64,000 nucleotides of DNA, taken from NCBI GenBank assembly GCA_001898035.1, contig MKRX01000001.1, positions 142,282 to 206,281 of the forward strand, given 5' to 3'. The translations under genes and the position numbers were made by a program. The notes under the pieces are model-generated. The model was not told where the DNA came from, searched no databases, and saw only the letters and a program-made list of their open reading frames with translations. Positions 1 to 64,000 of this stretch are shown here, piece after piece. Positions within the stretch are counted from its first letter, which is position 1. Every line of letters begins with the position of its first letter. The stretch comes from Armatimonadetes bacterium 55-13. Lineage in GTDB: Bacteria; Armatimonadota; Fimbriimonadia; Fimbriimonadales; Fimbriimonadaceae.

Positions 1-1101
1 TGAAGCGGAGATAGCGGTCCGGTTCCATCTGATTCCGTAGGTGTGGGGATCAAGCGCGATGGGGGTTGCGTAGGAGGACCAGTTCACCTCGGGCGCCTTG
101 TCTCGATCGCCTCCGGGGAGGTAGATCTTCCAAGTGGAGTAGCCACCGCCTTTAAACGTGTGGACACTGGAAGCAACGGTGTCGATCGCTCCCTTTGACG
201 GGGCGCCACCTTCAAACCACTGCTTTACTTGATCCCAGAGCGCAGCCTTGGAATAAGCGGTCATTTGGTGGATGAGAGGGGCGTCTCCGGACGATACATT
301 GGGAAAATGCGTCGGGGCAACTCGTGCGTAAGTGACTCCGTTTTGGTCTTTGGCGACCATGGCAGGAATGTGCTGGGTCTCCATCTGTACCGCTCGGTTC
401 GGCTCCGAGGGACGTGAATCAAGGAACAGTCCGGCAAGTTTGGGATCCTTCGCCGAAGCCTTTGACCAAAAATAGGGGGTGAAGACGGCGACCGGGCCTT
501 TGAAATTGGCGGTGTTTAAGAAGAGCGTCCACCAATTGTTTCCGGTCGGAGCGTCTTTTTCGGCCGTTTGAAGCTTGGGTTCCGTGAGAGGGATGGGCAG
601 GTAGCCGTAGCCGAAAAGTTCTCCGCGGGTTCCTTGTTTGAGATTGAGCCCATCGGGGGGCCAGATGAGCCATGGGCTCAGTTGGGCCACACCATACAAG
701 CCAGTGGGATTCGCCCAGTCTCGGCCCTTGCCCGCGCCCGGTCCATTCGCCCACTCACTGAAGTTAAGCGCGACTCCGCCCATGATGAATTTGGGAGTCT
801 CGGTTGCGAAACGGGTGTCTCTCCACCAGCCTAGGCCTCCTTCGATGTCGGAGTAGTGATCTTTAGGGGCTTGTCCTTCAAACTGCGGGAACATCCAAGT
901 TCCGAACAAGCCGCTTTGAAAGTTAGAACCCGGATAGGACTCCAATAGCGGCCATGCGGAAACATACATGGAGAATCCGCCATTGTAGGTCTGCGGAACC
1001 CGGTCGTGAGGCACGATCAGATAGCCCGCCATCTCGGTGAGTTGAGGCTGACTTTGGGGGGTTAGGTCAGTCAGCGATAGGATGATGATCGGAGGAAACA
1101 T
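1..1101 (-). CDS. Hypothetical secreted protein, 3'-truncated by window edge
   Basis: An open frame of 367 codons runs without a stop from the ATG at 1101 to base 1, so the C-terminus lies outside the window. The start overlaps the stop of the upstream esterase gene (TGATG at 1103-1099), a layout typical of translational coupling. The N-terminus (MFPPIIILSLTDLTPQ) is hydrophobic and may be a short signal peptide. The body is rich in Trp, Gly and Tyr, with stretches such as GGLGWWRDTRF and NNWWTLFLN, which fits an extracellular beta-rich protein. I do not recognise the family. Coupling to a sialate O-acetylesterase-like gene suggests a joint role in glycan processing, but this is inference. 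Confidence 0.75.
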   Translation of the reverse strand, partial: MFPPIIILSLTDLTPQSQPQLTEMAGYLIVPHDRVPQTYNGGFSMYVSAWPLLESYPGSNFQSGLFGTWMFPQFEGQAPKDHYSDIEGGLGWWRDTRFATETPKFIMGGVALNFSEWANGPGAGKGRDWANPTGLYGVAQLSPWLIWPPDGLNLKQGTRGELFGYGYLPIPLTEPKLQTAEKDAPTGNNWWTLFLNTANFKGPVAVFTPYFWSKASAKDPKLAGLFLDSRPSEPNRAVQMETQHIPAMVAKDQNGVTYARVAPTHFPNVSSGDAPLIHQMTAYSKAALWDQVKQWFEGGAPSKGAIDTVASSVHTFKGGGYSTWKIYLPGGDRDKAPEVNWSSYATPIALDPHTYGIRWNRTAISAS

Positions 1102-2006
1102 CAGGGTTTCCTCTTAAGCAGGCCGAGCATCGCATGGCCCATGCCATCTCCGATCAGGTAGTAGGTCTCACCGTTGTTATTCCAGTGGTAACCCTGGTTG
1201 CCGGGTGACTGTTCGGCGGTGCGCCAGAACGAGCGCGTTCCCACGAACGCGACCGTATCTTTGAATTCCGGACGATCGGCGACGGCGGCTTGGGCCTTCA
1301 TCAAGTCGAGGGCGCGGGTGTTCTTTTCTTCGAGCCCTCCCATTCCGGTTTCGGCAATCACGAAGGGAAGTCGAGGCTTGCCCAAGTCTTTGCGAATATC
1401 ACGAATGAAGTTCGCCATGTTCTGCTCGTACTCGGCGACGAAATCGCCATTGATCCGATCGTTCCAGCCTTGGTGCCATGCGAACCCGACGAGGTCAATG
1501 GATCGGTTCTTCAGGTCGGGAAAGTTCGTGCCCACTTGGGCGATTGCTTCGCGGCTCAGCTGGATGAGATCTTGGTAAAACGGGCCGACGGTTCCACCCG
1601 AACTCGGGGGTCGAAAATCGACGGCGAGGCTTTTCCCGCCCCAAGCGATTTTGATGAGGAGCACGGGCTCTTTGAAGGAGTCTCCGATCACTTGGCCAAA
1701 TCCGAGTTCTGGACCGATGCGATCTTGGCCAGCGCCGTAACCAACGTTGAGTTTGCCCTTGCGATCCAATAATTGGATCCAGACGTCGTCGCGCTCCTGC
1801 CACTTGCCGTCTTTATCCATCAACTTTTGGAACTTGCCCGCATGAACCGCCGCTTCGAGGCTGCCTTGGCCAGCGTTTCGTTTTGGATCGGCGGCATAGA
1901 ATCCATGTCCGACCATGTTGGATTGGCCGGCGAGGATGAATGCCTTGACGGGAGGGGCCTTTCGCGGGCCCGCCGCGAGCATCGCAAAAATGAGCGACGT
2001 CACCAT
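1101..2006 (-). CDS. Sialate O-acetylesterase-like SGNH hydrolase (SASA domain)
   Basis: A 301-residue secreted esterase. After a short hydrophobic leader the protein carries FILAGQSNM, the hallmark of the DUF303/SASA family, with Ser29 as the presumed nucleophile. A second block, FAWHQGWND near residue 178, matches the conserved W-H-Q-G motif of the family, in which His takes part in catalysis. Known members remove O-acetyl groups from sialic acids or from plant polysaccharides such as xylan. Given the plant-glycan enzymes elsewhere in the window, a plant-polysaccharide acetylesterase is as likely as a sialate esterase. It is translationally coupled to the partial gene downstream. TAAAGT lies 6 nt before the ATG and there is no Shine-Dalgarno sequence, so the mRNA is probably leaderless. 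Confidence 0.85.
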   Translation of the reverse strand: MVTSLIFAMLAAGPRKAPPVKAFILAGQSNMVGHGFYAADPKRNAGQGSLEAAVHAGKFQKLMDKDGKWQERDDVWIQLLDRKGKLNVGYGAGQDRIGPELGFGQVIGDSFKEPVLLIKIAWGGKSLAVDFRPPSSGGTVGPFYQDLIQLSREAIAQVGTNFPDLKNRSIDLVGFAWHQGWNDRINGDFVAEYEQNMANFIRDIRKDLGKPRLPFVIAETGMGGLEEKNTRALDLMKAQAAVADRPEFKDTVAFVGTRSFWRTAEQSPGNQGYHWNNNGETYYLIGDGMGHAMLGLLKRKP

Positions 2007-2012
2007 GAAGGG

Positions 2013-2018
2013 ACTTTA
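2013..2018 (-). promoter_or_regulatory. -10 box of a leaderless promoter (SASA gene)
   Basis: TAAAGT on the minus strand is followed by 6 nt (CCCTTC) and the ATG at 2006. This spacing puts transcription initiation at or next to the start codon. No purine-rich ribosome-binding site is present. Confidence 0.55.
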
Positions 2019-2234
2019 CCGGATGGCGAGTTCTTTAACTCTAGAAACTTGAACTTGCATGTTCTCGCCTTCAGGGTTGGAAGAGGCGAGGTTTCAGCGT
2101 GATAACTCAGGTCTTGTTTTGGATACTCCACCGATTCCCTTGCTTTCGTCCTGGCGGTAGATTGATCTTTACCAGGATCGTATAGTTGGTTGGCATAGAC
2201 CGGTTTTGCCCACAAGCAGTTTGTTGAGGATTCG

Positions 2235-2585
2235 ATGCCGCAAGATAGAAAACGCTTTTACATGATTGAGGATCCCCAAGGGAGGCGATGGGAAACATCG
2301 AGAGATCGCGAATGCACGGTGGTTGCGCTTCTTCTGCACTTTCCCGATCAAATTCTGCAATACACCAAGACTGCTCACCCTTGGGCTGAAAGCTATGAGG
2401 TCGTGTTTTTTGATGACCTGCCCATCACGCGCGGTGGTCCAGTGCGTAGTCCTGAAGAGCAGACGAATGACCTGATCGAAACCTTTTCTTCCAAGGGCCA
2501 CCGGGGACCGGTCCCCGACCGATGGGAATTGATCCAAGTCCAACCGACAGACTCCCGCACCCACCCTCAGCGTTCGCACAGTTAA
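2235..2585 (+). CDS. Hypothetical protein, 116 aa
   Basis: A small gene with no recognised domain. It is placed on the plus strand because it is the only frame here without overlap with another gene, it has GAGGA about 7 nt before the ATG, and a perfect 11-bp hairpin follows its stop directly. The protein begins MPQDRKRFYMIEDPQGRRW and contains DRECTVVALLLHFPD and SYEVVFFDDLP, which reads like a compact alpha/beta fold. There is no signal peptide or membrane segment. It stands alone between a divergent esterase gene and a convergent phosphatase gene. The C-terminal 30 residues are polar and may be disordered. Confidence 0.5.
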   Translation: MPQDRKRFYMIEDPQGRRWETSRDRECTVVALLLHFPDQILQYTKTAHPWAESYEVVFFDDLPITRGGPVRSPEEQTNDLIETFSSKGHRGPVPDRWELIQVQPTDSRTHPQRSHS

Positions 2586-2591
2586 TGGGGT

Positions 2592-2621
2592 CTTCCGGGC
2601 GCTTTTGTGGGCGCCCGGAAG
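2592..2621. terminator. Hairpin between convergent genes
   Basis: Perfect 11-bp stem CTTCCGGGCGC / GCGCCCGGAAG around an 8-nt loop. It sits in the 40 bp between the stop of the small plus-strand gene (2585) and the stop of the phosphatase gene (2626). There is no strong T-run on either side, so it is probably a bidirectional 3'-end structure. Confidence 0.65.
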
Positions 2622-2625
2622 TGAA

Positions 2626-4254
2626 CTAGCGTTGGAACGCGTCGGGAAGGGATTCGTAGAGGGGTTCGCCGACGTTTCCGCTGGGGTACTCGATGCCGAG
2701 GAGGGTGGAGAGGGTGCTGGCGATGTCGTGGGTATAGACACGGCGACCGACCTTACGTGATTTTTGGCCACCCCAGTGAGTGAGGATGGGAACGTGGGTG
2801 TCATAGGCCCAGGCGGATCCGTGGGTGGTGCCGGTGGCGCCGGTTTCGACTTGATTGGGGGCATCTAGGACGACGACGTCGCCACCAACCAAGGGATTGA
2901 GGCCGTTCGTGATCCAAGTGCGGTAGGAGATGTCGGGGATTCGACCCTCGAGAATGTTGGTTCGGGTGAAGGCTCGGTAGACGCCCTTGATGGTCATGGC
3001 GGCGTCGGCGGCGGTTTGCTCGACCTCGCTGTGGTTGAGGTTCTTGGCGTCCATTACCGTACGGTCGAGGTAGATGTTGGAGCCGTTATAGTCCAACGCC
3101 CATTTGGCATCGCCGTACTTCTTATCCAGGGCGTCTTCGACGGCCTTTAGGATGGCGCTCCCACTGACTCGACCGGCTTCAATCTTGTAGACGTCGGAGA
3201 GTTCGCTGGGAATGCCGCACACACCGTGGTCGGCGGTGACGACGACGGCGACCTTATCGATTCCGCCAGGGACCTGCTTGTTGAGCATGTTGAAGAGGCG
3301 AGACATTCGGCGGTCGGTGACGGCGAAGACGTCAAGCACCTCGGGGCTGTTGGGGCCCCAGGCGTGGCCGACGTAGTCGTTGGACGCGAGGTTGAGAACG
3401 AGGATGTCGGGGGTTTCGTGCTGTCCTAGTTTCTCGGTTTGGATGGCTTTCTCGGCAAGGTCAAAGATGACGTTCTGTCCGTCGGCGCTCGCAACCACGC
3501 TGGAGTAATAGGAACTGGATTTATCCTTCGGGTGGGTGTGGGCGAACATCTTGGGGCCTTTCTCGTGGGGCGCGTTTCGGGCGTTCACATAGGCTGACTC
3601 GGGGAGGGATGGCTTCCAGGTCTTGCCGAGGTAGGCGTCGATGGCGCGGCTCTTGTTGTACTCCTCGGCCCAAGAGGGGAGGGTATTGGAGAAGTAGGTG
3701 CTGGTGACGAAGTTTCCGGCCTTGTAATCGAACCACACAACCTGGTCGGCGGCGTGACCGGCCATGAGGATGGAGGCGCGGTCCTTGAAGGAGATGCCAA
3801 CGACCTTGCTACGACCGTTGGTGGCCATCTTGAGTTCATCGCCGACGGTGGTGACCTTGAGGGGGCGGGCGGATTGGGCGGTGCTATCGCCGCCGATGGT
3901 CTTGTAGAAATCGTCTTCGGTCGAGTAGTGACCTTTGCCCTTTTCACGATCCCACCAGTCGTTGCCCACGATGCCGGTGAGGGCGGGGATGGAGCCGGTC
4001 ATGAGGATGGAGTGACCGACGGCAGTGAAGGTAGGGACGTGGTGGTGGTGGGCGTCGGTATAGCGCACGCCGGTCTCGCTGAGCCAGCGGATCCCGCCGA
4101 GAGTGCTGCCGGACTTGGGAGGAAGGCAGACATCGGAAAAGCGGTCGATGTAATCGGCGCGGCCCTGGTCAATCGAGATCAGGACCACAAGCTTGGGGGC
4201 ATTCGCCGGCAATTTGGGTTGGGCGAGCGCGAGAAGGGCAAGACAGGCGGTCAT
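2626..4254 (-). CDS. PafA-like alkaline phosphatase/phosphodiesterase superfamily protein, secreted
   Basis: A 542-residue member of the alkaline phosphatase superfamily (type I phosphodiesterase/nucleotide pyrophosphatase group, PafA-like). The order of metal-site motifs is visible: ISIDQ with Asp29, the nucleophile region PTFTAVGHS with Thr77 as the likely phosphorylated residue, SNDYVGHAWGP (Asp and His ligands), VTADHG (Asp and His ligands), and GTTHGSAWAYDTHVP near the C-terminus (His ligand). A hydrophobic N-terminal leader indicates export. It probably scavenges phosphate from extracytoplasmic monoesters. The stretch before the nucleophile is His-rich (HHHH), which is unusual but lies at the metal site. 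TAATCT lies 6 nt before the ATG, so the transcript is probably leaderless. It is monocistronic. Confidence 0.85.
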   Translation of the reverse strand: MTACLALLALAQPKLPANAPKLVVLISIDQGRADYIDRFSDVCLPPKSGSTLGGIRWLSETGVRYTDAHHHHVPTFTAVGHSILMTGSIPALTGIVGNDWWDREKGKGHYSTEDDFYKTIGGDSTAQSARPLKVTTVGDELKMATNGRSKVVGISFKDRASILMAGHAADQVVWFDYKAGNFVTSTYFSNTLPSWAEEYNKSRAIDAYLGKTWKPSLPESAYVNARNAPHEKGPKMFAHTHPKDKSSSYYSSVVASADGQNVIFDLAEKAIQTEKLGQHETPDILVLNLASNDYVGHAWGPNSPEVLDVFAVTDRRMSRLFNMLNKQVPGGIDKVAVVVTADHGVCGIPSELSDVYKIEAGRVSGSAILKAVEDALDKKYGDAKWALDYNGSNIYLDRTVMDAKNLNHSEVEQTAADAAMTIKGVYRAFTRTNILEGRIPDISYRTWITNGLNPLVGGDVVVLDAPNQVETGATGTTHGSAWAYDTHVPILTHWGGQKSRKVGRRVYTHDIASTLSTLLGIEYPSGNVGEPLYESLPDAFQR

Positions 4255-4260
4255 TTGTTA

Positions 4261-4266
4261 AGATTA
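4261..4266 (-). promoter_or_regulatory. -10 box of a leaderless promoter (phosphatase gene)
   Basis: TAATCT on the minus strand, then 6 nt (TAACAA), then the ATG at 4254. No Shine-Dalgarno sequence is seen. Confidence 0.6.
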
Positions 4267-4378
4267 CCAAGCCTGGAATGAGTGATTTGAATTAGGAGAT
4301 GTTAAGAGATCGCCGAAGCAGCCCTCAGTTGAGGGGCTTGGCGCCAAAGACTTGCGATCTTAGCGCCAAGAGAAGCCC

Positions 4379-5635
4379 TTAGGTTGCCGGACAGGGTTGG
4401 GGATCGGCGACGACGTCTCCTTGATCGGCCCGCCAGCGTAGCAACCAAGCACCCAGGCCAGAGACGGCGCCGAGGACGGGGACGGCGTTCCAACCAAACT
4501 TGCCAATGAGAAGTCCGGCGGCACCCGATCCTGCGGACATTCCAACGAAGACGCCAAAGAGCAGGATCGCGTTGAGGCGGCTTCGAGATTGCGGGTCGAT
4601 GGAGTAGATGATGGTCTGGTGAGCGATCAGAGCGGCTTGGACACCGAGGTCGAAGACCACGGTGAGGACCGCGAGGAACGCGAGTTGGAGGGGCAGACTG
4701 GGGAGGTGGATCAGCGCCATGAGGGCGAAGCTCACCGCAACGAGGCTGGAACCAAGCTTTGTAACAACGCCAGATCCGCGTCGGTCTGCGATGGAGCCCG
4801 CAAGGGGTGCGGCGAGCGCTCCGGCAGCTCCCGCCAAGCCAAATGCCCCGACCGTGGCGGTGCCGAGGTGATAGGGAGCGTTACCCAGCAGAATGGCAAG
4901 AGTCGACCAAAAGGCGCTGAAAGCGAGCGCGAGCAATCCCTGAGACATCGCGGCGTATCGAAGACGGCGGTGTTGTAACCAGAGTTGTCCAAGAGAGGCC
5001 ATGAGTTTACGGTAGGGTAACTCGGTGGTCGAGACGAATTCGGGCACCTTGCGCCAGATAGCAAGAAGTACTCCAGACATGGCAACGGCGGCAAGAACGA
5101 ACATGGATCGCCAACCCAAAGCTTCGGCAACTGCTCCGCTCACGACTCGGGAGAGCAGGATGCCCAGGAGCAAACCGGTCATGACTTTCCCGACGATTTT
5201 TCCTCGGCTGGCCTCGGGAGCAAGAGTAGCGGCGGCGGGGACTAAATCCTGCGCAACGGTGGCGGTTACTCCAACGAGAAAGCTGGCGACAAGCATCATT
5301 GCCGAGGATTGAGCGAGGGAAGCGAGCAAAAGCGCCAAGACCAGAAGAGAACCTTTCGTGAGGATGACTCTTTTTCGGTTGTGCCGGTCTCCCAAGGGCG
5401 CGAGGAGAAGGATTCCGGCTGCGTAGCCCATCTGGGTCAGTGTGGGAATAAGGGTCAAGGACGACGCTCTTTCATGAAGGGAACGGCCAATGACTTCCAA
5501 GAGGGGTTGACTGTAATAGATGGACGCGGCGGAAACACCCGTGGAGACAGCGAGCAAGGAGACAAGACCGCGACTCAAGGGTTCGTTGCCTTTGGGGGAC
5601 GTACTGAGGCTGGGTTGGTCGATCAATATGCTCAT
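4379..5635 (-). CDS. MFS transporter, AraJ-type efflux permease
   Basis: A 418-residue major facilitator with about 12 hydrophobic segments. The cytoplasmic loop between helices 2 and 3 carries the MFS signature in the form GDRHNRKRV, and the half-way repeat appears as GSIADRRGS. It resembles drug or sugar-efflux permeases of the AraJ group. A longer frame opens with TTG at 5665, but the ATG at 5635 (MSILIDQ) is preferred because it leaves a usable 71-bp intergenic region with the divergent LysR gene. LysR-MFS divergent pairs are usually regulator-target pairs, so export of the LysR ligand is a reasonable inference. The substrate is unknown. Confidence 0.85.
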   Translation of the reverse strand: MSILIDQPSLSTSPKGNEPLSRGLVSLLAVSTGVSAASIYYSQPLLEVIGRSLHERASSLTLIPTLTQMGYAAGILLLAPLGDRHNRKRVILTKGSLLVLALLLASLAQSSAMMLVASFLVGVTATVAQDLVPAAATLAPEASRGKIVGKVMTGLLLGILLSRVVSGAVAEALGWRSMFVLAAVAMSGVLLAIWRKVPEFVSTTELPYRKLMASLGQLWLQHRRLRYAAMSQGLLALAFSAFWSTLAILLGNAPYHLGTATVGAFGLAGAAGALAAPLAGSIADRRGSGVVTKLGSSLVAVSFALMALIHLPSLPLQLAFLAVLTVVFDLGVQAALIAHQTIIYSIDPQSRSRLNAILLFGVFVGMSAGSGAAGLLIGKFGWNAVPVLGAVSGLGAWLLRWRADQGDVVADPQPCPAT

Positions 5636-5706
5636 GCATAGATTCTGCGTATATTCATGGTCCAACCGTATCGCTTATCGCAGTATGATGTGTATGCAGT
5701 GAATGT
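5636..5706. promoter_or_regulatory. Divergent MFS/LysR intergenic region, candidate LysR operator
   Basis: A 71-bp AT-rich region separates the two divergent genes. Similar sequences point outward towards each start: ATACGCAG-AATCTATG on the minus strand and GTATGCAGTGAATGTATG (5692-5709) on the plus strand, giving a loose inverted repeat centred between the genes. LysR proteins bind imperfect dyads in such positions. TATGAT at 5684-5689 could be the -10 box for the LysR gene. Confidence 0.35.
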
Positions 5707-6663
5707 ATGTTAGATGCCTTGCGATCAAGCGACCGGTTTGCTCTTTTAGAGAGTTTTGTAGCGATTGTGGAGTCAGGCAGTCTTTCCGCCGCAGCCTTGC
5801 AGCTTGGCACGACCCAGCCAACGGTAAGCCGAAGACTGCAAACGTTGGAGCAGGCGCTTAAGCTGCATCTTCTTCAGCGAAGCGCTCACGGTATGAAGAT
5901 GACGGAGGACGGCGAACGGTGTTTCGAACGAGCCAAGGATCTACTTGCAGTTTGGAGCGCCTTTGAGACGGATTTGCAGTCATCCCATGCACAGGCGCGC
6001 GGCAACCTTCGGGTGCTCGTTCCGCACGCCTTTGGTCAACACCAGTTAGTAACTCTATTGGCGAAGTTTATCCGAGAAAATCCTGAGGTGACGGTCGATT
6101 GGAGTCTGCGAGATCATGTGGAGGATTTTTCAGGACTTGGATTCGACTGCGCGGTAAAGGTGGGGACTGCTCCCGATGGGAACGTGATTGCAGAAGAAGT
6201 GGCGGAAGTTCCGCGGATAGTGGTGGCATCTCCCACCGTGCTAGAGTCTCACGGCCAGGTCACTCACGCACGGGATTTGGCAGCGCTGCCTTGGTTAGCG
6301 CTCTCGACCTTTTATCGACACTCCATTACGCTCTCCTGTCGGTCCAGTGGGAAATCTGAGAGGTTGGCGATTCATCCGAGGATCAGTACGGACAGTCTCT
6401 ACGCACTCAGGTCGGCGGCTCTAGAGGGCCTCGGTGTGTGCGTGGCGTCTACCTGGATTCTGGCCGATGATCTCGCATCCGGGCGTCTCGTCCACGTTCT
6501 GCCCGACTGGCAAGCGGAAGCACTGCCTGTTTACTTGGTCTATCCAGCGGCACCGTACTATCCGGCGAGACTGAAGCGGTTTGTCCAATTTATGCGTCAA
6601 GGCGTGGCCCATTCGTTAAATGATCTTGTGGCTTGGGTGCCGCTGGAAGGGGCTGATGTCTAA
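5707..6663 (+). CDS. LysR family transcriptional regulator
   Basis: A 318-residue LysR regulator. The N-terminal winged helix-turn-helix is clear: FVAIVESGSLSAAALQLGTT followed by QPTVSRRLQTLEQ (residues 17-50). A LysR substrate-binding domain of two alpha/beta lobes follows, with PHAFGQHQLVTLLAKF at its start (around residue 100). The C-terminus extends some 20 residues past the usual end. It is transcribed divergently from the MFS exporter gene and probably controls it and itself in response to a small ligand. No Shine-Dalgarno sequence is obvious before the ATG at 5707. Confidence 0.9.
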   Translation: MLDALRSSDRFALLESFVAIVESGSLSAAALQLGTTQPTVSRRLQTLEQALKLHLLQRSAHGMKMTEDGERCFERAKDLLAVWSAFETDLQSSHAQARGNLRVLVPHAFGQHQLVTLLAKFIRENPEVTVDWSLRDHVEDFSGLGFDCAVKVGTAPDGNVIAEEVAEVPRIVVASPTVLESHGQVTHARDLAALPWLALSTFYRHSITLSCRSSGKSERLAIHPRISTDSLYALRSAALEGLGVCVASTWILADDLASGRLVHVLPDWQAEALPVYLVYPAAPYYPARLKRFVQFMRQGVAHSLNDLVAWVPLEGADV

Positions 6664-6865
6664 CGGTATCGACAAAGCCTGACCCGTTGGACGCTCCGGC
6701 CATCGCCAAACTGAATGTGACGTCCCTGATGAGTTTGATTTCCGTTGAGCCAACGTCCATGACCTCCCTCTCGCTTTCCAGTTCCCCGTTGAAACCGAGG
6801 TAGGCGAGAGTCCAGCGATTCGACTCGCGCAAGAAAGTTGCCTTCTGGAAATGTGCTGAATTGCC

Positions 6866-9313
6866 TTGACTCGGCGGTATCTTCGATTTGTGAACGCTGC
6901 GCCCGCCGAAGAGTTGGGGCTTTCAACAGCGGAGGCCAATCGAAGACGCGATGTTTACGGGCCGAACGATCCGACGCCTCCGATGGCGCGCCACCGATTG
7001 GCCCTCTTCGCGGCGATGGTTCGCAATCCGCTGGTAGCGATCCTTTTGGCTTCTGCGGGCATCTCCTTCTTTACCGGCGATCGCGTGAATTCGACGATTA
7101 TCGTCGTGATCGTGGCCATCAGCCTCGGGCTGGACGCCGTTCAGAACGCTCGCAGTCAGGCGGCCATGAAGCGACTTCAGAAGGAGGTTGCCTTACAGGT
7201 TCTGGCGCTTCGGGACGGGAACTGGCAAAAGGTCCCTCGATCGAACATTGTTCCCGGCGATCTCGTTCGGCTTTCGGCGGGCGATCTGATTCCCGCGGAC
7301 GGGACGCTCATTGAGGAGCGGGATCTCCACGTACAGGAATCTGCGCTGACGGGAGAGTCGATCCCTGTCGAGAAGGAAGTCGGAGGGCTGGAGGAAGCTT
7401 CCAAGGTTTTTCTCGGGACGATTGCTGTGAGCGGAACGGCGACATTTCGGGTGGAGCGAACGGGAAGAGACACCAAGTTCGGCGAGATTGCCCAAGAGCT
7501 TCGAGAGGCGGCTCCGCCGACTGAGTTCCAAAGAGGGCTTCATGACTTTGGGGTTCTTATCATGCGGGCAGTCGTCTTATTGACCGCCTTTGTCTTCCTG
7601 GCACTGGTCACGGTTCGCCACTCGGTCGTGGAATCGCTTCTCTTTGCGGCGGCACTGGCGGTAGGGCTGACTCCGGAGTTTTTGCCCATGATCACAACGC
7701 TGACGCTGGCCAAAGGAGCGGTAAAGATGGCCAAACGAAAGGTGATCGTGAAGAACCTCGCTTCCATACAAAATTTTGGGAGCATAGAGATTCTGTGTTC
7801 CGACAAGACGGGAACGCTCACCACGGGAGAACTGACTCTCGAAGGCGCTTTTGACGATGAAGGACGCGAATCAACTTCGCCTCTTGAGTTGGCAAGGTTG
7901 AACGCTCTTTTCCAAACCGGATACTCAAATCCTCTCGATGCGGCGGTGTTAGCCAAGACAGGCGAGGAGCGCGGCGAGTATCAGAAGGTAGACGAAATCC
8001 CGTTTGATTTTGAGCGCCGTCGGGTTTCGGTCATCGTGGAGAAAGATGGCCATCGGCGGCTTGTAAGCAAAGGGGCGCCAGAGGGGATGCTGACCGCTTG
8101 TCAGGGAGGGGGAGATGCGATTCGAGCAAAGATCGCCGATCTCGAACAGAACGGATTTCGAGTGCTGGCTATTGCCTCAACGGAGGTCGGGCAGAAAGCG
8201 TCCTATGGTCCAGCCGACGAATCCGGACTGCAGCTAGAGGGGATTCTGGCTTTCGCAGATCCACCCATGCCGGATGCGCTGCAGGTCCTGAATCGACTCA
8301 AGCGAGATGGGATTCAAGTGAAGGTCATCACCGGCGATAACGAGGAGGTCGCACGGCATGTATGCGGTCAGGTTGGACTGGACCCGGGGGTCATCCTGTT
8401 GGGGAGTGAGATCGATGCTCTCGATGAAAGGACTCTGGGGGAGCGCGCAGAAACGACCACCGTCTTTGCGCGCGTGAATCCGACGCAAAAGAACAAGATC
8501 ATCCTTTCCCTCAAGCGCAAGGGGCACGTGGTGGGCTACATGGGAGACGGCATCAACGACGCGCCCGCCCTGCACACAGCGGACATCGGAATTTCATTTT
8601 CCAGCGCAACGGAAGCTGCTAAGGATGCGGCGCAGGTCATTCTCACCGAGCGAAGCCTGGAGGTTCTGCATCGTGGCGTTCTGGAAGGGAGGATGGCCTT
8701 TGGAAATGTCATGAAGTACATCCTGATGGGGACGAGTTCGAACTTCGGGAATATGTTCAGCATGGCGGCAGCGGCGGTCTTTCTTCCGTTCTTACCGATG
8801 TTGCCGATTCAGATATTGCTCAATAATCTGTTGTACGATTTGGCTCAAGTTACGATTCCGACCGACCAGGTGGACCCCTCGTTTACCCATCGTCCTAAGC
8901 GGTGGGATCTAACGGCGATTCGAAACTTCATGCTGTGGGTCGGACCGGTCAGTTCCGCATTCGACTTCCTGACCTTCTACGTGCTCCTAAGGGTGTTCCA
9001 GGCCGACGCAAAGCTATTTCACTCGGGGTGGTTTGTGGAGTCTATCGCCACGCAAACTTTGGTGATCTTCGTCATTCGGACGCAGCGCTCACCGTGGCAA
9101 AGCAAACCAAGCCGGGCTCTCGCGATAAGCGTTATTGCAACGACGATCATTGGAACGACTCTGCCGTACTGGCCGATTGGGAAGGACTTGGGCTTTGTCC
9201 CCTTGCCGCCTCTGTATTTGGCTTTCGTGGCGGGCGCGACGGCTTGTTACTTGGCGCTGGTGGAATTCCTTAAGCAGAAGATCCTCGGGGCAGTTTGGAA
9301 GAGCGCCGAATAG
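6866..9313 (+). CDS. mgtA: Magnesium-transporting P-type ATPase, MgtA-like
   Basis: An 815-residue P-type ATPase. Motifs in order: TGES (about residues 162-165, actuator), LTPEFLPM in the transmembrane ion path, DKTGTLT with Asp313 as the phosphorylated residue, and GDGINDAP (about 560-567). The region KNLASIQNFGSIEILCSDK and the C-terminal GPVSSAFDFLTF block match MgtA/MgtB magnesium importers rather than copper or calcium pumps. It is shorter than enteric MgtA (about 900 residues), mostly at the N-terminus. The start is uncertain: a TGA lies three codons upstream, so TTG at 6866 or GTG at 6890 are the candidates. The 202 bp upstream contain no mgtA leader-type element that I can recognise. 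Confidence 0.88.
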   Translation: MTRRYLRFVNAAPAEELGLSTAEANRRRDVYGPNDPTPPMARHRLALFAAMVRNPLVAILLASAGISFFTGDRVNSTIIVVIVAISLGLDAVQNARSQAAMKRLQKEVALQVLALRDGNWQKVPRSNIVPGDLVRLSAGDLIPADGTLIEERDLHVQESALTGESIPVEKEVGGLEEASKVFLGTIAVSGTATFRVERTGRDTKFGEIAQELREAAPPTEFQRGLHDFGVLIMRAVVLLTAFVFLALVTVRHSVVESLLFAAALAVGLTPEFLPMITTLTLAKGAVKMAKRKVIVKNLASIQNFGSIEILCSDKTGTLTTGELTLEGAFDDEGRESTSPLELARLNALFQTGYSNPLDAAVLAKTGEERGEYQKVDEIPFDFERRRVSVIVEKDGHRRLVSKGAPEGMLTACQGGGDAIRAKIADLEQNGFRVLAIASTEVGQKASYGPADESGLQLEGILAFADPPMPDALQVLNRLKRDGIQVKVITGDNEEVARHVCGQVGLDPGVILLGSEIDALDERTLGERAETTTVFARVNPTQKNKIILSLKRKGHVVGYMGDGINDAPALHTADIGISFSSATEAAKDAAQVILTERSLEVLHRGVLEGRMAFGNVMKYILMGTSSNFGNMFSMAAAAVFLPFLPMLPIQILLNNLLYDLAQVTIPTDQVDPSFTHRPKRWDLTAIRNFMLWVGPVSSAFDFLTFYVLLRVFQADAKLFHSGWFVESIATQTLVIFVIRTQRSPWQSKPSRALAISVIATTIIGTTLPYWPIGKDLGFVPLPPLYLAFVAGATACYLALVEFLKQKILGAVWKSAE

Positions 9314-9531
9314 TCGCTCCCCTAGGGGCGTGTCAATAATTCGCCCGGCGGTCGTTGCATCGCTCTCGAAGGAAGTAGATTATTTAGCTTGTGGATGAAA
9401 AGCAATTCGACATCGAGGCTTGGAGTTCTTAGATCCGCCTCAGGCCATAAGTCGTCGCCGAGGTCGTCCACAATCGTAGTTTCAGCGGTGCAGCCCGTTC
9501 GGGAATGTCAATTTTCACCGTCTAATTCGTC

Positions 9532-9575
9532 CTTTATCTGGGCAACGGAGCATTTGCATCGTTGCCCAGATAAAG
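9532..9575. terminator. Perfect 16-bp inverted repeat between convergent genes
   Basis: CTTTATCTGGGCAACG (9532-9547) and its exact complement (9560-9575) flank a 12-nt loop. It lies in the 293-bp gap between the Mg2+ ATPase gene (ends 9313) and the convergent gene ending at 9607. The rest of that gap shows no convincing gene. Each end of the stem is AT-rich, but no T-run follows, so a bidirectional terminator is likely though not certain. A protein-binding palindrome or a small mobile repeat are alternatives. Confidence 0.55.
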
Positions 9576-9606
9576 CGTTCAATCCCGTTAAAAAGATGAG
9601 CCGGTC

Positions 9607-10218
9607 TTAGTCAGTGAGTCGGATTCGGAAGACTTCTTTGATGTCGAGTTGTCCTTCGCTGAAAGTGATCACCACCCGAGTTGGCGGTTCCGAACTGGTT
9701 CGCTTAAAACAGATTCGAAAGTTAACGGTCTCTCCTTTTTGCGCACTGGCATAGACGCCGCCATTCAGTTCGCTAGAGGTCATCGTTCTTTCTTGTTGCT
9801 TGCCGTCTTCAAATACCACCACGGCGGTTGGGAAGCCGTAGTCGCATTCCTTGCCGGCTTGAATTGTGCCCTCCACGTAGAAGAAGTCGGCATCGTCGGG
9901 ATCATCGACGATGCGTTTGACCGTCACACGGCCAATCTTTCCGGTGACGGCAACTCCCATCGATCCCGTAAGACCTTCGCGTTGCGCTACTCCACTTACG
10001 GTCACGAGCTTTGCGGTCGAGCCACTTAGGGAGGCCTTGTAGTCGAACGGCTTGAGGATCTCGTCCACGGGGGCAAATAGCCTCCCATCGATCATCCTGC
10101 CCTCTTTACTCACAATTTTCTCGCCAAGTTTGATTTGCACCTTCCGGGTGGCTTGATAGCCAAATCCCAGGAGAAGGGGTGCCGCAGCGAGAATAAACCA
10201 ATAGCGATTGGATCTCAT
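9607..10218 (-). CDS. Exported protein with a possible copper-amine-oxidase-like (stalk) domain
   Basis: A 203-residue protein with an N-terminal signal or anchor (YWFILAAAPLLLGFGY). The following 50 residues (IKLGEKIVSKEGRMIDGR, then LFAPVDEILKPF) resemble the beta-stranded copper amine oxidase N-terminal-like 'stalk' domain found in cell-surface proteins. The match is by eye and tentative. The C-terminal half is beta-rich (GVAVTGKIGRVTVKRIVDD, TRVVITFSEGQ) and could be a small adhesive or carrier domain. It is the last of three consecutive minus-strand genes (11966 to 9607) that all encode envelope proteins. The 85-bp gap before it allows its own promoter. Confidence 0.6.
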   Translation of the reverse strand: MRSNRYWFILAAAPLLLGFGYQATRKVQIKLGEKIVSKEGRMIDGRLFAPVDEILKPFDYKASLSGSTAKLVTVSGVAQREGLTGSMGVAVTGKIGRVTVKRIVDDPDDADFFYVEGTIQAGKECDYGFPTAVVVFEDGKQQERTMTSSELNGGVYASAQKGETVNFRICFKRTSSEPPTRVVITFSEGQLDIKEVFRIRLTD

Positions 10219-10303
10219 TCACGAGCTTTTACCGGGAATTACTTCAAGGTGCACCAATCGTGATACAGATAAAGGATTTGTGATATCTGGACGCTCTAAT
10301 GGT

Positions 10304-10882
10304 TTATAGATCACCGAACCCTAACTTCTCTGGTGGGAGTTTGACCATATTGCGGAGAGGCTCCCGAAAACCGTCTCGGACGCCGATGAAATCGAGTCGG
10401 TGAAGGCGTTCGTCTTTGCTCCAGCGCGTGGTGATTCGCTCGACGGATTGCTTCTCGGCGATGGTCATCAACTCGATGCCGCAGTCGGTGTAGATTCTCA
10501 CTTCGATGGGAGCTTTTAGTTGGTCGATTCGCTGATCGACGAGCAGGATCAGTTTGGCGAGATTGGTGCCTTTTTGTTCCGTTCGGTATTCGACGGCGCG
10601 CTTCAGGATCTTAGCCGCCTCCTCGTTCGACTCGGGCGGAGGGCCGGAGTGGATTTCGGCGGGCTTGGCATCGAATCGGTAGACCACCGTTTCGTCTTCC
10701 ATCGGTAGGGACATGAGACCGTCTAAGGTCGCCTTGTAGAAGGCGCCCTTCTTTCCAATGGCGGAGTCGGACGTATCGATGGCCACGACGACAGAGCCTT
10801 TGGGAGCGGCATCGCCGCCCCCGCAGCCCAAGAGCGCCAGACCGGCGAGAATGACGCTACTTGGAAATGACAGCCTTTTCAT
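10304..10882 (-). CDS. Lipoprotein with a von Willebrand A-like fold
   Basis: A 192-residue lipoprotein: a hydrophobic leader ends in the lipobox LALLGC, with Cys20 as the lipidated residue. The mature part opens with SVVVAIDTSDSA, which resembles the DxSxS metal-binding (MIDAS) motif of von Willebrand A domains. IEVRIYTDCG further on looks like a later strand of the same Rossmann-type fold. Such domains mediate protein contacts in the envelope. Its start overlaps the upstream coiled-coil membrane protein gene by 26 nt, so the two are almost certainly co-expressed. The vWA assignment rests on the motif and fold pattern only. Confidence 0.65.
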   Translation of the reverse strand: MKRLSFPSSVILAGLALLGCGGGDAAPKGSVVVAIDTSDSAIGKKGAFYKATLDGLMSLPMEDETVVYRFDAKPAEIHSGPPPESNEEAAKILKRAVEYRTEQKGTNLAKLILLVDQRIDQLKAPIEVRIYTDCGIELMTIAEKQSVERITTRWSKDERLHRLDFIGVRDGFREPLRNMVKLPPEKLGFGDL

Positions 10883-11966
10883 AGCCTCGGGAGATGCGGT
10901 CGGATTTCATCTTGGCTTCTTGCTCTTCGATGATCACGTTGAGCGAGTTGATACGGCCGATGTACTTGAGGAGGGCCTGGAAGTCGGCGGACTTTCGGTA
11001 GTTGTCCATTTCTTCCTTCTCGGCATCCATCCGGGTGAGTTGGTCTTGGTGTTGCGTGTTTAGAGCCTGCTTTTGCTCTTCCCATCGTCGGATCTCTTCG
11101 CGGTGCTGAGCTTGGCGACGCTCGTTTTCCTTTTCGTTTTGACGAGTCAGGAACTCGTATTCGCGTATCTCTTCGTCGTGCTCGCTGAGGGTCTCGGTGC
11201 CTTTGATGTATCCGGCAACGGCGGAGAGGAGTAGGGTGGCGGTGGAGATGGCAATCGCAAGGGGGAAGGCCGTGCCGAGTTGGAGCGCGTCCTTCTCGTC
11301 AAAGGCGACCCGATGCGAATAGATGACGAGAGCTTGAGCGCCGAGCCAGGCTTCGACCATCGTCAAGGCGAGCGTCAAGGCTCCAGAGAATAGCACTAAG
11401 CCCACAATGGGATGTCCCATTGCTTTCTCTTTGCCCACATGGCGCCAAAGTCGGTCAAACAAAAGCTTGAGGGCGAGAATGGCGGCGACACCGATGAGGC
11501 AGCCTGCCCACATGTAGATGGGCTGACGCTGGATGGGGAGTCCGGTCAGAGTAACGAGTCCGTAGCCGACAAAAATGCCGATGGGGATTGAAAGGACCCA
11601 ACTGATCCCATCTAGCCATTTGGATGTCTTGCCATTGCCCTGGCGGACGACGTCCTTCATTCTGGGCGGGGGCGAAAGAGCGGGAGGGGCGGGCGGCTCG
11701 GGCATCGCCGGTTCTTCTGGCTGCTCAATCTCCGACGCGATGCGGTAGTAGTTGTTACCGACCGCGTCATAGACAAGGCCGATGGCGCCGGCATGGTCCG
11801 AAGCGTGCTTCATGCACTGCTCACGTTCCTCAATGTCCTGGGCCAGCTTGGCTTCGTGGGAGAGCCGGCGGGAGGCGGTCTCTTCATCGTAACGGTCGAG
11901 GATGGCCTTTTTACGCGAAAAGTCGTCTTCGGGCGGCAGTTTTGTATGAGTTCCGTTGAGTGACAT
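10857..11966 (-). CDS. Membrane protein with a C-terminal coiled coil, unknown function
   Basis: A 369-residue protein. GGAGGG sits 8 nt before the ATG at 11966, which is therefore preferred over a TTG two codons upstream. The first 90 residues are charged and helical, and a Pro-rich linker follows (PEPPAPPALSPPP). About four transmembrane helices span residues 115-255. After them comes a long, highly charged heptad region rich in Glu, Gln and Arg (NEKENERRQAQHREEIRRWE) that should form a cytoplasmic coiled coil. No family is recognised. Its 26-nt overlap with the vWA-like lipoprotein gene suggests that the two products work together across the membrane. Confidence 0.7.
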   Translation of the reverse strand: MSLNGTHTKLPPEDDFSRKKAILDRYDEETASRRLSHEAKLAQDIEEREQCMKHASDHAGAIGLVYDAVGNNYYRIASEIEQPEEPAMPEPPAPPALSPPPRMKDVVRQGNGKTSKWLDGISWVLSIPIGIFVGYGLVTLTGLPIQRQPIYMWAGCLIGVAAILALKLLFDRLWRHVGKEKAMGHPIVGLVLFSGALTLALTMVEAWLGAQALVIYSHRVAFDEKDALQLGTAFPLAIAISTATLLLSAVAGYIKGTETLSEHDEEIREYEFLTRQNEKENERRQAQHREEIRRWEEQKQALNTQHQDQLTRMDAEKEEMDNYRKSADFQALLKYIGRINSLNVIIEEQEAKMKSDRISRGYEKAVISK

Positions 11967-12079
11967 GGTCAATTCCCTCCCCTGGTCAAAGCACTGTACA
12001 GGCGGTCTTGGGAATCAGCTTCAGGAAGCCATTTGAAATAGTCCAGAAGTCTCGGCAGGGGTCCTAAAAGGTCCTAGTG

Positions 12080-12781
12080 TCACCAATTCAGGAGTTTGTA
12101 GGGAGTTTCTATGGGTGGAGGCAGTTGCTCGCCGGGACGCATGGTGACGATCGCGAGAATCAGAGGGATTGGGGTCGTCGGCGTGATTTCGTAGGCCGGT
12201 TCGTAGCGATGGGGATGCGTGGCGTCGAAGCCGAGGGCGTCTCCCTCTTCGAGTCGACAAGGAACCTCGTCGACCGTGACGATCACCGATCCTCGAAGAC
12301 AGTAAACGAATTCTTCTCCGTAGTGATTCGTTACCCAGCCACGTCCGTGTACCTCGATAATCGCGTGACTGGTGACTCCGCCGGTCAGTTCGCTGTCGAG
12401 GACTGCAGTGAAGGCAGGCTGAAACCCAAGGGCGCCCAGACGTCTTCGTTCGACAGGATCGTTAACATGTCGTGGGTCTTCGTCCTCGCGTAGTCGGCGG
12501 TACTCGGAAGGGGGGACAGCGACGCTCCAACGTGAGTCGCCGGATCGGTGAACTCGAAACGGAGCCGGATCAGCGGGGCGCAAGACTTGATCGGCGGCCA
12601 TCGATAGGGCCCGGCGAAGCTTTTCAATGGTGGCAAGGTGACAGGGGTGCCCGGCCTCCAAGCGAACCAAGGTATTCCTGCTTATTCCGGCTTTCTCGGC
12701 AAGCTCTCGCGCCGAAAGTCCGAAGCGTCGGCGACGCTCGCGAATATTCCTTCCGATGTCCTTAAACTCGAACATGCTCAT
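12080..12781 (-). CDS. XRE family regulator with C-terminal cupin domain
   Basis: A 233-residue transcription factor. Residues 8-65 form a Cro/C1-type helix-turn-helix (LSARELAEKAGISRNTLVRL). The C-terminal half is a cupin (HGRGWVTNHYGEEFVYCLRG, then EGDALGFDATHPHRYE) with His and Glu residues at the usual metal-site positions. Regulators of this form sense small metabolites. The gene is divergent from the GH127-type glycosidase gene across 195 bp and is a candidate regulator of it. Two ATGs exist (12781 and 12775), and the first is taken. No Shine-Dalgarno sequence is clear. Confidence 0.85.
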   Translation of the reverse strand: MSMFEFKDIGRNIRERRRRFGLSARELAEKAGISRNTLVRLEAGHPCHLATIEKLRRALSMAADQVLRPADPAPFRVHRSGDSRWSVAVPPSEYRRLREDEDPRHVNDPVERRRLGALGFQPAFTAVLDSELTGGVTSHAIIEVHGRGWVTNHYGEEFVYCLRGSVIVTVDEVPCRLEEGDALGFDATHPHRYEPAYEITPTTPIPLILAIVTMRPGEQLPPPIETPYKLLNW

Positions 12782-12976
12782 TTAGGGTTTCAACTGCTAT
12801 TTTGCGCAGGAAGAACGCTTTTTGCCCTATCGGAATGTTGGTTTCTTTCGTCTCGCGTCGCATTCATTGCGGGGGCTGAAGCACAGTGACGCAGAAAGCA
12901 GTTTGTCCAGACGGCACCTGGACGACTGATCAAGGATATAAAACCGTTCACCCGTATTCCAGAAATTGCCCTCGCC

Positions 12977-14998
12977 ATGGTCCTTTTGGGATCGTGGGTT
13001 TTCGCGAGTCCGTCTCATACACCCATGTCTAGCCCAACAGATATCACCGTCCTCGACCGACCTCCAGCCTCTGGTGTGAATTCGTTTTATCAATCCAATC
13101 GAGCGCCTCTCGTTTCTACTCCCCTCGTGAAGCTTCCTATCACAGCATTTGCGCCAGGTGGATGGCTTCGCAAAAATTTGGAGATGCAGAGAGATGGCTT
13201 GGCGGGCCATCTGGGAGAGATATCCGTTTGGCTCACGAAGCAGGACAATGCCTGGCTGAACAAGGATGGCGTCGGCAAATACGGTTGGGAAGAAGTGCCC
13301 TATTGGCTCCGCGGTTACGCCCGGATTGCCTATGCTCTCAACGATCCGAAGATGCTCGCGGAGACGAAGATTTGGATTGAAGGGACCTTGACGAGTCAAC
13401 GCCCCAATGGCGACTTTGGCCCGATTCACAACCATGGCAAGGGCTTTCGCGACCTGTGGGCGCAGATGTTGATGTTGCAGGTGCTCCAGTCATGGTACGA
13501 GTACAGCGGCGATAACCGAGTGCTGCCGTTTATGACTCGATATTTCCACTGGCAGATGACGATTCCCGACGAACAGTTCTTGAAGGACTATTGGGAGAAC
13601 AGCCGGGGTGGAGACAACCTTGCAAGCGTCTACTGGCTTTACAACCGAACGGGCGAAGCCTTTCTGCTGGAACTGGCGACAAAGATTGATCGGAACACCG
13701 CGAATTGGAGAACAGTGGGACACCTTCCGAACTGGCACGTGGTGAACATTGCCGAATGCTTCCGAGAGCCTGCAACCTACTATCAACAGAGTAAGAAAGA
13801 AGGGGATTTGGAGGCAAGTTATAGGGTGTTTGACTTTGTCCGTGAGAAGTATGGACAGGTTCCTGGCGGCATGTTTGGGGCGGATGAGAATGCCCGCCCT
13901 GGTCACGATGACCCCCATCAGGCGGCAGAAACGTGCAGCATGGTCGAGCAAATTATGTCGAATGCCTATTTAGTGGGCACTACAGGCGATCCCAAGTGGA
14001 TTGCCAATACCGAGGATGTGTCATTTAACTCACTTCCCGCCGCACACCTTGCAGACTACCGTGCCCTCCGGTATTTGACCGCTCCAAACATGGTAACCAG
14101 TGACTCCAAAAACCATGCGCCAGGGTTTGCCAACGAAGGGCCTTTTCAACTCATGAATCCGTTCAGCAGTCGCTGCTGTCAGCACAATCACACCAGCGGA
14201 TGGGTGAACTTCCTTGAGAGCACTTGGATGGCGACCCAAGACAATGGTTTGGCAGCGTTGGTGTTTAATGAAGGCGCCGTCCGGGCCAAGGTGGGCATAG
14301 ACGGTGAAGTCTCGATTTCTACGAAGACGAAGTATCCATTTGATGGCGCAATTTTGATGAGGGTTTCCACCCACAAAGCGAGCAGATTTCCGCTTTACCT
14401 CTTGATTCCAAGTTGGGCGAATGGCTCGTCGGTTAAGGTCGGAGGGGAATCGATCAAGGCCGTGCCGGGCAAATATTTGAGGTTAGAGCGAGAGTGGATG
14501 GATGGCGATACGATTTCCGTGAACCTACCGATGAAGCCAAGTCTGAAGGTTTGGGATCAAATGAAGAACAGCGTGAGTGTGAACTATGGCCCCTTAACCT
14601 TTAGTCTGAAGATCGCAGAAGAATTCAAAAAGGTGGATGGGACGAAGACGGCCCAGTGGGACGCAGGGTGGCAACCGGGAGCGGACGCCTCCAAATGGCC
14701 GACTTTCGAGATCCTCCCCAAGTCGGCCTGGAATTTTGGACTGGTGCAAAAGCCAAGATTCAAGGTCATCCACAAGTCGTGGCCATCTGACGATGTGCCC
14801 TTTACCTTAGGGGGAACTCCCCTGGAAATCGAAACTACGGGCCGTGAAATCCCGGCATGGGGCTTGGACGAATTTGGCTTGGTCGGAATTCTTCCGAAGA
14901 GTCCTGTAGCCGTGACTACACCTTCTGTGAAACTCGAGTTGGTGCCAATGGGAGCGGCGCGTCTACGGATATCGTCCTTTCCCCAGGTGAAAGATTAA
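12977..14998 (+). CDS. GH127-type beta-L-arabinofuranosidase (DUF1680), exported
   Basis: A 673-residue (alpha/alpha)6-barrel glycosidase of the DUF1680/GH127 group. Known members release L-arabinofuranose through a cysteine nucleophile held by a zinc site. Here AETCSM (Glu318, Cys320) and SRCCQHNH (Cys400, Cys401) match the reported Glu, Cys and two adjacent Cys zinc ligands, with Cys400 at the nucleophile position. The accessory Cys two residues earlier is Ser398. The N-terminus is short and hydrophobic (MVLLGSWVFASP), so export is likely. No Shine-Dalgarno sequence precedes the ATG at 12977; the open frame extends upstream to 12890 without another good start, so the N-terminus is not certain. 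It is probably functionally linked to the arabinose transporter at 32-35 kb. Confidence 0.8.
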   Translation: MVLLGSWVFASPSHTPMSSPTDITVLDRPPASGVNSFYQSNRAPLVSTPLVKLPITAFAPGGWLRKNLEMQRDGLAGHLGEISVWLTKQDNAWLNKDGVGKYGWEEVPYWLRGYARIAYALNDPKMLAETKIWIEGTLTSQRPNGDFGPIHNHGKGFRDLWAQMLMLQVLQSWYEYSGDNRVLPFMTRYFHWQMTIPDEQFLKDYWENSRGGDNLASVYWLYNRTGEAFLLELATKIDRNTANWRTVGHLPNWHVVNIAECFREPATYYQQSKKEGDLEASYRVFDFVREKYGQVPGGMFGADENARPGHDDPHQAAETCSMVEQIMSNAYLVGTTGDPKWIANTEDVSFNSLPAAHLADYRALRYLTAPNMVTSDSKNHAPGFANEGPFQLMNPFSSRCCQHNHTSGWVNFLESTWMATQDNGLAALVFNEGAVRAKVGIDGEVSISTKTKYPFDGAILMRVSTHKASRFPLYLLIPSWANGSSVKVGGESIKAVPGKYLRLEREWMDGDTISVNLPMKPSLKVWDQMKNSVSVNYGPLTFSLKIAEEFKKVDGTKTAQWDAGWQPGADASKWPTFEILPKSAWNFGLVQKPRFKVIHKSWPSDDVPFTLGGTPLEIETTGREIPAWGLDEFGLVGILPKSPVAVTTPSVKLELVPMGAARLRISSFPQVKD

Positions 14999-15054
14999 CC
15001 ACTGCCGTGACATGTTGAAGTCTTGAAACGGAATTGAAACGATAGGAGCAGAGA

Positions 15055-15792
15055 ATGGCGACAGGTTGGTTACAACTCCAATCTGCGGTGGCTATGAAAC
15101 ATTTCTATCGATTTTCGATCTTTGTATGTGGGCTTTCCTGTGTCGGCTTCGCGAGCGCCTCAAGTCTTCTCAAGAACGGCGGCTTCGAAACAAATACTCG
15201 CAACACGGGCTTTCTCTATTGGTGGGGCGACGTGGCGGACGATTGGCGTCCGGTTTCCTCGCCCGATATGTGGGACGATACGGGTGTGGCAGGCAATGTG
15301 CCGGGCTATGACAGCGTTTCGATGGTGGGAGCGCATGCTCACAGCGGGAATCGATTCGCGGGAATGGCATCAAAGCAGTCGATCAATTTCTACGAAGGGC
15401 TCGTTGGCAATCTTAACCAGGTATTGACGGTGGGAGAGAGTTACACCCTTTCGCTCTGGCTCTACGCGGATACCGACTATTCATTCACTCCTGGATTTGC
15501 TCCAATAAGAGTTTCGTGGGCGAATACTGAGATCGGCTGGCTGGCTCAGAATACGGTGCGAAATGAATGGCAGTACCGTGAACTGGTTTTCACCGCGACC
15601 CAGGAAATGGCGGTACCCAACGGCCAAATCACGATGCAGGCTTTTGGAACCGGCAACGTTTATCTGGGACTGGACGATGTGGGCTTGGCGAAGACCCAAC
15701 CCGTCCCTGAACCTATGACCTGCGCCGCGCTCGGACTTGGATTGTTGCCATTTGTTCGCCGTCGGTGGCGGGCTGGTCAGAGCGGGAAATAG
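15055..15792 (+). CDS. PEP-CTERM sorting-domain protein
   Basis: A 245-residue secreted protein that ends with a PEP-CTERM signal: VPEP at about residue 222, a hydrophobic stretch (CAALGLGLLPFV), then RRRW. Such tails are processed by exosortase at the inner membrane. The body (LLKNGGFETNT, then ESYTLSLWLYADTD, then NVYLGLDDVGLA) has the pattern of a beta-sandwich carbohydrate-binding-like module. AGGAG lies 7 nt before the ATG at 15055. An internal ATG at 15094 (MKHFYRFSIF) would give a cleaner signal peptide but lacks a ribosome site. No exosortase gene is in the window. Confidence 0.85.
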   Translation: MATGWLQLQSAVAMKHFYRFSIFVCGLSCVGFASASSLLKNGGFETNTRNTGFLYWWGDVADDWRPVSSPDMWDDTGVAGNVPGYDSVSMVGAHAHSGNRFAGMASKQSINFYEGLVGNLNQVLTVGESYTLSLWLYADTDYSFTPGFAPIRVSWANTEIGWLAQNTVRNEWQYRELVFTATQEMAVPNGQITMQAFGTGNVYLGLDDVGLAKTQPVPEPMTCAALGLGLLPFVRRRWRAGQSGK

Positions 15793-15810
15793 AATAGCTT
15801 CATCGGGTCG

Positions 15811-18693
15811 ATGAGCGAAACATTGGGTGGCGAATTCTTATATAGCTTGACCCTGTTCGGAAAGGTTGAGTTGGTGGGGCGATCGGGTGTGATTCGTCTG
15901 CGAACGCGGGCCACTCTAAGTCTTCTTGCCTTTCTGTTCATCGACCCTAAACGATGTCATTCTCGCGATGAGCTGGCCGATCGATTTTGGCCGGAAGACG
16001 ATCCAGAATCCTCTCGCCAGAAATTGCGTTTGGCTCTTTTCTCGATCCGCAGCGAGATGGGTGATGTCATTCGAGCGGACCGTCAGTCGGTCTATGTTTC
16101 AGAATCCGCGGATGTGGTTTGTGACGTCGCCTTGTTTCGAACGATGATTCGAGAGGCGCGAAGGCGACCCGACGATGGCCCTACTTATCTGGAACAGGCG
16201 GCCAAGCTGTCCTCTGGCGAGTTTATGCCCGGGTATTACGACGATTGGGTTCAAGCCGAACGGTCTCAGATCGAGACGGAGTTGACTCGAGTTCATCAGG
16301 AACTGGTTCAGTTCTATTCGAATTCGGGGGCGTGGTTAGAAGCGATGCGCAGCGCCCAGCGCTTGATCTCGCTCGAACCTTACGAGCCACTCGGCCATGA
16401 GGTCTTGCTGCGGAGTCTGAGCGAGTTGGGCAGATCGGAAGCGGTTCGCAGACATTTGGATTGGGCCGATCAATTCTTTCATGAACTGGGTCTTGTGGTG
16501 CCGAAATCACTACGGCAATTCCTGGCGTCGTCCGATACAGCGCCCTTGCCGGAGAAGGTCCGGAGCCACATTTTCGGTCGAGACGACGACCTGTTACAGG
16601 TCTTGACTCTTCTCCAACGAAGTCCGCTCGTGACGCTTTGGGGTACCGCAGGGCTAGGAAAGACAAGGCTTGCTTGGGAAGTCTACGATGTGCTGATCGA
16701 GCGAGGAGAGCGCGTCCATTTCGTAAGTCTGGAAACCGCGACTCGCGACGACGAGGTTTCGGACGCATTACGGCAGGCATGGGCTGCTCCCGAGGATGCT
16801 GCATCCGAGGAGGGCTTTGAGAGCTATATTCAACAGCTTCCAACGACTTATGTCATCTTGGACAACTTTGAGCAAGTTTTAGGTGGAGGAGAGAACCTCG
16901 CCAAATGGCTTAAGCTCAACTCTAATCTGCGCATTTTGGTGACCTCGCAACGGGTTCTCCATCTCGATCAGGAGACGGTTTACGAATTGGGGCCACTCGT
17001 CGTGCCCGATTCAAGAGCTAGTTTGGCGACCTTGGCGGTCGCGCCGAGTATGCGGGTGTTGCTAGGGAAAGCGAGAGAGCAAGGGAGATCGACATTGCTC
17101 GATGAGGAGTCGGGGCCTGTGCTAGCGGACATATGTCGGAAGCTTGAGGGCAACCCGCTTGCGCTTGAATTAGCAGGAGAGTGGTTGGTCGCCCTTGGCC
17201 CGAAGGAGATTCTGGAGCGCCTCGATCAGGGAACGGGCTTTCTGAAGAGCCGACGGATTGATCGGAATCCTCGTCATCGGTCCCTCGACCTCGTGATCGC
17301 CTCAAGTTTGGCCCTTTTGCCCGGCAAACTGCGGGAACTTGCCACGCGTCTATCGGTCTTCGAAGGAGGATGGGATTTGAGAGGCGCCTCCGCAATGTCC
17401 GATCTTGCATACGTATCTTCTGCATTGGCAGATCTCGTCGACCGTGCCTTGGTCTGGGCTCAATTCGAACATGGCATGGGTAGATTTCGCTTTCCGGTGG
17501 CGGTGCGGGAGCATCTTCGCGAGTCAGCCAAGGTGGGGCAATGGCGGGAGATAGAGGAGCGGCACGCTAACCACTATGCCGAACGAGCGCTGGCAGACGA
17601 GTGGGATCATCGGGATGTCTTCACGAGGGATTCTAAGGACATTGCCAATGTTCGTCGAGCGGTGGACTGGAGCTTGGACCATGAAGAAGATGCAGGTCGG
17701 TTAACGGCCATCGTTTCGGCATACTGTCGCGGTCTGATCCAACGTGGCAGAGGCGCCGAACTCGAAGCGCTCTTAGTGAGAACTTTGGATCGGTTGCCAT
17801 CGGGGGCGGCAACGGAAACGGCTCGGATGGTGAACTGGATGGGAGTGATTCATTTCCATCGCGGTGCGTTCGTCGAAGCGGAGCGGTGGTTTGAACGCAG
17901 AAAACGGATATTTGAAGCCCTTGGCGATCAGGACGGGATTCTCCTTTCCATAGGCAATCTCGCCTTAATTAAGGGCGCGCTGGGAGATTGGAAAGGGTCG
18001 GCGGAACTGACCGGCTATTCCGTGCGAGCGGGCAGAAATCTTCCCGTGAAGGAAAGACTCATTTTTACGCATAACCATGCGGAGGCCCTCTTTCATGCCG
18101 GCGAGGTTGAAGAGGCAATGTCAATCTTCCGGCAAACGGTCCAGGAGTGCGCAGAAGCGGATCTTCCGGCAATGGTGGCACTGAATTGTTGGCACCTGGG
18201 ATGGAACGAATTCCTTTTGCGGAACTTCGAGGAAGCCGAGTTACTTTTAAGACGCAGCGTCGAACTCTTTCAGTCTCTTGGCGAGGAGCATCGGGTGATT
18301 CAAGCCATTGCCAATTTGGCGGTCGTTCTATCCGAATCTGGGAACCGGGAAGAAGCTTGCATGGCCCTAATAAAGGCGCTTGCCTGCTTAGAGAAGGCGC
18401 CTTCGGTCAACAGTTACTTTGCCTGCGCGCAGGCAGCAGCCTCTCTTGCCGACCATCCTGAAGGGGTGTGCTTTTGGCTGAACGTAAGCAGACAGTGCGT
18501 ACGTAGGGGAGCAGCAAGGCCAGGACCTCGGCACGAAGCATTCTTGACCAGCTTGGAGGATCGTTTCGGAACGCTCGCGGATAAGGATCGACGAAGCGCG
18601 GAGCTGAGGGCTATGACGACACCTTTGTCGGAACTCTTGAACCTACTCCGGACTCTTTCCGATGAGTTAGTTGACAACTCTAACCATCGTTAG
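15811..18693 (+). CDS. BTAD/AfsR-type transcriptional activator with NB-ARC ATPase and TPR repeats
   Basis: A 960-residue signal-integrating regulator. Residues 10-95 are an OmpR-type winged helix (LFGKVELVGRSGVIRLRTRA). Residues 100-245 are the bacterial transcriptional activator domain (helical, including EAMRSAQRLISLEPYEPLGH). An AP-type NTPase follows, with Walker A GTAGLGKT near residue 276 and Walker B YVILDNFEQ near 347. The last 350 residues are TPR-like helical repeats (VNWMGVIHFHRGAFVEAERW). This is the SARP/MalT-like layout in which ligand and ATP release the DNA-binding part. It starts 18 nt after the PEP-CTERM gene and may be co-transcribed with it. Its target is unknown. Confidence 0.88.
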   Translation: MSETLGGEFLYSLTLFGKVELVGRSGVIRLRTRATLSLLAFLFIDPKRCHSRDELADRFWPEDDPESSRQKLRLALFSIRSEMGDVIRADRQSVYVSESADVVCDVALFRTMIREARRRPDDGPTYLEQAAKLSSGEFMPGYYDDWVQAERSQIETELTRVHQELVQFYSNSGAWLEAMRSAQRLISLEPYEPLGHEVLLRSLSELGRSEAVRRHLDWADQFFHELGLVVPKSLRQFLASSDTAPLPEKVRSHIFGRDDDLLQVLTLLQRSPLVTLWGTAGLGKTRLAWEVYDVLIERGERVHFVSLETATRDDEVSDALRQAWAAPEDAASEEGFESYIQQLPTTYVILDNFEQVLGGGENLAKWLKLNSNLRILVTSQRVLHLDQETVYELGPLVVPDSRASLATLAVAPSMRVLLGKAREQGRSTLLDEESGPVLADICRKLEGNPLALELAGEWLVALGPKEILERLDQGTGFLKSRRIDRNPRHRSLDLVIASSLALLPGKLRELATRLSVFEGGWDLRGASAMSDLAYVSSALADLVDRALVWAQFEHGMGRFRFPVAVREHLRESAKVGQWREIEERHANHYAERALADEWDHRDVFTRDSKDIANVRRAVDWSLDHEEDAGRLTAIVSAYCRGLIQRGRGAELEALLVRTLDRLPSGAATETARMVNWMGVIHFHRGAFVEAERWFERRKRIFEALGDQDGILLSIGNLALIKGALGDWKGSAELTGYSVRAGRNLPVKERLIFTHNHAEALFHAGEVEEAMSIFRQTVQECAEADLPAMVALNCWHLGWNEFLLRNFEEAELLLRRSVELFQSLGEEHRVIQAIANLAVVLSESGNREEACMALIKALACLEKAPSVNSYFACAQAAASLADHPEGVCFWLNVSRQCVRRGAARPGPRHEAFLTSLEDRFGTLADKDRRSAELRAMTTPLSELLNLLRTLSDELVDNSNHR

Positions 18694-18717
18694 GGGCGTT
18701 CTCTAGGCAGCTGTTGC

Positions 18718-18723
18718 TAAGAT
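18718..18723 (+). promoter_or_regulatory. -10 box of a leaderless promoter (RCC1 gene)
   Basis: TAAGAT, then 7 nt (TCAATTT), then the ATG at 18731. No Shine-Dalgarno sequence. Confidence 0.55.
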
Positions 18724-18730
18724 TCAATTT

Positions 18731-19858
18731 ATGATTGGATTGGTTGCTACTACTCTCTTGGTTCACGCCTACGCATCGCCTGCCGAAGTGAAACAAATAG
18801 CGGGCGGTCGGCATGCGATCGTGCTGTATCTTGACGGGCATATGGTCGGGTGGGGGCCAATTGACAATGGCCAGTTGGGACCTTACGATGAGAAGCTCTT
18901 TCTTCAAAACTGGGTGCGTCAACCCATTCCTATCAAATTGGATGGCAAGGTGGCGTCGTTAGCATGTGGTCCTAACACTTCCTATTTCTTGATGGAAGAC
19001 GGTCACGTAAAGACATTTGAAAAAGGTCCGAAGTCAGCCGAGGGTAATCGAGTGGGAACCATTAGCTCCGTCCAGGTCCAAGGATTGGACGAAGTCACCC
19101 AGATAGGGGCGTATGGTGTCGGCGCGTGCGCACTCCGGAAGGATGGAACAGTATGGGCTTGGGGTTCGAACAATTCTCAAATGCTGGGTATGCCGCTCCC
19201 TGAACCCGGCGACGCAACTCAGACTTCCGCAATCCCCGTTCGAATCGCCGGACTGGAGGGAATCAAGGCAATCTCTTTAGGTTCTGGAAATGGTCTCGCG
19301 TTGACAAAAGAAGGAAAAGTGATGGCCTGGGGATGGGGTGAAAAAGGGCTTCTTGGAAATGGTCAAAAGTTGATCTCGACGGGCACTCCGGTTCTTGTGA
19401 AGAATCTGAGCAACGTCGTTGCAATCAGCGCTAGCGGCTACGCGTGCGCGGCCCTGAAGGCGGATGGTTCGGTGTGGATTTGGGGTTTCAATCGGTACGG
19501 CTGTTTGGGGAAGGGAAGCGTCGATGAGAGCATCGCATACGAACCGGAGAAGTTGGCGGGGTTACCTCCGATCAAGAAAATTGGGTGTGCGGACGGGGGA
19601 TTCACGATCGCACTTTCGAAGACGGGAACGCTCTATGCTTGGGGAATGTCAGACGCGGGACAGAGTGGAACAGGCGTCGTTTACCAGAAGCTCGGGCGAC
19701 CTAAAAAAGTGAATCTCAGCGGAGTTATCGACTTTTGGGTCTGCTCGAACAACACTTTCGCCAGGACTGCAACTTCCATATATTATTGGGGAGCGGGCTA
19801 TTCGCAGACAAAGGGCTTTGAAAAGTTTCAGTCGTCGCCAAAGAAGCTCGGATTGTAG
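18731..19858 (+). CDS. RCC1-repeat beta-propeller protein, secreted
   Basis: A 375-residue protein with a signal peptide (MIGLVATTLLVHAYASP) and six to seven RCC1-type blades. The repeat signature is a W-G-x-N-x-x-G-x-L-G block followed by 'ALxxDGxVWxWG': RKDGTVWAWGSNNSQMLG, TKEGKVMAWGWGEKGLLG, KADGSVWIWGFNRYGCLG, SKTGTLYAWGMSDAGQSG. Bacterial members are extracellular scaffolds with few defined functions. It follows the BTAD regulator gene by 37 bp but has its own probable leaderless promoter. A strong hairpin ends the unit. Confidence 0.88.
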   Translation: MIGLVATTLLVHAYASPAEVKQIAGGRHAIVLYLDGHMVGWGPIDNGQLGPYDEKLFLQNWVRQPIPIKLDGKVASLACGPNTSYFLMEDGHVKTFEKGPKSAEGNRVGTISSVQVQGLDEVTQIGAYGVGACALRKDGTVWAWGSNNSQMLGMPLPEPGDATQTSAIPVRIAGLEGIKAISLGSGNGLALTKEGKVMAWGWGEKGLLGNGQKLISTGTPVLVKNLSNVVAISASGYACAALKADGSVWIWGFNRYGCLGKGSVDESIAYEPEKLAGLPPIKKIGCADGGFTIALSKTGTLYAWGMSDAGQSGTGVVYQKLGRPKKVNLSGVIDFWVCSNNTFARTATSIYYWGAGYSQTKGFEKFQSSPKKLGL

Positions 19859-19860
19859 AA

Positions 19861-19887
19861 ATTCCGAGGCGCTTGCCGCCTCGGAAT
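19861..19887. terminator. Hairpin terminator between convergent genes
   Basis: Perfect 11-bp stem ATTCCGAGGCG / CGCCTCGGAAT with a 5-nt loop, between the RCC1 gene (ends 19858) and the pseudopilin operon (ends 19895). It is likely to serve both directions. Confidence 0.7.
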
Positions 19888-19894
19888 AATCTCC

Positions 19895-21448
19895 CTAGTT
19901 GTTGTCCAGGATTCGGCGCCAGGAGACTTTGTCATAGCCGCCGGTGGTCGGAAAGAACGGCGGTGGATTGTCTGCCATTCGGGCGTCGTAATAGTAATCC
20001 TTGGCGTATCCCGTCGCAAGGTTGCTTCCAGAAAGGGTTCCCACCGCGCCGCGTGCCTTTTGGATAATTCCTCCCAAAACCTTGAGTGTCCCGGTTGGAG
20101 TCTTGGTGTTATAGTCGGCGACAGAGAAACTCCCGTCGCTTGTCGAGGAACTGCCAGCTAGGATGACGGCATCGATTTCCATGTTCTTTGGCGCACCGGA
20201 GGCGATGGTGACGTTTCGACCAATCAGACCGACGGTTCCGGAATAGAGATTCGCCGCGTCGTTGGGCGCCAAATCCGGGTTAAAGGCGGTCTTATGCTTA
20301 AGCGTACTGGTAAGCGTGATGTTCTTATTGTTGTTGACATCGGTGGCGATGGTGTAAGCCGATCTGGCGGCCACTGAAGCTGGGCTACCTGAGACGATGT
20401 TGTCGGCAATCGTTCCAGACAGGGAGGTGATGTTGCCCGTGGAGTAGACCATTCCATTGCCGCTACCGGGGATAGTGGTGGTGGCGCCCGAATTGACCTT
20501 CTGGTACATCACGTCATTTGCCTTGTCCACAGTCAATGTGGTGGTCTTTGTTCCCTGGACGATCACAAATTGTTGGCGTCCGTAGGCGTCTACTTGCATG
20601 GTTATGCTTGCGTCGCCTCGAATGTAGATTCCTCCACCGGAAGGCGTGTAAACGCCGTTTGTCGAAGGATAGGATCCGTTGGGTCCCCAGGCTGCCTGCT
20701 TCTGGGCATCGGAGGAATCCGGAAGAGGGATTTCATCAACGCCGAGTTCATACCCGCGGCTTCCGGCCCGGTAGATCTTGGCAAACTGCGACTCCGTTGA
20801 AGGGTTGCTCGGCGAGTAGGTAATGAAGTCTCCGACCGAAGTGACCGTATCCTCAAAGATGGGTGACGTGCTGGAACCCCAATTAACTTGGAACTCGCTT
20901 CCGTTCTTGTTGTTACTATGGGCGGGGCCACGGATGTGGTCTCCCCCATAAAACCAGATGCGCCCACCCGAAACAGAGGACGTCTCCTTGTCGGTGAAGT
21001 AGGCATACTTGCCGAACGAGGATTGTCGAATCACGAGCTGAATCTTCTCGGTCCTCCCATCGGCAACACCGGTCGAGACGATGATGAACTTCTTCAAGAC
21101 GGCTCCCGCGTTGCCTGCATCGGGGTAAGCGACGACCGTGTATTTGCCTTCCGACGTGGTAACGGTGCCTCCAATGGGATAGAACTCGCTAGTGTAGGTT
21201 GGAGGGTAACCCAGTTCCTTGAACCAACGAGTGGCCCGATCGAGACCAGACTCGGCCAGATTGAATGCGTTGGTGCTCGCTTTGATGCGGCGGGTCTGCG
21301 AGAGCCCCTGCATGGTCAGCGAAAGCAGTGCGATCCCCATGGTCATCACGAACATGAGGGTGATAAGGGTGGTCAAAACGACTGAACCCTGCTGACGATT
21401 GCGTGCCTTTGCGAAGGCTCGACCGAAATTGGAATTCGTCTTGGTCAT
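19895..21448 (-). CDS. PilX/GspK-like large minor pseudopilin
   Basis: A 517-residue protein that starts at the ATG at 21448, which overlaps the TGA of the preceding prepilin gene (TGATG). Near the N-terminus, RQQGSVVLTTLITLMFVMT gives a prepilin-like cleavage context (Gly-Ser) and hydrophobic helix, then NAFNLAESGLDRATRWF, a motif typical of PilX N-terminal domains. The remaining 400 residues are rich in Gly, Ser, Thr and Asn and look like a beta-helical or beta-sandwich surface domain. In type IV pilus and type II secretion systems such long minor subunits sit at the fibre tip. Last gene of the three-gene pseudopilin operon. Confidence 0.8.
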   Translation of the reverse strand: MTKTNSNFGRAFAKARNRQQGSVVLTTLITLMFVMTMGIALLSLTMQGLSQTRRIKASTNAFNLAESGLDRATRWFKELGYPPTYTSEFYPIGGTVTTSEGKYTVVAYPDAGNAGAVLKKFIIVSTGVADGRTEKIQLVIRQSSFGKYAYFTDKETSSVSGGRIWFYGGDHIRGPAHSNNKNGSEFQVNWGSSTSPIFEDTVTSVGDFITYSPSNPSTESQFAKIYRAGSRGYELGVDEIPLPDSSDAQKQAAWGPNGSYPSTNGVYTPSGGGIYIRGDASITMQVDAYGRQQFVIVQGTKTTTLTVDKANDVMYQKVNSGATTTIPGSGNGMVYSTGNITSLSGTIADNIVSGSPASVAARSAYTIATDVNNNKNITLTSTLKHKTAFNPDLAPNDAANLYSGTVGLIGRNVTIASGAPKNMEIDAVILAGSSSTSDGSFSVADYNTKTPTGTLKVLGGIIQKARGAVGTLSGSNLATGYAKDYYYDARMADNPPPFFPTTGGYDKVSWRRILDNN

Positions 21449-21975
21449 CAGTAATTCCTCAAGAAGATGGCGCGGTGGATCATTTCGCAATCGCGAGTCG
21501 AACCCGATTCCCCAAACTCGGTTTTGAGCGTCACGTCTACGCTGCTCTGGGTGAAGCTTCTGAATTCGAGCGTAGCGACCTTCTTGCAGATGATTCGAGC
21601 CTGACCGACGGAAGGCTTACGAATTAGGTAGGTGCCCTTCGAGTTTGCGCTGAAGTTGGAATTGCCAAGATAGAAGTCGACGTAGTTGGTCTCGTCAATG
21701 GCATTGCGGATGTAAATGCCATTAGCATCCTTTTGCAAATAGTTGATCCGCATCGATGTGGGCGAAAGAATGGTGACTTGCTTGGCTTCTTGCAGATTGC
21801 GGTTCAGTATCTGTAACGCAAGGCTCGCGCTCATGTCCGCGTCATATTGGTTGTTGGTGTAGGTGAAGCTGCGAATTGTCGTGGAGAAGAGGCCCAAGGT
21901 CGTCACCATAATCATGGCGATAACCGTGGCGGCAATGGTGACTTCGACTAAGCTAAATCCTCTACGTTTCATCAT
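21448..21975 (-). CDS. Minor prepilin, PilW/GspJ-like
   Basis: A 175-residue prepilin. The leader MMKRRG is followed by FSLVEVTIAATVIAMIMVT, the class III prepilin signal with cleavage after Gly and the conserved Glu at position +5. The globular part (SASLALQILNRNLQEAKQ) matches the alpha-helical spine of GspJ/PilW-type minor subunits. Two Cys residues (RIICKK and RDCEM) could form a disulfide. The gene lies 1 nt from the upstream prepilin gene and overlaps the downstream PilX-like gene, so the three are a tight operon. Confidence 0.85.
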   Translation of the reverse strand: MMKRRGFSLVEVTIAATVIAMIMVTTLGLFSTTIRSFTYTNNQYDADMSASLALQILNRNLQEAKQVTILSPTSMRINYLQKDANGIYIRNAIDETNYVDFYLGNSNFSANSKGTYLIRKPSVGQARIICKKVATLEFRSFTQSSVDVTLKTEFGESGSTRDCEMIHRAIFLRNY

Positions 21976-21976
21976 T

Positions 21977-22423
21977 TCACCCCTTTGCGATCAGTGCGGT
22001 AACCGTCATGGAGCCGCGCCCTTGACGCATCGTGCTTCCCGTCCAAACGAGCGAAACGGTGACTCGCTTGATTGTGGACGTGTAGTCAGAAATTTGAATG
22101 GTGGCAGTGGGAACCGAGTACATCGATTCCAATCCATCCACTCCTTTGAAGGAATAGGGTGGATTCGTTGGCGACGAGTCGATGATCCCTGCATCCCGTA
22201 ACTCGGAATAGGTTAAGCGCCCATAACCAACGCCACGCATTTGGTCGACCTTGTGTTGGAGCAAACTTGAGGCTTGCTGGTAGCTGCCCACCATCTTTCC
22301 GGTTTTGAAAGACATGGGAAGGAGCGCAAAGAAGACTCCCGCCGCCGCCGCCATCACCATCATGGCGATCGTTGCCTCGACGAGCGTAAAAGCCGATCGT
22401 TTATTACGGGGGATTCTGCGCAT
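21977..22423 (-). CDS. Minor prepilin, PilV/GspI-like
   Basis: A 148-residue prepilin, first in the operon. The ATG at 22423 (MRRIPRNKRSA) is chosen because it leaves a normal short basic leader; an in-frame opening further upstream would add about 22 unlikely residues. The signal SAFTLVEATIAMMVMAAAAG has Ala in place of the usual Gly before Phe, which some prepilin peptidases tolerate, and retains Glu at +5. The rest (SYQQASSLLQHKVDQMR, then ATIQISDYTSTIKRVTVSL) is consistent with GspI/PilV minor subunits. GTGGAA about 9 nt upstream is a weak ribosome site. Confidence 0.82.
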   Translation of the reverse strand: MRRIPRNKRSAFTLVEATIAMMVMAAAAGVFFALLPMSFKTGKMVGSYQQASSLLQHKVDQMRGVGYGRLTYSELRDAGIIDSSPTNPPYSFKGVDGLESMYSVPTATIQISDYTSTIKRVTVSLVWTGSTMRQGRGSMTVTALIAKG

Positions 22424-22664
22424 AGGTTTAAAATTCCACTTCAAAGGTTGAATGAATCCCGGTAGAAGTGCGCTGATTCCTTGAGGCACGCAAATTTCCG
22501 GGTCAAGATTGAATATCGGAAGAATTTTTTAGAAGCCTAACGGGGCAGTTTCCGCATTTTGGGGGATTCGTCACCCCGCTTGAGGTCCAGGAATTGACGA
22601 ATCGCCGAGCGTTTCGCAACCCATTGCCTATCGGAAGCGTTAACATAGTGAAATCTTCGACCCC

Positions 22665-22670
22665 TAAGAC
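22665..22670 (+). promoter_or_regulatory. Probable -10 box of a leaderless promoter (NfeD gene)
   Basis: TAAGAC, then 6 nt (TGACCA), then the ATG at 22677. It matches the leaderless layout seen elsewhere in the window except for C at the last -10 position. Confidence 0.4.
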
Positions 22671-22676
22671 TGACCA

Positions 22677-23267
22677 ATGTTGCTTGTCTATGCCGTTTCC
22701 GCCATCGTAGCCGGAGTTCTTGTGCTCCTAAGCCTGGTTGGGGCGGATCATGATACTGACGCTCACCTTGAGGTGGATACCGGCGGCGTGGATCATGAGA
22801 TCGAAGGCGGATTCTGGCTTCCGTTTTTTAGCCTCCGCTTCTATACCTATTTCTTTGCTGGCTTTGGGCTGACCGGACTGCTCTTGCATTTCCTCACTCA
22901 GTCTTCGCCGGTGGCGGCCGCTTGGATTTCTGGTGCGGTTGGACTTGGGACGGGGTTAGCGGTGGCCCTTATCGTTCGTATTTTGCGAATTACGGAGACG
23001 AGCGGAAGTGCAAGCGACAAGGACTTGCTTGGCAAGGAAGGGACGGTGCTTGTCTCGATTCGCGGATCAAATCCGGGACGAATTCGATGCATTGTCAAAG
23101 GAGATATTATCGATTTCCTAGCCGTCAGCGAAGACTCCGAGCCGATCGAAGTTGGCCAGCCAGTCGTTGTAGTTGCCATGGAGAATGGGCGAGCGCAAGT
23201 GGTAAGGCGCGAATCCATCTTTGGCGATGACGCCCTACCTCAAAGGACGACACTCAATGGATCCTAA
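22677..23267 (+). CDS. NfeD/YqiJ-like membrane protein with OB-fold domain
   Basis: A 196-residue protein. A transmembrane helix opens it (LLVYAVSAIVAGVLVLLSLV), followed by an acidic, His/Asp-rich loop (ADHDTDAH), two more membrane segments, and a C-terminal OB-fold-like domain (LGKEGTVLVSIRGSNPGR, ENGRAQVVRRES). NfeD and YqiJ proteins are encoded beside flotillins and help them form membrane microdomains. Here the gene's end overlaps the first flotillin start by 11 nt, as expected for a three-gene operon. Its last residues (ALPQRTTLNGS) are specified by the overlap region. Confidence 0.82.
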   Translation: MLLVYAVSAIVAGVLVLLSLVGADHDTDAHLEVDTGGVDHEIEGGFWLPFFSLRFYTYFFAGFGLTGLLLHFLTQSSPVAAAWISGAVGLGTGLAVALIVRILRITETSGSASDKDLLGKEGTVLVSIRGSNPGRIRCIVKGDIIDFLAVSEDSEPIEVGQPVVVVAMENGRAQVVRRESIFGDDALPQRTTLNGS

Positions 23268-24567
23268 TCAAGTCGACGTCTCGGTTATCAAGAGCGCCCT
23301 GGCCATCGCCGGTTTGCTGCTGGTTGCCTTCCTCGCCCTGGTGGGGTTTGTGAAGAGCATGCTTCACATCTGTCCCCCCAACGAGGTTCTCATCTTCTCA
23401 GGTCGGCGGCGAAAGTTGGCCGATGGAAGCTCACGCGGCTTCCGTACCGTTCTCGGTGGTCGAGGAATCCGCATACCCGTCATTGAAACGGTTTCACGCA
23501 TGAGCGTGAATACGATGGAAGTTCCGATTGCCATTCGGGGCGCTTATTCTAAAGGTGGCATTGCGCTCAATGTGGATGCCATCGCAAACATAAAAATCAG
23601 CAGCGATCCCATGGTAATCGGAAACGCCATCGAACGATTTTTGGGGCGGAACCCGGATGAGATTCGGCGCGTGGCAAAAGAGACTTTGGAAGGTCACCTG
23701 CGGGGCGTTTTGGCGAAGTTGACGCCTGAGGAAATCAATGAGGACCGATTGAAGTTCGCCGATGAATTGTCTTCAGAGAGCGAGCAGGACCTAAAGAAGC
23801 TTGGCATTCACTTGGACACCTTTAAGATCCAACATGTGAGCGACGACAAGCATTATCTGGATTCCATCGGTCGCGAAGCGATTGCGAATGTGATTCGAGA
23901 CGCTGAGATTGCCGAAAGCAATGCGACGCGATCCGCAGAACAGGCAGAAGCCGAGAATCGAAGCCGCAGCAATGTCATCAAAGCGAACGTAGACGCAAAC
24001 ATCTCCAAGATGATTAACGAGCTTCGAAAGGTTCAGGCTGAGCTTGACGCTCAAGTGAGGGCCGAGGAGGAGCGAACCCTTGCCGCCGCCCGCGAGGCCC
24101 GTGCGAAGGCGGAGCAGGAACTCCAGCAGGTGCGAACCGAGGTGGAGTCTCTGCGCCTTCAGGCGGATCAGGTCCTTCCCGCCGAGGCTGCGCAAAAAGC
24201 CCAGCAGTTCAAAGCAAAAGGCGATGCGGCGATCCTTCGAGAAAGTGGCTTGGCGGCTTCTCAATCGCTTGAACTGATGAGCGCTGCCTGGCGAGAGGCT
24301 GGCGACAGTGCGATGACAATCTATCTGATTGAGGACTTCGAAAAGATCCTCGCGAGTGCAGCGACCGGGGTGGCGAAGGTGAAGATTGGCAATCTCAATA
24401 TGATTGACGGCGGCGACGGAAAGGTCCTGAGCAGCTACGTGTCGTCTTATCCGGCGATGCTGACCTCGATTTTTGATTCCGTCACGTTGTCCACGGGCAT
24501 CGATATTCAGAAAGCGATCTCTGGGCGTAGCACGACAACCGCGAATGAAGAGGAGGTTCAGTCATGA
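23257..24567 (+). CDS. Flotillin-like band-7 protein (first of pair)
   Basis: A 436-residue SPFH/band-7 protein. The ATG at 23257 (MDPNQVDVS) is preferred over one 36 nt upstream because AAGGACG precedes it at a usable distance. A single membrane helix (SALAIAGLLLVAFLALVGFV) is followed by PNEVLIFSGRRR, a block also seen in YqiK-type flotillins, then the PHB domain to about residue 200. A long Ala/Glu/Arg-rich coiled coil (residues 215-330) drives oligomerisation. The C-terminus is a conserved flotillin domain with GDSAMTIYLIEDFEKILAS. It is translationally coupled to both neighbours. Confidence 0.9.
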   Translation: MDPNQVDVSVIKSALAIAGLLLVAFLALVGFVKSMLHICPPNEVLIFSGRRRKLADGSSRGFRTVLGGRGIRIPVIETVSRMSVNTMEVPIAIRGAYSKGGIALNVDAIANIKISSDPMVIGNAIERFLGRNPDEIRRVAKETLEGHLRGVLAKLTPEEINEDRLKFADELSSESEQDLKKLGIHLDTFKIQHVSDDKHYLDSIGREAIANVIRDAEIAESNATRSAEQAEAENRSRSNVIKANVDANISKMINELRKVQAELDAQVRAEEERTLAAAREARAKAEQELQQVRTEVESLRLQADQVLPAEAAQKAQQFKAKGDAAILRESGLAASQSLELMSAAWREAGDSAMTIYLIEDFEKILASAATGVAKVKIGNLNMIDGGDGKVLSSYVSSYPAMLTSIFDSVTLSTGIDIQKAISGRSTTTANEEEVQS

Positions 24568-26000
24568 GCCCGATCGTAGTTGCTCTAGGCGTATTCATTT
24601 TTCTGGTCCTCTTGGGTATCGGAGTGATCAAGCACCTCATCTATATTTGTGCGCCAAATGAGGTCTTAATCTTCTCCGGGAGCCGACGGACCGATAGCGG
24701 CAGGAGCTATGGATATCGCCTGATTAAAGGTGGTCGGGGAGTTCGAGTTCCGCTCATGGAGCGTGTTGATCGGATGGATCTGACCAACATGGCTATTGAC
24801 ATTCAAGCGGTGAATGCCTACTCAAAGGGCGGTATTCCATTGACGGTTCAGGGGGTGGCGAACGTGAAGATCGCCGGTCATGAGCCGTTGATTCACAACG
24901 CGATTGAGCGGTTCCTTGGCAAATCTCGGCAGGAGATCATGCAGATTGCGAAGGCGACGTTGGAAGGTTCACTCCGAGGGATCTTGGCGACGATGACGCC
25001 AGAGCAGGTCAACGAGGACAAGTTGATGTTCGCTGAGCGACTGGTTCAAGAGGTTGAGCAGGACATGACGGCGCTGGGCTTGGTTGTGGACACGATGAAG
25101 ATCCAGAACGTTCAGGACGAGGTGAAGTACCTCGATTCCTTGGGCCGACGCCGAAACGCCGAGATCATTGCGAAAGCGAGAATCGCTGAAGCCACGGCTC
25201 ATGCGGACTCTGAGATCCAAGCGGCGGAAAACCTGGAGAGACAGCGGAAAGCCCAACTCGAGGCCGATACGAATATTGCCCGGGCGGAGATGCAACGTCG
25301 TTTGACGGAAACCTTGACTCGACGCGATGCCTTGGTGGCCGAGGAGCAGTCTCAGGTTATCGCAGCGGTTGCTCAGTCTCGCGCCGAACTGGAAGTTCAA
25401 AAGGCGCGACTTGAACAGGTTCGTCGAAGGCTAGAGGCGGACGTGGTTGTCCCAGCGAAGGCAGACTCCGAGGCGGCAGAAGCGAAGGCGAAGGCTCAGA
25501 CGGCTTCTATCTTGGAAGAAGGTCGAGCACGGGCCGATGCGATGCGGCGATTGGCAGCTACCTATGAGCAAGCTGGTCCGAGCGCGCGAGAAGTCTTGGT
25601 CACTCAGAAGTTGAGCAAGATCATTGAAGCGCTCGCCGATACGATTCCTCCGACCACAGTGGAGAAGGTTACGATGATCGACTCACGTTCCGGAGGTGGA
25701 AGCCTAGCGGGAAAAGCGATCCCGATGCTCGAACAGGTTAAGCAGGTGTTCGGCATCGACATCGTGGAGAAGCTCACCGGAATCGGTGGGAGTGAGAAGC
25801 CTAAGGAAGTTGAAGTTAAGGTAACGCCTGCCCCTCAACCTCCGAAGCCGCAGCCGATAGAAGCTCTAAGGGCCACAGTCAAGGAAGAACCGGTGGCGCC
25901 GGTGGTAGACGAAGGTCCAGTCTTCATCGTCAGAGACGGGGAGCCTCCAACGATCAAGAAGCCGCCGATTCAGAAGAAGAAAAAGACCGACGGGTCCTAG
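24564..26000 (+). CDS. Flotillin-like band-7 protein (second of pair, C-terminal tail)
   Basis: A 478-residue paralogue of the preceding flotillin, starting in an ATGA overlap with its stop. It shares the membrane helix, the PNEVLIFSGSRR block, the PHB domain and an Ala/Glu-rich coiled coil. It differs in a C-terminal tail of about 80 residues that is rich in Pro and Lys (TPAPQPPKPQPIEA, then IQKKKKTDGS) and is probably disordered. Paired flotillins form hetero-oligomers in other bacteria. The tail may bind partners and is the main difference from the first copy. A T-rich hairpin terminator follows. Confidence 0.9.
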   Translation: MSPIVVALGVFIFLVLLGIGVIKHLIYICAPNEVLIFSGSRRTDSGRSYGYRLIKGGRGVRVPLMERVDRMDLTNMAIDIQAVNAYSKGGIPLTVQGVANVKIAGHEPLIHNAIERFLGKSRQEIMQIAKATLEGSLRGILATMTPEQVNEDKLMFAERLVQEVEQDMTALGLVVDTMKIQNVQDEVKYLDSLGRRRNAEIIAKARIAEATAHADSEIQAAENLERQRKAQLEADTNIARAEMQRRLTETLTRRDALVAEEQSQVIAAVAQSRAELEVQKARLEQVRRRLEADVVVPAKADSEAAEAKAKAQTASILEEGRARADAMRRLAATYEQAGPSAREVLVTQKLSKIIEALADTIPPTTVEKVTMIDSRSGGGSLAGKAIPMLEQVKQVFGIDIVEKLTGIGGSEKPKEVEVKVTPAPQPPKPQPIEALRATVKEEPVAPVVDEGPVFIVRDGEPPTIKKPPIQKKKKTDGS

Positions 26001-26005
26001 AATGG

Positions 26006-26040
26006 AAAGCCCTCTCCCTTAAGGAAGAGGGCTTTTTTTT
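26006..26040 (+). terminator. Rho-independent terminator of the flotillin operon
   Basis: AAAGCCCTCT pairs with AGAGGGCTTT around a short loop and is followed by a run of T residues ending at 26040. The last bases overlap the stop codon of the convergent gene at 26039-26041. Confidence 0.85.
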
Positions 26041-28153
26041 AGTACTCGACTTGAATCTTTTGGGGTCGAGCCTGATTGGGGAAGCGGAGCCAGAGGAGGC
26101 CGTCTTCCTTTCGGTAAGTGTAGTCGCTTATCGACTGTCCATCTACCGTGATCTTTTTGGGCTGTCCCTTCGCTCTAAGAAGCAAGATACAGGGAGTATC
26201 GGCGATGCCTTCGACGGTCCCGGCCCACGTCTTCGCCGTATCACTAGCTTGGTGAACGCTTCCTGCGGCGGCTAGTACGGTCATCTTAGCCTTGCCGAGA
26301 TCGACGAGGAAGTGGCGGGAGGACGGGGAGAGGGTGATGTCCTTTTGAACGGTCAATGACGGATCGAAGAGATCGACGAACTTGCCCTTGAGCGTTTTGA
26401 CCGGCGAACTGCTCTCATCAAGACCGGCAGCAACCACGTAGGGGCCGCGGCGAAGGACTAGCGCGGCCGACTCCTTCCACTGGAAGTTAGGAACGGTGGT
26501 CTTCACCTTGTCGGCGAGCCACTTGGCGCCCTCAGCTTGGCGGGAGAGCTCGGACGGGCTCTTGGCGAGATAGACGACCCGTCCTCTACCGACCGCCGTG
26601 GATTCTTGAGTTGGCGTCTGCGGGATGCCCAACTTCTCGAAGAGGTGTTGGCGGGGAGTTGCATAGGCTTTGCCGTCGGTGTTCCACCACTCGCGCGCCT
26701 TTAAGAACGGATCCTTATCGTTATCGACGAAGATGAGAGAGCCGCCGTCCTTGACCCACTTGACGATGGCATCGTGAACATCGGGAGTGAGGGGTTTCAT
26801 GCCTTCGTAGGTCATGAGGATGACTTGAAGCCCCTTGAGATAGCCGTCGAGGGTGACGTTCTCAAGCTGGACGGGCTGAACGGGCATGCCTCGCTTCACG
26901 AACGGCATGGCCAAGCCATAGAAGTGTCCGAAGTCACCATCACTGGCGGAAGGACCGCCGCGCTGGAACATGAGCGAGTCGCTGACCATGACGCCGATGC
27001 CGTGGGAACCGCTGTCCCAACTGTTGGACTTTTGGCTCATGTCCTTCAACGCATTGATGGCGGTTTGCACTTCTAGTTCGTAGGCGTCGGGGATGGGGAC
27101 CCTTTGATTCTTGTTCGTTTCAGAAGGGTAGTTGCCGTTGAAAATGCGCTCGGGCCAAGGCATGACCTCGTACTGCGACACTTCTGGCTGAAGCAGGGAG
27201 GCGATAAGGGTGGATTCCCAGTTTCGGCGGTAGTCACCCCAGTCATGGTTGGCGTCGTCTTCAATCGGGTCGGCGAGGTACCAGACCTCGCGACCCGTGG
27301 ACCGGACCAAATTTTGCATGGAGCCGTATTCGAGGAACGCCGTCTCGAAGGTTCGCTCTTTCTTGACTCCCTGGTAGATGTTTGGCGTGCGCGCAGTGCC
27401 CGTCCAAACTTGGGCGATGTAGCCATCGCAGCCGTTCAATCGAGCCAAACTCGACTCGGGGCTAACGAGGCCCCAGTGCGCGTAGTTGATTAGGCTGTGG
27501 GTGGGGACGTAGCAGCGGACGTGGGTCCCTTTTTCCTTGTTGTACTCCTGGATGGAGTCAAAAACCTGTTGCAAGGCGCGGCGGTACAGGTAGTACATGA
27601 GCTTAGCCGCGCGCCATCGAGCATCGGGAGAGCTTTGCGGATCTTGCCATTCCTCTCCATAGTAGTCCTTCCATTCGCGCTTGAAGCCTTCGCTGTAGCC
27701 GCTAAAGGTCCAGAATTCGGGCTCCTCCAGATGAACGGCTTCGACGCCGACGTCTAGCGCTCGGCGAACGCCTTCGGCGAGATACTTACCGTAGTTTTTG
27801 CCGGGGGACATGTAATACACGTCCTTACCGTGCCCCACTTTCTCGCCGTTCCGGCGGGTTTGGGCTTCGTCTTCATGGTTGACGCCATCCCATCGGCCGA
27901 AGTAGTAATCCTGATATTCGCCCCACGCCACGCCGGTCATGAGGTGAACGGTATAGCCTCGATCTCGCCACGCTTTGACGCGATCCGGCATGCCTTTATC
28001 AAAGCCATAGACGATGGCGACATCGGCGCGGATATTGATTCGGTCGGTATAGGTGCTGCTGGTTTGGAAGACGGTCCTCTCGGGACTTCGTTTTTGGGTT
28101 TGAGAGGATTGTGGGAGCATGGTCAGGGCGAGTAACGCCAGGGTGGCGATCAT
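26039..28153 (-). CDS. Large secreted protein with glycosidase-like barrel and GATase-like domain, unknown specificity
   Basis: A 704-residue exported protein (leader MIATLALLALTMLPQSS). The N-terminal 350 residues read like a TIM-barrel glycoside hydrolase: DVGVEAVHLEEPEFWT has acidic residues at the end of a predicted strand, and Trp/Tyr-rich blocks follow (YYGEEWQDPQSS). Residues 430-500 resemble a class I glutamine amidotransferase-like domain as found in GH42-type proteins (QVILMTYEGMKPLTPDVHDA, then WVKDGGSLIFVDND). The C-terminus is beta-rich. I cannot name the family, and the Glu pair in 'HLEEPEF' is only a candidate catalytic site. It is monocistronic, convergent with the flotillin operon. 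Confidence 0.65.
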   Translation of the reverse strand: MIATLALLALTMLPQSSQTQKRSPERTVFQTSSTYTDRINIRADVAIVYGFDKGMPDRVKAWRDRGYTVHLMTGVAWGEYQDYYFGRWDGVNHEDEAQTRRNGEKVGHGKDVYYMSPGKNYGKYLAEGVRRALDVGVEAVHLEEPEFWTFSGYSEGFKREWKDYYGEEWQDPQSSPDARWRAAKLMYYLYRRALQQVFDSIQEYNKEKGTHVRCYVPTHSLINYAHWGLVSPESSLARLNGCDGYIAQVWTGTARTPNIYQGVKKERTFETAFLEYGSMQNLVRSTGREVWYLADPIEDDANHDWGDYRRNWESTLIASLLQPEVSQYEVMPWPERIFNGNYPSETNKNQRVPIPDAYELEVQTAINALKDMSQKSNSWDSGSHGIGVMVSDSLMFQRGGPSASDGDFGHFYGLAMPFVKRGMPVQPVQLENVTLDGYLKGLQVILMTYEGMKPLTPDVHDAIVKWVKDGGSLIFVDNDKDPFLKAREWWNTDGKAYATPRQHLFEKLGIPQTPTQESTAVGRGRVVYLAKSPSELSRQAEGAKWLADKVKTTVPNFQWKESAALVLRRGPYVVAAGLDESSSPVKTLKGKFVDLFDPSLTVQKDITLSPSSRHFLVDLGKAKMTVLAAAGSVHQASDTAKTWAGTVEGIADTPCILLLRAKGQPKKITVDGQSISDYTYRKEDGLLWLRFPNQARPQKIQVEY

Positions 28154-28243
28154 GGTGTTTCTGCCCCAGCAAGGAGGATTTCTAAGGTTTGCTGCATAGG
28201 AGTTTGATATTTGAGAGGGGGGATGGTCCCCCTCTGAGTTTAG

Positions 28244-28429
28244 TTAGCGATGAGCGCCCACGGGTTCGTTGAGACCGAGCCGTTCGCGCATCGCCTTTTC
28301 CTCTTCAGGCGTGTTTTGTTTAACCTGAGGATATTTGGCGGCTTCTATTTCTTCAGGCGTCTTGGGGGAGCACCCGGTTAAGATCATGCCAGCCATGGCG
28401 AATAAAATCAAGGTACATAGAGTCTTCAT
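28244..28429 (-). CDS. Small lipoprotein, 61 aa
   Basis: A short lipoprotein. The leader MKTLCTLILFAMAGM ends in the lipobox ILTGC, with Cys20 as the lipidated residue. The mature peptide is only about 42 residues, charged, and has two PEE motifs (KTPEEIEAAKYP and NTPEEEKAMRERLG). The start overlaps the stop of the DUF1559 prepilin gene in ATGA, so it is translated with it. Small lipoproteins are common after DUF1559 prepilins; their role is unknown. Confidence 0.75.
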   Translation of the reverse strand: MKTLCTLILFAMAGMILTGCSPKTPEEIEAAKYPQVKQNTPEEEKAMRERLGLNEPVGAHR

Positions 28430-29316
28430 GGCGCAAAGGTTGTGGATGGTTTTTGAATCTTGAACTTGTAAAAGTCATTGCCGCGTACCTGGCCCCAACC
28501 GAGGGACTTGGCGCTACCATCAGCCATGGCGTAGTTCGCCTTTCCTGCATAGCCAGGGGTTGGATCAAATCCTGTGCTGTGCGTAATGGCATCGCAATTG
28601 TCACCTCCAGAAGGTAGACGATCACCTGGGGCTCCGCTGAGAGGGATTCTTCCCGCAAGCTTCCAGGCGTTACATCCCCAGAGAATTGGGTCAGAGACGG
28701 CGCCCACTCGGCCCCCTTCTCCATTAGGTGGCCAAACTTCGACGAAGGCAATGGTGTTTGACGGGTCCGAGAATTCCGTCATATTGCGAATCGGAAATCC
28801 ACCGGTAATATCCCACCAACTGGGCGTGACGCCCGTGTTCCGGTCGAGCCAACCTCCCGCCTCGACGGTATCGATGTGACTGGCCATCTGGAATGATCTC
28901 CGAATGTACTTGCCTCGATACTTACCATCCCAAAGACATTCATCGGCATTCCAAAACGTCTGCATCGGATGGGTGTCGGCAGGAACCGACCATATTTCAG
29001 CGCTTTTGATATAGGGTTCCAGAATGGAGTCAAACGGCTTGAGGTGGTAGAAGCACGATCCGTTCTCTTCATTGGCGCCGGGGTTATTGATGCCAGGTTC
29101 GTTATAGATGGCGCATGGCACGTACATGTCGTCAAAGTCCGTCGCATAGATTTGCGCTCCGAGTGATATTTGTTTTGCTCCGCTGAGCGCAACAGACTTT
29201 TTCGCGGCGAGTTTCGCTTGGGCAAATACGGGGAAAAGGATGGCGGCCAGAATCGCAATGATTGCGATAACGACCAACAGTTCGATGAGGGTGAAAGCTC
29301 TCCTGAGGAAATACAT
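28426..29316 (-). CDS. DUF1559 prepilin-type protein
   Basis: A 296-residue prepilin-like protein. The ATG at 29316 (MYFLRRA) gives the normal short leader; a much longer frame upstream is not credible. The N-methylation motif AFTLIELLVVIAIIAILAAI is followed by LFPVFAQAKLAAKK, a form I associate with Armatimonadota. Near the C-terminus, ANYAMADGSAKSLGW corresponds to the conserved 'DG' motif of DUF1559. These proteins often occur in many copies per genome and are thought to form surface filaments. Two Cys-containing loops (NGSCFYHL and DECLWDG) may carry disulfides. Confidence 0.9.
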   Translation of the reverse strand: MYFLRRAFTLIELLVVIAIIAILAAILFPVFAQAKLAAKKSVALSGAKQISLGAQIYATDFDDMYVPCAIYNEPGINNPGANEENGSCFYHLKPFDSILEPYIKSAEIWSVPADTHPMQTFWNADECLWDGKYRGKYIRRSFQMASHIDTVEAGGWLDRNTGVTPSWWDITGGFPIRNMTEFSDPSNTIAFVEVWPPNGEGGRVGAVSDPILWGCNAWKLAGRIPLSGAPGDRLPSGGDNCDAITHSTGFDPTPGYAGKANYAMADGSAKSLGWGQVRGNDFYKFKIQKPSTTFAP

Positions 29317-29550
29317 CGTCGTTAACCTGCCTCGTAGATTTACTGAAGTCAACCGATGTGCTCGTTTGCTTCCTCGCCTTATCAAAGGGTCCTCCGATAA
29401 TGAGGAGTCAATTAAACATCTGGTACAGCAATGTGAGCCAATCTGGGCGAACTGCATCGACGTCTTCAGCCTAAGTATTGTATGACTAAATTCATGAATT
29501 ACGTAGAATTACTTTAAATTTCTCCAATTCATGGTCAATAATCGTGTGAT

Positions 29551-29571
29551 CTGGTATATTCTCTATACCAG
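29551..29571. promoter_or_regulatory. Palindromic operator overlapping the regulator's start region
   Basis: CTGGTATA (29551-29558) and TATACCAG (29564-29571) form a perfect 8-bp inverted repeat with a 5-nt spacer, 1 nt before the ATG of the GntR-LacI gene. The GTATA/TATAC core agrees with GntR-family operators. The dyad contains TATATT, which could be the -10 box, so binding would block transcription of the regulator itself. Confidence 0.6.
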
Positions 29572-29572
29572 T

Positions 29573-30673
29573 ATGCCGAAGCCCAACGACACTCTCCATC
29601 GGTATCAAGAAATTGCTCGTACTCTTCGACATCAAATACTTCGACGAGACTTTGGCAACGATGGGCGTTTGCCGGGTGAGCGGGTGCTGGGCGAGCAGTT
29701 TCAGGTTCAACGCAACACGATTCGTCAGGCGTTAGCAATTCTTGAGAAAGAGGGACACATCGTTCGCGATGAAAAGCGTGGTTCCTTCGTCCGACTTACG
29801 GGACCGAGGGTCGACCAAAACGTGTTTCTCCTCAGCATTCATCGGGAGTCGATGCCTGATCTGAACCACTTGGCGGAAGGTTTTTCGAAGGTGGTTGAGA
29901 AGGCTGGATACGTCGTTCGCCGACAGTACACGGACCCGCCGATCGGGGCGGCTATCGACATCGTTCCCGACGCTTCTACCCTTCCGAAGGAGGTTGCTGG
30001 CGTGCTCCTCTGGCCGCAGAATCCGAGCGACGTGGAATCGCTGAAACTACTCAACGCCGCCATCCCTTTGGTGCTAGTTGATCGCCGGGTGCTGGGTCTT
30101 TCCTCAGATTGTGTAAGGTTTGACGATGTGCATGGCGGCCAGATGGTTACCGAACATCTCCTTTCGCAAGGCCATAAACGGATTGCATTCTTGACGGATG
30201 AGGTCTTTGCCGAGACGGTTCAGCAACGGTGGCTGGGCTATGTGAAAGCGTTGGAATCTGCCCGCATACCGATAAATCCTGCCTACGGGCTATTCTTCCA
30301 AGGGATTCCGGAAGAGACGTTTCGCGTCAGTCTTCGGAATCTGCTGGGCCGTGGCGAAAAGAGTCCGACCGCCATCGTCTGTTCCAATGATCTTGTGGCG
30401 TTTATGCTCTTGAGGTTCTTGAGTGATGAGGGCATCCGAGTCCCCGACGACATCGCGGTGACGGGCTATGGAAACTCTTTGCCGGATTATTTAGACGCAA
30501 TGACCCTGACTAGCGTGGAGCAGTCGTTCAACTTAATGGGGCAATCTGCCGCAGCCATCCTTTTGGATCGTGTGAACCAAACTAAGGAAGAGCGCTTGAA
30601 ACGTTCCAGAGATACGCTGATTCCTGTTCGACTGATTCCCAGAGGGTCGAGCGCTCGACAAATTTTGGACTAA
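29573..30673 (+). CDS. GntR-LacI hybrid regulator, AraR-like
   Basis: A 366-residue repressor. Residues 10-75 are a GntR winged helix (LPGERVLGEQFQVQRNTIRQ, then AILEKEGHIVRDEKRG). The rest is a LacI-type periplasmic-binding fold (GQMVTEHLLSQGHKRIAF, then AIVCSNDLVAFMLLRFLSDE, then VPDDIAVTGYGN). This GntR-plus-LacI layout is that of Bacillus AraR, the arabinose repressor. The arabinose transporter operon lies 1.2 kb downstream on the other strand, which supports an arabinose or related pentose ligand, but this is inference. The ATG at 29573 is preferred; an ATG at 29531 would place the operator inside the gene. Confidence 0.85.
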   Translation: MPKPNDTLHRYQEIARTLRHQILRRDFGNDGRLPGERVLGEQFQVQRNTIRQALAILEKEGHIVRDEKRGSFVRLTGPRVDQNVFLLSIHRESMPDLNHLAEGFSKVVEKAGYVVRRQYTDPPIGAAIDIVPDASTLPKEVAGVLLWPQNPSDVESLKLLNAAIPLVLVDRRVLGLSSDCVRFDDVHGGQMVTEHLLSQGHKRIAFLTDEVFAETVQQRWLGYVKALESARIPINPAYGLFFQGIPEETFRVSLRNLLGRGEKSPTAIVCSNDLVAFMLLRFLSDEGIRVPDDIAVTGYGNSLPDYLDAMTLTSVEQSFNLMGQSAAAILLDRVNQTKEERLKRSRDTLIPVRLIPRGSSARQILD

Positions 30674-30682
30674 CTCATTTCG

Positions 30683-30719
30683 GTGGACGCTGCCTCCATT
30701 TTGGAGAGGCAGCGTCCAC
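30683..30719. terminator. 14-bp hairpin between convergent genes
   Basis: GTGGACGCTGCCTC (30683-30696) pairs exactly with 30706-30719 across a 9-nt loop. It lies between the stop of the GntR-LacI gene and the stop of the convergent gene at 30726. No long T-run is present. Confidence 0.65.
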
Positions 30720-30725
30720 ACGCAA

Positions 30726-31817
30726 TTAGAAGTTTGCCTTCTTTCCACCCAGCATGAGTTGGAGAGTGGTCTTGGTTTGGATTCGAGGCAGGGGTTGAGC
30801 CTTATCAAGCGCAGCGCCTGGGCCATAGCCCGCCATGGTCATCATGGCGAAATCGGCATTGGCAAAAATGCCCGCCGGAACCGTAACTGAAGTTCGATCA
30901 CCTGCCATGAACATGTTCTTGGAGACGAAATCCTTGACCTGTGCCATTTGTAGGAATCCAGCGTCGCCCATCAACTCGTTCGCAAACACTTCGGAGGAAC
31001 TCCAAAGAATCAAGGTGTTCTTTCCTTCCATACCCATGATCGTCGCGTTCTGCCCCAATGCGTTGGGAATCGATTTCCAATTGAAGGCGATGAACTTCTT
31101 GAGGTCCAACTTCTTGCCAAGATCGGGTGAGGTCATCTCGATCGGCGCCAGGAAGTCGACATTGCTAGGAGCTTCAATTTCGACATTGCCGGTGTAATTG
31201 GTAGTAAGGGCGTACTTGCCGACCAGGGAGGCGCCCATATCGATGTTGCCAGGCTGCTTAGAGGTGGGCCAATAACCGGTCGTCCAGCCAGCTTTGTAGA
31301 AGTAGGAATTGGTCGCGTTTGCTTCTCTCGCCTGACGCTTCATGGCCTCACGCTCGTCGACGCCTAGCGCGCCCCACTTGATGATTTTCGGTTGGCCGTC
31401 CTTTACCGTTTCGGACGAGCCCCAGTAGATCTTGATTGTGAACTCTGGGTTGCTGTCGGGATCAAATTCTTTGACTTTCTCAGACTGGGTTGCACTGGAA
31501 TCCGGACGGTAGAGATCCAGATTAAGCTCAGCGCCCTGCTTCAGCCCAGACGGAGGAACGACGGTAGCTTTTGCTTCGCTAGGCGCGATGTTGGGTGACC
31601 ACAGTCGCATGTTGAGGACACGAAGCGGCTTTCCGGCGAACATCATCGCTTGCGGCGGAAGTTTCATGCCAGGGGGCAGTTGGCTCAGGTCGATTGGGGG
31701 CATCCCCATCATGCGGCCAATTTTTGTCTCGGCGAGGATAGCGAAGTACGCCTGATCGTCGCTCACTTTCGGAGTAAAGAACCCTGCAGTCAGGGCAAGT
31801 AACATGGGTGTCAACAC
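30726..31817 (-). CDS. Hypothetical secreted protein, 363 aa
   Basis: An exported protein of unknown family. The start GTG at 31817 is chosen because GGAG lies 8 nt upstream; an ATG at 31805 would give a shorter leader (MLLALTAGFF). Met and Pro are frequent near the N-terminus (MPPIDLSQLPPGMKLPPQ). The central part is beta-rich (TIKIYWGSSETVKDGQPKI). SNVDFLAPIEMTSPD and AFNWKSIPNALGQNA suggest an Ig-like or carbohydrate-binding fold. It lies 85 bp after araH on the same strand and could be read from the arabinose operon, but its ribosome site lies inside a 15-bp stem that read-through RNA would form. Confidence 0.7.
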   Translation of the reverse strand: MLTPMLLALTAGFFTPKVSDDQAYFAILAETKIGRMMGMPPIDLSQLPPGMKLPPQAMMFAGKPLRVLNMRLWSPNIAPSEAKATVVPPSGLKQGAELNLDLYRPDSSATQSEKVKEFDPDSNPEFTIKIYWGSSETVKDGQPKIIKWGALGVDEREAMKRQAREANATNSYFYKAGWTTGYWPTSKQPGNIDMGASLVGKYALTTNYTGNVEIEAPSNVDFLAPIEMTSPDLGKKLDLKKFIAFNWKSIPNALGQNATIMGMEGKNTLILWSSSEVFANELMGDAGFLQMAQVKDFVSKNMFMAGDRTSVTVPAGIFANADFAMMTMAGYGPGAALDKAQPLPRIQTKTTLQLMLGGKKANF

Positions 31818-31821
31818 AGTT

Positions 31822-31893
31822 GCATCTCCAAATCAATCGTATTTGCCATCATGGCAATCGGTTGCGAGTATATCGCTCTTGACTTGGAGATGC
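31822..31893 (-). promoter_or_regulatory. Structured leader that can hide the downstream ribosome site
   Basis: In minus-strand RNA the segment complementary to 31893-31879 (GCATCTCCAAGTCAA) pairs over 15 bp, with one G-U, with the segment complementary to 31836-31822 (TTGATTTGGAGATGC). The second arm contains the GGAG ribosome site for the GTG at 31817. Between the arms lie a 4-bp hairpin (31864-31876) and a 7-1-7 palindrome (31843-31857), giving a three-way-junction shape. RNA read through from araH would have the site closed. RNA started inside the loop would lack the first arm and be open. The pairing is seen in the sequence; the regulatory effect is inferred. Confidence 0.55.
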
Positions 31894-31902
31894 TAGTAAG
31901 TC

Positions 31903-32877
31903 CTACCGCGAAGTCCCGCGTTGCTTCAGGCGGTCGAGGAGGACGGCGGCAAGAAGAATCGCGCCGCTGATGAGATATTGGTAGAACGTGGAGACCCCTT
32001 TTAGGTCCATGACGTTCTGCACAGTGCCCATGATCATGACGCCAACGATGACGTGGGCGATGGATCCGATACCGCCGGTAAGCGATACACCACCGAGAAC
32101 GCAGGCGCTAATGACTCGGAGTTCCAATCCCTGCATCGTCTTGGGGTCGCCAATCTGCTGCTGAGCGGCGCTCACGATTCCGGCGAGTGCCGCGAGGAAT
32201 GAGAGGAGGGCGAAGATGGTGATTTGAACCTTGCGCGTTGGAACGCCCGCCAGGTGAGCCGCTTCTCGATTTCCGCCAATCGCGAGGGAGTTGCGCCCAT
32301 AGACCGTGCGGTGCAGGAGCAGACCGAAGATCACCAGGCAGAAGATGAACGTCCAGAGCGGGGTGGGAATGCCGAGGGGAACGCTATTGCCAAGAGCGGC
32401 GAAGCCAGCGTCTCCGATACCGATGGAATTTCCGTCGTTGATGATGTAAGCGAGTCCACGTACGATTTGCATGGTCGCCAAGGTGGTGATGAGGGCGTTA
32501 ATGCCGCACACCGCGATGACAAAGCCGTTAATGGCTCCGATGAGAAGGCCGGCAAATAGGGCAAGGAAGACGGAAGGTACGACGCCCATTCCCTTTGAAA
32601 GGAGAATGGCGGCGAGCATGCCCGCGAAGGCGGCGACGGAGCCTACCGAGAGATCGAAGTCTCCGGCAGCGAGGGCGAACAGCATGCCGCACGCGACGAT
32701 ACCGGTGGTGGTCACGCTCAATCCAAGGGAGTAGATCAGGTTGCGGCCCGACATGAAGTTTGGAACCGTGACGCAAGCCACGATGAACAGCAAGACGAGA
32801 ACAATGATCATTCCCGCGCGGTCCCAGATGGCGCGCAGTGGCGATTCGACAGTCGGAGTTTTTTCAGATGCGGTCAT
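31903..32877 (-). CDS. araH: L-arabinose ABC transporter permease
   Basis: A 324-residue permease with 8-10 membrane helices. It aligns by eye with E. coli AraH along its length, including GIVACGMLFALAAGDFDLSV, INALITTLATMQIVRGLAYI, LAGVP and VISACVLGGVSLTGGIGS. It forms the membrane channel of the high-affinity arabinose importer. Its start overlaps the araG stop in ATGA. It is the last transporter gene of the operon, and its stop lies 10 bp before the stem that closes the next gene's ribosome site. Confidence 0.9.
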   Translation of the reverse strand: MTASEKTPTVESPLRAIWDRAGMIIVLVLLFIVACVTVPNFMSGRNLIYSLGLSVTTTGIVACGMLFALAAGDFDLSVGSVAAFAGMLAAILLSKGMGVVPSVFLALFAGLLIGAINGFVIAVCGINALITTLATMQIVRGLAYIINDGNSIGIGDAGFAALGNSVPLGIPTPLWTFIFCLVIFGLLLHRTVYGRNSLAIGGNREAAHLAGVPTRKVQITIFALLSFLAALAGIVSAAQQQIGDPKTMQGLELRVISACVLGGVSLTGGIGSIAHVIVGVMIMGTVQNVMDLKGVSTFYQYLISGAILLAAVLLDRLKQRGTSR

Positions 32878-34346
32878 GACTTAGTGGGGAGGGCGAGTTC
32901 GAGAAGCTTTTCTTGAGTCGCTTGGCTATGGGGAAGTTCGCCCCGGAATCGGCCGCCTTCCATTACGAGGATGCGGTCGCAAAGGCCGAGTAATTCGGGC
33001 ATTTCGCTTGATACGACGAGGACGGCAACGCCATTCTCGGCGAGCCCACGGACAATCTCGTGGACTTCAGCCTTGGCGCCGATATCGATGCCGCGAGTGG
33101 GTTCATCGAGCAGCAGGACACGCAGGTTGTGGCCGAGGACTCGACCCAAAATCGCCTTTTGCTGGTTTCCTCCGGATAGGTTGCCAATCTTTTGCTCAAC
33201 GCTTGGGGTGCGGACACGGAGTTGCTCGACGCGGCTCTGGGCATACGTCCGCTCTGCCTTGGGGTGAACGATAAAGCTCTTTCGGACTCCGAGGTTGATA
33301 TTGTCGCAGACACTGGCGATGGCGACGATGCCTTCCTTCTTTCGATCTTCCGGGCAAAGGCCAATGCCTTGCTTGAGAGCGGTTTTCGGATTGAGGCGCT
33401 TAAAACTGCGGTCGCCCACGGTGACGTGACCCGCGCGAGCCGTGGCAGTTCCGGCGATGAGATTGAGGGTCTCTGTTCGACCGGCGCCGACGAGGCCGAA
33501 GATGCCGACGATTTCGCCCTTCTTGACTTCGAAGTTGGCTGGCTCGGTAAGGCCGGGGCCCTCAAGATCTTGGACGCGGAGCATGGTGTCTCCGATCGGG
33601 CGATCTCGGTAGGCGTTGAGGGTATCGACTTCGCGTCCGACCATCGCTCGAACGAGGTCGTCCGAGGTGATTTCGGGAAGTGAGTTAAAGGTTTGGACGT
33701 GTTGCCCATCTCGAAGGACGGTGGCGGCATCACAAATCTCAAAGATCTCGTCCATGCGGTGCGAGACGTAGAGAACGATTCGGCCCTCTGCTTGGAGGTT
33801 TTTAATTACGGCGAAGAGTCGATCTACCTCACGTGAACTGAGGGAGGACGTCGGTTCATCGAATGCCAAGACCTTGGCGTTTCGGGAGAGCGCTTTGGCA
33901 ATCTCCACCATCTGCCGTTGGGCGATGGGGAGGCGACCGATAGGCGTCTCGGGCCGGATATCTTCTCCCACAAGCTGAAGTAGCCGCTTTGCTTCGGCGT
34001 TCAGTTGCTTGGTATCGGTCCAACCCAGCTTGGTGGGCATGTGCCCGAGAAAAAGGTTCTCGGCAACCGAGAGTTGCGGAACAAGTTGAAGCTCTTGATA
34101 GATGACGGCAATGCCAGCATCAAGCGCGTCCTGGGTGTTTCGATAGCTGAGTGACTTGCCATCTAAGACAAGCGCGCCGCCATCGGGACGATAGGCGCCG
34201 CTCAGGATTTTGAGGAGGGTGCTTTTGCCAGCTCCGTTCTCGCCCATGAGGGCGTGAACCGAACCTTCCCGTGCCTCAAAAGAAACGCCCCCCAGCGCTC
34301 TCACGCCGGGGAACGACTTTTCAATTCCATCAAAAAGAAGGGGCAT
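32874..34346 (-). CDS. araG: L-arabinose ABC transporter ATP-binding protein
   Basis: A 490-residue ATPase made of two ABC domains in tandem, as in all sugar importers of the AraG/RbsA/MglA group. The first domain has Walker A GENGAGKST (residues 35-43) and Walker B VLAFDEPTSSLS. The second has LSGGNQQKAILGRVLGHN and Walker B VLLLDEPTRGID, with the usual degenerate Walker A. It powers import by the AraH permease. araF stops 6 bp upstream and araH overlaps downstream, so the order araF-araG-araH matches the E. coli operon. Confidence 0.9.
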   Translation of the reverse strand: MPLLFDGIEKSFPGVRALGGVSFEAREGSVHALMGENGAGKSTLLKILSGAYRPDGGALVLDGKSLSYRNTQDALDAGIAVIYQELQLVPQLSVAENLFLGHMPTKLGWTDTKQLNAEAKRLLQLVGEDIRPETPIGRLPIAQRQMVEIAKALSRNAKVLAFDEPTSSLSSREVDRLFAVIKNLQAEGRIVLYVSHRMDEIFEICDAATVLRDGQHVQTFNSLPEITSDDLVRAMVGREVDTLNAYRDRPIGDTMLRVQDLEGPGLTEPANFEVKKGEIVGIFGLVGAGRTETLNLIAGTATARAGHVTVGDRSFKRLNPKTALKQGIGLCPEDRKKEGIVAIASVCDNINLGVRKSFIVHPKAERTYAQSRVEQLRVRTPSVEQKIGNLSGGNQQKAILGRVLGHNLRVLLLDEPTRGIDIGAKAEVHEIVRGLAENGVAVLVVSSEMPELLGLCDRILVMEGGRFRGELPHSQATQEKLLELALPTKS

Positions 34347-34352
34347 GGGGCG

Positions 34353-35411
34353 TTAGTCGGCCAAACCCTGTTCCTTCAGAACCGTCTTGTAGTTTTCACG
34401 AGTGATCAGAACACCGTCCGTGTAGGTGATCTTCTCTGGCTCTTTGCCATCCTTGATCCACTTGTACATCATGTCGGCGGTGTCAAACCCGTGGCGCTTG
34501 GCTTGGAGGAGAATCGAACCGAACAGGCCGGTTGGCTGAGCCTTCTTTAAGTCCTCAAGAGCTGCATCGCCGTTGATTCCGATGCCAATGACGTTCTCAG
34601 GCTTGATGTTGAAGGTCTCGGTGGCGCGGACGGCGCCCATGACGGCGGCATCGTTCATGCCACCGATCAGCCAGTGCTTGACGTTCGGGTGCTGGGTGAG
34701 GACAACGCTGGCAGCATCTCGACCGCCAGGGACGTCCGTGGTCTTTTGCGGAGCCTTGTAGATATTGGCGGCGGGGAAGCCCTTGCCGGTCAGTTCCTCG
34801 TAGATGCCTTCGGTTCGCTCTTTGGCGGTGTCCAATTCTTCTCGGGTCACCAGGATCAAGCCGGTCTCTTCGGGCTTCCATCCTCGCTTGGTCATCTCGT
34901 CATAGAGGCCATCGCCCACGCTGTTTCCGATCTTGCGGGCACTGATGCCGAGGTGGTGAACTTCTAAGGGCTTACCATTGGCGTCGATCAACTGGTCGTC
35001 GACGGACATCAGTTTCATGCCCGCTTGGTTGGCCTTGGCGACGATAGCGGTACCGAGTCGAACGTCAGGTGAGCAGATGATGAGGCCCTTCGCGCCCTGG
35101 GTGGCAGCGTTCTCGATCTTGGGCAATACTTGCTCGCCGTCCGTTGCGGCCAGCTTAATCAGTTCAAATCCGTCTTGCTTGGCGGCTTCCTCGGCAAACT
35201 TCCATTCCAATTGGAACCAGGGTTCTTCAGGCTGCTTGACGATGAAAGCGATCTTGATCTTCTCGCCCGAATCTCCACTTGCGCTGGGCGAGTCACCGGA
35301 GCCGGTCGACGACGATCCGGAGTTACAGCCCACGGCCAAGAGGGCTAATGAAAGACCGACAAAGGCCCCGAATAAGAGTCGTCCTCGACGCTTCGTATAT
35401 TTATTTAACAT
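34353..35411 (-). CDS. araF: L-arabinose-binding lipoprotein
   Basis: A 352-residue solute-binding protein. The leader ends in LLAVGC, with Cys29 lipidated, followed by a Ser/Gly linker. E. coli AraF, which is periplasmic and soluble, lacks this anchor. The binding domain follows AraF closely: FIVKQPEEPWFQLEWKFAEE, then GAKGLIICSPD, then HPNVKHWLIGGMNDAAVMG, then GIGINGDAALEDLKKAQPTG. These blocks include sugar-contact positions of AraF, so L-arabinose (perhaps also D-galactose) is the likely ligand. GGAG lies 6 nt before the ATG. Confidence 0.92.
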   Translation of the reverse strand: MLNKYTKRRGRLLFGAFVGLSLALLAVGCNSGSSSTGSGDSPSASGDSGEKIKIAFIVKQPEEPWFQLEWKFAEEAAKQDGFELIKLAATDGEQVLPKIENAATQGAKGLIICSPDVRLGTAIVAKANQAGMKLMSVDDQLIDANGKPLEVHHLGISARKIGNSVGDGLYDEMTKRGWKPEETGLILVTREELDTAKERTEGIYEELTGKGFPAANIYKAPQKTTDVPGGRDAASVVLTQHPNVKHWLIGGMNDAAVMGAVRATETFNIKPENVIGIGINGDAALEDLKKAQPTGLFGSILLQAKRHGFDTADMMYKWIKDGKEPEKITYTDGVLITRENYKTVLKEQGLAD

Positions 35412-35433
35412 TCTTTACTCCAATATCTAACGA

Positions 35434-38400
35434 TCAATCTGTCACGGCGGAGAACTCGTTGTCAACGCTTAGTCGCGCAAGCAGTTCGGTAGCCATGGCG
35501 TGATTGGGGTCCAGTCGCAACACTGCGTCAAGTTGCCCACGGGCGGTTTCTCGATCTCCTCGTCCTGACGCGACCTGAGCCTGTAGGAATCGGGCCGTGT
35601 TTTCCTGCCGTTGCTGGAGATCGTCTTCGAAGAGTAGCATGGTGGGCAAGGACGTAGCGAAATAATCGATCTTCGCTTGAGTGTTTGCGAGATTTTGCGC
35701 GTAGGCCTCTAAATTATCCCGCAATTGGCGAGCTTCTTCGCTCTGCCCAAGCCGTTCCAAGGCGGCGGCGCGGAAGTAGGTGAGTTCGGAGTACAGTCGG
35801 ACACTCATTTCCTGGAAGTCGCATTGGAAGTTTGCCGCTCGGCGCCAATGGCGTTCGGATGCTTCGGTTTCCCCTAGCTCATGAAGGGCGTCGCCCAGGG
35901 CAAGCCATACGTCAGAGGCGTTGGCGAGAAGGTGTCTGGCTTCGCTCAAGTTTTCTGGAGGATTGAGGGCCTTCTCGAAGTGAGATTTCGCCAGTGCGAA
36001 GTCCTTCTCGTCCATGGCCCGATGACCAAGATTGAGTTGGGTGCGGGTGTAAACGCCCAGGGCTTGTCCCTCCCCCCCTTCCCAAGGTTGAAAGCGGCGC
36101 GACGTGAGGATGGGTTCCGCTTCTTCGGGGCGTCCTACCGCGTTGAGCAAGTGACAGAACTCAATCGTCAAATCGTCTCGTTGCGCGACGAGATCCTGGC
36201 GCTTCCTGAGTTCAGCTAACCGGGATTCGGGATCGACGCCGATACGTTTCCACAGTTGGTCTTGCTCGTAGCGAAGCCGGGCATCGTCGGGAGCGGCGGC
36301 GATGGCGGCTTCATAGCAGGCTTTCGCCTTTTCGGCATCGTGGAGGATGTTGAAGGAGCCGATTCCCAGGTTTCGGAGGGCGATGGAATTTGAGGGCTCG
36401 AGACGGGCGGCTCGCTCCCACATGGCGATTCCCTCTTGATGTCGGCGGCGGTCATAGAACCAGTTGCCGAGATAGTAAGGGGCTCGGGCGTCTTCGGGAG
36501 ATCGGCCAACGGCCCACTCGAGGACGATCAGGTCCTCCAAGCGGGCAGGGAAGCAGTAGTCCTTCGGGGCGGATTGGGCGGCGAGGAGCTCTTGACTCGG
36601 ATCCAATCCGATGAGGGCTTGGACATACGCACGGTAGTAGTGAAGGAGCGGTGCGGTGCCATCAGTGGCGGTTGGATTAGCCCGGTCCAGCAAGGAGAGC
36701 GCCTCTTGGTTCAGCCCGGCACGGAGCATATCGATGGCGAGGTCGAATCGCACACCGTTATCGCAAACGATTTCCTCACCCAAGAGAAGTCTTGCCCAGA
36801 AATCGAGAGGATCGTGTTGGAGGACTTCTTTGATCACCGCCTCTGCCTCGTTATCTTTTCCAAGTTTTCGGAGGACAGCGGCTTTGAGATCGGCGGCTCG
36901 GAAGTTGTCGGCATCCTTGCGAAGCGCTCGATTGAGATAGTCGAGAGCAAGGGGCCAGTCGCCTTTCTTACAGGCCAGTTCCCCAAGGGCATGGTAGCCA
37001 GGCGCTTGCCAAGCGGCGTTCCAAACGGACTTGGCGAGGGCATCGAAGGCTTCCTTGTCCTGGCCCAAGAATCGAAGAGCTAGCCCGAGGTTGTAGTAAG
37101 GCTCTCCATCGTATGGGTTGGGATTTCGGGAGGTGGCACGGTCGATGGCGGCCTGAAAGTGGTCACGGGCGGTGGCGAACTCGCCTCTTCGAAATCGATA
37201 GAGGCCCATCGCGTTGTTGCACCGGACGTCACCCGGATCTCGGCGGAGGGCTTCTTGCCAATAGGAAGCGGCGTCACGGGTGGCGTGACGATATTGGTCG
37301 AGGTGTTGACCAATGACGAAAAGTTCGTCCGCAGTGGTGACCTCGGCGGGCATCGGCGGTTCGGTTGCGGGGGGCGATACCTTGGACGGTTCGGGGGTGG
37401 TGGTCTCGTATCGGGCCAACTCTTTCCCGTCGCTTGATTCGACGATGATAACTAGAGGGCCATCTAGTTCTGCTATGGATGCTTGGAACGGCTTGTCCGG
37501 CGCGATGTCAGTCTGCCAGTTTGCGATCTCTGTGTTCTGCCTGGTGACGGTTATCTTTGCGTTGGTCTGGACGCGGGTCGTGACGACACCAATCTTTGCT
37601 CCATTGATGCCAATCGCGGCTTCAACGTTTGCGGATTGGGCGATGCCAATGGCTTGGTAGGGGTACCAGAACTGGCTGAAGGTCTTGGTCTCGCCTGGGC
37701 CGATGAAGGAAAAGTCGGGCTGATTGTCCGTATAGACGCCCGCCATCAGCTCGATGTAGGGGCCATCCTTGTCCGTTAGGTTGCGATCCCACGCATAGCC
37801 GAATTCGTGGTTACCCCATGTCCACTGCTTCTTTCCGGGGGCGATGTGGTGGTCGGCGACGTGGAGCAGCCCGGCTTGCTTGAAGTAGTCGTAGCCACCC
37901 ACGAAGTCTTCCTGGGTTCCCATGCACATGTAGGAAGTGGGGACGGGGATGTTTGCATACCAGGAAAGGTCGTTGGCGGCATAGTCGGGGCTCGTGCCGC
38001 CGCAGGACGGCGGGAGGAAGTGGGTTGGATACTCCTCCTGAGGAACGCCCACACGACCCCGAGCGCCGTAATCCACACCGTAGTAGTGGTCATCACAGAG
38101 GGGGTAGCGGCTGGTCGCGCGCTTGGCGTGGTCGGCAACGGTGTGAACGTCCGGTGGAAAGAACGAGCGGTACGCCTCATGGACGTGGGTGGCAATGTTG
38201 GTCCACCAGAGGAAGGTTTGGACGTAAGGAGTTCGGTTGTAGAGGCGGACTTTGAGTTCTACGACGCTTCGGTCCGGATACAGGCAAACGCCGTGCATCC
38301 CCTTCATCCGGTTCATCGGTTCGTGCTCACTGAGCCAAACGGTCATCGATCCGTCTTCCCCATGTTCGATGAAGACATCGGTGGGCATGAAGGTGGAAGG

Positions 38401-38775
38401 GCGGTGGTGCTGGGGCCAGTTGAATTCGACGCCGCCGGACGCCCAGGGACCGGCAAGACCCACGAGAGCGGGTTTGATGACATGCTGACGGTAGAAAAAG
38501 TCATAGCCGTTAGTCTTGTCTTGTCCTACATGGATGCGTCCGCCGATCTCTGGAAGCATCATCAGGGAAACGAAATCATTCTCGATGACGACGGCGTCCC
38601 AAGCGCGATCCGTGGGGGTTTCGGCGATGCGGTCGACAAAGGGAAGCGGGTAAACGCGACCGCTGCTGCCCTGATAAACCCTTTTTTCCAAAAACATTGG
38701 ATTGGGGTCTGCGGGGGCAGGTTCGTAGGTGGGAAATACGACGGGCTCTCGTCGAACGCGAACTTCACCGTTCAT
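35434..38775 (-). CDS. DUF5107/TPR protein, first gene of the arabinose operon
   Basis: A 1113-residue cytoplasmic protein. The ATG at 38775 (MNGEVRVRREPVVFP) is chosen; a TTG 27 nt upstream lies in the divergent promoter region. Residues 1-400 are the DUF5107 domain (DFVSLMMLPEIGGRIHVGQD, then VEFNWPQHHRPST), which recalls the galactose-mutarotase fold, with His and Trp at positions expected to line a sugar site. About 12 TPR-type repeats follow (YYNLGLALRFLGQDKEAFDA, RNLGIGSFNILHDAEKAKAC). It is the first gene of an operon with araFGH and is divergent from araC, so a part in arabinose or arabino-oligosaccharide metabolism is likely. No biochemical role is known to me. Confidence 0.8.
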   Translation of the reverse strand: MNGEVRVRREPVVFPTYEPAPADPNPMFLEKRVYQGSSGRVYPLPFVDRIAETPTDRAWDAVVIENDFVSLMMLPEIGGRIHVGQDKTNGYDFFYRQHVIKPALVGLAGPWASGGVEFNWPQHHRPSTFMPTDVFIEHGEDGSMTVWLSEHEPMNRMKGMHGVCLYPDRSVVELKVRLYNRTPYVQTFLWWTNIATHVHEAYRSFFPPDVHTVADHAKRATSRYPLCDDHYYGVDYGARGRVGVPQEEYPTHFLPPSCGGTSPDYAANDLSWYANIPVPTSYMCMGTQEDFVGGYDYFKQAGLLHVADHHIAPGKKQWTWGNHEFGYAWDRNLTDKDGPYIELMAGVYTDNQPDFSFIGPGETKTFSQFWYPYQAIGIAQSANVEAAIGINGAKIGVVTTRVQTNAKITVTRQNTEIANWQTDIAPDKPFQASIAELDGPLVIIVESSDGKELARYETTTPEPSKVSPPATEPPMPAEVTTADELFVIGQHLDQYRHATRDAASYWQEALRRDPGDVRCNNAMGLYRFRRGEFATARDHFQAAIDRATSRNPNPYDGEPYYNLGLALRFLGQDKEAFDALAKSVWNAAWQAPGYHALGELACKKGDWPLALDYLNRALRKDADNFRAADLKAAVLRKLGKDNEAEAVIKEVLQHDPLDFWARLLLGEEIVCDNGVRFDLAIDMLRAGLNQEALSLLDRANPTATDGTAPLLHYYRAYVQALIGLDPSQELLAAQSAPKDYCFPARLEDLIVLEWAVGRSPEDARAPYYLGNWFYDRRRHQEGIAMWERAARLEPSNSIALRNLGIGSFNILHDAEKAKACYEAAIAAAPDDARLRYEQDQLWKRIGVDPESRLAELRKRQDLVAQRDDLTIEFCHLLNAVGRPEEAEPILTSRRFQPWEGGEGQALGVYTRTQLNLGHRAMDEKDFALAKSHFEKALNPPENLSEARHLLANASDVWLALGDALHELGETEASERHWRRAANFQCDFQEMSVRLYSELTYFRAAALERLGQSEEARQLRDNLEAYAQNLANTQAKIDYFATSLPTMLLFEDDLQQRQENTARFLQAQVASGRGDRETARGQLDAVLRLDPNHAMATELLARLSVDNEFSAVTD

Positions 38776-38850
38776 TTTCAGATTTTTGCCATGCTTGATC
38801 AAATTTGACCATTGATCGAGCTGTCAAAAACCTATAAAATCTTGCTGCCC
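38776..38850. promoter_or_regulatory. Divergent arabinose operon/araC control region
   Basis: The 75 bp between the two starts contain two direct copies of TTGATC (38795-38800 and 38812-38817) set 17 bp apart, each followed by A/T-rich sequence (TTGACC and CTGTCA). TATAAAAT at 38831-38838 is a good -10 box for araC, with TTGATC as its -35 box. Direct repeats are the expected form of an AraC operator. Confidence 0.45.
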
Positions 38851-39693
38851 ATGCTGAAGGACCGTATTGCCCTCGATTTGCCGTACTATGACGGGTTGCT
38901 GGCGGGGCACCATGTGAAGGAGCCCGGATATGCTTCGCGCCGTGCGGGCGGTACCGACGACTGGCTCTTGGTCTTCACATTGACGGGGCAGGGACGCTTT
39001 GGAAGTTCGCTGGGCGATCTGTTGGTCGATCCGGGGTCGATCACCTTGGTCTCACCAGGAACGCCTCATGACTACGGAACGGCGAAAGGCGCGGAGAGGT
39101 GGGAGATTCTTTGGGTTCACTTCCACCCTCCTGGTGAGTGGTTGGAGTATTTGCACTGGCCCTCGGAAGCCCCAGGCATCGCGACGTTTGAACCGAGCGA
39201 GCGGATGGCAAGGGAGATCGAATCCAGCTTTCGGGAAGTGTTTAGGCTCTGTTTTCAACCAGGCAAACGCCGGCTAGCCGTGGCAATGAACGCCTTGGAG
39301 CGTCTCCTCTTGCTTTGCGACGAGTGTGTTCCCGGCGGCGGGATCGCCTTGGATGAGCGCATTCGCCGAGTGGTGAGCTACATCGAAAATCACCTTCGCC
39401 AAGACCTCAGCCTAGAGGTCTTAAGTCGATTGATCCACCTTTCTGCCTCGCGGTTTGCCCACCTGTTTCGAACAGAGGCGGGCATGTCTCCTCTTCAGTA
39501 TGTGAGTTTGCAGCGGATGAAGCGGGCGGCGACTTTGCTTGAGCGGACGACGCTGAGCGTTTCGGAGATTGCCTCGGAAATTGGCATGGAACCGTTTCAT
39601 TTTTCTTCTCGCTTTAAAGCGCAGACAGGGCAGAACCCACGAAGCTACCGTGCAAGCAGAATGGCCCTGAATCGTCCAAGGAAACTCTCCTAG
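38851..39693 (+). CDS. araC: AraC arabinose-operon regulator
   Basis: A 280-residue AraC protein. The sensor domain resembles E. coli AraC in detail: LLVFTLTGQGRFGS, then DPGSITLVSPGTPHDYG, then ILWVHFHPPGEWLEYLHWP, where E. coli has the same W-x-x-F-P-x-W-x-E-W-L-W-P pattern. Residues 180-280 contain two helix-turn-helix motifs (LSASRFAHLFRTEAGMSP and VSEIASEIGMEPFHFSSRF). It is divergent from the DUF5107-araFGH operon and should control it. The ATG at 38851 is preferred over TTG at 38812, which lies upstream of the -10 box TATAAAAT. The leader would be only a few nucleotides, and no Shine-Dalgarno sequence is seen. Confidence 0.85.
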   Translation: MLKDRIALDLPYYDGLLAGHHVKEPGYASRRAGGTDDWLLVFTLTGQGRFGSSLGDLLVDPGSITLVSPGTPHDYGTAKGAERWEILWVHFHPPGEWLEYLHWPSEAPGIATFEPSERMAREIESSFREVFRLCFQPGKRRLAVAMNALERLLLLCDECVPGGGIALDERIRRVVSYIENHLRQDLSLEVLSRLIHLSASRFAHLFRTEAGMSPLQYVSLQRMKRAATLLERTTLSVSEIASEIGMEPFHFSSRFKAQTGQNPRSYRASRMALNRPRKLS

Positions 39694-39735
39694 GCTTTTT
39701 AATACCTAGGGAAAATTGCTATCTCGGGATTTGAG

Positions 39736-39741
39736 TAGAAT
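39736..39741 (+). promoter_or_regulatory. -10 box of a leaderless promoter (GH36 gene)
   Basis: TAGAAT, then 7 nt (GCGCGCC), then the ATG at 39749. It favours this ATG over the one at 39740, which lies inside the -10 box itself. Confidence 0.5.
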
Positions 39742-39748
39742 GCGCGCC

Positions 39749-42256
39749 ATGAGCCCTTTTCTTGGACTCCTGCTGCTGCAGACTCAAGTTTTTGAGCTGC
39801 AAAAACTGGATCTGACGACCATGACGTGCGGCTGGTATCGGCCCCAGATCAATCGAAGCATCGAGAATAAACCGCTAACTTTAGGAGGCAAAACCTACGC
39901 GCGCGGAATAGGCACGCATGCGAATAGCGTTCTCAACCTCGGGTTAAATGAGGCGACGACGTTCGAGGCGGTAGTTGGGGTGGACGACGAGGCCCAAGAT
40001 AAGGGCTCCGTGGAATTCCTCGTGATCGTGGATGGGGTAACCAGGTGGCGCAGCGGCAAGATGCGCGGTGGGGACAAACCGAAAACGGTGCGCATCGATC
40101 TGAAGGGGGCGAAAACCCTGTCTTTGCAAGCGACGGATGCCGGTGACGGCAGCTATTTCGATCATGCGGACTGGGCGGATGCCCGTATTACAACAAACGG
40201 CCCGGCGCCTATCCCCATGAGAGATCTCCGACCCATCCGCATAGAAACCGCTCACGCCAACTTGAGCCTTTACGTCGACGATGAAGGCCGGTTGTTCCAA
40301 AGGAAATTTGGGGCGAAGAACACCGATACCCAAGAGAGTCAGCTTGCGTTCCCCGTTTCAGGCGATGGGTGGGTTTACCTTCCGGCGTTGGAAGTTGTTC
40401 ACGCCGATGGCAACACTTCGACCGATCTTCGGGTGGTGAAGTACGCGACTTCTGGCGACACGACCCATGTTGAATTGAAGGATCCTCAGTATCCGTTCTA
40501 CGTCGATCTCTACTTCCGCGCCTATCCCGATCAGGATGTGATTGAGACCTGGAACGTGGTTCGGCACGAAGAAAAGGGAACGGTCGTTCTCAATCGATTT
40601 GCCTCCTCCACGGTCGATTTTGGTAAGGGCGAGCATTGGCTGACTCAGTTCCATGGCGCATGGTCGGACGAGGCGAACATGGCTTCTGAGAAGCTGAGCT
40701 ACGGCACCAAGACGATTGATTCGAAACTTGGCGTTCGTGCCCATGAGTTCCGACATCCGTGGTTCCTCCTGTCAAACGGCGGACCGGTCAAGGAAGACGA
40801 GGGAGAGGTGTTTGGTGGATCGCTGGCCTATTCGGGAAGTTTTGCCTTCGACTTCGATGTCGATGCGACGGGGGGGATGCGGGCAATCTGTGGCATGAAC
40901 CCCTTTGCTTCCGCGTACCACCTGAAGACAGGGGAGAAGTTCGAGACCCCGAAAATGGTTTGGGCTTGGAGCAACGCGGGGGCGGGGCAACTAAGTCGCA
41001 ACCTGCAGCAATGGGTTCGCCACGACGTGATTCGGGTGGGCGACCGGCCCCGGTCCATCTTGTTGAACAACTGGGAAGCGACCTACTTCACCTTCGACGA
41101 GAAAAAACTGGTCTCGCTCTTCGAGGGTGCGAAGTCATTGGGTATGGAGTTGTTCCTGCTGGACGATGGCTGGTTTGGCCGCAAATATCCTCGCGACGAT
41201 GACAGCCAGGGTTTGGGAGATTGGACGCCTGACCCTAAGAAGCTTCCCAATGGCATTAAGGCATTAACCGATGCGGCCAAGAAGATCGGTATTCGATTTG
41301 GGATTTGGCTCGAGCCGGAGATGGTCAATCCGCGAAGCGAGCTCTTCGAAAAGCATCCGGATTGGGCAATCCAACAGCCGAAACGCGAGTTGCAACTCCA
41401 GCGAAACCAGCTGGTCTTGGACCTGACTCGGCCCGAGGTCAAGGAGTATGTCTTCCAGGTTGCGGACAAGACGCTGAGTGAGAACCCGGGCATCTCGTAC
41501 GTCAAGTGGGACTGCAATCGGTACCTCACTCAACCAGGATCACCTTTCCTTGGCGCAGATCGTCAGTCGCATCTCTGGATCGATTACACACGAGCGCTTT
41601 ATGAGGTCTTCGATCGACTAGCGAAGAAGCATCCGAACGTGGAGATCATGATGTGCTCGGGTGGCGGTGGCCGCGTGGACTACGGAGCGATGAAGTTTGC
41701 CCACGAGTTCTGGCCGAGCGACCGAACCGATCCGACGAAGCGGATTTTCATTCAGTGGGGTTATTCCTACTTCTTCCCGGCGATCGCGACTTCGAACCAC
41801 GTCACCAATGCGGGCGGGCATTCGCTGAAGTTCACCTTCGACGTTGCGATGAGCGGGCGACTGGGCATGGACATGGATGTCGATAAGCTGACCCCTGATG
41901 AACGCGCGTTCGTGAAGCAAGCGATAGAGACCTACAAGGGGATTCGTGACGTGGTTCAGCTCGGAGAGCAGTACCGATTGGAGTCTCCGTACGACGGGCC
42001 TCGCTCGGCGTTGATGTACCGAAACGGGCAGCGCTCGGTAGCGTTTGTTTATTCGCTCGGCGATTCCAAATCCGGGCCATTGAAGCTTAAGGGCTTGGAT
42101 GAGGCGAAGAGCTATTCGATCAAGGAAATCAATCTTGAGGCCGGTAAGACTGGCTTCGCCGGCAAGGCAACGGGAGCTGACTTGATGCAGAAGGGTTTAG
42201 AGTTACCTGCCCTCAAGCCCAACAGCAGCATGACTCTCGAAATCACCGAGAGCTAA
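39749..42256 (+). CDS. GH36 alpha-galactosidase with N-terminal NPCBM domain, secreted
   Basis: An 835-residue exported enzyme (leader MSPFLGLLLLQTQVFE). Residues 15-155 form an NPCBM/NEW2 carbohydrate-binding domain (KTYARGIGTHANSVLNLGL). The GH36 body follows, with a beta-sandwich and a TIM barrel. Catalytic blocks are YVKWDCNR with Asp588 as nucleophile and WPSDRTD with Asp658 as acid/base. LDDGWFG and EPEMVNP are also typical. It cleaves terminal alpha-galactose from oligo- or polysaccharides. The start at 39749 is supported by a leaderless -10 box. It follows araC by 55 bp with its own promoter and ends in a strong terminator. Confidence 0.9.
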   Translation: MSPFLGLLLLQTQVFELQKLDLTTMTCGWYRPQINRSIENKPLTLGGKTYARGIGTHANSVLNLGLNEATTFEAVVGVDDEAQDKGSVEFLVIVDGVTRWRSGKMRGGDKPKTVRIDLKGAKTLSLQATDAGDGSYFDHADWADARITTNGPAPIPMRDLRPIRIETAHANLSLYVDDEGRLFQRKFGAKNTDTQESQLAFPVSGDGWVYLPALEVVHADGNTSTDLRVVKYATSGDTTHVELKDPQYPFYVDLYFRAYPDQDVIETWNVVRHEEKGTVVLNRFASSTVDFGKGEHWLTQFHGAWSDEANMASEKLSYGTKTIDSKLGVRAHEFRHPWFLLSNGGPVKEDEGEVFGGSLAYSGSFAFDFDVDATGGMRAICGMNPFASAYHLKTGEKFETPKMVWAWSNAGAGQLSRNLQQWVRHDVIRVGDRPRSILLNNWEATYFTFDEKKLVSLFEGAKSLGMELFLLDDGWFGRKYPRDDDSQGLGDWTPDPKKLPNGIKALTDAAKKIGIRFGIWLEPEMVNPRSELFEKHPDWAIQQPKRELQLQRNQLVLDLTRPEVKEYVFQVADKTLSENPGISYVKWDCNRYLTQPGSPFLGADRQSHLWIDYTRALYEVFDRLAKKHPNVEIMMCSGGGGRVDYGAMKFAHEFWPSDRTDPTKRIFIQWGYSYFFPAIATSNHVTNAGGHSLKFTFDVAMSGRLGMDMDVDKLTPDERAFVKQAIETYKGIRDVVQLGEQYRLESPYDGPRSALMYRNGQRSVAFVYSLGDSKSGPLKLKGLDEAKSYSIKEINLEAGKTGFAGKATGADLMQKGLELPALKPNSSMTLEITES

Positions 42257-42258
42257 CG

Positions 42259-42289
42259 AAGGACGCTCCATCATGGAGCGTCCTTTTTT
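42259..42289 (+). terminator. Rho-independent terminator after the GH36 gene
   Basis: AAGGACGCTCCA (42259-42270) pairs exactly with 42274-42285 across a 3-nt loop, followed by a T-run to 42289. Confidence 0.9.
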
Positions 42290-42345
42290 GTCTCTTGTGC
42301 TAAAATGAACGCGCGTACAGTGGCTAATGTGAGGCTACCGACCGA

Positions 42346-44385
42346 ATGACGATGTTGTCAGTGATTGCTCCGCTCTTGTTGAATTCTCTTCTCGGACAGA
42401 CCGCCCCGGTGGTTCTGGAGAATAAGGCGATTCGGGTTTCGATTCAGGTCCAAGATGGAACCTACGATGTAACTTGGAAAGGGGCCGCTCTCAAATCGGT
42501 TTGGGGCGAGGCTCGGATAGTCGATGACACCATTCGGCGGACGATCTCTTACGGACGGCACCGGATCGACGGCTCGGTGCGAGACGTTCAAGACGCCTTG
42601 GGGAAGGGGAAGACGGTTGCGATTCGGCACTCCCAGGCCGGTCTTCCTGACCTTGTTCAGACTTTTTGGGTTTATGACGATCGCCCCGAGGTCATTATTA
42701 GGCTCGATGTAGCAGCCACGAAGTCCACGAAGAGCAACTACTTGGCTCCAGCAGTGTCCGAAGGCATTTCGTTTGAGAAGAGAGGGCCGCTTCAGGCTCT
42801 CTTCGTGCCTTGGGACAACGACATGTATTTTCGCTATCGCTCTGACGGTTGGGGTGAGGGTGCGGGAGACGGCGACGGCAGCTATGAGGTTGGCGCAGTC
42901 TACGACGATGAAAGTCGCAAAGGAATTGTGGTCGGTTCGCTTGACCACGAGCGATGGAAGTCGGCGATTCAGTTTCAACGGAATGCCGAAGGCGGGGTGA
43001 AGTCCCTACGCGCGTTTTCCGGAGTGACGAGCAAGTACACGCACGACATCGTCCCTCATGGTTCGGTAACCGGAAAGCTGGTTAGTTCGCCGCGGATGGT
43101 AATCGGTTACTATGCAGACTGGCGCGAAGGGATGGAGCGGTACGGGGATTTGAACGCCATGATCAAGCCTCCGCTGACATGGAAAAGCGAAGTTCCATTC
43201 GGATGGAACTCCTGGTCAGGATTCAAGACCAAGATCACGGCCGAAGGCGCCGATGCCGCGACGGAGTTTCTCAAGAACGATTTGCCTTGGTTCCGGTCGT
43301 TCGGAACGGCGTATGTGAATCTCGACTCCTTCTGGGACAATTTAACCAAAGATCAGCGTCGCCAGTTTGTGGTAAAGGCACATGCCGCCGGGCTGAAGGC
43401 GGGAATTTACTACACGCCCTTCACCGCATGGGGCGACCTTTCGAGCCCGGTGCGGGGAACGAACTTCCATTATCGCGACTTAGCGATCAAAGATGAGAAG
43501 GGCGAGCCTCTTTCCAAGCTGAGCGGCGGTTGGCCACTTGATCCTACCCATCCGGAGACAGTCGCCCGAATGAAGCGGCAACTCCAGGAGTTTGTGGACC
43601 TTGGCTTCGATTTCGTGAAGTTAGATTTCATGAGCCATGGCGCATTGGAAGGACAACACGCCGATCCCAAGATCGAGACGGGGGCAGAGGCCTATGCGTA
43701 CGGGATGCAGCAGATCGTGGATTTCCTCGATCCCAAACGCATTGGACGTCCATTCTTTATCAGCCTGAGCATTGCTCCGATGTTCCCCCAAGGCTATGCC
43801 CATAGCCGACGCATCTCTTGCGACGTCTTTGCGAACATCGGCGCGACCGAGTATCTGTTGAACTCCACGAATTATGGGTGGTGGACCAATGGGCGGATCT
43901 ATCGGTTCAATGATCCGGACAGCAGTTGCGTGTACCAACCCAAGGATGAAGAACCGGTTACGGAGGCCGAGGCGCGAAGCCGTCATACGGCCTCGGCAAT
44001 TTCGGGGGGAATGATGATGGAAGGCGATGACTTAACGAAGCCTGAGGCTCGCAAGCGCGTGCTGGAAATCTATTCCAATCTCGACGTACTGTCGCTTGCT
44101 AAGCAAGCAGTCACCTTTCGCCCGGTCTTCGGGGACACCGCTACCAAGGGCGGGGACGCCTTTGTCTATCTCGAGCCTAACGGCAAAACCGCCTACGTTG
44201 CTCTCTTCAACTTCAGCAAGGACAAAAGCGTGGACCGAGAGGTTACCGCCGAGCGACTTGGATTTCCGACCGGGCAGTGGTCGGGGATCGACCTATGGTC
44301 GAAGAAAACAGTGGACGCGACCCACGGGATTCAGTTTAAGCTGGCTCCCATGGATTGCGCTCTCTTCAAACTCACCCGCAGCTAA
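42346..44385 (+). CDS. Clan GH-D alpha-galactosidase-like glycosidase, secreted
   Basis: A 679-residue protein with a hydrophobic leader (MTMLSVIAPLLLNSLLGQ). An N-terminal beta-sandwich (residues 20-260) precedes a TIM barrel with GH27/GH36-type blocks: VPFGWNSWSGFKTKI, then FDFVKLDFMSHGA with the Asp after KL as the likely nucleophile, then SRRISCDVF with an Asp at the acid/base position. The specificity is not clear: the nucleophile segment is KLDF rather than the KxDC/KWD of typical alpha-galactosidases, so a related substrate such as an L-sugar is possible. GAGG lies 11 nt before the ATG. Its stop overlaps the stop of the convergent GH106 gene. Confidence 0.78.
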   Translation: MTMLSVIAPLLLNSLLGQTAPVVLENKAIRVSIQVQDGTYDVTWKGAALKSVWGEARIVDDTIRRTISYGRHRIDGSVRDVQDALGKGKTVAIRHSQAGLPDLVQTFWVYDDRPEVIIRLDVAATKSTKSNYLAPAVSEGISFEKRGPLQALFVPWDNDMYFRYRSDGWGEGAGDGDGSYEVGAVYDDESRKGIVVGSLDHERWKSAIQFQRNAEGGVKSLRAFSGVTSKYTHDIVPHGSVTGKLVSSPRMVIGYYADWREGMERYGDLNAMIKPPLTWKSEVPFGWNSWSGFKTKITAEGADAATEFLKNDLPWFRSFGTAYVNLDSFWDNLTKDQRRQFVVKAHAAGLKAGIYYTPFTAWGDLSSPVRGTNFHYRDLAIKDEKGEPLSKLSGGWPLDPTHPETVARMKRQLQEFVDLGFDFVKLDFMSHGALEGQHADPKIETGAEAYAYGMQQIVDFLDPKRIGRPFFISLSIAPMFPQGYAHSRRISCDVFANIGATEYLLNSTNYGWWTNGRIYRFNDPDSSCVYQPKDEEPVTEAEARSRHTASAISGGMMMEGDDLTKPEARKRVLEIYSNLDVLSLAKQAVTFRPVFGDTATKGGDAFVYLEPNGKTAYVALFNFSKDKSVDREVTAERLGFPTGQWSGIDLWSKKTVDATHGIQFKLAPMDCALFKLTRS

Positions 44386-47240
44386 GACCGTGTTACTCGA
44401 ACGAGCTGAACCGGCCCCATCAGACCGGATGGCATCAAGGGACTCTCAGCGGTTAACTTGAGAATGTTGGTGCGCGTCAATCTCTCGGCAACCGGTTTGG
44501 AGGCGTCGCCGATGATTCGATTCGGCCAGAAATTGACGACCTTCACTTCCAGCCGATTGTCGGTTGGTTTCAGCAAGTGATCGACGCGAACGCGGAACGG
44601 CGGTTTCCAGACGATGCCAAGAGACTTGCCGTTGAGGGTGATTTCGGCCAACTCGCGGATTTCGCCAAGATCGAGGTACACGGACTCACCCGATCCGGTG
44701 TAGTCGAACCGCGTGGAATAGGTTGCGGCGCCGGAGTAGAACTTGATGCGTGGATCTTCGTTCTTAGACCAGTCGGTCAATTGGGTGAAGGTGGACTCGG
44801 CGGGGCCACCCCAGCGTGGATCGAAGTGCACTGTCCAAGGCTCGATGAGCGTTTGAACAGGGCTGATGGTTTCGAAATTGGTACCAGGAGTTGTCGGAGG
44901 GAGTCCGTCCTTTCGGAAAACGACAAAGAGAGAGTCGCATCGCTCCATGGGAAGCTCGATCTGAGTGCGCCCTTCCTTCACTTTCCAGCTTCGAAATGGT
45001 TGCGAGGTTCCAGTCGTCGGATCCCATCGTTCGGGGACCTTGCCGGTCACTCGGAAAGATAAGGTTGCCTTTCCGGTGGCATTTGCCCGGTTGGTGACGA
45101 AGTAGATCTCGCCGTCGGAGGTCTGTCGATGGATGTAGTTGATCGAAAGCTCCGGAGAGGCGCTTTCGACGTTGAAGTCGGGGGAGATCTTGCGGAACTC
45201 GAAATACTCCCGAACCGGGATGGTTACGACCCATCCTTTGCCGTAGGGGCGATAGGATTTGGGAGGCGTACCGCCCCACAGCTCTTGAGCGATATCTCTT
45301 ACTTCCTGATCGGACTGGGGCATGCTGGCCAAGGTGGTCGGCTCGAAGGGGCGGGGACCGACAACGGTGGCGCCATCCTTGACGAGCGCTTTGATCTTTC
45401 GGAGCGCCTTCAGTGAGATAACCCGGCGATCCGGCAAGACAAGGGCGCGATAGGACATGCCATCGGGAAGAACCAGGCGACCATCTTTCACTTTAAGTCG
45501 GTTCAGGATGACTTCTTCGGTGGCGACGTCATAGTCGTAGCCGGGAAGGACGTGGGCCGGATCTGATTTTTGGAGCTGCGTGAAGTTCGGGACGTGGTCG
45601 CCGTAGTAGTAGAGCACGTCGGCTACAAATTTGCCCTGTTGCAGCATGAACTGACAGCGGTTCATGTAGTCAAAGAAGGGCTTAGACATTGGCCACCAGG
45701 TCACCTTTGGATTGAGGTGGGTGCCGGCGAAGTACTGCTGGCCGGGAATGCCGGTGGAATCGGGTGAGCAGACAAAGGCGTGCCAGACCAGGCGGTTGAG
45801 ACCTTGGCAACTGGCTTCGTCGAAATTCGGCTTAAGGTTGTCCCACAGGGTTTCCTGCCAGTGGGGGCCAATGGTGGTGAAGCCCTCGGCAAGCACCAAA
45901 TTGTGCCCGTAGGTGTGAGCGGCGGAGGCGGGCTGTTTGACGAAGAAGCGATCTTCGTCTTTGACGCGATGCATCCAGGAAGTCGCCCAGAACTCAGACA
46001 TAGGAGCGTCATTCATCCCAAGGCATTGGAGGGAGTCGATAGGAACGGCATGGGGACCGCCGGACTCGGGATGGATGAGGAGTCCATGGCGATGGGCATT
46101 GTCTCGAAACGGCCGGAAGTGATTGTCGATCGCGAGATCACCAACGGTCCGGCGGAGGTCATTGAGGAATCGGTTGCTGACGGTGCGTCCATCGACGATT
46201 CGTCCCGCCATGACGGGAAGATAAGGCCACATGTCGTAGCCTCGGCGCTTCTTGAATTCGGATCGGAGCGTGGGCGTCCAGTTCGCGACTTCGACCTCCC
46301 AGCTATCGGTATGGAGGTATTTGAGCGTGTTTCCGGCGAGGGCGCCGGCATCTTTGATCAGGGGTTCCACAACCGCGTCCCAATACCGTTGGAAGGCGCC
46401 GCGGTCAAAGGGGTCGATCGCATAGCCATCCCAGCCATCGCTCTGTGTCGAAACTCGACAGTGATCGTTCAGGGTGTAGCCGATTCGAAGGATCTCCCAG
46501 CGTCCAGCGGGAGCCCTCCATCGGAGAACGCCATCTTTGCCCAGGTGCTTTGTGATGTCGAGGACACCCTTGGCAGTGGTCGCAGCATCGCCGGGGGCGT
46601 CGGGGAGATTGTCGAGCAGTTCCTCGGTGCGGGGGGCCGACCAGGAGAGACCCTTGGCCATAGCTTTGTGCTCCCAGTTCTTCAGGAGTTTGCGTCGGGC
46701 TGGATCGTAAGATTGGGCGACGGGATAAGCGATGACGGCGATATCGCGATACAGTTCGGGCGCGTGTTTTGGAATTTCGAGTTTGATCTCCACCTGGCCG
46801 CCAGAGAGGACGACTTCGCTCCACACCAGTTTCTTGGGGGCGTCTTCCGCCTTGACCATGGGGCCACCCAAGTTCCAGCCGCTCTGGATGTTCAAACTCA
46901 TTTCGAGTCCGAGCCGATGAGCTTCGTTCAGGGTGAACTTGTAGAGTTCGCGCCACTCGGGACTGAAGAAGTCTGGACCGTGGGGAACTCGGCTGTTGCC
47001 AAATTGTTCCGCACCGTTGGCGTCGCAAATGAGGGCGCCGCCAAAGCCTTTGGCGGCCATCTCTTCTAAATCTCGCTTAATCGATTCGCGAGTAACGTTT
47101 CCATTAAGCCACCACCAGTAGGCCCGAATCTTTGCGGAAGAGGGAGGGTCGGAAAACCCTTTGTCCAGATTCGACTGACCCAGCGAGGGGAGAATTGACG
47201 TTGCTAAGACAGAAACAAGGCAAATGCACCGAAACACCAT
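44382..47240 (-). CDS. GH106 alpha-L-rhamnosidase-like protein, secreted
   Basis: A 952-residue exported enzyme (leader MVFRCICLVSVLATSILPSL). The N-terminal region has the GH106 pattern: FSDPPSSAKIRAYWWWLNG, then GFGGALICDANGAEQ, then LEMSLNIQSGWNLGGP. The barrel carries LHTDSWEVEVANWTP and HPESGGPHAVPIDSL, which hold candidate catalytic Glu residues. The C-terminus contains a beta-sandwich (YLDLGEIRELAEITLNGKSL) typical of the family. Characterised members remove L-rhamnose from rhamnogalacturonans and arabinogalactan. A TAGGTC box lies 6 nt before the ATG. The stop codon overlaps that of the plus-strand neighbour (CTAA). Confidence 0.85.
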   Translation of the reverse strand: MVFRCICLVSVLATSILPSLGQSNLDKGFSDPPSSAKIRAYWWWLNGNVTRESIKRDLEEMAAKGFGGALICDANGAEQFGNSRVPHGPDFFSPEWRELYKFTLNEAHRLGLEMSLNIQSGWNLGGPMVKAEDAPKKLVWSEVVLSGGQVEIKLEIPKHAPELYRDIAVIAYPVAQSYDPARRKLLKNWEHKAMAKGLSWSAPRTEELLDNLPDAPGDAATTAKGVLDITKHLGKDGVLRWRAPAGRWEILRIGYTLNDHCRVSTQSDGWDGYAIDPFDRGAFQRYWDAVVEPLIKDAGALAGNTLKYLHTDSWEVEVANWTPTLRSEFKKRRGYDMWPYLPVMAGRIVDGRTVSNRFLNDLRRTVGDLAIDNHFRPFRDNAHRHGLLIHPESGGPHAVPIDSLQCLGMNDAPMSEFWATSWMHRVKDEDRFFVKQPASAAHTYGHNLVLAEGFTTIGPHWQETLWDNLKPNFDEASCQGLNRLVWHAFVCSPDSTGIPGQQYFAGTHLNPKVTWWPMSKPFFDYMNRCQFMLQQGKFVADVLYYYGDHVPNFTQLQKSDPAHVLPGYDYDVATEEVILNRLKVKDGRLVLPDGMSYRALVLPDRRVISLKALRKIKALVKDGATVVGPRPFEPTTLASMPQSDQEVRDIAQELWGGTPPKSYRPYGKGWVVTIPVREYFEFRKISPDFNVESASPELSINYIHRQTSDGEIYFVTNRANATGKATLSFRVTGKVPERWDPTTGTSQPFRSWKVKEGRTQIELPMERCDSLFVVFRKDGLPPTTPGTNFETISPVQTLIEPWTVHFDPRWGGPAESTFTQLTDWSKNEDPRIKFYSGAATYSTRFDYTGSGESVYLDLGEIRELAEITLNGKSLGIVWKPPFRVRVDHLLKPTDNRLEVKVVNFWPNRIIGDASKPVAERLTRTNILKLTAESPLMPSGLMGPVQLVRVTRS

Positions 47241-47246
47241 GGAGCT

Positions 47247-47252
47247 GACCTA
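47247..47252 (-). promoter_or_regulatory. Probable -10 box of a leaderless promoter (GH106 gene)
   Basis: TAGGTC on the minus strand, then 6 nt (AGCTCC), then the ATG at 47240. It differs from TANNNT only at the last base. Confidence 0.35.
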
Positions 47253-47290
47253 GATTTCGACGTAGGCTCCACGAAGTCCTTTTCGCAGAG

Positions 47291-47521
47291 TTAGCTCTGC
47301 GCGGTCTCGGCGCCTTCCTCTTCTTCGGCCAGACGGAAAGACTCCCAGATACGGTGTTCAGGGACGAACTGGCGGTGGCCCTCTTTATTGCTAAGAATGA
47401 GAACCCAGGTTTGCGTCAGCTTGCCTTTTTCGTTCTCAACGTCCTTACCGCGCGTTCGGCGATCTACTCGCCATTCCATCTCGGTTTCTTTTTCGATCAA
47501 CTTGGTGAGACTTTTTAACAT
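47291..47521 (-). CDS. Hypothetical protein, 76 aa
   Basis: A small, highly charged cytoplasmic protein without a recognised domain. It contains VDRRTRGKDVENEKGKLTQ and TWVLILSNKEGHRQFVPEHR, which look like a short beta-alpha unit, and ends in an acidic tail (LAEEEEGAETAQS). AGGCG lies about 7 nt before the ATG. It follows another small gene on the same strand by 7 bp, so the two form a small operon. It shows normal codon use for the window. Confidence 0.6.
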   Translation of the reverse strand: MLKSLTKLIEKETEMEWRVDRRTRGKDVENEKGKLTQTWVLILSNKEGHRQFVPEHRIWESFRLAEEEEGAETAQS

Positions 47522-47528
47522 GATTCGC

Positions 47529-47894
47529 CTATGAATAGTGTGCCATGCGAAGGGGCGTTAACGCAGCCAGCATGTTAAATGCGACGGCAACTTCCGCCAG
47601 CCAAACGCGATGCACCAGAATGATTTCCTCGCTCCGATAGAAGATTTCGAGCTCGTCTCCGACTGGGTTGAGCTCAATCGATCCATCGGCCAGATCAATG
47701 GTCAAGTTAGATCCCGCCAGCATTTCTGCCAAGGCAGAAGCGCTTAATGCGAACGTGGGTACACAATGTCCACAGTCGCCCGGCATCCGCCGGAAATCGA
47801 ACGATACGCGCTCATCTCCAACTTGGCCGACCGTTAAGAAATGTTCCTTATGAGTCGTAACCGACGATGTTGGGTGAACTCGAACGTGGTTCAT
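47529..47894 (-). CDS. Hypothetical protein, 121 aa
   Basis: A cytoplasmic protein of unknown family. The ATG at 47894 (MNHVRVHPTSSVT) is taken; the frame is open further upstream, but the added residues are basic and out of character. Features seen are CGHCVPTF, a possible metal-binding CxxC, and a beta-rich middle (DLADGSIELNPVGDELEIFY). The C-terminal helix is hydrophobic (VWLAEVAVAFNMLAALTP). It precedes the 76-residue gene by 7 bp on the same strand. Confidence 0.6.
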   Translation of the reverse strand: MNHVRVHPTSSVTTHKEHFLTVGQVGDERVSFDFRRMPGDCGHCVPTFALSASALAEMLAGSNLTIDLADGSIELNPVGDELEIFYRSEEIILVHRVWLAEVAVAFNMLAALTPLRMAHYS

Positions 47895-48081
47895 TGTTTT
47901 TCGACGAAACGCAAGGAATCCTTTTCGCAACCATTCCGCGAGGAAGGTGCATTACTTGCGGGGTAAGCGAGGAATATTTTCCGCTTGTAACCTATTGTAC
48001 CTCAGACTCTATTTCGGACTCAGTTCAAGTGTGGCCGCGCCTTGAAACCAAGTAGGATGCTCGGCACGGCCTGCGGAGTGG

Positions 48082-48087
48082 TAAGTT
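48082..48087 (+). promoter_or_regulatory. -10 box of a leaderless promoter (M14 gene)
   Basis: TAAGTT, then 6 nt (GGGTAA), then the ATG at 48094. No Shine-Dalgarno sequence. Confidence 0.55.
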
Positions 48088-48093
48088 GGGTAA

Positions 48094-49674
48094 ATGCCTA
48101 TTCTTGCCGCCCTAACCATTTGGACAACATTGTTTTCACCGACTCAAACATCCACATGGCCACAGACGCGAGCGGAAAGGACTAGATTCACCGAGACTTC
48201 TCATTACGAAGATGTGGTGCAATTCCTTAACGGGCTTCAGGAGATGGGCGCCCCCGTTACATTGAGTTGGATGGGAACGAGCGTAGAAGGCAAACCAATT
48301 CCCATGGTGGTCGCCTCGCGGCCGTTAGTTACAACTCCGACACAGGCGAAATCGAGCGGCAAGCCTATTGTCTATATCCAGGCTAACATTCACGCGGGCG
48401 AGGTGGAAGGAAAGGAAGCGGCCCTGGCTCTGCTGAGGAAGTACTGCCAGGAGAAATCGGGACTGTTGGACAAATTGATCCTGGTGATCGTCCCGATTTA
48501 CAATATCGACGGTAACGAGAAGTTCGGACCGCTAGAGAAAAATCGGCCCGGACAAGAAGGCCCGGCTCTCGTAGGCGTCCGCCCAAACGGAGGAGGACTC
48601 GACCTCAATCGGGACTGCATGAAAGCAGAGTCGCCGGAAATGCAGGGGGTTCTGAAACACGTTTATTCATGGGATCCGGACGTCGTCATGGACTTGCATA
48701 CCACTGACGGGACTCGTCACGGATACCAGTTGACATACTCACCGCCGCTCCATCCCAACACCGACCCCGAGGTGCTCAAGTACTCCAGGGATGAACTTTT
48801 GCCAACGATCCGAAAGTCGGTCGCCACGGGTGGGCTAAGGCTCTTTGACTATGGAAATGCCTCCCGGCGGGACGATAAGACGATTTGGGAAACGTTTGGT
48901 TATGAAGGTCGCTATGTCACGAACTATGCGGGGCTTCGGAATCGAATCGCCGTGCTCTCGGAGGCGATGACAAACGAGCCATTTAGTCGTCGCGTTGCAG
49001 ATACGGAGACGTTTGTCGATGCCACCCTGCAGCAGATTGCAAGGCAGGCAAGGAAGGTCGTTGAGATGACGCGAAGAGCGGACGAACGAGTTGTTGCCTG
49101 GGGCACCGATCCAAGTAAGGCGCCTCAACTGGGCGTTCGATTCGAAATGGCCGACCGTGGCGAAGAGCCCGTGCTATTAGAGACCGCGGCCAGAGCCAAA
49201 CGGATCGGGCCGATCACGGATTATGAGGCGGTCAAAATGAAAGTCTACGACCGCTTTAGGGCAACTAAACGCTCAAGATTCCCTTCCGCGTATCTCATTC
49301 CGACTGATCAGCAAAAGGTTATCGATCTTCTCGTACTTCATGGCGTGAAGGTTGAAAAACTCAATAAGGCTTGGAGTGGGCAAGGCGAGAAATTCCAGGT
49401 CAGCGAGGCGAAAATGGCGAGGTCGCCTTTCCAGGGGCATCGGATAATTTCCCTTGAGGGAACCTTTTCGGCTGGGTCGCTGATGGCGGAAAAGGGTTGG
49501 TATGTTGTGAGAACCGCGCAGCCCTTGGGTGTATTAGCGTTTGATCTCTTGGAGCCAGAGAGCTTGGATGGCGTATCGGCTTGGGGCTTTTTAGGTGATA
49601 GCATCAAGGCTGGCGAATTCTTCCCCATTTATAAGACCTACCTTCCCGTGAAAACGGCGACTGAGCGCGTTTAG
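48094..49674 (+). CDS. M14 family zinc carboxypeptidase, secreted
   Basis: A 526-residue exported peptidase (leader MPILAALTIWTTLFSP). Zinc ligands are visible: His100 and Glu103 in NIHAGEVEGKEAA (HxxE) and His202 in MDLHTTDGT. GGLDLNRDCMKAESPE carries the conserved Asn-Arg pair that binds the substrate carboxylate. The C-terminal 200 residues are an extra domain of mixed alpha/beta type. It resembles the uncharacterised M14 group of environmental bacteria that is predicted to cut peptides or peptidoglycan stems. The GH20 gene follows 32 bp later with its own leaderless -10 box. Confidence 0.88.
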   Translation: MPILAALTIWTTLFSPTQTSTWPQTRAERTRFTETSHYEDVVQFLNGLQEMGAPVTLSWMGTSVEGKPIPMVVASRPLVTTPTQAKSSGKPIVYIQANIHAGEVEGKEAALALLRKYCQEKSGLLDKLILVIVPIYNIDGNEKFGPLEKNRPGQEGPALVGVRPNGGGLDLNRDCMKAESPEMQGVLKHVYSWDPDVVMDLHTTDGTRHGYQLTYSPPLHPNTDPEVLKYSRDELLPTIRKSVATGGLRLFDYGNASRRDDKTIWETFGYEGRYVTNYAGLRNRIAVLSEAMTNEPFSRRVADTETFVDATLQQIARQARKVVEMTRRADERVVAWGTDPSKAPQLGVRFEMADRGEEPVLLETAARAKRIGPITDYEAVKMKVYDRFRATKRSRFPSAYLIPTDQQKVIDLLVLHGVKVEKLNKAWSGQGEKFQVSEAKMARSPFQGHRIISLEGTFSAGSLMAEKGWYVVRTAQPLGVLAFDLLEPESLDGVSAWGFLGDSIKAGEFFPIYKTYLPVKTATERV

Positions 49675-49694
49675 ACGAGATTTAGGCGTCGTGA

Positions 49695-49700
49695 TATTCT
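49695..49700 (+). promoter_or_regulatory. -10 box of a leaderless promoter (GH20 gene)
   Basis: TATTCT, then 6 nt (GGCGGG), then the GTG at 49707. A leaderless GTG start is notable. Confidence 0.5.
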
Positions 49701-49706
49701 GGCGGG

Positions 49707-51950
49707 GTGATACTCGCTTCGCTTTGTCTGTTGTCGGCGCCGTTGCCGGCTCTGATTCCCGCGCCTGAGCGGTATGTTCCTTTGGCGGGAACATTCGAAC
49801 TCGACTCAAAAACCGTAATTGTTGCAACAGGAGATGCCAAACCCGTCGGCGATCGGCTTCGGGAATTTCTTCGTCCGGCAACCGGATTCGAGCTTCCCGT
49901 CACTGGGATTCCGAAGAACCGGGCGATCGAGCTTCGAATTGAGAACCAGGATGTCTCTTTGGGAGCGGAGGGTTATCGGCTAGTTTCGACTCCAGAAGGG
50001 ATTACCATCACCGCTCCTAAACCAGCGGGCCTGTTTTACGGCGTGCAGTCTCTTCGGCAGCTTTTACCAACTCAAATTTTTGATAAGAAGAAGGACACGG
50101 GCCTCCACTGGACGGCACCGGCTTGCCAAATCATCGATAAGCCAAGTTTTGGTTGGAGAGGCATGCACCTGGATGTTAGTCGTCACTTCTACGACGTCAA
50201 GTTCATCAAGGAATACATCGACTGGCTGGCAGTTCACAAAATGAACACGTTTCATTGGCACTTGGTGGATGATGGCGGATGGCGAATTGAGATCAAGAAG
50301 TATCCCAAGCTCACGCAGATCGGCGCTTGGCGAGAGAAGCAGAAAGCAGAGTGGAGTTATTCCGGCCTGATATTTCCGGGCAAGGATTCCGGCAAAGATT
50401 TAGAGGGTGGGTTCTACACGCAGGATCAAGTCCGCGAAATCGTGAAGTACGCAGCCGACCGGTACATCACCGTTGTCCCGGAGATCGAGATGCCCGGACA
50501 TAGCACCGAAACCCTGGCCTCTTACCCCGAACTGATGTGTTCACCTGCCAAGGACGTCTTGGATGCCTATATCAAACGAACGGGCAACGACTATCCCTCC
50601 ATGGTTTGCGCGGGTAAAGAAAGCACCGTTGAGTTCTTCCAAAATGTGCTCACCGAGATATTGCAGTTATTTCCCTCGAAGTTCATTCACATCGGCGGAG
50701 ACGAATGCCCCAAAGACCTGTGGGCGGTCTGCCCGGATTGTCAGGCACGGATGCAGAAGGAGGGGTTGAAGAACGAAGAAGAATTGCAGAGTTACTTCAT
50801 TCATCGCATGGACTCCTGGCTGGCGAATAAGGGAAGAAGGCTCCTTGGGTGGGACGAGATCCTAGAGGGCGGCTTGGCTCCCGGAGCGACCGTGATGTCA
50901 TGGCGAGGAATTGCCGGAGGGATTGCGGCGGCAAAGGCGGGGCATGACGTAGTGATGTCTCCCACCTCTCACTGCTACTTCGACTATCCTTACACTTCGA
51001 TCTCGACCGAGGTGGTCTACGGATATGACCCAATCCCGGGAGAACTGACCGAGGAACAAGGCAAGCATGTGCTTGGGGCTCAAGCGAACATTTGGACGGA
51101 ATGGATTTCCTCTCCAGAGGAAGTAGAAACCATGATGTTTCCCCGTGCCGCTGCCCTGGCAGAGGCAGTTTGGACGCCGTTCCAGCGAAAAGATTGGGCG
51201 GACTTTAGCGAGCGTCTCAAGACTCACTATGACCGACTGGACCGTTTGGGAATAGCCTACTATGTGACGGCGCCGACTCCCATCAGTGACGTTATTTTGC
51301 TCGGAGACGCAGCCGGCGTTGAGTTCAATAAACCCGATGTACCGAATAGCCTTGTTCGGTACACCATCGATGGATCTGAGCCTACCGCGAACTCTCCGGC
51401 ATATTCCGGCGCGATTAGGCTGAGCAAGCCCGGAGTAGTGAGAGCCGCCACATTCCGGGCGAATGGGACCAAGAGCGCTACGATTTCAGTTCCGGTTATG
51501 TTGCTGAACGCCAACGATGAACCCAAAGTAAACGGTGTGATTCGGCGAGTCATCCAGGGCAAGTTTGACAAATGCCCAGAACCAGCGGCGTTTGCCAGCG
51601 CTTCTGCGCGAAACGTCACCGAAGTGAGTGTGACCGACTTGGCCGGCAAGGACGAGTTTGCCGTGATGTACGAAGGTTTCGTCCGGATTCCTGAAGACGG
51701 TGTTTACACCTTCTCTTTGGGGAGCGACGACGGCAGTAAGATGTGGCTTGGCGACTCTATCGCCATCGATAATGACGGTCCCCACGGATATGTGGAGAAG
51801 CGATTGCGGCTCCAACTCAAGAAGGGAGACTATCCTTTCCGGGTAGTGATGTTTGAGATCGATGGCGCCGAGAACCTTCGTCTTTTTGCCGAAGGGCCAG
51901 GGCTGACCAAAAGCCTGATTCCGGCATCGATGCTCTGGTCAAAGGAATAG
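49707..51950 (+). CDS. GH20 beta-N-acetylhexosaminidase with PA14-like C-terminus, secreted
   Basis: A 747-residue exported enzyme. A signal peptide (MILASLCLLSAPLPA) is followed by the GH20b alpha/beta domain (residues 20-135) and the catalytic barrel. GWRGMHLDVSRHFY, HWHLVDDGGWRIEI and HIGGDECP with Asp332 and Glu333 form the catalytic pair for substrate-assisted hydrolysis of terminal GlcNAc or GalNAc. VRYTIDGSEPT near residue 550 is a chitobiase-type C-terminal module. The end has a PA14-like domain (YEGFVRIPEDGVYTFSLGS, then DDGSKMWLGD) that may bind glycans. The GTG start is supported by a leaderless -10 box. Confidence 0.92.
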   Translation: MILASLCLLSAPLPALIPAPERYVPLAGTFELDSKTVIVATGDAKPVGDRLREFLRPATGFELPVTGIPKNRAIELRIENQDVSLGAEGYRLVSTPEGITITAPKPAGLFYGVQSLRQLLPTQIFDKKKDTGLHWTAPACQIIDKPSFGWRGMHLDVSRHFYDVKFIKEYIDWLAVHKMNTFHWHLVDDGGWRIEIKKYPKLTQIGAWREKQKAEWSYSGLIFPGKDSGKDLEGGFYTQDQVREIVKYAADRYITVVPEIEMPGHSTETLASYPELMCSPAKDVLDAYIKRTGNDYPSMVCAGKESTVEFFQNVLTEILQLFPSKFIHIGGDECPKDLWAVCPDCQARMQKEGLKNEEELQSYFIHRMDSWLANKGRRLLGWDEILEGGLAPGATVMSWRGIAGGIAAAKAGHDVVMSPTSHCYFDYPYTSISTEVVYGYDPIPGELTEEQGKHVLGAQANIWTEWISSPEEVETMMFPRAAALAEAVWTPFQRKDWADFSERLKTHYDRLDRLGIAYYVTAPTPISDVILLGDAAGVEFNKPDVPNSLVRYTIDGSEPTANSPAYSGAIRLSKPGVVRAATFRANGTKSATISVPVMLLNANDEPKVNGVIRRVIQGKFDKCPEPAAFASASARNVTEVSVTDLAGKDEFAVMYEGFVRIPEDGVYTFSLGSDDGSKMWLGDSIAIDNDGPHGYVEKRLRLQLKKGDYPFRVVMFEIDGAENLRLFAEGPGLTKSLIPASMLWSKE

Positions 51951-51954
51951 TCGA

Positions 51955-52560
51955 TTACTCCACCAACTTCTTGAGTTGGTCAATGGCATTGGCCCAAGCC
52001 GCGCGGAGGCCGTCTGCTTCCGCGCGGGTCTGAATACGGTCGTGATTGACTAACAGATAAGTTTTGCCATTTCCCTTGTCTTGGACCGACATATCCACCA
52101 GCGAATCGTCTCCTGCCTTCCAGGTGAAACGGAGGTCTTTGTTTTGGCGGATGCGTTTGAATTCTGCCTTGTTTCCGTCAGCGTTTTCGTAGGTACCGCC
52201 TTCGGTCAAATTGATTTTTGAACCTGCGCCCAGCCACTGATCCAAGTCGGCGCTGGTCGTCCAGGCAGCATAAATTCGCTCGACGGGTGCGGCAATCGTT
52301 TTGGTGCTGCAGATGAAGTAACCCTTTAGCTTGCCATCCTTCTCCGTTTTCTTGTGATGGGCTTCGTACTCAACTGAAATAGTTGTGCACCACCAAGGTT
52401 CAACTCCCGCTTTGACGAGATACTGGTTGCATTCTCGCCGTCCAATCTTGAGACCCTCCGCAGCATCAAGCTCGGCGAACCACTGATCAAGAGTCTTACC
52501 GGTTGCCTCTTTGGCGGCATCGTTGGTGACCGGGAAATCAGGTTGGAGGTTGACTTTCAT
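51955..52560 (-). CDS. DUF4287 plus AHSA1/SRPBCC-domain protein
   Basis: A 201-residue cytoplasmic protein. Residues 1-75 match the DUF4287 type (GKTLDQWFAELDAAEG, then WWCTTISVEYEA). Residues 80-200 are an AHSA1-like SRPBCC domain (FICSTKTIAAPVERIYAAWT, then WKAGDDSLVDMSVQDKGNGK), a helix-grip fold with a hydrophobic pocket. The function is not known; some relatives bind lipids or act in stress responses. AGAGGA lies 7 nt before the ATG, one of the clearer ribosome sites in the window. It ends 4 bp from the convergent GH20 gene, so there is no room for a terminator between them. Confidence 0.85.
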   Translation of the reverse strand: MKVNLQPDFPVTNDAAKEATGKTLDQWFAELDAAEGLKIGRRECNQYLVKAGVEPWWCTTISVEYEAHHKKTEKDGKLKGYFICSTKTIAAPVERIYAAWTTSADLDQWLGAGSKINLTEGGTYENADGNKAEFKRIRQNKDLRFTWKAGDDSLVDMSVQDKGNGKTYLLVNHDRIQTRAEADGLRAAWANAIDQLKKLVE

Positions 52561-52621
52561 GGGCTATTCCTCTGAAACGGTGAGGAAGAATATACGTGAA
52601 AGTCTCAGATCTGCCAAGCCC

Positions 52622-53515
52622 TTACCCTTCGACCATCTCCTCGATAGTTTTTGGCCAATCGTCCTTGAGAAGTCTGGAAAGAGCCCGATCCGCCAAGACC
52701 CGATCCTCGTTTTGGCATCGAGCACAATAATTAGTCTCGTTCTCGGCATGGACAATACGCTGAATTGGCATACCGCAGACTCGGCATGGTTGCCCATAGC
52801 GTCCGTGTACGTAGAAGTCGTCTCGAAATGCCGTGATCTGTCCCCTTCCTGGAAACTTGTTCTTGAATTCTTTCCGGAGAACTTCTGTCCAGTGCTCTAA
52901 AGTTTCGATTGCCGCGACGCGGAGACGCTCGATCTCCTCGTTGGTAAGAGCGCCACTGAGTCGGACGGGCGAAAGGCGAGCGGCAAACAGGATTTCGTCG
53001 GAGTAGGTATTTCCGATCCCGCTGAAAACCGAGGGGTTGGTCAGGATACGTTTGAGGGTCCGATTCTCCTTTACCAGCCCCTCTTTGAAACTCTGGAAAT
53101 CGGCGGTAAGAGGATCCAACCCACCACGATCATGCTCCTTCAGAGGTTCGCGATCTTGGACCACGTGCAAGGATGCTCGTCTCTTGGTCCCCGCCTCTGT
53201 CATTACCAGCGAGCCGTGATCAAACTCAAAGACCGCCAATTCGGCCTTGCCTCCTTTTACGGCTTTGGTCGACCAAAGAAATCTTCCCGCGATCATGAGG
53301 TGAAACACCAAATGCAGGTCGCCTTCCAGACTCACGACGATGCGTTTACCTAGCCGAGACACCTCGACAACTTTCCGACCCTCGGTCTCTTTGATCGATG
53401 GAGAGAGACTCCGAACGAGAAACGGTTTAAGGACTCGGGCACGCTGCAGTTCATGCCCGAGTACGGTGCGTTCTAGCGCTTCGATATAGGCGGTAATGTC
53501 CGGGAGTTCCGGCAT
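52622..53515 (-). CDS. mutM: Formamidopyrimidine/endonuclease VIII-type DNA glycosylase
   Basis: A 297-residue Fpg/Nei glycosylase for oxidised bases. The mature N-terminus PELPD keeps the catalytic Pro2 and Glu3 but has Asp-Ile where Fpg usually has Glu-Val. SRLGKRIV contains the conserved Lys, NPSVFSGIGNTYSDEILF is the helix-two-turns-helix, and the C-terminus has a zinc finger with two CxxC pairs (CRVCG and CARC, the second followed by NED). The finger tip is NED rather than the classic Gln-Gly, so specificity may differ from MutM. A leaderless -10 box TAACGT precedes the ATG by 6 nt. The symbol is a family guess. Confidence 0.85.
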   Translation of the reverse strand: MPELPDITAYIEALERTVLGHELQRARVLKPFLVRSLSPSIKETEGRKVVEVSRLGKRIVVSLEGDLHLVFHLMIAGRFLWSTKAVKGGKAELAVFEFDHGSLVMTEAGTKRRASLHVVQDREPLKEHDRGGLDPLTADFQSFKEGLVKENRTLKRILTNPSVFSGIGNTYSDEILFAARLSPVRLSGALTNEEIERLRVAAIETLEHWTEVLRKEFKNKFPGRGQITAFRDDFYVHGRYGQPCRVCGMPIQRIVHAENETNYCARCQNEDRVLADRALSRLLKDDWPKTIEEMVEG

Positions 53516-53521
53516 CCACCT

Positions 53522-53527
53522 ACGTTA
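53522..53527 (-). promoter_or_regulatory. -10 box of a leaderless promoter (glycosylase gene)
   Basis: TAACGT on the minus strand, then 6 nt (AGGTGG), then the ATG at 53515. TTAAGA lies 16 nt upstream as a possible -35 box. AGGTGG could also act as a ribosome site but abuts the ATG. Confidence 0.5.
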
Positions 53528-53529
53528 CA

Positions 53530-54225
53530 CTACTTAGGGCTCTTCTTAATCCAGTACACCGTGATGTTGTCATTAACCGTTGGCTCGAAATTCTGACGCT
53601 TCCAAACGAGCAGTTTGCCTATTCGCTCATACCCCGGAGAACTCAGCTTGGCGCTAAAGTCTTTGGCGACCGAGCCAAGATCGAAGGTGATTTTGGCATT
53701 GCCAATCGGGCCCTTCCACGGCGCACCTGTCGAGACAATGTACGTCACCTCGTGATAGCTCTTGTCCACATACGTTCCACCAGGCACCGTCTGATAACGA
53801 TTGACGATCACCTTCGTCTCGCCTTTCTTGAAGGACACGTCTTTGACCCACCAGTAATGTTCGCCGTAATCTTCGGCGCTCTTCGGGGCAAGGGCCCGGC
53901 GTGAAACGGCGATGGGTTTGCCGTTTACGGTGGACTTAAACCACCTGAATCGCGTTTTTTGCCCCTTTTTCATTTCGGGCACGTTGTAGGATTCTTCGGG
54001 GAACCCCATCTGGATCTTGGTTTCTGGCCCTTCGTTCTTAAAAACGAATTTCGCCTCCACGATCGCCTCGGGCAGTTTGACGTATATCTCTTCCATTACC
54101 ATTCGGATGGAAGGATTCGACTTTAGGGGGGTAACGGTTCCCCCGGAAGCCATCACAAATGAGTCGTTGGCCTCCGCCGAAATGGCGAAGACGAGAAATG
54201 CTAATGCAATTGTCCAAGTTTTCAT
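53530..54225 (-). CDS. DUF4424-like exported protein
   Basis: A 231-residue secreted protein. The ATG at 54225 (MKTWTIALAFLVFAISAEA) gives a clear signal peptide; an in-frame TTG at 54279 would spoil it. After cleavage the protein starts NDSFVMASGGTVTPLKSNP, which resembles DUF4424 proteins. The body is a beta-sandwich (EAKFVFKNEGPETKIQMGFP, KITFDLGSVAKDFSAKLSS). The function is unknown. It follows the DUF1289 gene by 56 bp on the same strand and ends 14 bp before the glycosylase start. Confidence 0.68.
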   Translation of the reverse strand: MKTWTIALAFLVFAISAEANDSFVMASGGTVTPLKSNPSIRMVMEEIYVKLPEAIVEAKFVFKNEGPETKIQMGFPEESYNVPEMKKGQKTRFRWFKSTVNGKPIAVSRRALAPKSAEDYGEHYWWVKDVSFKKGETKVIVNRYQTVPGGTYVDKSYHEVTYIVSTGAPWKGPIGNAKITFDLGSVAKDFSAKLSSPGYERIGKLLVWKRQNFEPTVNDNITVYWIKKSPK

Positions 54226-54281
54226 TGATGCGGAGCGAACACCTCTTTGCTCCGATGCCAATGACGCGCCAGAAAACAACT

Positions 54282-54503
54282 CTATTCTATTATTTTTAAA
54301 TTATCGTTTATGAGTAAGTCCTTTGGGTGATCTAGGCTCAGTCTCGGACCCACGCGGTCCCAAATGGATTGCTTTTCAGTTCCAGACATGCTTGTCCATC
54401 GTGCGATCTCATCAAGAGTTCGGTGACACCCAAGGCAGACCTCGTCCGGGCCGAGGCGGCAGACCTTTTGGCAGGGCGATGGAATTTCCTCAGGCGCGGG
54501 CAC
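54282..54503 (-). CDS. DUF1289 family protein, 73 aa
   Basis: A short cytoplasmic protein with the DUF1289 signature: SPCQKVCRLGPDEVCLGCHR followed by TLDEIARW. Four Cys residues in a CxxxC-x7-CxxC pattern suggest a zinc or iron-sulfur site. The start is GTG at 54503, and no earlier start fits the conserved N-terminus. The gene is divergent from the cyanophycinase-like gene with only 35 bp between the starts. DUF1289 proteins are widespread in Proteobacteria, and their function is unknown. Confidence 0.85.
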   Translation of the reverse strand: MPAPEEIPSPCQKVCRLGPDEVCLGCHRTLDEIARWTSMSGTEKQSIWDRVGPRLSLDHPKDLLINDNLKIIE

Positions 54504-54526
54504 GAATATGGATACGCCCCAAGGCG

Positions 54527-54532
54527 TAGAAT
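54527..54532 (+). promoter_or_regulatory. -10 box of a leaderless promoter (cyanophycinase-like gene)
   Basis: TAGAAT, then 6 nt (CGACTC), then the ATG at 54539. No Shine-Dalgarno sequence. Confidence 0.6.
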
Positions 54533-54538
54533 CGACTC

Positions 54539-55213
54539 ATGATTCTGGTTGCAGCCATGGTGCTTCTCTATCACCAATCTTCTCCCGGTCAGCTTTATTT
54601 GACCGGTGGAGGGAAAGTTCCAGGCGAGCTCTATAACAAGTTCATCGAAGCCTGTGGGAATGGCTTGATCGTTGTCCTGCCCCAGACTCAAGCGCGGCCT
54701 GAAAAGACGGGAGATGCGATCGTTCGCGAATTGAAAGAGCATGGAGCAAAGGAAGTATCGGTCCTGGCCTCATCTAAACCGAGTGAGTTTGAATTGAGCA
54801 CTTTTGCCGGAAGACTCGCTGCTGCAAAGGGGATTTGGGTTCCTTCGGGGGACCCCACTTTGTTCCTGGGGAGGTTCAGATCGGATTGGCTGCAAGTCAA
54901 TCTTGTCGACTCCGTGAAGAAAGGCGCCCATTTTTTTGGCAGCGGCGGGGGCGCCATGTTGCCCGGCGCGTTTATGATCACGGGACAGAACTCGGGGGGG
55001 CTCGCAAACACGACGGCCGGACTGTCATTGACGCCGTGGGTGATTGACACCTATTTTCGCGAACGTAAGCGAGAAAAGCGACTGTCGAGCGCTTGCGAGA
55101 TTGCTAAGTCCGCTGGAATCGGTCTGAGCGAAGCCGATTGGGTGGTTATCAAAGGAAACGAAGTGGTTGACCGAGGTGGCCAACCCGCGCTCGTTCCAAA
55201 GCCAAATTCTTAG
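54539..55213 (+). CDS. Cyanophycinase-fold (S51-like) protein lacking catalytic residues
   Basis: A 224-residue protein with a hydrophobic N-terminus (MILVAAMVLLYHQSS) and the S51/cyanophycinase fold: QLYLTGGG, then GLIVVLPQTQ, then AKGIWVPSGDP, then FGSGGGAML, then VIDTYFRERKREKRL. In active members the nucleophile sits in GTSAGA and a His in DxHF. Here these are GSGGGA, with Gly136 at the Ser position, and DTYF, with Tyr172 at the His position. The 'GGDQ' loop is SGDP. The protein is therefore probably not a serine peptidase and may have a binding role. Its stop overlaps the stop of the convergent gene by 2 nt. Confidence 0.78.
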   Translation: MILVAAMVLLYHQSSPGQLYLTGGGKVPGELYNKFIEACGNGLIVVLPQTQARPEKTGDAIVRELKEHGAKEVSVLASSKPSEFELSTFAGRLAAAKGIWVPSGDPTLFLGRFRSDWLQVNLVDSVKKGAHFFGSGGGAMLPGAFMITGQNSGGLANTTAGLSLTPWVIDTYFRERKREKRLSSACEIAKSAGIGLSEADWVVIKGNEVVDRGGQPALVPKPNS

Positions 55214-55917
55214 GCCATCTTGCTCGGCGGGACGTCCATACTGAAGAACTCAAGAACGTCGTCCAAGCGATCGCTTTCTTTCACACAGGCTTCGTTCATG
55301 GTCTCCTGCTTCGCCTTTGCTTCCTCAATTGCCTTCTTTTTGTCGGCGATCTGTTGTTCCAGCGTCATGATCTCGATTTCTGCACGAGCGCAGTAGTCGG
55401 TCGCTTGTTTGGTAAAGCTCTCGTTATAGGCGGCCAACGCCGCGAGTTTACGGGAAGCATCCGCTACGATCTGCTCCGTGGTCACCCCAAGGGTCTTGGC
55501 CATGGCGCCGAGCGTGACCTTGATCGTCGCTCGCTTGCTGTCGATGGGTAGATCGGCGGGGAGCGAGGCAAAGAGTTCAAGGATTTGTTCCGCGGTGAAC
55601 GGAGAGGTGGGTAGCTTGGCTAACGAGTAGATGGATTCGAAATTGATCGTGCCATCCGGCCGAACCACGGGCTCGGTGGGAGCGGTCGCTTCGGGAGCAG
55701 GCACGGGGGTTGCGACTTCTTCAGGAACCTTTATCTCATCAAGATTCGGTCCTGGCTGCTCTCGGACGATCTGCTCGATTGTCTTGGCTTTTGGAGCGGG
55801 CGCGGGTGCGGGACTGGGATCTTCCAGTGGGTCATAACCGGAAGTGGAAACCTTGTTTGGATCCTCTTCGAATTCAACAAATAGTCCAGCGGCTTTCTTC
55901 AGCGTTTCGCGAATCAT
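55210..55917 (-). CDS. Coiled-coil protein of unknown function, 235 aa
   Basis: A cytoplasmic protein that follows the 306-residue membrane protein gene by 3 bp. Residues 1-30 are basic-amphipathic (MIRETLKKAAGLFVEFEE), and residues 30-95 are a Pro/Ala/Glu-rich linker (PSPAPAPAPKAKTIEQIV). Residues 95-160 form a helical domain (FTAEQILELFASLPADLPID). Residues 165-225 are a coiled coil (EIEIMTLEQQIADKKKAIEE). The last residues are MDVPPSKMA. I do not recognise the family. The pairing with a membrane protein and the neighbouring ABC genes suggests a cytoplasmic partner of an envelope complex. Confidence 0.7.
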   Translation of the reverse strand: MIRETLKKAAGLFVEFEEDPNKVSTSGYDPLEDPSPAPAPAPKAKTIEQIVREQPGPNLDEIKVPEEVATPVPAPEATAPTEPVVRPDGTINFESIYSLAKLPTSPFTAEQILELFASLPADLPIDSKRATIKVTLGAMAKTLGVTTEQIVADASRKLAALAAYNESFTKQATDYCARAEIEIMTLEQQIADKKKAIEEAKAKQETMNEACVKESDRLDDVLEFFSMDVPPSKMA

Positions 55918-55920
55918 GAT

Positions 55921-56841
55921 TTATTTCTCGTTGGGAGCATTGTAGAGCTTTCGTGCGCCCGCTTCCAACGGCATCACGTCAAAGGGCGCCACATCAGCCA
56001 AGGTTTCGGTGAGGTTGTCCGTCTGGAAGACGACGTCATCAATATCGGCGAGAACCTGTTCGGGAGAGCGCGCTCGAATCTCATCGTTGATCAACCCGAA
56101 CGTGTCTTCCATCAGGCTCAACTGGTGCCCTAGGTTGATGAGGATTTCGCCCATTCGGACGACGTACTGACTTCTTCGTTGAAGGACCTCTTTTCGCTTC
56201 TCAAGAACCGCTTGGTTGTGGAGATTAGCGTCCTTTTGGAGCAGTTCGTCGATGTTATTGATCTCGTCCGTGTACTTCTCACTGATCATTCCGACAGTGT
56301 CCTGAATCCACTCGTCCCGCTCCGTCATATCCTCGATTTGGAACACGATTTTCTTTCCGGGACGCTTCTGGACCGGCGGAGGGGTGATGGGGCCGTGCTT
56401 AACTTCATCTAACACGGATCGGAGATAGTTCTCAAATTGAGTCTCTTTGCTTGCGAATAGCAAGAACTTCTCAAGAAGGTAGTCGAGCTTTCGAAGGACT
56501 TCACGGAAGATCAGCCGACCGTCTAGGGTCTGGCCACCAATCTGGTTGCGGACGGTTTCCAGGCGGGAAAATCTCGCTTGCACGGATGCGCCAAGGGTGG
56601 GGAAGACCTGATCCCTTAGCTTGCGTCGGCGATCAATGACCTCTTGGTCATATTTGACGGCAAGGCGTTTTTCAAACCACTTGGAATCTGGAACGAACAG
56701 AAGGTATGCAGCTTCAACGACCAACGCGCCCAGAATCGGCAACGGGTTGAGAAGAGCAGCGGAAAGAGCGGCGGCTCCAGCGAGTCCAACCGTGTTGTAA
56801 CCCTCCAGGAACGCCTCCTTCAGTTTGCTTGGTCTCTTCAT
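55921..56841 (-). CDS. Membrane-associated helical protein of unknown function, 306 aa
   Basis: Residues 14-52 hold two closely spaced hydrophobic segments (TVGLAGAAALSAALLNPLPI, then GALVVEAAYLLFV) that should form a membrane hairpin. The remaining 250 residues are almost entirely helical and charged (RFSRLETVRNQIGG, EKRKEVLQRRSQYVVRMGEI) and likely form coiled coils in the cytoplasm. TAGGCT lies 7 nt before the ATG, so this gene and the next may be started by their own leaderless promoter. They lie directly after the ABC ATPase gene on the same strand. The family is not recognised. Confidence 0.72.
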   Translation of the reverse strand: MKRPSKLKEAFLEGYNTVGLAGAAALSAALLNPLPILGALVVEAAYLLFVPDSKWFEKRLAVKYDQEVIDRRRKLRDQVFPTLGASVQARFSRLETVRNQIGGQTLDGRLIFREVLRKLDYLLEKFLLFASKETQFENYLRSVLDEVKHGPITPPPVQKRPGKKIVFQIEDMTERDEWIQDTVGMISEKYTDEINNIDELLQKDANLHNQAVLEKRKEVLQRRSQYVVRMGEILINLGHQLSLMEDTFGLINDEIRARSPEQVLADIDDVVFQTDNLTETLADVAPFDVMPLEAGARKLYNAPNEK

Positions 56842-56848
56842 CCTTGGT

Positions 56849-56854
56849 AGCCTA
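56849..56854 (-). promoter_or_regulatory. -10 box of a leaderless promoter (membrane helical protein)
   Basis: TAGGCT on the minus strand, then 7 nt (ACCAAGG), then the ATG at 56841. Confidence 0.45.
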
Positions 56855-56879
56855 ATTCGTGCATCATCCTACCCATTTG

Positions 56880-56903
56880 ACTGTAGGCTCCATATCCTAC
56901 AGT
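56880..56903. repeat. Inverted repeat at the ATPase gene's 3' end
   Basis: ACTGTAGG and CCTACAGT form a perfect 8-bp stem with an 8-nt loop. It overlaps the ATPase stop codon (56897-56899) and lies 26 bp upstream of the next gene's -10 box. It could be a weak terminator or attenuator, or an operator for the two-gene unit below. Confidence 0.45.
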
Positions 56904-57727
56904 TTCGGATAGATCGCCCGGATTTCTTTCATGAGATCGATGAAAGCCGGATCTTCGGTGACGCCGTGCCGCCAGGCCAATCCAAGGTCGATGAGATTAT
57001 AGTTCTTTTGAATACGTGCGCCGGGAATGATCTTGTCGTTTTCGTCACGGTCGCGGCCCAAAATCCAAACGGTATCGGCAACTTCCAGCGCAGCGGTAAT
57101 GTCGTGAGTGACGATAATGAATGTCTTCATCTCGTCGGCCGCCGCCATCTCATTGATCATGGTGATCACCCTCTCGATGGCGTTCAGATCGAGGCCCGAG
57201 AATGGCTCGTCCATCAGCAGGAAGTGCTCACTGCACATGAACTGTTGGGCGATCGCCACGCGCTGCCGCTGACCTCCTGAAAGCTGCACGGGATATTTCC
57301 GAGCGTGTTCTTCAAGATTGAACTCGGAGAGAATCTTGTCCGCTTTCTCCTTCGCTGCGGAACTGTCTAGACCCGCTTGCTTTCCGGCAACGACCAAGTT
57401 ACTGGCGACCGTTCGATGGCGGAAAAGGGGATAGTTCTGGGCAACGACACCGACTTCGCCCTTCACCACATATTTGGGCGGGTCACCGACCAAAACTTGG
57501 CCCGAATCGGGCTCATCAAGGCCAGCCAATATCCTAAAGAGGCGAGTTTTTCCAATGCCGGATGGGCCGAGGAGGGCCACCACTTGGCCTTGCTGCATCC
57601 CCGGTCGAACAATGTTTTTGACCTCGACATTGACGTCCCGAAGGATGAGCTTTCCGCCAAGAGTTAGGCTGACATTCTCAACCTTAAGGAGACACTCGCG
57701 AAGTTCGTAGTAAGCGGAGGCGCTCAT
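56897..57727 (-). CDS. ABC transporter ATPase, NitT/TauT type
   Basis: A 276-residue ATP-binding subunit. Walker A is GPSGIGKT, the signature is LSGGQRQRVAIAQQ, and Walker B is FLLMDEPFSGLD, followed by the switch His in IIVTHDITAA. It belongs to the nitrate/taurine/thiamine-precursor importer group by overall pattern. The ATG at 57727 overlaps the permease TGA (ATGA), so this start is firm; a longer reading inside the permease is not needed. An insert after Walker B and a C-terminal tail (GRDRDENDKIIPGARIQKNY) are longer than usual. It works with the permease upstream and the OmpA-fused binding protein. Confidence 0.88.
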   Translation of the reverse strand: MSASAYYELRECLLKVENVSLTLGGKLILRDVNVEVKNIVRPGMQQGQVVALLGPSGIGKTRLFRILAGLDEPDSGQVLVGDPPKYVVKGEVGVVAQNYPLFRHRTVASNLVVAGKQAGLDSSAAKEKADKILSEFNLEEHARKYPVQLSGGQRQRVAIAQQFMCSEHFLLMDEPFSGLDLNAIERVITMINEMAAADEMKTFIIVTHDITAALEVADTVWILGRDRDENDKIIPGARIQKNYNLIDLGLAWRHGVTEDPAFIDLMKEIRAIYPKL

Positions 57728-58593
57728 GATCCTTGTCGCTCCAGGGTGAGGTCGGCGTAGGGGCACACGAGCCGACGAATCACGCCGATCACGTAGTCCT
57801 GAAGCAGGGCAACGAGGAGAATAACGATCTGGATCGCGTAGATGGCGTCCATCTTCAGATACTTCTGTTGAGTCAACAAGAGAACACCGAGGCCACCTTC
57901 AGAGCGGACGAACCCCTCCACCATCGTCAGCATCAGCCAGGCGATGGCGGCGTTTTGTCTCATGACTTCAAAGGCTTGGTCTGCCGTTCCAACGATGACG
58001 ACTTCCCAAACCACTCGCCATTCGCTCATTCGAAGGGTTCGGGCATGATCGAACGATTCTTTGGGGATAGAGGCGACGACCGATGCCATCGATGTGATGA
58101 AAAAGACGGTCATGCCAAAGACCATCATGTAGAGTTTCAGGGCATATCCGCCAGCGCCCATGAGGGTGAAGACAAAGCTGAATCCAACTAAGCTCAAGTA
58201 CCGCATCTTTGAGACGGCCTGAGCAATTGGTCGGAAGAAGGGCATGACGGTGAAATAGCTCAGCAGGAGAGCGATGCAAACGGTGATCAGCAGAGCGTGG
58301 AGCACCAGTTTGAAGCTGACCCAGAGGTCTGTCGCGAGTCCTCTTTCCTTCCACAAGATCACGAACGCGTGCCAGACATCGGCTGGTTTTGGAAGGACCT
58401 CATACGGAGACGCCATCCAAATCACGATCGCGGCCACGATTTGAATCACGATGATGACTCGAAGCGTGTTTGCCGAGAGCGCTTGGTTGGGGAGGAAAGC
58501 GGCGAAGAACGGATGGGTCCGTTTCTTTTTGGGAGGGGCAAGGGTTGCCCCCGGAAGGGGATTCCCTCCGGGGGTTTGAGTGACGTCCGCCAT
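57724..58593 (-). CDS. ABC transporter permease, NitT/TauT type
   Basis: A 289-residue permease with a 45-residue Pro/Lys-rich cytoplasmic start (GATLAPPKKKRTHPFF) and about six membrane helices. The loop that contacts the ATPase resembles the EAA motif: SFDHARTLRMSEWRVVWEV. It matches nitrate/sulfonate-type permeases in topology. The gene starts 2 bp after the binding-protein stop and overlaps the ATPase start, so the three are one operon. The transported solute cannot be read from the sequence. Confidence 0.85.
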   Translation of the reverse strand: MADVTQTPGGNPLPGATLAPPKKKRTHPFFAAFLPNQALSANTLRVIIVIQIVAAIVIWMASPYEVLPKPADVWHAFVILWKERGLATDLWVSFKLVLHALLITVCIALLLSYFTVMPFFRPIAQAVSKMRYLSLVGFSFVFTLMGAGGYALKLYMMVFGMTVFFITSMASVVASIPKESFDHARTLRMSEWRVVWEVVIVGTADQAFEVMRQNAAIAWLMLTMVEGFVRSEGGLGVLLLTQQKYLKMDAIYAIQIVILLVALLQDYVIGVIRRLVCPYADLTLERQGS

Positions 58594-58595
58594 GT

Positions 58596-60425
58596 TTAGC
58601 CGCCCGAGCGGATGACGATCTCCACACGTCGGTTAATAGCCTTATTCTTGTCCGAGGTGTTCGGCACCAATGGATTCTGCTGACCGTGGGCGAAGACCGA
58701 GATACGGCCCTTGGGGAAGTTCAAAGGCAGTCTCTTTTCCAGCCAGCTCTTTACCGCGAACGCTCGCGATTCGGACAAATTCATGTTGCTGTCCGGACTC
58801 CCAACATTGTCGGTATGACCGTGAATTTCGACGGTTGTGTTACTGGCGATGACCAACTGTCGCTTCAGTTTCTCCAACTGCGAACCCGCCGCTGGCGAAA
58901 ACTGAGCGGAACCCGTGTTGAATGGAATGTTCATCTTAAGGGTCGAGATCTTCTTGCCACCACCAGCTGGAGCCATGGTCGGGATATCGAGGCGAGTTAC
59001 CGCTTCCTTCCGGGCACCGGCTTCCTTGTTCATGGCAAGCAAGCCCTTCAGGTAGCTCGTATCCAGAATTTCTCCTACCGCGTCATAGCGAGGGAAGTCG
59101 TGTGGATACTGCTGAACCAGGATGTCTCCGAACGCCGAGTAAGTTTCCGCGAACAGGTTTGCACCACCTTGGATCAATCCGAAGGTCAAGAGACCGTCGG
59201 TCAAGTCATTGACCGAGGAACCTCCAAGTTCAACCGCCAACCCTTGCTTATCCTTCTCGGTCGTACCCTTGAAGTACTTCGCCCAGTAGTCAGCGTCGGC
59301 ATCCTTCTCGCCAAACACATCGGCGACGATTTCGGCGCCACGTCGGAAGGCCGCATCGCTGGACTTGATTGCTTTTCCACCTTCATAAAACGCAGCAAGC
59401 ATCTCCTGGACATAGGGACGGTTATCTCGCATCCACTTGTCAATTCCGATAATGGTGCAAGGCATTTGGTAGTTGTATTCCTTGGTAGAAACAATGGAGA
59501 CCAGTCCGCCTTTTTCTTGCGCCACCTGTACGTCACCCGGAGTCCAGGTAACCACGCCGTCGACGCGAATCTTTTTCATCTGACCCGTCGGCTTACCATT
59601 ACGCACCACCGGTCGAGTCTCTTCGTAACCGGCGATGTACTTTTGGCAAGCATCGATATAGTCGTTGGCGGCAACCCAGTTCAAGGCATCGGGATCGTAG
59701 GTCTTCTCATCGGGATTGTTTTTCAGACCGTTGTCACCCAGCCATTTCATGGCGATGTTCCAGTCGCCGTCTCGGAGGTAGCCGGCCACCACGCCACCCT
59801 TGGACGCGCCGGGATTGGTCTTCCAAGACTCGGGACCCATGAACTTGTCCTCGCCACGGCTGTAGCCAATGCAGCCAATAACCTTGGCTTTATAGTCGGA
59901 TCCAAGCTTTTTCAGCGATTCATTCACTGCGGTCAAGAACTGGGGGGCGCCATCGCCCATGATCGCGACGAAGTGAGCGCCGTTTGAGGGGTTCTTGCTT
60001 CCGCCTTTGAATTGGGTAGCGAAGGCAATCAGCGCCTCTTGCATCTTGGTGGCATCGTCTTGGCGAGTGAACTTCAGATTCACCCCGTGCTTGGCCATGA
60101 TGCTGCCCTCGGTTGTCTCGCGACCGCCGTTGGAGAACATCGCGCCCATTTGAGCATTCCAAGCCCAGTGAAGGAATCGAATCTGCGGCTTGTTCGAATT
60201 GGCGAGGTCCGTTCCCGGCATCGAAACGTTGGTGCTGTTTCCGCCATCGGTTCGAACATCTCCGCCGTTGGGGAGATTAACCTTCGTTGGAACTGACGAG
60301 GCATCGGTGACATTGCCCGGGGCCAGGGCGCTTAGGCCACCACCTTTATATATCTTGTATCCGCCAAAAGCGGCGCCAATGATGAGAAGCAGAACCACTA
60401 TCTTGCCCGAGGCTTTTAAACGCAT
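58596..60425 (-). CDS. Membrane-anchored solute-binding protein fused to an OmpA peptidoglycan-binding domain
   Basis: A 609-residue fusion. The ATG at 60425 (MRLKASGKIVVLLLIIG) has GGGAG upstream and gives an uncleaved N-terminal anchor. Residues 80-470 form a NitT/TauT-like solute-binding domain (QIRFLHWAWNAQMG, VDGVVTWTPGDVQVAQEKGG, AMKWLGDNG). Residues 485-609 are an OmpA C-terminal domain (IPFNTGSAQFSP, then VEIHGHTDNVGSPDSNMNLS, then ESRAFAVKSWLEK). The Asp in GHTDN and the Arg in SRAF that bind peptidoglycan are kept. The receptor is thus tied to both the inner membrane and the cell wall. It is the first gene of an operon with the permease and ATPase. Confidence 0.88.
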   Translation of the reverse strand: MRLKASGKIVVLLLIIGAAFGGYKIYKGGGLSALAPGNVTDASSVPTKVNLPNGGDVRTDGGNSTNVSMPGTDLANSNKPQIRFLHWAWNAQMGAMFSNGGRETTEGSIMAKHGVNLKFTRQDDATKMQEALIAFATQFKGGSKNPSNGAHFVAIMGDGAPQFLTAVNESLKKLGSDYKAKVIGCIGYSRGEDKFMGPESWKTNPGASKGGVVAGYLRDGDWNIAMKWLGDNGLKNNPDEKTYDPDALNWVAANDYIDACQKYIAGYEETRPVVRNGKPTGQMKKIRVDGVVTWTPGDVQVAQEKGGLVSIVSTKEYNYQMPCTIIGIDKWMRDNRPYVQEMLAAFYEGGKAIKSSDAAFRRGAEIVADVFGEKDADADYWAKYFKGTTEKDKQGLAVELGGSSVNDLTDGLLTFGLIQGGANLFAETYSAFGDILVQQYPHDFPRYDAVGEILDTSYLKGLLAMNKEAGARKEAVTRLDIPTMAPAGGGKKISTLKMNIPFNTGSAQFSPAAGSQLEKLKRQLVIASNTTVEIHGHTDNVGSPDSNMNLSESRAFAVKSWLEKRLPLNFPKGRISVFAHGQQNPLVPNTSDKNKAINRRVEIVIRSGG

Positions 60426-60613
60426 GTTTTTATTTATCTCCCGGTCGCCGATCTCCGAGTCGATTAAGGTTCGAAAGATCGCTCCCGATAGTACCGGACT
60501 CAGTGTAACGAACCATAAAATATCCTGCAACTGACCTTAGATAGTTCGTATCGCCAAATCCGTCCAGAGGAGATTTACGTGGCGACTTACAAAGGGTTGC
60601 AGACTTTCGCTAA

Positions 60614-60643
60614 TTGGAACGATCTGGCAAAAGTCGGTAATAC
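60614..60643 (+). promoter_or_regulatory. Promoter of the RCK-channel gene
   Basis: TTGGAA (60614-60619) and TAATAC (60638-60643) are spaced by 18 bp. The predicted start site is about 5 nt before the ATG at 60655, so the leader is very short. Confidence 0.5.
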
Positions 60644-60654
60644 TGGTCGAGTTC

Positions 60655-62325
60655 ATGTCTAGCCCTCTTCCACCGATCATTGTTTGCGGCTATGGCCAGG
60701 TGGGTTACCGTGTTGCCACGTTGCTCTTGCGTGCTGATGAGAACTTCGTAGTGGTTACCGATCGGTCTCGGACTGAGTGGATGCGCCCCTTGCAAGAGAA
60801 CGGCATTTTGGTGGTGTATGGGGACGCCCGTGACGAGCAGGTTCTGATTGAGGCAGGACTGATGGATGCGCGGGCGCTCATTGCTTGCACTTCGAATGAC
60901 CTCACCAACATCGAGATCGCTCTGGATGCGAAGCGATACCGCCCCGATCTCCCCATCGTCGCCCGCCTCTTCGACCAGAACTTGGCGACTCAGCTTGAAG
61001 GAACGCTCGGAGTTCAGCAAGCGCTGGCCATGTCGATCGTAGCCGCGCCTGCTTTTGCGGCGGCGGCATTCGGGGATCATGTGGCGAGTGAATTCTCCAT
61101 TGATGGAAAGCGCTTCGGCGTGTTTCGGATCAACGTGAGTCAGAAAGACGAATTTGTTGGCCAGAACCTCAAGCAATTTTGTGAATCGCTGGGCATGGTT
61201 TGTCTTTTGGCAAGAAGGGTTGAGGGAGAACTCGTCCTTAATCCACCTTCAGAATTCCTGATTCAGGATGGGGACATCTTGAAACTCTTAGGACCTGCCG
61301 AGGCGATTCATAAGCTGCGCCCGGAGGTTGCAAGGGGAACCAAGTTCTGGACGGAAACGGAGACCCTGCGTAAAAGTATCAGTCCGCTCTCATTCCTCAG
61401 GTTTTTTGCCGAGTTGTGGCGTAATGCTTCGCGCGAAATTCGAGCGGTCTTGATTTCAATCAATCTTCTGACGCTGCTGAGCGTGTTCGTCTTCAGCTTC
61501 GGGATGAATCTGAGCTTTGCGGACGCCCTCTACTTTGTGATCACGACGGTGACGACGACGGGCTATGGTGACATCTCACCCAAAGATGCCTCAGTTTGGT
61601 TGAAGGTGTACGCCTGCCTCATGATGGTTTTGGGCTCGGCCTCGGTGGCGGTGCTTTATTCGATCGTAACCGACTACATCGTGACCGCAAGGTTACAGCA
61701 GCTGGTAGGGCGGCAGAAGGTGCCAGAAAAGGATCATGTCATCGTGGCGGGGATCGGAGACGTCGGCTACCGAATCATCGAAGAATTGGAGCGGATGGGC
61801 GCGAAGGTCGTTGCGGTAGACCTTGACGGCGCGAGCAAATACTTTGGCACCTTGCGCAACCGCGTTCCGGTGCTGGTTGGCGATGCGCGCGACCGTGAAA
61901 CCTTGAAGCGGGCGGGAGTGGAGAAGGCGGTCGCGATGATCGCCGCGACAGGTGACGATGCCGTGAATCTGAGCATTGGCCTGGCGAGTGAGAGTTTGAA
62001 TCCGGCGTCTCGCTCCGTCCTTCGGCTCTTCGATGGCAACTTCGCTCAAAAGGTGGAATCGCTGTTGAATATTGACACCGCAATGAGCGCCTCCAGGATT
62101 GCGGCTCCAGCTTTCGTGTGTGGGGCGTTCTATCCGGGGTCTGTGGCGGCGTTTGTCTTACAAGACCACCTGTTCTGCGTGATCAAAGGGAATTGCCCCG
62201 ATCCTTCAGACGAGTGGCAATCTTGGCCGCTGGTGATTTTGGCGAACGGCAAGGTGGAACGTGAAGGCGAAGGTATTGGGATTCGTATTGCCGCTCGGGG
62301 GCTGCGGGCGATTCAAACGAACTAA
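60655..62325 (+). CDS. Two-helix potassium channel with RCK domains on both sides of the pore
   Basis: A 556-residue protein. Residues 8-120 are a Rossmann-type RCK-N domain (IIVCGYGQVGYRVATLLL, then VVYGDARDEQVL), and residues 140-225 are an RCK-C/TrkA-C domain. A two-helix pore follows, with TM1 ISINLLTLLSVFVFSFGM, the selectivity filter TTVTTTGYGD (about residue 303), and TM2 ACLMMVLGSASVAVLYS. Residues 362-480 are a second RCK-N (HVIVAGIGDVGYRIIEELE, then VLVGDARDRETL) and a shorter tail. It should gate K+ flow by nucleotide or ion binding. It is monocistronic, and its stop overlaps that of the convergent LutBC gene. Confidence 0.9.
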   Translation: MSSPLPPIIVCGYGQVGYRVATLLLRADENFVVVTDRSRTEWMRPLQENGILVVYGDARDEQVLIEAGLMDARALIACTSNDLTNIEIALDAKRYRPDLPIVARLFDQNLATQLEGTLGVQQALAMSIVAAPAFAAAAFGDHVASEFSIDGKRFGVFRINVSQKDEFVGQNLKQFCESLGMVCLLARRVEGELVLNPPSEFLIQDGDILKLLGPAEAIHKLRPEVARGTKFWTETETLRKSISPLSFLRFFAELWRNASREIRAVLISINLLTLLSVFVFSFGMNLSFADALYFVITTVTTTGYGDISPKDASVWLKVYACLMMVLGSASVAVLYSIVTDYIVTARLQQLVGRQKVPEKDHVIVAGIGDVGYRIIEELERMGAKVVAVDLDGASKYFGTLRNRVPVLVGDARDRETLKRAGVEKAVAMIAATGDDAVNLSIGLASESLNPASRSVLRLFDGNFAQKVESLLNIDTAMSASRIAAPAFVCGAFYPGSVAAFVLQDHLFCVIKGNCPDPSDEWQSWPLVILANGKVEREGEGIGIRIAARGLRAIQTN

Positions 62326-64000
62326 GGCAGCCGTACGACGATTAACTCCCGGGGGCCGTGGACTCCCCGAACCAAAACGCCTTCGATATCCGCGGTGCGA
62401 CTGGTACCGGTGACAATGACCGAGGTGCGCGGCGTCATGCGATCAAGCGCGTCTTGAAGCGTGGGGACGATCTCTTTCACGAGACAAACATGAACGGGGG
62501 GCGCCAGGGAAGCCAAACGTGCCCGGCCCGAACCGGCGGAGATCACGATGCTGCCGGTTTCGGCAATCGCGAAATCAGCAAGGGTCACTCCAGCGTCTGC
62601 TTGCCAGACGTCTCCCGTGACTCCCGCCACTCGAATTCCCTTCGCGCTCGCGATGGCGTCTGCATCGTAAATACAAATCTTCTCGGAGAGATCGACCTCT
62701 TCCAACGATTTGTAAGTTCCGCCAAGGGCAACAAGCTTCTCCTCAAAGGAGCCCCAGATATCCGGTGTGGCGGATGTTTCCGGCAAAGGCGCCGAATCGT
62801 GGGGGGCATGTGCGGCGGGAGGCTCTTCGACGGTGGCTCGATGGTTCTTCCACCACGAGCGGAAGGACCGGCCCTGGCGATGTGGAAGCGAGTGGAATTC
62901 ATTCCAACCGCTCTTCATCGGGTGGGGGGCGACCGCCGAGGCCATGGGAAGCATCTTCAATCCAACTTTCCACGCTGAAGGCATGTTCGCCCCAGTGGCA
63001 AAGAGGTTCCACTGAGCCGGGTCTTTGATCGCGCCTTTTCGGGTGGCTTCGTCACGGAGCTTAAGAAGGAGGTTAGGAATCGGAATCTTGACCGGACAGA
63101 CTTCTTCGCACGCTCCACACAAAGTGGAAGCCTTGGCGAGATAGCCGAGCTTTTCAACCCCTTCCAACGCGGGAGCCAGAACTGCGCCCAGAGGGCCGGA
63201 GTAAACGTGTCCATAGGCGTGCCCGCTTGCTTGGCGGTACACGGGGCAAACGTTGAGACATGCGCCACAGCGAATGCATCGAAGGATCTCTTTGTAGGGA
63301 CCTTCGAGCACGTTCGAGCGACCGTTATCCAGGAGCACCAGGTGAACTTCCAGAGGGCCGTCGAGTTCGTCTTCTCGCCGAGGGCCGGAAATTAGGTGGG
63401 TATAGCTGGTCAAGCTTTGACCAGTTGCGGACCCGGCAAGGAGCTTGAGAAAGAGGGGGAGATCCTTTTCTGCCGGGAGCATCTTTTCGATCCCCATGAC
63501 GGCGATGTGGACATCGGGAGCGGTGGTCGAAAGCCGATTGTTGCCTTCGTTTTCTACCAGAACGATGCGACCGGACTCGGCGATGGCGAAGTTGACACCC
63601 GAAACCCCCACCTTTGCTTCCCTGAACTTTGCCCGAAGGTGGGCTCGGGCCTGCATGGCGAGTTCACTGGCATCTTCTGTGTACTCGCCGAGTCCTTCAC
63701 GTGCAAAGGAGCGGGCGATTTCTCGGCGGTTCTTGTGGATGATCGGGGTGACGATGTGGCTGGGATGATCGTGATCGATCTGCACCACGTACTCGCCTAA
63801 GTCGGTTTCCACTGGTTCGTAGCCAGCTTTCTCCAGATATTCGTTGAGGTGGATCTCCTCAGTGGCCATAGATTTGGCCTTGGCGATAACCCCTCCTCCG
63901 GGGGCCGCCGCCTTGACGATATCGAGAATAATCCGGTTCGCTTCCTTACCATCCTTCGCTTGATGAACTCGGATGCCGTTCTCCTCGCATTTGGCAATCA
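62322..64000 (-). CDS. LutB-LutC fusion, lactate oxidation iron-sulfur protein, 5'-truncated
   Basis: The frame runs without a stop off the right edge. The first complete codon is at 63998, so the N-terminus is missing; an internal ATG at 63869 is not the true start because LutB-type sequence (PGGGVIAKAKSMATEEI) continues upstream of it. The order is a LUD domain (VGVSGVNFAIAESGRIVLVE), two ferredoxin-type clusters (CIRCGACLNVCP and CGACEEVCP), a Pro-rich linker, then a second LUD domain like LutC (LADFAIAETGSIVISAGSG). LutB and LutC are separate proteins in Bacillus, where with LutA they oxidise L-lactate. The fusion keeps both parts. LutA is not in the window. Confidence 0.88.
   Translation of the reverse strand, partial: IAKCEENGIRVHQAKDGKEANRIILDIVKAAAPGGGVIAKAKSMATEEIHLNEYLEKAGYEPVETDLGEYVVQIDHDHPSHIVTPIIHKNRREIARSFAREGLGEYTEDASELAMQARAHLRAKFREAKVGVSGVNFAIAESGRIVLVENEGNNRLSTTAPDVHIAVMGIEKMLPAEKDLPLFLKLLAGSATGQSLTSYTHLISGPRREDELDGPLEVHLVLLDNGRSNVLEGPYKEILRCIRCGACLNVCPVYRQASGHAYGHVYSGPLGAVLAPALEGVEKLGYLAKASTLCGACEEVCPVKIPIPNLLLKLRDEATRKGAIKDPAQWNLFATGANMPSAWKVGLKMLPMASAVAPHPMKSGWNEFHSLPHRQGRSFRSWWKNHRATVEEPPAAHAPHDSAPLPETSATPDIWGSFEEKLVALGGTYKSLEEVDLSEKICIYDADAIASAKGIRVAGVTGDVWQADAGVTLADFAIAETGSIVISAGSGRARLASLAPPVHVCLVKEIVPTLQDALDRMTPRTSVIVTGTSRTADIEGVLVRGVHGPRELIVVRLP

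Follow-up and report, generated by a model that had tools for sequence, protein, structure and literature searches.

A predicted wall-tethered ABC transporter operon with two helical partner proteins in Armatimonadota, other bacteria and huge phages, possibly coupled to PspA-type envelope maintenance

The stretch of DNA analysed here (64,000 nucleotides, hereafter the window) comes from a genome of 4.5 Mb in 27 contigs, and its nearest relatives in our scans carry the labels Fimbriimonadaceae and Armatimonadota. Five minus-strand open reading frames at 55210-60425(-) make up an ABC/SBP-OmpA operon encoding, in this order, a solute-binding protein fused to an OmpA domain (SBP-OmpA), a permease, an ATPase, a helical protein with a membrane hairpin (HP) and a coiled-coil protein (CC). 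The domains are those that a preliminary description of this DNA had assigned, and most of its spacings hold as well: 2 nt lie between the SBP and permease genes, an ATGA overlap (57727-57724) joins permease and ATPase, and HP is 3 nt away from CC. The gap between ATPase and HP, however, measures 55 nt (56842-56896), wider than the interval 56880-56903 had implied; no terminator-like site was seen within it. A potassium-channel gene with two TrkA_N domains (window:60655-62325) diverges from the operon, and also adjoins it in G001 and G002, two genomes of the window's genus. The minus-strand reading frame at window:62322-63869 looks, by eye, like a LutB-LutC fusion of lactate utilisation, in which the C-terminal part is LutC-like and the remainder a LutB-type iron-sulfur protein.

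The SBP-OmpA gene (58596..60425, minus strand) encodes 609 amino acids from the ATG at 60425, which is also the start position in the closest homologue (L024). Residues 8-24 form a hydrophobic anchor without lipobox cysteine, IVVLLLIIGAAFGGYKI, recognised by eye as a predicted N-terminal transmembrane segment (approximately 60354..60404, minus strand); the homologues of alignment A1 are laid out similarly. The OmpA domain lies at 58629..58922 on the minus strand (PF00691, E=8e-18; Pfam match residues 537-634). In OmpA proteins, an aspartate and an arginine 15 residues apart constitute the pattern for binding diaminopimelate-type peptidoglycan. Sequence and matches to solved OmpA-type domains alike place this ligand-binding pair in the window protein, at D574 and R589, both invariant in A1. 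The presence of the N-terminal helix together with the C-terminal domain supports the earlier proposal of a receptor built to be held by both inner membrane and wall, wall binding being predicted. The arrangement recalls wall anchors of the MotB/TolR/Pal type, which share with it the single N-terminal membrane helix (MotB, TolR) or the C-terminal OmpA domain (MotB, Pal). Unlike these, the window receptor carries a large solute-binding domain between the two, and the proton channel is replaced by an ABC unit. Just one further OmpA-domain protein turned up in the genome (L116:4130-6394, on contig C11 of G000); it is MotB-like and adjoins a MotA-like gene. A search of plasmids returned matches to the OmpA domain only. 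In one metagenome-assembled genome (G036), the SBP gene at L025:2723-4546 is broken by in-frame stops, representing either a pseudogene or an assembly error.

The permease (57724..58593, minus strand) is type I importer-like. Its match to BPD_transp_1 (PF00528, E=3e-5) reaches 24.3 bits, slightly below the cut-off of 26.4, and the residues of its modified EAA-type loop are conserved among 84 homologues. The ATPase (56897..57727, minus strand) matches ABC_tran above the cut-off (PF00005, 101 bits, E=9e-29) with every catalytic motif intact, the Walker A and B, Q, signature and H motifs being conserved in 81 homologues. The layout of SBP, permease and ATPase is that of NitT/TauT (NMT1-like) importers, the family name used in the preliminary description, and the SBP of a variant cassette of relatives (variant A, see below) has a recognisable NMT1 domain (E=8e-9). 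For the window copy the label is loose: its SBP domain is weakly NMT1-like but stays below the NMT1_2 Pfam cut-off (15.6 versus 24.7 bits), and the predicted double tethering and the addition of HP and CC set the system apart from such importers.

Against Pfam, NCBIfam and PHROGs, HP (55921..56841, minus strand) and CC (55210..55917, minus strand) gave weak coiled-coil matches and nothing else; the window copy of HP had no Pfam match, and no PspA or Snf7 match was obtained across 37 members of the family. AlphaFold2, supplied with 37 homologues for HP and 30 for CC, returned a confident HP model (pLDDT 87.9, pTM 0.80) in which a membrane hairpin (helices 13-29 and 33-51, hydrophobic in sequence; 56689..56805, minus strand) precedes six long helices, predicted to be cytosolic. 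The CC model (pLDDT 83.8) consists of a short N-terminal helix, a disordered linker, a small helical domain and a C-terminal helix of about 80 residues (147-226; 55240..55479, minus strand). With Foldseek, HP had no significant match in the PDB or among viral structures, and CC had none in the PDB. The PDB entries ranked highest for HP, all of them weak matches, are helical bundles, BAR-type or designed, and the ESCRT-III fold is absent among its listed matches. HP occupies the position of the transmembrane (TM)-bearing Snf7 and has a hairpin; its alignment by hhalign to PspA/Snf7 is weak. Membership of HP in the ESCRT-III/PspA superfamily is thus unsupported by Pfam, hhalign and Foldseek, and Pfam scans gave no support for a relationship of HP or CC to TelA/XpaC (toxic-anion) proteins. 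HP2, a PspA-related hairpin protein (PF04012 in 7/16 members, best E=1e-9; hhalign 91.5), takes the place of HP in Bacteroidota, phages and part of the Acidobacteriota. CC is homologous to CC2 of phages and Bacteroidota (hhalign probability 97.3, E=1.8e-11).

When about 85,000 species genomes were searched with the SBP alignment, 262 relatives of the fusion came up, which is therefore not peculiar to this contig; the best 80 of the 262 were analysed. Full flanks were available at 48 loci from Armatimonadota, Acidobacteriota, Myxococcota and Bacteroidota; in counts seeded on SBP, with profiles built from the same loci, the permease was present in 48/48, the ATPase in 47/48, HP or HP2 in 43/48 and CC in 39/48. 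The reverse search, with the window HP, detected HP in 15 of 101 relatives, mostly beside the SBP-OmpA/ABC set. There were two exceptions: in G017 (L138) HP and CC lie 14 kb from the ABC set, and in G090 (L146, Armatimonadota) HP stands beside PspA with no ABC genes. Elsewhere the SBP looks broken or divergent (G092), or the locus is cut by contig ends (G002 and G094). Gene order differs among lineages, so that the linkage is more than the inheritance of one arrangement. The linkage of the coiled-coil genes to the ABC genes, postulated earlier from a single locus, thus extends across phyla.

Three forms of the set can be distinguished. Form I, that of the window (SBP-permease-ATPase-HP-CC), occurs in Armatimonadota and others. 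Form II, an extended form of Acidobacteriota, reads CC-PspA-SBP-permease-ATPase-HP-AAA+, with PspA confirmed by PF04012 (E=3e-15, e.g., in L040). Form III, CC2-HP2-SBP-permease-ATPase, is that of Hymenobacter, Xanthocytophaga, part of the Acidobacteriota and the majority of phages. A further gene separates HP2 from SBP in Xanthocytophaga flavus (L069:7838-8869); its product is Ppx/GppA-like and has a membrane helix at its N-terminus.

The ABC part of the operon is itself variable. Of the two genomes of the window's genus, each about 75% complete, G002 has the same ABC type (identity 71% for SBP, 84% for HP). G001 has a very distant cassette at the same place, its SBP, permease and ATPase being only 22%, 22% and 33% identical to those of the window; this cassette is flanked by a potassium-channel gene and an HP gene, the latter cut by the contig end, which hides any CC gene beyond it, that are 62% and 78% identical to their window counterparts. 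Cassette A is also present in G018 and G025, where both HP and CC are found. An HP tree of 21 rows requires the cassette label to change five times, and supported branches force at least four of these changes. Judged by these label changes and by the G001 layout, the ABC cassette is exchanged in place while HP stays. Together with the conserved cross-phylum linkage, retention of HP when the cassette is swapped supports a genuine partnership of HP and CC with the ABC genes and argues against adjacency by chance.

The operon had been put forward as a candidate for an undescribed system, a claim that has to be withdrawn: a comparative-genomics study of 2024 had already reported the operon type. 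According to the main text of Ravi et al. (2024; PMC11237479), an ABC transporter with a PBPB-OmpA protein is encoded in longer operons together with PspA, an AAA+ ATPase and Snf7 homologues that bear a TM segment (example OGG56892.1), and a link between membrane remodelling and transport is proposed there independently. As far as that text goes, the description covers our form II; it is silent on the minimal form of five genes, on the exchange of the ABC cassette in place and on the occurrence in huge phages. The window operon agrees with the operons described there in combining an ABC ATPase, a permease and an SBP-OmpA fusion with membrane-associated helical proteins, and the extended acidobacterial homologues also carry PspA and AAA+. 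In contrast to those operons, the window's has neither, and its HP is without detectable similarity to Snf7 or PspA. None of the five genes matched PF04012, the genome's single PspA lying on another contig, and the AAA proteins found elsewhere in the genome are distant (25-29% identical). In the main texts that our search covered, open-access papers and a minority of subscription papers, we found nothing on the five-gene form or on its phage copies.

What is new here is the presence of the fusion, detected with the SBP alignment, on 54 viral contigs, nearly all with the five-gene set. Where full flanks were available (n=42), permease and ATPase were present in 42/42, HP2 or HP in 41/42 and CC in 40/42. 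T4 gp23-type capsid genes were identified in 9 of 18 contigs tested (E to 1.7e-95), 8 of the 9 also having an over-cut-off terminase match; by these matches, the capsid-bearing contigs (234-462 kb) are real huge phages. One contig, L161 (IMGVR_UViG_3300044957_000763, 478,840 bp), whose viral status is based on its IMG/VR class, has the window form in the window order, with an SBP 55% identical. In the SBP tree, most phage copies group with HP2-type acidobacterial loci. The tree places the window with Armatimonadota, and a phage origin of its ABC genes was therefore rejected.

How might these elements work together? We give an even chance to a reading in which the five gene products form one inner-membrane complex, an ABC sensor or transporter coupled to envelope maintenance of the PspA/ESCRT-III type. 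One could envision a wall-tethered ABC unit coupled to a scaffold of helical proteins at the cytosolic side of the membrane. The N-terminal helix of the SBP would fix its inner membrane end and the OmpA domain its wall end, so that docking of the SBP on the permease might be confined to places where membrane and wall lie near each other. Ligand, or the state of the wall, sensed by the SBP would then set ATP hydrolysis by the ABC core, and hydrolysis in turn would control or recruit the hairpin-anchored HP and CC; this is the direction of signalling that we infer. HP and CC would organise the membrane with PspA-type proteins, encoded within the operon in the extended forms and presumably drawn from elsewhere in the genome in the window's organism.

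The link to envelope state, suggested in the preliminary description, seems to us the most reasonable reading because of the PspA and AAA+ ATPase genes in the extended operons. We count in favour of the presumed maintenance function the linkage of the fusion and the ABC genes to HP and CC across several phyla and huge phages, the outcome of the reverse search with HP, the in-place exchange of the ABC part with HP kept, the independent proposal of Ravi et al. and a set of PspA associations, namely the acidobacterial operons with PspA and AAA+, the PspA-related HP2 and the HP gene beside PspA at L146. Counted against it are the failure to detect PspA, Snf7 or ESCRT-III relationships in the window HP and the lack of PspA and AAA+ in the window operon, the genome's only PspA being unlinked. 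Co-occurrence of PspA with the system was dropped as evidence: PspA is near universal (92/101 relatives), which makes it uninformative. A highly conserved SBP and an intact import machinery, also counted against envelope maintenance, would equally fit plain solute uptake.

That last point is the core of the main alternative, to which we assign a substantial minority chance: an ordinary ABC importer of type I that takes up one conserved solute. Its receptor would be tethered so as to stay near the permease, and HP and CC would do no more than cluster or position the transporter. An importer would explain why the ATPase motifs and permease loop are intact and why SBP identity across phyla remains at about 50%, many residues being invariant (alignment A1); the NMT1 domain in the exchanged variant A is what one would expect if substrate specificity had changed. 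It accounts less readily for the persistence of HP through the exchange of the transporter, for the addition of PspA and AAA+ in extended operons and for the retention of all five genes by phages, and no constant metabolic neighbour was seen. We regard as improbable a mechanotransmission device in the manner of FtsEX or Tol-Pal, in which no solute is moved and ATP hydrolysis generates tension or activates an enzyme between wall and membrane. A receptor predicted to be tethered to both layers and helical partners predicted on the inner face would suit such a device, yet the permease matches the importer family BPD_transp_1 rather than FtsX, the operon lacks a MotA/TolQ-type proton channel, and no linked wall hydrolase gene was seen. 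That the helical genes lie next to a transporter operon by chance, or only within particular lineages, as their separation from the ABC genes in G017 and G090 might suggest, is scarcely credible and is refuted by the linkage counts across phyla and phages despite changing gene order.

If the envelope-maintenance reading is right, a wall-reading receptor links ABC transport chemistry to bacterial membrane upkeep of the ESCRT-III type, and a device of this kind travels with many very large phages. It is tempting to speculate, though we lean slightly against it, that huge phages use the wall-tethered ABC unit, a PspA-like anchored protein and a coiled-coil protein during infection, either to stabilise or reshape the inner membrane of the host or to keep other phages out. 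In several phyla, bacteria would retain this device for the upkeep of their own envelope, its ABC part being swappable between two very distant cassettes. The role of PspA-associated transporters becomes directly testable with a defined five-gene unit in bacteria that are culturable and harmless (Hymenobacter, Minicystis). A defence system proper was considered and rejected: PADLOC anti-phage defence models gave generic ABC and OmpA-domain matches only (e.g., Mad3, ZorB) and no system-specific match. A second, divergent five-gene set occurs in a related Fimbriimonadaceae genome, G084, on contig C5 at 200-430 kb (L145, L148-L155). No T4 gp23 capsid gene match was obtained in G084, so that a prophage at this place is putative; the stretch nevertheless resembles a huge phage or prophage in its many short phage-like genes and in a GC content of about 0.53, compared with 0.60 at 600 kb.
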